From NCBI GenBank assembly GCA_030616165.1, contig JAUWXV010000126.1, positions 1-10,646 on the forward strand: DNA of 10,646 bases. Reading direction: 5' to 3'. The DNA is from a bacterium (GTDB taxonomy: Bacteria; SM23-31; JAUVVT01). Below, in pieces: positions 1-10,646 of this stretch (its first letter is position 1; every line of letters begins with the position of its first letter). The translations under genes and the position numbers were made by a program. The notes under the pieces are model-generated. The model saw nothing but the letters and a program-made list of their open reading frames with translations, was not told the DNA's origin and searched no databases.

Positions 1-42
1 CGGAATGACAATTATTTTTTAATTTTTAAATTGGGAGATTAA

Positions 43-105
43 ATGACTAATTTTTATATCAAAAAATTGCAATTTCGTAAAATTTACCAAAGTTCTTTAA
101 TTTAA
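43..105 (+). CDS. possible 20-residue leader peptide
   Basis: This is a short frame that starts ATG ACT AAT and stops at TAA 103-105. A good Shine-Dalgarno match (GGGAG, 33-37) lies 5 nt before the ATG, which is better than most full-length genes in this window have. The peptide is rich in Lys, Ile, Phe and Tyr and I do not recognise it. The stop lies 20 nt before the next gene's start, so it could be a small leader peptide translated ahead of that gene, or chance in A+T-rich DNA. There is no run of a single amino acid codon that would point to classical attenuation. Confidence 0.2.
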   Translation: MTNFYIKKLQFRKIYQSSLI

Positions 106-125
106 ATATTTATGGAGAAAAAATT

Positions 126-1004
126 ATGAGAGAATTGTCGAAAAATTTTATTAAAGCGTTGACAAAAGGAAACCTTGCTCCTCTTCTTGAAAGGGTAAAA
201 CTTGATACAGACCTAGATTTGGAAATAAGGGAAGGATATATTAATATCTATTTCAAAGGTAATAATCTTTTAAAACTAAATGAAAATTTTTCGTTCAAAA
301 TTGATAAAAAGTTTACTGAAGGGATAACTATTCCACCATCAGCATTCTCCACTAAAGACATTTGCAGATATTTTGTTGAAAAAGCATTTCCGTTAATCAA
401 AGAAAAAATAATCTCAACAAAAACTGCCACACAAACTCTTGAGATTGAATACGAACAATTACTTATCAGGACAAACAATTACACAAGAAATGTCAACAGC
501 GAATATTTTATTGTGGATAGACATTATGCTAAAGCTGGAGAAAAAATAAAATACTTTATAGATTTGTTTGGAGTTTTTAGCGATAGAAAAAAACGCATAA
601 GAAGCAATATTGTTGTAGCTCCATTCCTGGCGGAAGTAAAATATTCCCTTAATCCTGATATTAGAAACATATACCACCAAATCGAGAAATATTACAGGCA
701 GATATCTAAAGATTATGGTCATTTTATCAATCAAGTAGAAGTGTTGCTTCATCAAAAATCAAAATTGGGGCTAATTGAGGCAAGTTATGGATTAATCAAA
801 AAATTTAAAAGCGCAACGGTTGATAAAGATATAAAAAACTTGCGTATCCTCATTGTGCTTATTGACTACAATCCAAACAGCACCATGTTCAGCAAAGATG
901 TGATTAATAAAATTAAAGGGCTTGAGTTTTCAGATCAAATTTACATATTTAAAGCTGGATTTGCTATGTGGAAACAAAATGTTCAAATTTTATATATTGG
1001 ATAA
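126..1004 (+). CDS. uncharacterised protein with PD-(D/E)XK nuclease-like pattern
   Basis: I do not recognise a named family for this 292-aa protein. The middle shows the order expected of a PD-(D/E)XK nuclease core: a helix containing Glu108/Glu110, Asp131 in IVDRHYA, Asp146 in FIDLFGV, then a hydrophobic strand ending in Glu170-Val-Lys172 (AEVKY). After that comes a helix with Asp178-Ile-Arg and Gln185 (DIRNIYHQIEKYYRQI). In this superfamily the Asp and the E-x-K bind metal and cleave DNA, and a downstream Gln is common. The N-terminal third (1-100) and the C-terminal third (Ile/Leu-rich strands near 240-248 and 271-290) are not assignable. There is no signal peptide or membrane segment, so it is probably cytoplasmic. 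The start is fixed by GGAG at 114-117, 8 nt before the ATG. dnaE starts 83 nt downstream on the same strand. A nuclease or DNA-defence role is inference from the motif only. Confidence 0.6.
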   Translation: MRELSKNFIKALTKGNLAPLLERVKLDTDLDLEIREGYINIYFKGNNLLKLNENFSFKIDKKFTEGITIPPSAFSTKDICRYFVEKAFPLIKEKIISTKTATQTLEIEYEQLLIRTNNYTRNVNSEYFIVDRHYAKAGEKIKYFIDLFGVFSDRKKRIRSNIVVAPFLAEVKYSLNPDIRNIYHQIEKYYRQISKDYGHFINQVEVLLHQKSKLGLIEASYGLIKKFKSATVDKDIKNLRILIVLIDYNPNSTMFSKDVINKIKGLEFSDQIYIFKAGFAMWKQNVQILYIG

Positions 1005-1087
1005 ATCAGTAATGATTGTGTTTTGGAGTTAAATAATAATTTTCAACTTATAAAATATCAAATTTTTAAATATATCAAAAGGTAACA

Positions 1088-4000
1088 ATGTCAGATTTTG
1101 TCCATTTACATAATCACACCCATTACAGTCTTCTTGATGGAGCCAGCAGGGTAGATGACCTTATCAGGGCAGCAAAGGAATTTGAGATGCCCGCGGTTGC
1201 AATTACTGACCATGGGAATATGTTTGGAGCAGTAGAATTTTACCAGAAGGCATTAAAAGGGGGTATTAAGCCGATTGTTGGAATGGAGGCATATATTGCA
1301 ATAGGAAGCAGATTTGATAAAACTTCCCATAAAGGAATATCAAAATCTTACCATCATTTTGTTCTTCTTGCAAAGAATCTCGCTGGATATAAAAATCTTG
1401 TCAAACTTTCGTCAATTGGATATTTAGAAGGATTTTATTACCGCCCAAGGATTGATAAAGATGAATTAATTAAACATTCTAACGGTCTTATAGGTTTATC
1501 CGGATGTTTAAAAGGTGAAATACCTCAACTTATATTAAATAATAATTATGAAGAAGCAAAAAATGTGACCCTTCAATTTCTGGAAATTTTTAATGGGGAC
1601 TTTTATATAGAATTAATGGACCATAAAATCGAAGAAGAATTAATAGTAAAACCTGTATTGATAAAACTTGCAGGAGAGTTGGATATACCAATAATAGCAA
1701 CGAATGATGACCATTACATAAAAAGAGACCACGCAAAGGCACAGGAAATATTATTGTGTATAAAATCAGGGAAAGACCTTTCTGACCCAAATCGGCTTAA
1801 ATTTCCAACAGATGAATTGTATTTTAAATCTCCTGAGGAGATGAAAGAACTTTTTAAAGATGTTCCAGGTGCCATAACAAATACAATCGAGATTTCTGAC
1901 AAGTGCAATCTTTTGCTTGATTTCAAAAAACACTACCTGCCAAATTTTCCCCTTCCAGAAGGAGAATCAAGTCTTGATGATTATCTTGAGAAACTTGCAA
2001 ATGAAGGACTTAAAAAAAGGTTTACTAAAATAAAACCTACAGTTAAAAAGAGACTGAATTACGAACTTTCTGTTATTAAGAAGATGGGATTTTCGGGCTA
2101 TTTTCTGATAGTTAAAGACCTTATAGATTATGCACGAGAAAATGGAATACCTGTTGGACCTGGCAGAGGTTCGGCAGCAGGAAGTTTAGTCTCGTATGTC
2201 CTGGAAATTACGAACCTTGACCCTATAAAGTTTAATCTAATTTTCGAAAGATTTCTTAATCCTGAAAGAATATCTCTGCCTGATATAGATATAGATTTTT
2301 GTTATGAAAGAAGAAATAAGGTTATAAATTATGTTATAAGCAAGTATGGGAAAGATAATGTGGCGCAGATAATAACATTTGGTAGTCTTAATGCGAGAGC
2401 AGTGATAAGAGATGTTGGCAGAGTTATGGGACTTCCTTATGTAGATGTGGACAGAATTGCTAAATTTATTCCCGGTTCAATTGGCATCACACTTGATAAG
2501 GCGGTTAAGATGGCTCCTGAACTTAAAAGTATATCAGAGGGAAAAGGAGTTTATGCTGAACTAATGAAATATGCGAAGATTCTTGAAGGTCTTGTTCGTC
2601 ACGCATCAACCCATGCAGCAGGTGTGGTTATTGCTCCAACACCCTTGACAGATTATCTGCCCCTCTATAAACACACCCAAAGTGGAAAATCAAAGGATAT
2701 TGAAAAATCAGACGGGATTTTCATCGGAGAAATTACTACTCAATTCACTATGAAGTATGTTGAAGAGATAGGTTTACTGAAGATGGATTTTCTTGGATTA
2801 AGGACACTTACTGTTATTGATAAGGTTGTTAAGATTTTAAATGGGAAAGGGATTGAATTGGACATTGATAATATCCCATTTGACGATAAAAAGACATATG
2901 GAATTTTTTCAAGAGGTGAAACTATAGGCATCTTTCAATTTGAGAGTTCTGGGATGCGGGATTATCTGAAAAAACTTAAATCCGAATGCTTGGAAGATTT
3001 AATTGCAATGAATGCTCTTTATAGACCTGGACCTATGGAGATGATAGACGATTTTATTCATCGAAGACATAGAATCAAAAAAATAGAATATCTTCATCCA
3101 TTACTTGAGCCAATTTTGAAAGAAACTTATGGCGTAATAGTCTATCAGGAACAGGTAATAAGGATAGCCAGCGATCTGGCTGGATTTTCTAAGGGAAAAG
3201 GCGACCAGCTCCGAAGAGCAATGGGAAAGAAAAATATAGAGATAATGAAGGCTCAGAGGGATGAATTTATTAAAGGGGTTTCTCAGAAAGGTATTGATGG
3301 GAGGTGTGCTAATGAGATATTTGATTTAATGGATAAATTTGCAGGGTATGGATTCAATAAATCTCATGCAGCAGGATATGCTCTTGTTGCGTATCAGACT
3401 GCCTATCTGAAGGCTTATTATCCTGCAGAATTTATCGCTTGCACAATCTCCAGTGAGATGGACAGAACAGAGCGTGTCGTCATATTAATTGATGAATGTA
3501 AAAGGATGGGCATTGAAATACTTCCGCCTGACATAAATGAAAGTTATTATGATTTTAAAGTATTTAATGGGAAAATAAGATTTGGGCTTGGTGCAATTAA
3601 AAATGTTGGGAAAAGTGCCGTTGAATCAATTGTAAACTCAAGAGAAGAAGAAGGTAGCTTCACCACGATTTTTGACTTGTGTAAAAGAGTGGACCTCAGA
3701 CTTGTTAACCGAAAAGTACTGGAGAGTCTTATTCAGGTTGGAGCTGCCGATTCTCTGGATGGAACAAGGGCTCAAAAATTTCATTCCATTGAACAGGCTA
3801 TTTCATATGGTCTGAAATATCAGGAAGAAAAAGAGAAAAAACAAACAAATATATTTGATATGATTAAGACTGGAAAGGAAAGAGGTTTCGAACAGCCTTT
3901 TCTCTCAAGAGTATCGGAAGAATGGTCAAGATTAAAGACTCTTTCCAAGGAAAAGGAATTGCTTGGATTTTATATTTCCGGGCATCCACTTCTCAAATAT

Positions 4001-4564
4001 AAAAAGGAAGTTAAAACTTTTTCTACAATTACTGTTGATAACATTGATAGTTTAAAGAACAGAACATCTGTCAAATTGGGGGGGATTATTACTCAGTATA
4101 AAGAAATAAGTGATAGAAAAAACCAGACTATGGCTTTTGTAACTCTTGAAGACCTCACCGGTTCAATTGAGATGATCTTATTTTCCGATGTTTATGAGAA
4201 ATATAGTAAATTTTTACATAATGATAACATGGTTTTTATTAAAGGAAAGATATCTGTAAAAGACCAGAACAGTAGAAAAATTATTTGTGAGGAAGTAATA
4301 CCCATTGAGGAAACTATGAGTAAATATACAAAATATCTTGTGCTTTGTCTCGAAACTTGTAAAGTTGACAAATCAATACTTGGTGAGATAGAAAATGAAA
4401 TGATGAAATATAAAGGTGAATGCCCTGTTTATTTTGAAGTTAAAACAAATAATGATGAAAAATTGATTCTTGAGTCGCAAAAATATAGGGTTACTACCAA
4501 TTCTGAACTAATTTCAAATTTGGAAAAATTATTGGGAAGTGAGCAAGTTATATTGTATGGTTAA
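1088..4564 (+). CDS. dnaE: DNA polymerase III subunit alpha (DnaE)
   Basis: This is the replicative polymerase that extends DNA in the Pol III holoenzyme. At 1158 aa it matches a typical full-length DnaE. An N-terminal PHP domain (about 1-275) has HLHNHTHYSLLDG (His8, His10, Asp17), ITDHGN (Asp41, His42), GMEAY (Glu67), His89/His90, Cys140 and TNDDHY (Asp207, His209). These metal ligands look intact, as in bacteria whose DnaE proofreads through PHP. The polymerase core has GPGRGSAAGSLV (357-368), PDIDIDF with catalytic Asp401 and Asp403, and KMDFLGLRTL with Asp567. It also has GIFQFES (614-620), LYRPGP (644-649) and QLRRAMGKK (707-715). A helix-hairpin-helix segment follows (about 830-850), then an OB fold (about 994-1056). 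The C-terminal tail of about 100 aa is poorly conserved. AAAAGG (1077-1082) sits 5 nt before the ATG. The gene ends just before a bidirectional terminator. Confidence 0.97.
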   Translation: MSDFVHLHNHTHYSLLDGASRVDDLIRAAKEFEMPAVAITDHGNMFGAVEFYQKALKGGIKPIVGMEAYIAIGSRFDKTSHKGISKSYHHFVLLAKNLAGYKNLVKLSSIGYLEGFYYRPRIDKDELIKHSNGLIGLSGCLKGEIPQLILNNNYEEAKNVTLQFLEIFNGDFYIELMDHKIEEELIVKPVLIKLAGELDIPIIATNDDHYIKRDHAKAQEILLCIKSGKDLSDPNRLKFPTDELYFKSPEEMKELFKDVPGAITNTIEISDKCNLLLDFKKHYLPNFPLPEGESSLDDYLEKLANEGLKKRFTKIKPTVKKRLNYELSVIKKMGFSGYFLIVKDLIDYARENGIPVGPGRGSAAGSLVSYVLEITNLDPIKFNLIFERFLNPERISLPDIDIDFCYERRNKVINYVISKYGKDNVAQIITFGSLNARAVIRDVGRVMGLPYVDVDRIAKFIPGSIGITLDKAVKMAPELKSISEGKGVYAELMKYAKILEGLVRHASTHAAGVVIAPTPLTDYLPLYKHTQSGKSKDIEKSDGIFIGEITTQFTMKYVEEIGLLKMDFLGLRTLTVIDKVVKILNGKGIELDIDNIPFDDKKTYGIFSRGETIGIFQFESSGMRDYLKKLKSECLEDLIAMNALYRPGPMEMIDDFIHRRHRIKKIEYLHPLLEPILKETYGVIVYQEQVIRIASDLAGFSKGKGDQLRRAMGKKNIEIMKAQRDEFIKGVSQKGIDGRCANEIFDLMDKFAGYGFNKSHAAGYALVAYQTAYLKAYYPAEFIACTISSEMDRTERVVILIDECKRMGIEILPPDINESYYDFKVFNGKIRFGLGAIKNVGKSAVESIVNSREEEGSFTTIFDLCKRVDLRLVNRKVLESLIQVGAADSLDGTRAQKFHSIEQAISYGLKYQEEKEKKQTNIFDMIKTGKERGFEQPFLSRVSEEWSRLKTLSKEKELLGFYISGHPLLKYKKEVKTFSTITVDNIDSLKNRTSVKLGGIITQYKEISDRKNQTMAFVTLEDLTGSIEMILFSDVYEKYSKFLHNDNMVFIKGKISVKDQNSRKIICEEVIPIEETMSKYTKYLVLCLETCKVDKSILGEIENEMMKYKGECPVYFEVKTNNDEKLILESQKYRVTTNSELISNLEKLLGSEQVILYG

Positions 4565-4608
4565 ATTTTTGAAATAATGTAATTTAAATATATTTTGACA
4601 AAAAATAA

Positions 4609-4637
4609 AAATACCCCATAAGTATTATGGGGTATTT
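4609..4637. terminator. bidirectional Rho-independent terminator between dnaE and the XRE gene
   Basis: This is a perfect 12-bp inverted repeat: arm 4609-4620 (AAATACCCCATA) and arm 4626-4637, with the 5-nt loop AGTAT. A GC-rich CCCC/GGGG block lies in the middle of the stem. It is flanked on the left by an A-rich tract (4600-4610), which reads as a U tract on the minus strand, and on the right by ATTTATTT. It therefore fits termination of both converging transcripts: dnaE, 44 nt away on the left, and the XRE regulator, 46 nt away on the right. The U tract is stronger in the minus direction. Confidence 0.85.
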
Positions 4638-4683
4638 ATTTAAATTATGTGGCTGTTGGTGTATCCAAATTGCTCGGGAATAG

Positions 4684-4890
4684 TTATACTAAAATGCCTT
4701 CTTTTCTTGTTTTATTTTCAAGTTTTCTAATATAACTTTCTAATTTTTTTCTTTTGTTGTTGTTCTTTATTTCTGTGATGTATCCTCTTTCAATTCTATT
4801 AAGATAACCGACGGATAAACCTGTGTCCATTGCCACTTGGTCGAGAGTTATGTCGTTAATTTTTCTTAGTTGCCTTAATCTTGTTAACAT
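4684..4890 (-). CDS. small XRE-family helix-turn-helix transcriptional regulator
   Basis: This is a 68-aa protein consisting of little more than one Cro/C1-type DNA-binding domain. Residues 14-36 give the typical pattern ITLDQVAMDTGLSVGYLNRI followed by ERG: the helix TLDQVAMDTG, the turn GLS, the recognition helix VGYLNRIE and the RG that closes it. The rest (about 38-68) is strongly basic with a heptad-like KLESYIRKLENK that could dimerise. There is no sensor or ligand domain. The start is well supported by GAGGTGAT (minus strand, 4896-4903), 5 nt before the ATG and the best ribosome site in the window. The gene converges with dnaE and diverges from the dehydrogenase. The shared 278-nt gap with repeated half-sites suggests it controls itself and possibly the dehydrogenase, but this is inference. 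Confidence 0.88.
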   Translation of the reverse strand: MLTRLRQLRKINDITLDQVAMDTGLSVGYLNRIERGYITEIKNNNKRKKLESYIRKLENKTRKEGILV

Positions 4891-5168
4891 TAAATATCAC
4901 CTCTTTCTCATAATATTTTTATTGGTGAAAAAATTAATTTTTTATTAGTTCTATAACTATATAATAAAACTAATTTTTTTAAAAAAAAGTTCCAATAAAA
5001 TTGATTATTCTTTAATTTATTTTTTTTCATACTTATTTTCAATATATTTAAAGTGTTATGTTAAGTTAGAATTATTTGATAATTAAATAATTTTTTTTAA
5101 TTTTTTACATCTTTACTTATAGTTTTATTACAACTTTTCGATAAAAAATATTCAAATTATTAATTAAA
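4891..5168. other. very A+T-rich divergent intergenic region with homopolymer tracts
   Basis: This 278-nt gap between the divergent XRE regulator and the dehydrogenase shows no gene. It is almost entirely A and T, with tracts T7 (4974-4980) directly joined to A8 (4981-4988), T8 (5020-5027), T8 (5091-5098) and T6 (5101-5106). Such tracts can bend DNA. Plus-strand -10-like hexamers are present at 4960-4965 (TATAAT), 5067-5072 (TAGAAT) and 5118-5123 (TATAGT). I find no convincing -35 box at proper spacing for any of them. The sequence before the dehydrogenase ATG has no Shine-Dalgarno site. Confidence 0.6.
4944..4974. promoter_or_regulatory. candidate operator: repeated AACTA half-sites
   Basis: A perfect inverted repeat TAGTT-CTAT-AACTA (4946-4959) is followed by a third AACTA half-site (4969-4973). 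The whole 31 nt also forms a longer imperfect palindrome: ATTAGTTCTAT at 4944-4954 against ATAAAACTAAT at 4964-4974, 10 of 11 positions paired. It lies 54-84 nt upstream of the XRE start and overlaps a TATAAT (4960-4965) on the plus strand and TATAGT on the minus strand. Small XRE repressors usually bind palindromes near their own promoter, so autoregulation is plausible. An alternative is a weak terminator-like hairpin, because T7 follows. Confidence 0.35.
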
Positions 5169-6107
5169 ATGAAAACAATTTTTTATGAAAAAAAATTAGA
5201 ATTAAGAGATATTCCTGAACCTTTAATGAAAAAAGGCGAGTCTTTGATAAAAATTTTGCTTGCTGGGATATGTAAAACAGATATTGAAATAACGAAAGGT
5301 TATATGAATTTTAAAGGTGTGATTGGACACGAGTTTGTGGGAATAGTAGAAAAAGGCGAGCTAAAAGGTAAAAGAGTAGTGGGAGAAATCAATATAGGAT
5401 GCGGAGTTTGCGATTTCTGTAAAAAAGGATTATCAAGGCACTGCATTAATAGAAGTGTTATGGGAATTTATAAAAGAGATGGTGCATTTGCTGAATATAT
5501 TACCCTTCCAGATGTTAATATTTATACTGTTCCAGATAATGTGAGCGACCTGGAGGCTGTTTTTACAGAACCTATTGCAGCCTCTTTGGAAATTCTTGAA
5601 CAGGTAAAAATCACCCCTGACAGCAGGACAGCAGTAGTTGGTGATGGTAGAATGGGACAGATTATTGCCCAGGTGATTAAGTTAACCGGTTGTTATATTA
5701 AGGATTATGGAAAAAATAAGAAAAAATTAGAATTGCTTGAAAAATTAAATATAAATACCGATATTTTGTGTGGGAATATAAAAAATAAATACGATTTTGT
5801 TGTTGAATGTTCGGGTAATCCAAAAGGATTTGAGACTGCACTTAATCTTGTTAAGCCAAGAGGAAAAATAATTTTAAAGAGCACGTTTGTTTCGCCTTTA
5901 AAGTTTGATACCGCTAAAGTTGTGGTTGACGAAATTACAATACTTGGTTCAAGATGTGGGAGATTTCAGCCCGCATTAAGACTGTTAGAAAATAGATTAG
6001 TCAAAGTTGATTATTTGGTTTCAAAAGTCTTTCCTATCGCTCAATATATTAAAGCATTTAAATACGCAAAGAAAAAGGATACACTTAAAGTATTACTTAA
6101 AATGTAG
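5169..6107 (+). CDS. zinc-dependent medium-chain alcohol/polyol dehydrogenase
   Basis: This is an MDR-superfamily NAD(P)-dependent oxidoreductase that would oxidise an alcohol or polyol, or reduce the matching carbonyl, in the cytoplasm. The catalytic-zinc ligands are visible: Cys35 in AGICKTD, then Gly-His54-Glu55, and Glu134 in FTEPIAAS. The structural-zinc cysteines are Cys78, Cys81, Cys84 and Cys92. The Rossmann nucleotide-binding loop is VVGDGRMGQ (156-164), in the second domain. At 312 aa it is shorter than the common 340-350 aa, but it reaches both ends of the fold and resembles a compact MDR subgroup of similar size. The substrate cannot be told. The N-terminus (MKTIFYEKKLELRDIPEP) is typical of the family, which supports this start although no Shine-Dalgarno site precedes it. 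It diverges from the XRE regulator. A hairpin element lies between it and the next gene. Confidence 0.88.
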   Translation: MKTIFYEKKLELRDIPEPLMKKGESLIKILLAGICKTDIEITKGYMNFKGVIGHEFVGIVEKGELKGKRVVGEINIGCGVCDFCKKGLSRHCINRSVMGIYKRDGAFAEYITLPDVNIYTVPDNVSDLEAVFTEPIAASLEILEQVKITPDSRTAVVGDGRMGQIIAQVIKLTGCYIKDYGKNKKKLELLEKLNINTDILCGNIKNKYDFVVECSGNPKGFETALNLVKPRGKIILKSTFVSPLKFDTAKVVVDEITILGSRCGRFQPALRLLENRLVKVDYLVSKVFPIAQYIKAFKYAKKKDTLKVLLKM

Positions 6108-6123
6108 CAACCTTTTTAGTTTA

Positions 6124-6180
6124 AAGTTTCTTTGCCCACTTTCTTTTCAAAGAAAGTGGATTTTCAAAAGAAAGTAAGCA
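6124..6180. repeat. hairpin element, copy A, with a duplicated 3' arm
   Basis: This lies in the 107-nt gap between the dehydrogenase and the MBL hydrolase. Box AAGTTTCTTTG (6124-6134) is followed by a hairpin with left arm CCACTTTCTTT (6136-6146) and right arm AAAGAAAGTGG (6149-6159), folding as a 10-bp stem with loop TTCA (6146-6149). A second version of the 3' arm follows (TTTTCAAAAGAAAGT, 6161-6175), so ACTTTCTTTT (6138-6147) can instead pair perfectly with 6166-6175. The architecture matches copies B (8337-8385) and C (10421-10470): T-rich box, stem of different sequence, TTCA loop. The 3' side carries no U tract, so it is a poor classical terminator. Confidence 0.65.
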
Positions 6181-6185
6181 GTGAC

Positions 6186-6197
6186 TCGATATATCGA
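6186..6197. promoter_or_regulatory. 12-bp perfect palindrome upstream of the MBL hydrolase
   Basis: TCGATATATCGA is a perfect dyad ending 17 nt before the start codon of the metallo-hydrolase gene. It could be an operator or a small hairpin near the ribosome-binding region. No partner regulator is evident, and a 12-bp dyad in A+T-rich DNA may be chance. Confidence 0.25.
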
Positions 6198-6214
6198 AAC
6201 TCTACTATGATAAT

Positions 6215-6988
6215 ATGAAAAAGAATTTAAAGATAACCTTTCTTGGAACAGGAACCTCCCTGGGTGTGCCTGAGATAGGATGTGTCTGTGAAGTCTGCAC
6301 TTCAACTGATATGAAAAATAAACGCCTCAGACCTTCGGTTCTTGTGGAAAGTGAAGAAATCTCAATACTTATTGATACTACACCTGACCTGAGAATTCAA
6401 GCTTTGAAATACAAAGTTAATAGGATTAATGCTATTCTTTACACTCATCAACATGCAGACCATATCTATGGACTCGATGACATTCGCAGGTTTAACTATC
6501 TTCAGAAAAGTTCTATACCCTGTTATGGTAATGAAAAAACAATAAAAGTAATAATGAATTCGTTTTCATACATATTAAAAAATGATAAGAGGTTTGAGTA
6601 TTTTCTTCCAAAGATTGATTTTCACACGATAAATAACAAATTTCATATCGGGGATATTGAAATTATTCCGGTAGAGGTTTTACACGGTGGATTAAGTATT
6701 CTTGGTTTTAGAATAGGAAATTTTGCATATTTAACCGATTGTAATAAGATACCGGAAAGTTCAAGAAAGTTTCTATATGGGTTGGATGTTCTTGTTCTCG
6801 ATGCTTTGCGTAAAAAATCGCATATTGCCCATTTCAATCTTTCTGAAGCAGTCTCGGAAGCAGGATTAATCAGTGCAGATAGGGCTTTTTTTACACACAT
6901 TAGTCACGACCTTGAACATAACACCATTAATAAACAACTTCCTGAAAATATAAAACTTGCTTATGATGGATTAGTTGTGGAATTATAA
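6215..6988 (+). CDS. MBL-fold metallo-hydrolase, PhnP-like phosphodiesterase type
   Basis: This is a metallo-beta-lactamase-fold hydrolase of 257 aa, the usual length for the group that includes PhnP (phosphoribosyl cyclic phosphate phosphodiesterase). The N-terminus has LGTGTSLGVPEIGC and the cysteines Cys23, Cys25 and Cys28, which bind a structural zinc in PhnP. The di-metal site is THQHADH (His78, His80, Asp82, His83), followed by GLDDIRRFN, His157 (VLHGG), Asp175 (LTDCN) and His228 (THISHDL). His206 (HFNLSEA) is also typical of this subgroup. All key ligands appear present. No phosphonate (phn) genes are in view, so the true substrate is unknown; a cyclic phosphodiester is the family-based guess. 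There is no Shine-Dalgarno site. The glycosyltransferase starts 10 nt after its stop, so the two are probably co-transcribed. Confidence 0.88.
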   Translation: MKKNLKITFLGTGTSLGVPEIGCVCEVCTSTDMKNKRLRPSVLVESEEISILIDTTPDLRIQALKYKVNRINAILYTHQHADHIYGLDDIRRFNYLQKSSIPCYGNEKTIKVIMNSFSYILKNDKRFEYFLPKIDFHTINNKFHIGDIEIIPVEVLHGGLSILGFRIGNFAYLTDCNKIPESSRKFLYGLDVLVLDALRKKSHIAHFNLSEAVSEAGLISADRAFFTHISHDLEHNTINKQLPENIKLAYDGLVVEL

Positions 6989-6998
6989 AGTTTATTAT

Positions 6999-8309
6999 AT
7001 GAAGAAGGTATTAATACTTGCCTATTACTATCCGCCAATGGGGATGGGAGGTGTTCAGAGGGCTGTTAAATTTACAAAGTATTTGACAGTCTGGAAGCCA
7101 ATCGTCATAACTGTAAAAGATGTTGAATATTATTCTTATGATGAATCATTGTTGAAGGATATTTCGAATATAAAGATTGTAAGAACTGAATCACTTGATC
7201 CCCTGCGCATAACTTTTATTTTTAAAAGGATTTTTAGAAGAAAAAAAAATATAGTGAATAAAATATATAAAAGTGGAAAATTAAAAAGATTATATGATAC
7301 CGTTAACAGGTGGATTTTTATACCCGATTCAAAAATATTGTGGATTCCATTTGCAGTATTAAAATCTTTAAAGATAATAAAAAAAGAAAATATCAGTATG
7401 GTTTTTACAACATCCCCTCCGAATTCTTCACATATTGCTGGACTTTTTTTAAAGAAGATAATGAAAGTTAAGTGGGTGGCAGATTTCAGGGACTACTGGT
7501 TCGTTGATGGAATGATTAATTATCCTACCCCTTTGCATAAGTTTGCTAATGATTTTATCAGGAGAAAGATAATAAAAAACGCAGACCATATAGTTGGTGT
7601 TTCTCAAGGCATAATTGATGATTTAAAAATTTCATATAAAAGGAATGATTCAAATTATTCTGTTATAATGAATGGTTTCGATGAGGAAGATTTTCCCAAA
7701 AGCATTCCTGTAAAAACAGATGATAAATTTTTGATAATCCATTCCGGGACGTTAAATTATATTAATGACCCTTGTAATTTTTTAGACGGTTTAACACTTG
7801 CGGTTAAGGAGAATAACCAGTTAAGGAAAGACGCATTGTTTTTGCATATTGGACTTTCAATTAATTTCGACCTTAAAAGTGAGGCAAAAAAGAGAGACAT
7901 TGATGATATGATTCTTGAGAAGGGGTATATTAATCATAAGGATAGTGTAAAATTCATTTTAAATGCTGATTTACTTTTATTTGTTCTTTCCGATTTCTGT
8001 AATTCAGGAGTATTATCTATAAAACTTTTTGAATACCTCGCTGCTAATATTCCAATTCTTGCAGTTATTCCCGATGGTGAGGCGGCGGGTTTAATCAGAA
8101 GGTATAACAGGGGAATAATTTGTGAAAATAAAAATATCGAGAAAATTAAAAATACAATATTATTTTATTATGAGGAGTGGAAGAGGAACAAACATAAGAA
8201 AACCTTCGAAACTGCTTTTCAAATCCCGGAAGAATTAAAAAAGTATTCAAGAAAAAGTCTTACGAATGATTTAAAGAATATCTTTAATAAGATGATAAAT
8301 GTTAATTAA
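6999..8309 (+). CDS. glycosyltransferase, GT4-like (GT-B fold)
   Basis: This enzyme would transfer a sugar from a nucleotide-sugar donor onto a growing glycan at the cytoplasmic face of the membrane. From the ATG at 6999 the protein has 436 aa. The N-terminus MKKVLILAYYYPPMGMGG followed by VQR is the usual first strand and Gly-rich loop of GT4 enzymes. Further landmarks are TTSPPNSSH (137-145), WVADFRDYW (159-167), NADHIVGVS (194-202) and IMNGFDEEDF (223-232). The C-terminal domain opens with IIHSGTLNY (247-255). The donor-binding region has SIKLFEYLAANIPILA (340-355), whose Glu is typically the donor-contacting residue, and then IPDGEAAGLI. An in-frame TTG at 6975 would add 8 residues and overlap the previous gene. 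The ATG is preferred because the conserved strand starts there. There is no clear ribosome site. Donor and acceptor are not predictable. Confidence 0.88.
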   Translation: MKKVLILAYYYPPMGMGGVQRAVKFTKYLTVWKPIVITVKDVEYYSYDESLLKDISNIKIVRTESLDPLRITFIFKRIFRRKKNIVNKIYKSGKLKRLYDTVNRWIFIPDSKILWIPFAVLKSLKIIKKENISMVFTTSPPNSSHIAGLFLKKIMKVKWVADFRDYWFVDGMINYPTPLHKFANDFIRRKIIKNADHIVGVSQGIIDDLKISYKRNDSNYSVIMNGFDEEDFPKSIPVKTDDKFLIIHSGTLNYINDPCNFLDGLTLAVKENNQLRKDALFLHIGLSINFDLKSEAKKRDIDDMILEKGYINHKDSVKFILNADLLLFVLSDFCNSGVLSIKLFEYLAANIPILAVIPDGEAAGLIRRYNRGIICENKNIEKIKNTILFYYEEWKRNKHKKTFETAFQIPEELKKYSRKSLTNDLKNIFNKMINVN

Positions 8310-8336
8310 AAATAACCGTTTTTCACTTGACCTGAA

Positions 8337-8385
8337 TAGAAATAATAGTAAGTTTTTTGTGCAACTATTTTTCAAAAAAGTTGCA
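8337..8385. repeat. hairpin element, copy B
   Basis: This copy sits in the 101-nt gap between the glycosyltransferase and the FemAB-like gene. A 23-nt string (8337-8359, starting TAGAAATAATAG and ending in TTTTTTG) is identical to 10421-10443 in copy C. A hairpin follows: arm TGCAACT (8360-8366), an A-A mismatch, TTT, loop TTCA (8371-8374), AAA and arm AGTTGCA (8379-8385). The stem sequence differs from copies A and C, but the pairing and the loop are the same. TTTTTTG (8353-8359) is also complementary to CAAAAAA (8373-8379), giving an alternative fold. Confidence 0.7.
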
Positions 8386-8387
8386 AA

Positions 8388-8393
8388 TATAAT
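8388..8393 (+). promoter_or_regulatory. candidate -10 box before the FemAB-like gene
   Basis: A perfect TATAAT lies 17 nt before the ATG at 8411 and directly follows hairpin copy B. It would start transcription about 8400 and leave a leader of about 10 nt. No recognisable -35 box lies 16-18 nt upstream, where the hairpin is. In A+T-rich DNA such hexamers are frequent, so this is weak evidence. Confidence 0.25.
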
Positions 8394-8410
8394 GTTTAGA
8401 ATAGCGAAAA

Positions 8411-9385
8411 ATGAAAAATAATATCAAAGCAAAAATAATGAAAGGAACTGACGTTAACAAATGGGATAACTTTGTTGAAAATTCAGGAAACGGAACAATT
8501 TTTCATCTTCAAAAATTTTTAAGTTATCATCCAAGGGGAAAATTCAAAAATCATAATATAATCTTCCGAGACGGGAAAGACATAATAGCCGTTATTCCCG
8601 GAGTGGAAGAAAGACAAAAAATCAAATCCTTTATATCGCATCCTGGAGCATCGTTTGGAGGGTTTGTGTTTAGGAATGGTATAAGTATTAAAAAGATTGA
8701 AAAAATCATTAGCATATTTTTAGAATATATTAAAAAAAATGATTTTCGCTCCGTTTTTATTACTCTGACTCCTCTGCCATATCAAGACAAGTTTGGTGAA
8801 GAAATTGATTTTTTATTGAATTTAAATGGATTCTGCATAAAAAGAAAGGAACTGACTTCAGGGTTATATCTTGATTTTGTGAGTGAAGAGGACATATTAA
8901 AGAGTTTTAAAGATTCGACAGTCAGGGGAATAAAGAAATCTTTAAGAAATAACATAAATTTCAGACAGAGTGATGATATAGAAATATTTTATAATATTTT
9001 ATCGGAGAATTTAAGAAGGTTTCATAAAGCAGAACCGACACATTCCTATGATGAGATAAAGAGATTAATGAATGAATTTCCGGATAGGATTCTTCTTTTC
9101 GGAGCATACCATAAGGGAAAAATGATTGGAGGGATTATTCTATTTTTATGCAGAAAAGATATCTCACTCATTTTTTATATTGCCAGTGACAGAAAATATC
9201 AGTCTTTGAGAACGGAAAATTTGATAATCTATGAGGTGATAAAATGGCTTTATGAAAGAAATTACAAATATCTCGATTTTGGTACTCTTTCAATTAATAT
9301 GAAGATAAATTATGGGATTTATCAATTCAGAAGGGGATTTGGTATAGTTAACTTTGCTAAAAATCAATACTATCTGAGAATATAA
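8411..9385 (+). CDS. FemAB/GNAT-fold acyl- or aminoacyl-transferase
   Basis: This 324-aa protein shows the double-GNAT layout of the FemAB-like / 'BioF2-like' acetyltransferase group. An N-terminal half (about 5-155) has GNGTIFHLQKFLSYHP (27-41), typical of 'something-to-F-xx-xxWL' starts in this group, and VIPGVEE. The C-terminal GNAT domain (about 158-324) has the basic helix STVRGIKKSLRNN (169-181), FRRFHKAEP-like LRRFHKAEPTH (201-211), ILLFGAYHKGKMIGGIILF (227-245) and YLDFGTLSINMKINYGIYQF (287-306), then RRGFG. The last stretch is the most diagnostic. Family members add amino acids or acyl groups to peptidoglycan precursors, lipids or exopolysaccharide, and they occur in exosortase-type polysaccharide loci. 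The donor (aminoacyl-tRNA or acyl-CoA) cannot be told here. There is no signal peptide. It ends 1 nt before the epimerase start, so translational coupling is likely. Confidence 0.8.
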   Translation: MKNNIKAKIMKGTDVNKWDNFVENSGNGTIFHLQKFLSYHPRGKFKNHNIIFRDGKDIIAVIPGVEERQKIKSFISHPGASFGGFVFRNGISIKKIEKIISIFLEYIKKNDFRSVFITLTPLPYQDKFGEEIDFLLNLNGFCIKRKELTSGLYLDFVSEEDILKSFKDSTVRGIKKSLRNNINFRQSDDIEIFYNILSENLRRFHKAEPTHSYDEIKRLMNEFPDRILLFGAYHKGKMIGGIILFLCRKDISLIFYIASDRKYQSLRTENLIIYEVIKWLYERNYKYLDFGTLSINMKINYGIYQFRRGFGIVNFAKNQYYLRI

Positions 9386-9386
9386 A

Positions 9387-10340
9387 ATGATAAAAGGTAA
9401 AACAATATTTATTACTGGTGGTGCGGGATTTATTGGTTCAAGTATTGCTGAAAGGCTTATAGATAATAATAAAATTATAATATACGATAACTTTTTAAGA
9501 GATTCTCTGAAGTATAAAAATATTGCAGACCATAAGAATATTGAAATAATAGAAGGGGATGTCCTTGATGCAGGTCATTTAAATAAATCTGTAATGGGTT
9601 CAAATATTATTATTCATCTTGCTTCTAGAGCGGGTGTTGATAATGTTCTAAAAAATCCCACAGAAACTATGAGGATATGTTTGATTGGTTCATGCAATAT
9701 CTTTGAGAGTGCAAAGAGATTAAAGAATCTAAAAAAAATAATAGACCTTTCGACAAGTGAAGTTTTTGGGAATTATGCGTATAAATCAGAAGAAGACCAT
9801 ACTACAACGATGGGAATTGTTGGGGAAGCCCGGTGGACTTATGCAGTTAGCAAACTTGCAGCAGAACACCTTCTTCACAGTTATCACAAGGAGTTTGGAC
9901 TGCCTGGAGTTTCGATTCGACCTTTTAATATATATGGACCCTGTCAGACCGGTGAAGGTGCGATTCATACATTTATAAAAAGAGCGTTGAAAAACGAAAC
10001 AATTCAGATTCACGGAAATGGAGACCAGATTCGCTCGTGGTGCTATATAGATGACCTTATTGATGGCATTTTACTGTGTATTGAAAATGAAAAATCAGTT
10101 GGAAATGTTTATAATATTGGAAATCCTGTAGGCACTATAACTATCCTTCATCTTGCGAAACTGATTATAGATATTTGTAAGTCTGAATCTGAAATAGAAT
10201 TCATTCCCAAAAATTATACCGATGTCGAACTAAGAATCCCGAGTATCGAAAAAGCAAGAAAAGAACTGGGATTCAGCCCAAAAATAGACCTCGAAGAAGG
10301 TATCCTTAAAACTATAGAGTGGTATAAAAAGTTTGTTTAA
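9387..10340 (+). CDS. NAD-dependent sugar-nucleotide epimerase/dehydratase (extended SDR)
   Basis: This extended short-chain dehydrogenase would convert an activated sugar such as a UDP- or dTDP-hexose to feed polysaccharide synthesis. The protein is 317 aa, normal for the family. The NAD-binding loop ITGGAGFIGSS occupies 9-19 (Gly11, Gly14, Gly17). It is followed by Asp35 at the end of strand 2 and GDVLD (58-62). The catalytic set is LSTSEVFG (121-128, Ser122-Thr-Ser) and Tyr152-xxx-Lys156 in RWTYAVSK. The substrate-side motifs are IRPFNIYGP (177-185), GNGDQIRSWCYIDD (210-223) and NIGNP (243-247). Product specificity is undecided: 4-epimerase, UDP-glucuronate decarboxylase or a dehydratase could all look like this. 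The RWTYAVSK context is common in the first two. The start directly follows the FemAB-like stop, with no independent ribosome site. Confidence 0.92.
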   Translation: MIKGKTIFITGGAGFIGSSIAERLIDNNKIIIYDNFLRDSLKYKNIADHKNIEIIEGDVLDAGHLNKSVMGSNIIIHLASRAGVDNVLKNPTETMRICLIGSCNIFESAKRLKNLKKIIDLSTSEVFGNYAYKSEEDHTTTMGIVGEARWTYAVSKLAAEHLLHSYHKEFGLPGVSIRPFNIYGPCQTGEGAIHTFIKRALKNETIQIHGNGDQIRSWCYIDDLIDGILLCIENEKSVGNVYNIGNPVGTITILHLAKLIIDICKSESEIEFIPKNYTDVELRIPSIEKARKELGFSPKIDLEEGILKTIEWYKKFV

Positions 10341-10359
10341 TTAATAATAAAAATTAGTT

Positions 10360-10421
10360 TTTCTCTTCCACAGTGGAGAAATTTAACCATTTCAAATTCA
10401 TCCCGATTCTCGGGAAGAATT
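10360..10421. repeat. two tandem hairpins in the epimerase 3' region
   Basis: The first hairpin pairs TTTCTC (10360-10365) with GAGAAA (10376-10381). The second is longer: AATTC (10395-10399), an A-A mismatch, TCCCGA (10401-10406), loop TTC, TCGGGA (10410-10415) and GAATT (10417-10421), so 11 of 12 positions pair. The second ends exactly where copy C of the box-hairpin element begins. Neither has a U tract directly after it. They look like parts of an intergenic repeat mosaic rather than simple terminators. Confidence 0.55.
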
Positions 10422-10470
10422 AGAAATAATAGTAAGTTTTTTGGGACACCTTTTTTTCAAAAAAGGTGTC
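10421..10470. repeat. hairpin element, copy C, possibly acting as a terminator
   Basis: The 23-nt box at 10421-10443 is identical to that of copy B. The hairpin that follows has arm GACACCTTTTT (10445-10455), loop TTCA (10456-10459) and arm AAAAAGGTGTC (10460-10470), an 11-bp perfect stem. Downstream, TGTTTTTT (10471-10478) gives a U tract. This copy therefore could end transcription of the glycosyltransferase-FemAB-epimerase set, or attenuate readthrough into the next gene at 10521. TTTTTTG (10437-10443) can pair with CAAAAAA (10458-10464) as an alternative fold. Confidence 0.7.
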
Positions 10471-10520
10471 TGTTTTTTAAAAATTTTCTGAGGTTTGTTC
10501 ATAATAATTTAAATTAGAAT

Positions 10521-10646
10521 ATGAAAATCCTTCACATTGCTCCTTTTAATACTGCTGGATTACCTATGCAGTTTGTGAAAGCGGAGAGAAAACTTGGGAT
10601 TGCCAGCAGGCTAATTACCCTCCAGAGGACTCCCTACGGCTTTGAG
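10521..10646 (+). CDS. glycosyltransferase-like protein, 5' fragment (cut by window edge)
   Basis: An open frame of 42 codons runs to the window edge without a stop. It starts MKILHIAPFNTAGLPMQFVK and continues with AERKLGIASRLITLQRTPYG. A short hydrophobic first strand (ILHIAPFN), a Gly-containing loop (TAGLP) and a helix with AERKLG resemble the N-terminal donor-side Rossmann start of GT-B glycosyltransferases. No downstream motif is available, so the family is a guess helped by the neighbours. The start is chosen because the conserved strand begins at this Met. No Shine-Dalgarno site precedes it. It lies 180 nt after the epimerase, beyond the hairpin mosaic. Confidence 0.6.
   Translation, partial: MKILHIAPFNTAGLPMQFVKAERKLGIASRLITLQRTPYGFE

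Follow-up and report, generated by a model that had tools for sequence, protein, structure and literature searches.

The PIT, BoxC and TMECO repeats are intrastrand triplex motifs of Escherichia coli and other Proteobacteria (Hoyne et al. 2000; PMC4666352), and the significance of intrastrand DNA triplexes in living bacteria has been an open question since PIT elements were described. These motifs are intergenic, show no strand bias, occur partly as inverted pairs and are tied to local genome instability (PMC4666352). No promoter or terminator activity has been reported for TMECO, and the E. coli motif, which is one nearly invariant sequence, gave no stable triplex in vivo by DMS footprinting (Holder et al. 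2015, PMC4666352). Another kind of dispersed hairpin, found in REPs and REPINs, is tagged by GTAG or CGTC and goes together with RAYT transposases (PMC3116915, PMC3733652).

The three hairpins considered here (copies A, B and C) lie in a 10,646-nt stretch of bacterial DNA, referred to below as the window, and are end modules of a dispersed composite DNA element. A sequence-only reading had described them as related intergenic hairpins, each with a T-rich box followed by a TTCA-looped stem that keeps its pairing by compensatory change. A covariance model comprising box and hairpin (R1, built on 18 end sequences) matches at all three positions, with the stems as described (Table 1), except that the pairing of copy B is not perfect, as one A/A mismatch interrupts its stem. 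The TTCA loop is shared by part of the family and is not a family-wide trait. Copies B and C do have 23 identical nucleotides in common (TAGAAATAATAGTAAGTTTTTTG), within a 43-nt repeat of 84% identity, and these correspond to the 3' arm of a central hairpin, the linker and the box. The picture of three related hairpins, each beside a T-rich box, holds but is incomplete: each copy is a fragment of a composite element built of inverted ends around a central hairpin, and the matching of box to stem had been missed.

Copy C is nearly full length, with a left hairpin (H1), a central hairpin (H2), the box and the end hairpin on one side. The other two copies are reduced to eroded or solo ends: no intact central stem was found at copy B, where a remnant 3' arm is left, and a search upstream of copy A for a good central stem found none, leaving it as a solo end. 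The H1 type of copy C also occurs in two other copies (L120 and L134), and the partial second arm behind copy A also follows copies L122, L143 and L142. The whole copy C element folds far beyond its shuffles (DNA z -6.3), and the end hairpins of the window taken alone are moderately unusual (RNA z -1.4 to -2.2). Rfam gave no match in the window at gathering score, and no tRNA was found there. Gene calls and Pfam place each copy between plus-strand genes, in agreement with the earlier description: A between ADH and MBL-fold genes, B between glycosyltransferase and FemAB-like genes, and C between an NAD-epimerase gene and the next gene. The window genes around the hairpins are of housekeeping or sugar type (dnaE, zinc alcohol dehydrogenase, MBL-fold, glycosyltransferase, FemAB/GNAT-like, NAD epimerase); the proposed tie to a sugar-related cluster is incidental, the family being genome-wide.

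Table 1. Parts of copies A, B and C, numbered from the first nucleotide of the window.
Feature	Position	Strand	Basis
Copy A pyrimidine box GTTTCTTTG (T3CT3)	6126..6134	+	Sequence; parallel match to arm A3GA3
Copy A end hairpin CCACTTTC..GAAAGTGG	6136..6159	+	R1 match, 57.0 bits (6123-6160)
Copy A partial second hairpin arm TTTTCAAAAGAAAGTAAGC	6161..6179	+	Sequence
Copy B remnant of central hairpin 3' arm (GAATAGAAAT) and linker	8334..8347	+	Common to copy C
Copy B pyrimidine box GTTTTTTG (T6G)	8352..8359	+	Sequence; arm A6G
Copy B end hairpin TGCAACT..AGTTGCA, one A/A mismatch	8360..8385	+	R1 match, 46.2 bits (8348-8385)
Copy C left hairpin H1 TTTCTC..GAGAAA	10360..10381	+	DNA fold
Copy C central hairpin H2 ATTTCAAATTCATCCCGA-TTC-TCGGGAAGAATTAGAAAT	10389..10427	+	Stem search and DNA fold
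Copy C pyrimidine box GTTTTTTGG (T6GG)	10436..10444	+	Sequence; arm A6GG
Copy C end hairpin GACACC..GGTGTC	10445..10470	+	R1 match, 56.8 bits (10433-10470)

A pattern taken from copy A, AGTTTYTTTG-N-TTTCAAARAA, matches the host genome 38 times, against none for its reversed control; in shuffles of the window it is expected 0.00 times. Searching the 3.74-Mb genome with R1 recovered at least about 110 end hairpins at E<1e-3, a lower bound given that 150 candidates were scored, and 124 non-overlapping ends were collected from 75 genome stretches, the window included. Such a genome-wide search had been proposed as a check on the sequence-only reading, and it returned many further copies, with stems that covary. 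The stem classes at the ends include CYYACTTTC, CTTACTTC, GACACC and TGCAAC. Among ends located at most 250 bp apart there are 14 divergent and no convergent cases, which gives an inverted doublet; from outside to inside, each side begins with the end hairpin, followed by an inward-pointing pyrimidine box, a short linker and one or two long central hairpins. Two elements (L127 and L145) combine two different end classes.

Among 60 relatives searched, the element was found only in the host and in one other genome of its family, which holds 47 copies. An exact 35-mer search of named genomes located the A-type end in Clostridia, among them Oscillospiraceae and Gemmiger, and also in the relative 'bacterium isolate CSMAG_1171'; ten Clostridia genomes have 2-18 copies each. 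Plasmid records gave a match in Subdoligranulum and partial matches in Caballeronia, Pasteurella and Parabacteroides. Carriage by phages was considered and rejected, as a set of 2.9 million viral contigs gave no more than 2 matches.

The compensatory change claimed for the stems is borne out by 103 distinct end hairpins, in which 9 of 11 pairs show two-sided changes and 97% of cells are paired, compared with 46-67% when the partners are slid. The covariation score of these ends is 0.51 versus 0.18 for shuffled data; their alignment was fitted to the model, and an unfitted set of 18 ends gave the same picture. The central hairpin is intact (score of at least 20) upstream of 73 of the 124 ends, which yields 64 distinct stems with two or more Watson-Crick pair types at every position. 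In the 53 well-formed distinct central stems pairing is 98.3% Watson-Crick, as opposed to 27-36% with slid partners and at most 57% with shuffled arms, and their 829 inner cells contain 7 G-T pairs and 8 other mismatches. Between central stems that differ at one to three positions, 188 of 225 differing positions have changed on both sides, a count in which one-sided intermediates are under-represented because stems were chosen by pairing score. Selection on RNA normally leaves G-U intermediates. Since changes are mostly two-sided and G-T is no commoner than other mismatches, the data point to upkeep of pairing at the DNA level, which may reflect either selection for a hairpin in the DNA or correction of one arm with the other as template. 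Of the options offered by the first reading, selection on structure (or templated upkeep) and a mobile hairpin that diversifies its stem both stand, whereas the rarity of G-U pairs, the absence of strand bias and the symmetry of the ends weigh against an RNA role.

The box changes along with the stem. Each box is complementary, in parallel orientation, to the 3' purine arm of the hairpin that follows it, next to the loop, with T lying over A and C over G, and the match covers the position of the C as well as the length of the tract. Seven classes are exact in the parallel register: T3CT3/A3GA3, T4CT2/A4GA2, T4CT3/A4GA3, T7/A7, T6G/A6G, T6GG/A6GG and T5GG/A5GG. Of 27 distinct box-arm combinations, 10 match exactly including length, against a mean of 2.6 and a maximum of 9 in 2000 shuffles, and asymmetric cores are parallel rather than antiparallel by 23 to 2, 6 to 0 and 5 to 0. 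The classes T4CT2/A4GA2 and T4CT3/A4GA3, which fit only in parallel, exclude a direct repeat and also rule out an antiterminator-like switch in which T-box and 3' arm would pair in antiparallel orientation. A cloverleaf joining left and right boxes, suggested as the constraint by RNA folds of some copies, was likewise rejected, because a single element can have ends of different classes (L127, L145) and each box changes with the hairpin next to it.

In order to remove model bias, we used a free pattern in which box (YYYY) and stem (YYYY/RRRR) were unconstrained. All 43 matches listed for the host and its relative obey the box-arm rule. Among 394 genomes of the order that includes the Oscillospiraceae carrier, 6 had matches, and 30 of the 30 listed conform; these are mostly T2CT4/A2GA4, a class absent from the host. 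The rule is therefore obeyed by 73 of 73 listed matches with three different C positions, although copies within a class are related, so that the independent box-arm changes number perhaps 6 to 9 classes and not 73 events. Single copies in Caballeronia, Pasteurella and Subdoligranulum and on a viral contig also fit. The register of box and arm is that predicted for an intrastrand Y.R-Y triplex, in which the third strand runs parallel to the purine strand of the duplex; the three blocks (box, 5' arm and 3' arm) fit T.A-T and C.G-C over 5-8 triplets, from which we infer that the element ends could form such triplexes. Triplets with C+ are weak at neutral pH. Under the definitions of PMC4666352, the box strand would count as class IV and the complementary strand as class II.

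Mechanical ORF calls allowed 108 copies to be placed, 87 of them between co-directional genes, with no strand preference (39 same, 48 opposite). A gene end is faced by 48 copies, and in 32 of these the stop codon lies no more than 6 nt from the hairpin start or the hairpin already begins within the end of the ORF; on their opposite side, copies usually stop 15-50 nt ahead of the next start codon. Some orthologous gaps hold a copy only in the host or only in the relative, with examples of either kind (L107/L134; L219/L140), and others contain different versions of the element (L114/L153; L223/L147), which indicates that copies have been gained and lost or rebuilt within the family, and suggests spread or rapid turnover. 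For the window copies themselves, the comparison with the relative gave a distant match only for the MBL-fold gene and no match for the FemAB gene.

We think it probable that these hairpins are the ends of a non-autonomous repeated DNA element that is capable of forming a Y.R-Y triplex, is kept as a DNA structure, and spreads or turns over between co-directional genes. Strand separation during replication, transcription or supercoiling would let each end fold, on the box strand into an intrastrand Y.R-Y triple helix (T.A-T, C+.G-C) and on the complementary strand, alternatively, into a class II purine form. The folded DNA would be what is conserved, either because a DNA-processing enzyme recognises the folded end or because replication across the structure re-copies one arm from the other. 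Copies may spread by transposition-like copying or turn over rapidly, surviving where genes are left unbroken; insertion into short gaps combined with loss of harmful insertions would yield the observed placement relative to genes. A more specific version, in which the triple helix is the conserved end-recognition structure of a mobile element with a diversifying central hairpin, served by a non-RAYT enzyme in several phyla, is possible but doubtful.

Intergenic doublets of inverted hairpins, each hairpin preceded on its 5' side by a conserved motif and present in about 110 copies, are also what one would expect of REPINs, in which inverted pairs of REP hairpins are moved by a genome-encoded RAYT (TnpA_REP) single-strand transposase. 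The host genome has 7 Y1_Tnp genes, and the RAYT of locus L033 has a related, box-less hairpin just upstream. However, no unpaired GTAG or CGTC tag is present at the foot of the hairpins, where a Y-box with a final G or GG is found instead; letters resembling GTAG occur within the stem and are missing from the GACACC and TGCAAC classes. None of the 7 host Y1_Tnp/RAYT genes is flanked by a box and hairpin end, and this is an informative test because at one of the loci, L031, the gene does have an array of its own GTAG REPs on its flanks. No Y1_Tnp match was obtained in the relative with 47 copies, whose genome is about 70% complete, and 8 of 10 motif-carrying Oscillospirales genomes have none over the cut-off. 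No transposase for the element was found among the host's Y1_Tnp proteins, and we regard a REPIN origin as unlikely.

The dominance of two-sided changes between similar stems and the intolerance of G-T are also accounted for if the structure is not selected at all, the family being a mutational by-product of templated correction of quasi-palindromes by replication strand switching, as one event would rewrite both arms. Strand switching produces inverted repeats, but it is unable to make a box follow an arm as a mirror match, and it leaves about 110 dispersed copies with a conserved linker unexplained, making this account quite unlikely. The proximity of gene-end-facing copies to stop codons would suit a transcript-level structure acting as an intrinsic terminator or a 3' mRNA stabiliser, and copy C is followed by TGTTTTTT with a terminator-like score. 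Nevertheless, a T5 run occurs within 10 nt of only 11 of the 124 hairpins, so that the family does not have the form of intrinsic terminators, and on the stop-codon strand the hairpin is followed by CAAAGAAAC, which is no U tract. Together with the absent strand bias and with G-U pairs as rare as mismatches, this renders a transcript role unlikely. A link to a RAYT transposase, a terminator role and an RNA role are thus not supported.

In the family described here the third strand varies in concert with both strands of the stem, keeping the parallel register, and does so in several classes and across unrelated bacteria. Mirror and direct boxes amount to a mutant series built into every class, which makes the triplex question directly testable, and in the central hairpins nature offers stems whose two sides change at once at the DNA level. 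Word and letter searches of the open literature for the motif returned nothing relevant; we did not find evidence from covariation of triplet partners in the literature searched, and it may have been described elsewhere.

With REPINs the family shares hairpins that have a conserved 5' motif and often form inverted dimers with structured spacers, as well as intergenic location, covarying stems and copy numbers of tens to hundreds. It differs from them in being untagged, in that its motif is a stem-matched box, and in that no RAYT association was found. Like MITEs and small palindromic repeats (ERIC, BOX, Correia), the element is about 100-160 bp long, non-coding and intergenic with inverted ends, but these ends are hairpins and not simple terminal inverted repeats; no target-site duplication was recognised by eye in its two-ended copies, and an unsystematic look found no parent transposon.

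The closest known kind is that of the PIT/BoxC/TMECO intrastrand-triplex repeats of E. coli. Both are short intergenic repeats in which a hairpin and a third strand lie in one DNA strand, without strand bias and at times in inverted pairs, with a class II motif on one strand and a pyrimidine motif on the other. The TMECO/BoxC consensus CCCTCNCCC-N3-6-GGGNGAGGG-N3-GGGNGAGGG is not matched, its place being taken by A/T-rich CTTTCTTT..AAAGAAAG..CAAAGAAAC. The present family differs in being A/T-rich and not G/C-rich, in a second loop that pairs as a basal stem, in having at least seven sequence classes in which the box and both stem strands change together, in the long variable central hairpin attached to its ends, and in its number of over 100 copies in one genome. 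It is an A/T-rich, covarying and composite variant of the PIT/BoxC/TMECO kind.

Some copies of the element carry a GC-rich palindrome, CCCGCCATAGGCGGG, within the pyrimidine box or immediately 3' of it, often followed by TCCTTCGGA, and these boxes look as if hairpins had been inserted into hairpins. Oscillospiraceae and a viral contig likewise have the end module close to a long perfect hairpin of unrelated sequence, and therefore the composite plan of end modules with central hairpins may be common to different phyla.

In the relative, a HisH-like gene adjoins an element, whereas the same gap in the host contains no gene, only a decayed element remnant, which is suggestive of a deletion at the element.

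Within the window, a near-perfect hairpin, AAATACCCCATAAGTATTATGGGGTATTT, lies 3' of dnaE; it resembles a bidirectional terminator and is unrelated to the element family. A short minus-strand frame, also located after dnaE, may encode a small helix-turn-helix (Xre-like) regulator, judged by eye only.

Locations of features (L-numbers denote DNA stretches examined; position follows the colon)
Feature	Location	Strand
GC-rich palindrome copies	L147:1980, L155:6124, L155:2137, L172:2126, L188:2162	
End module near long hairpin	L209:900-1130, L068	
HisH-like gene gap comparison	L107:902-1501 / L134:8491-8558	
Terminator-like hairpin	window 4609-4637	
Short reading frame	window 4690-4895	minus
RAYT gene	L031 (G000:C182:13346-16660)	

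The genome harboring the element family also contains a textbook GTAG-REP/RAYT locus, where the RAYT gene is flanked on both sides by tandem arrays (~41 bp), each bearing GTAG and the hairpin CCGAGCCTG..CAGGCTCGG.
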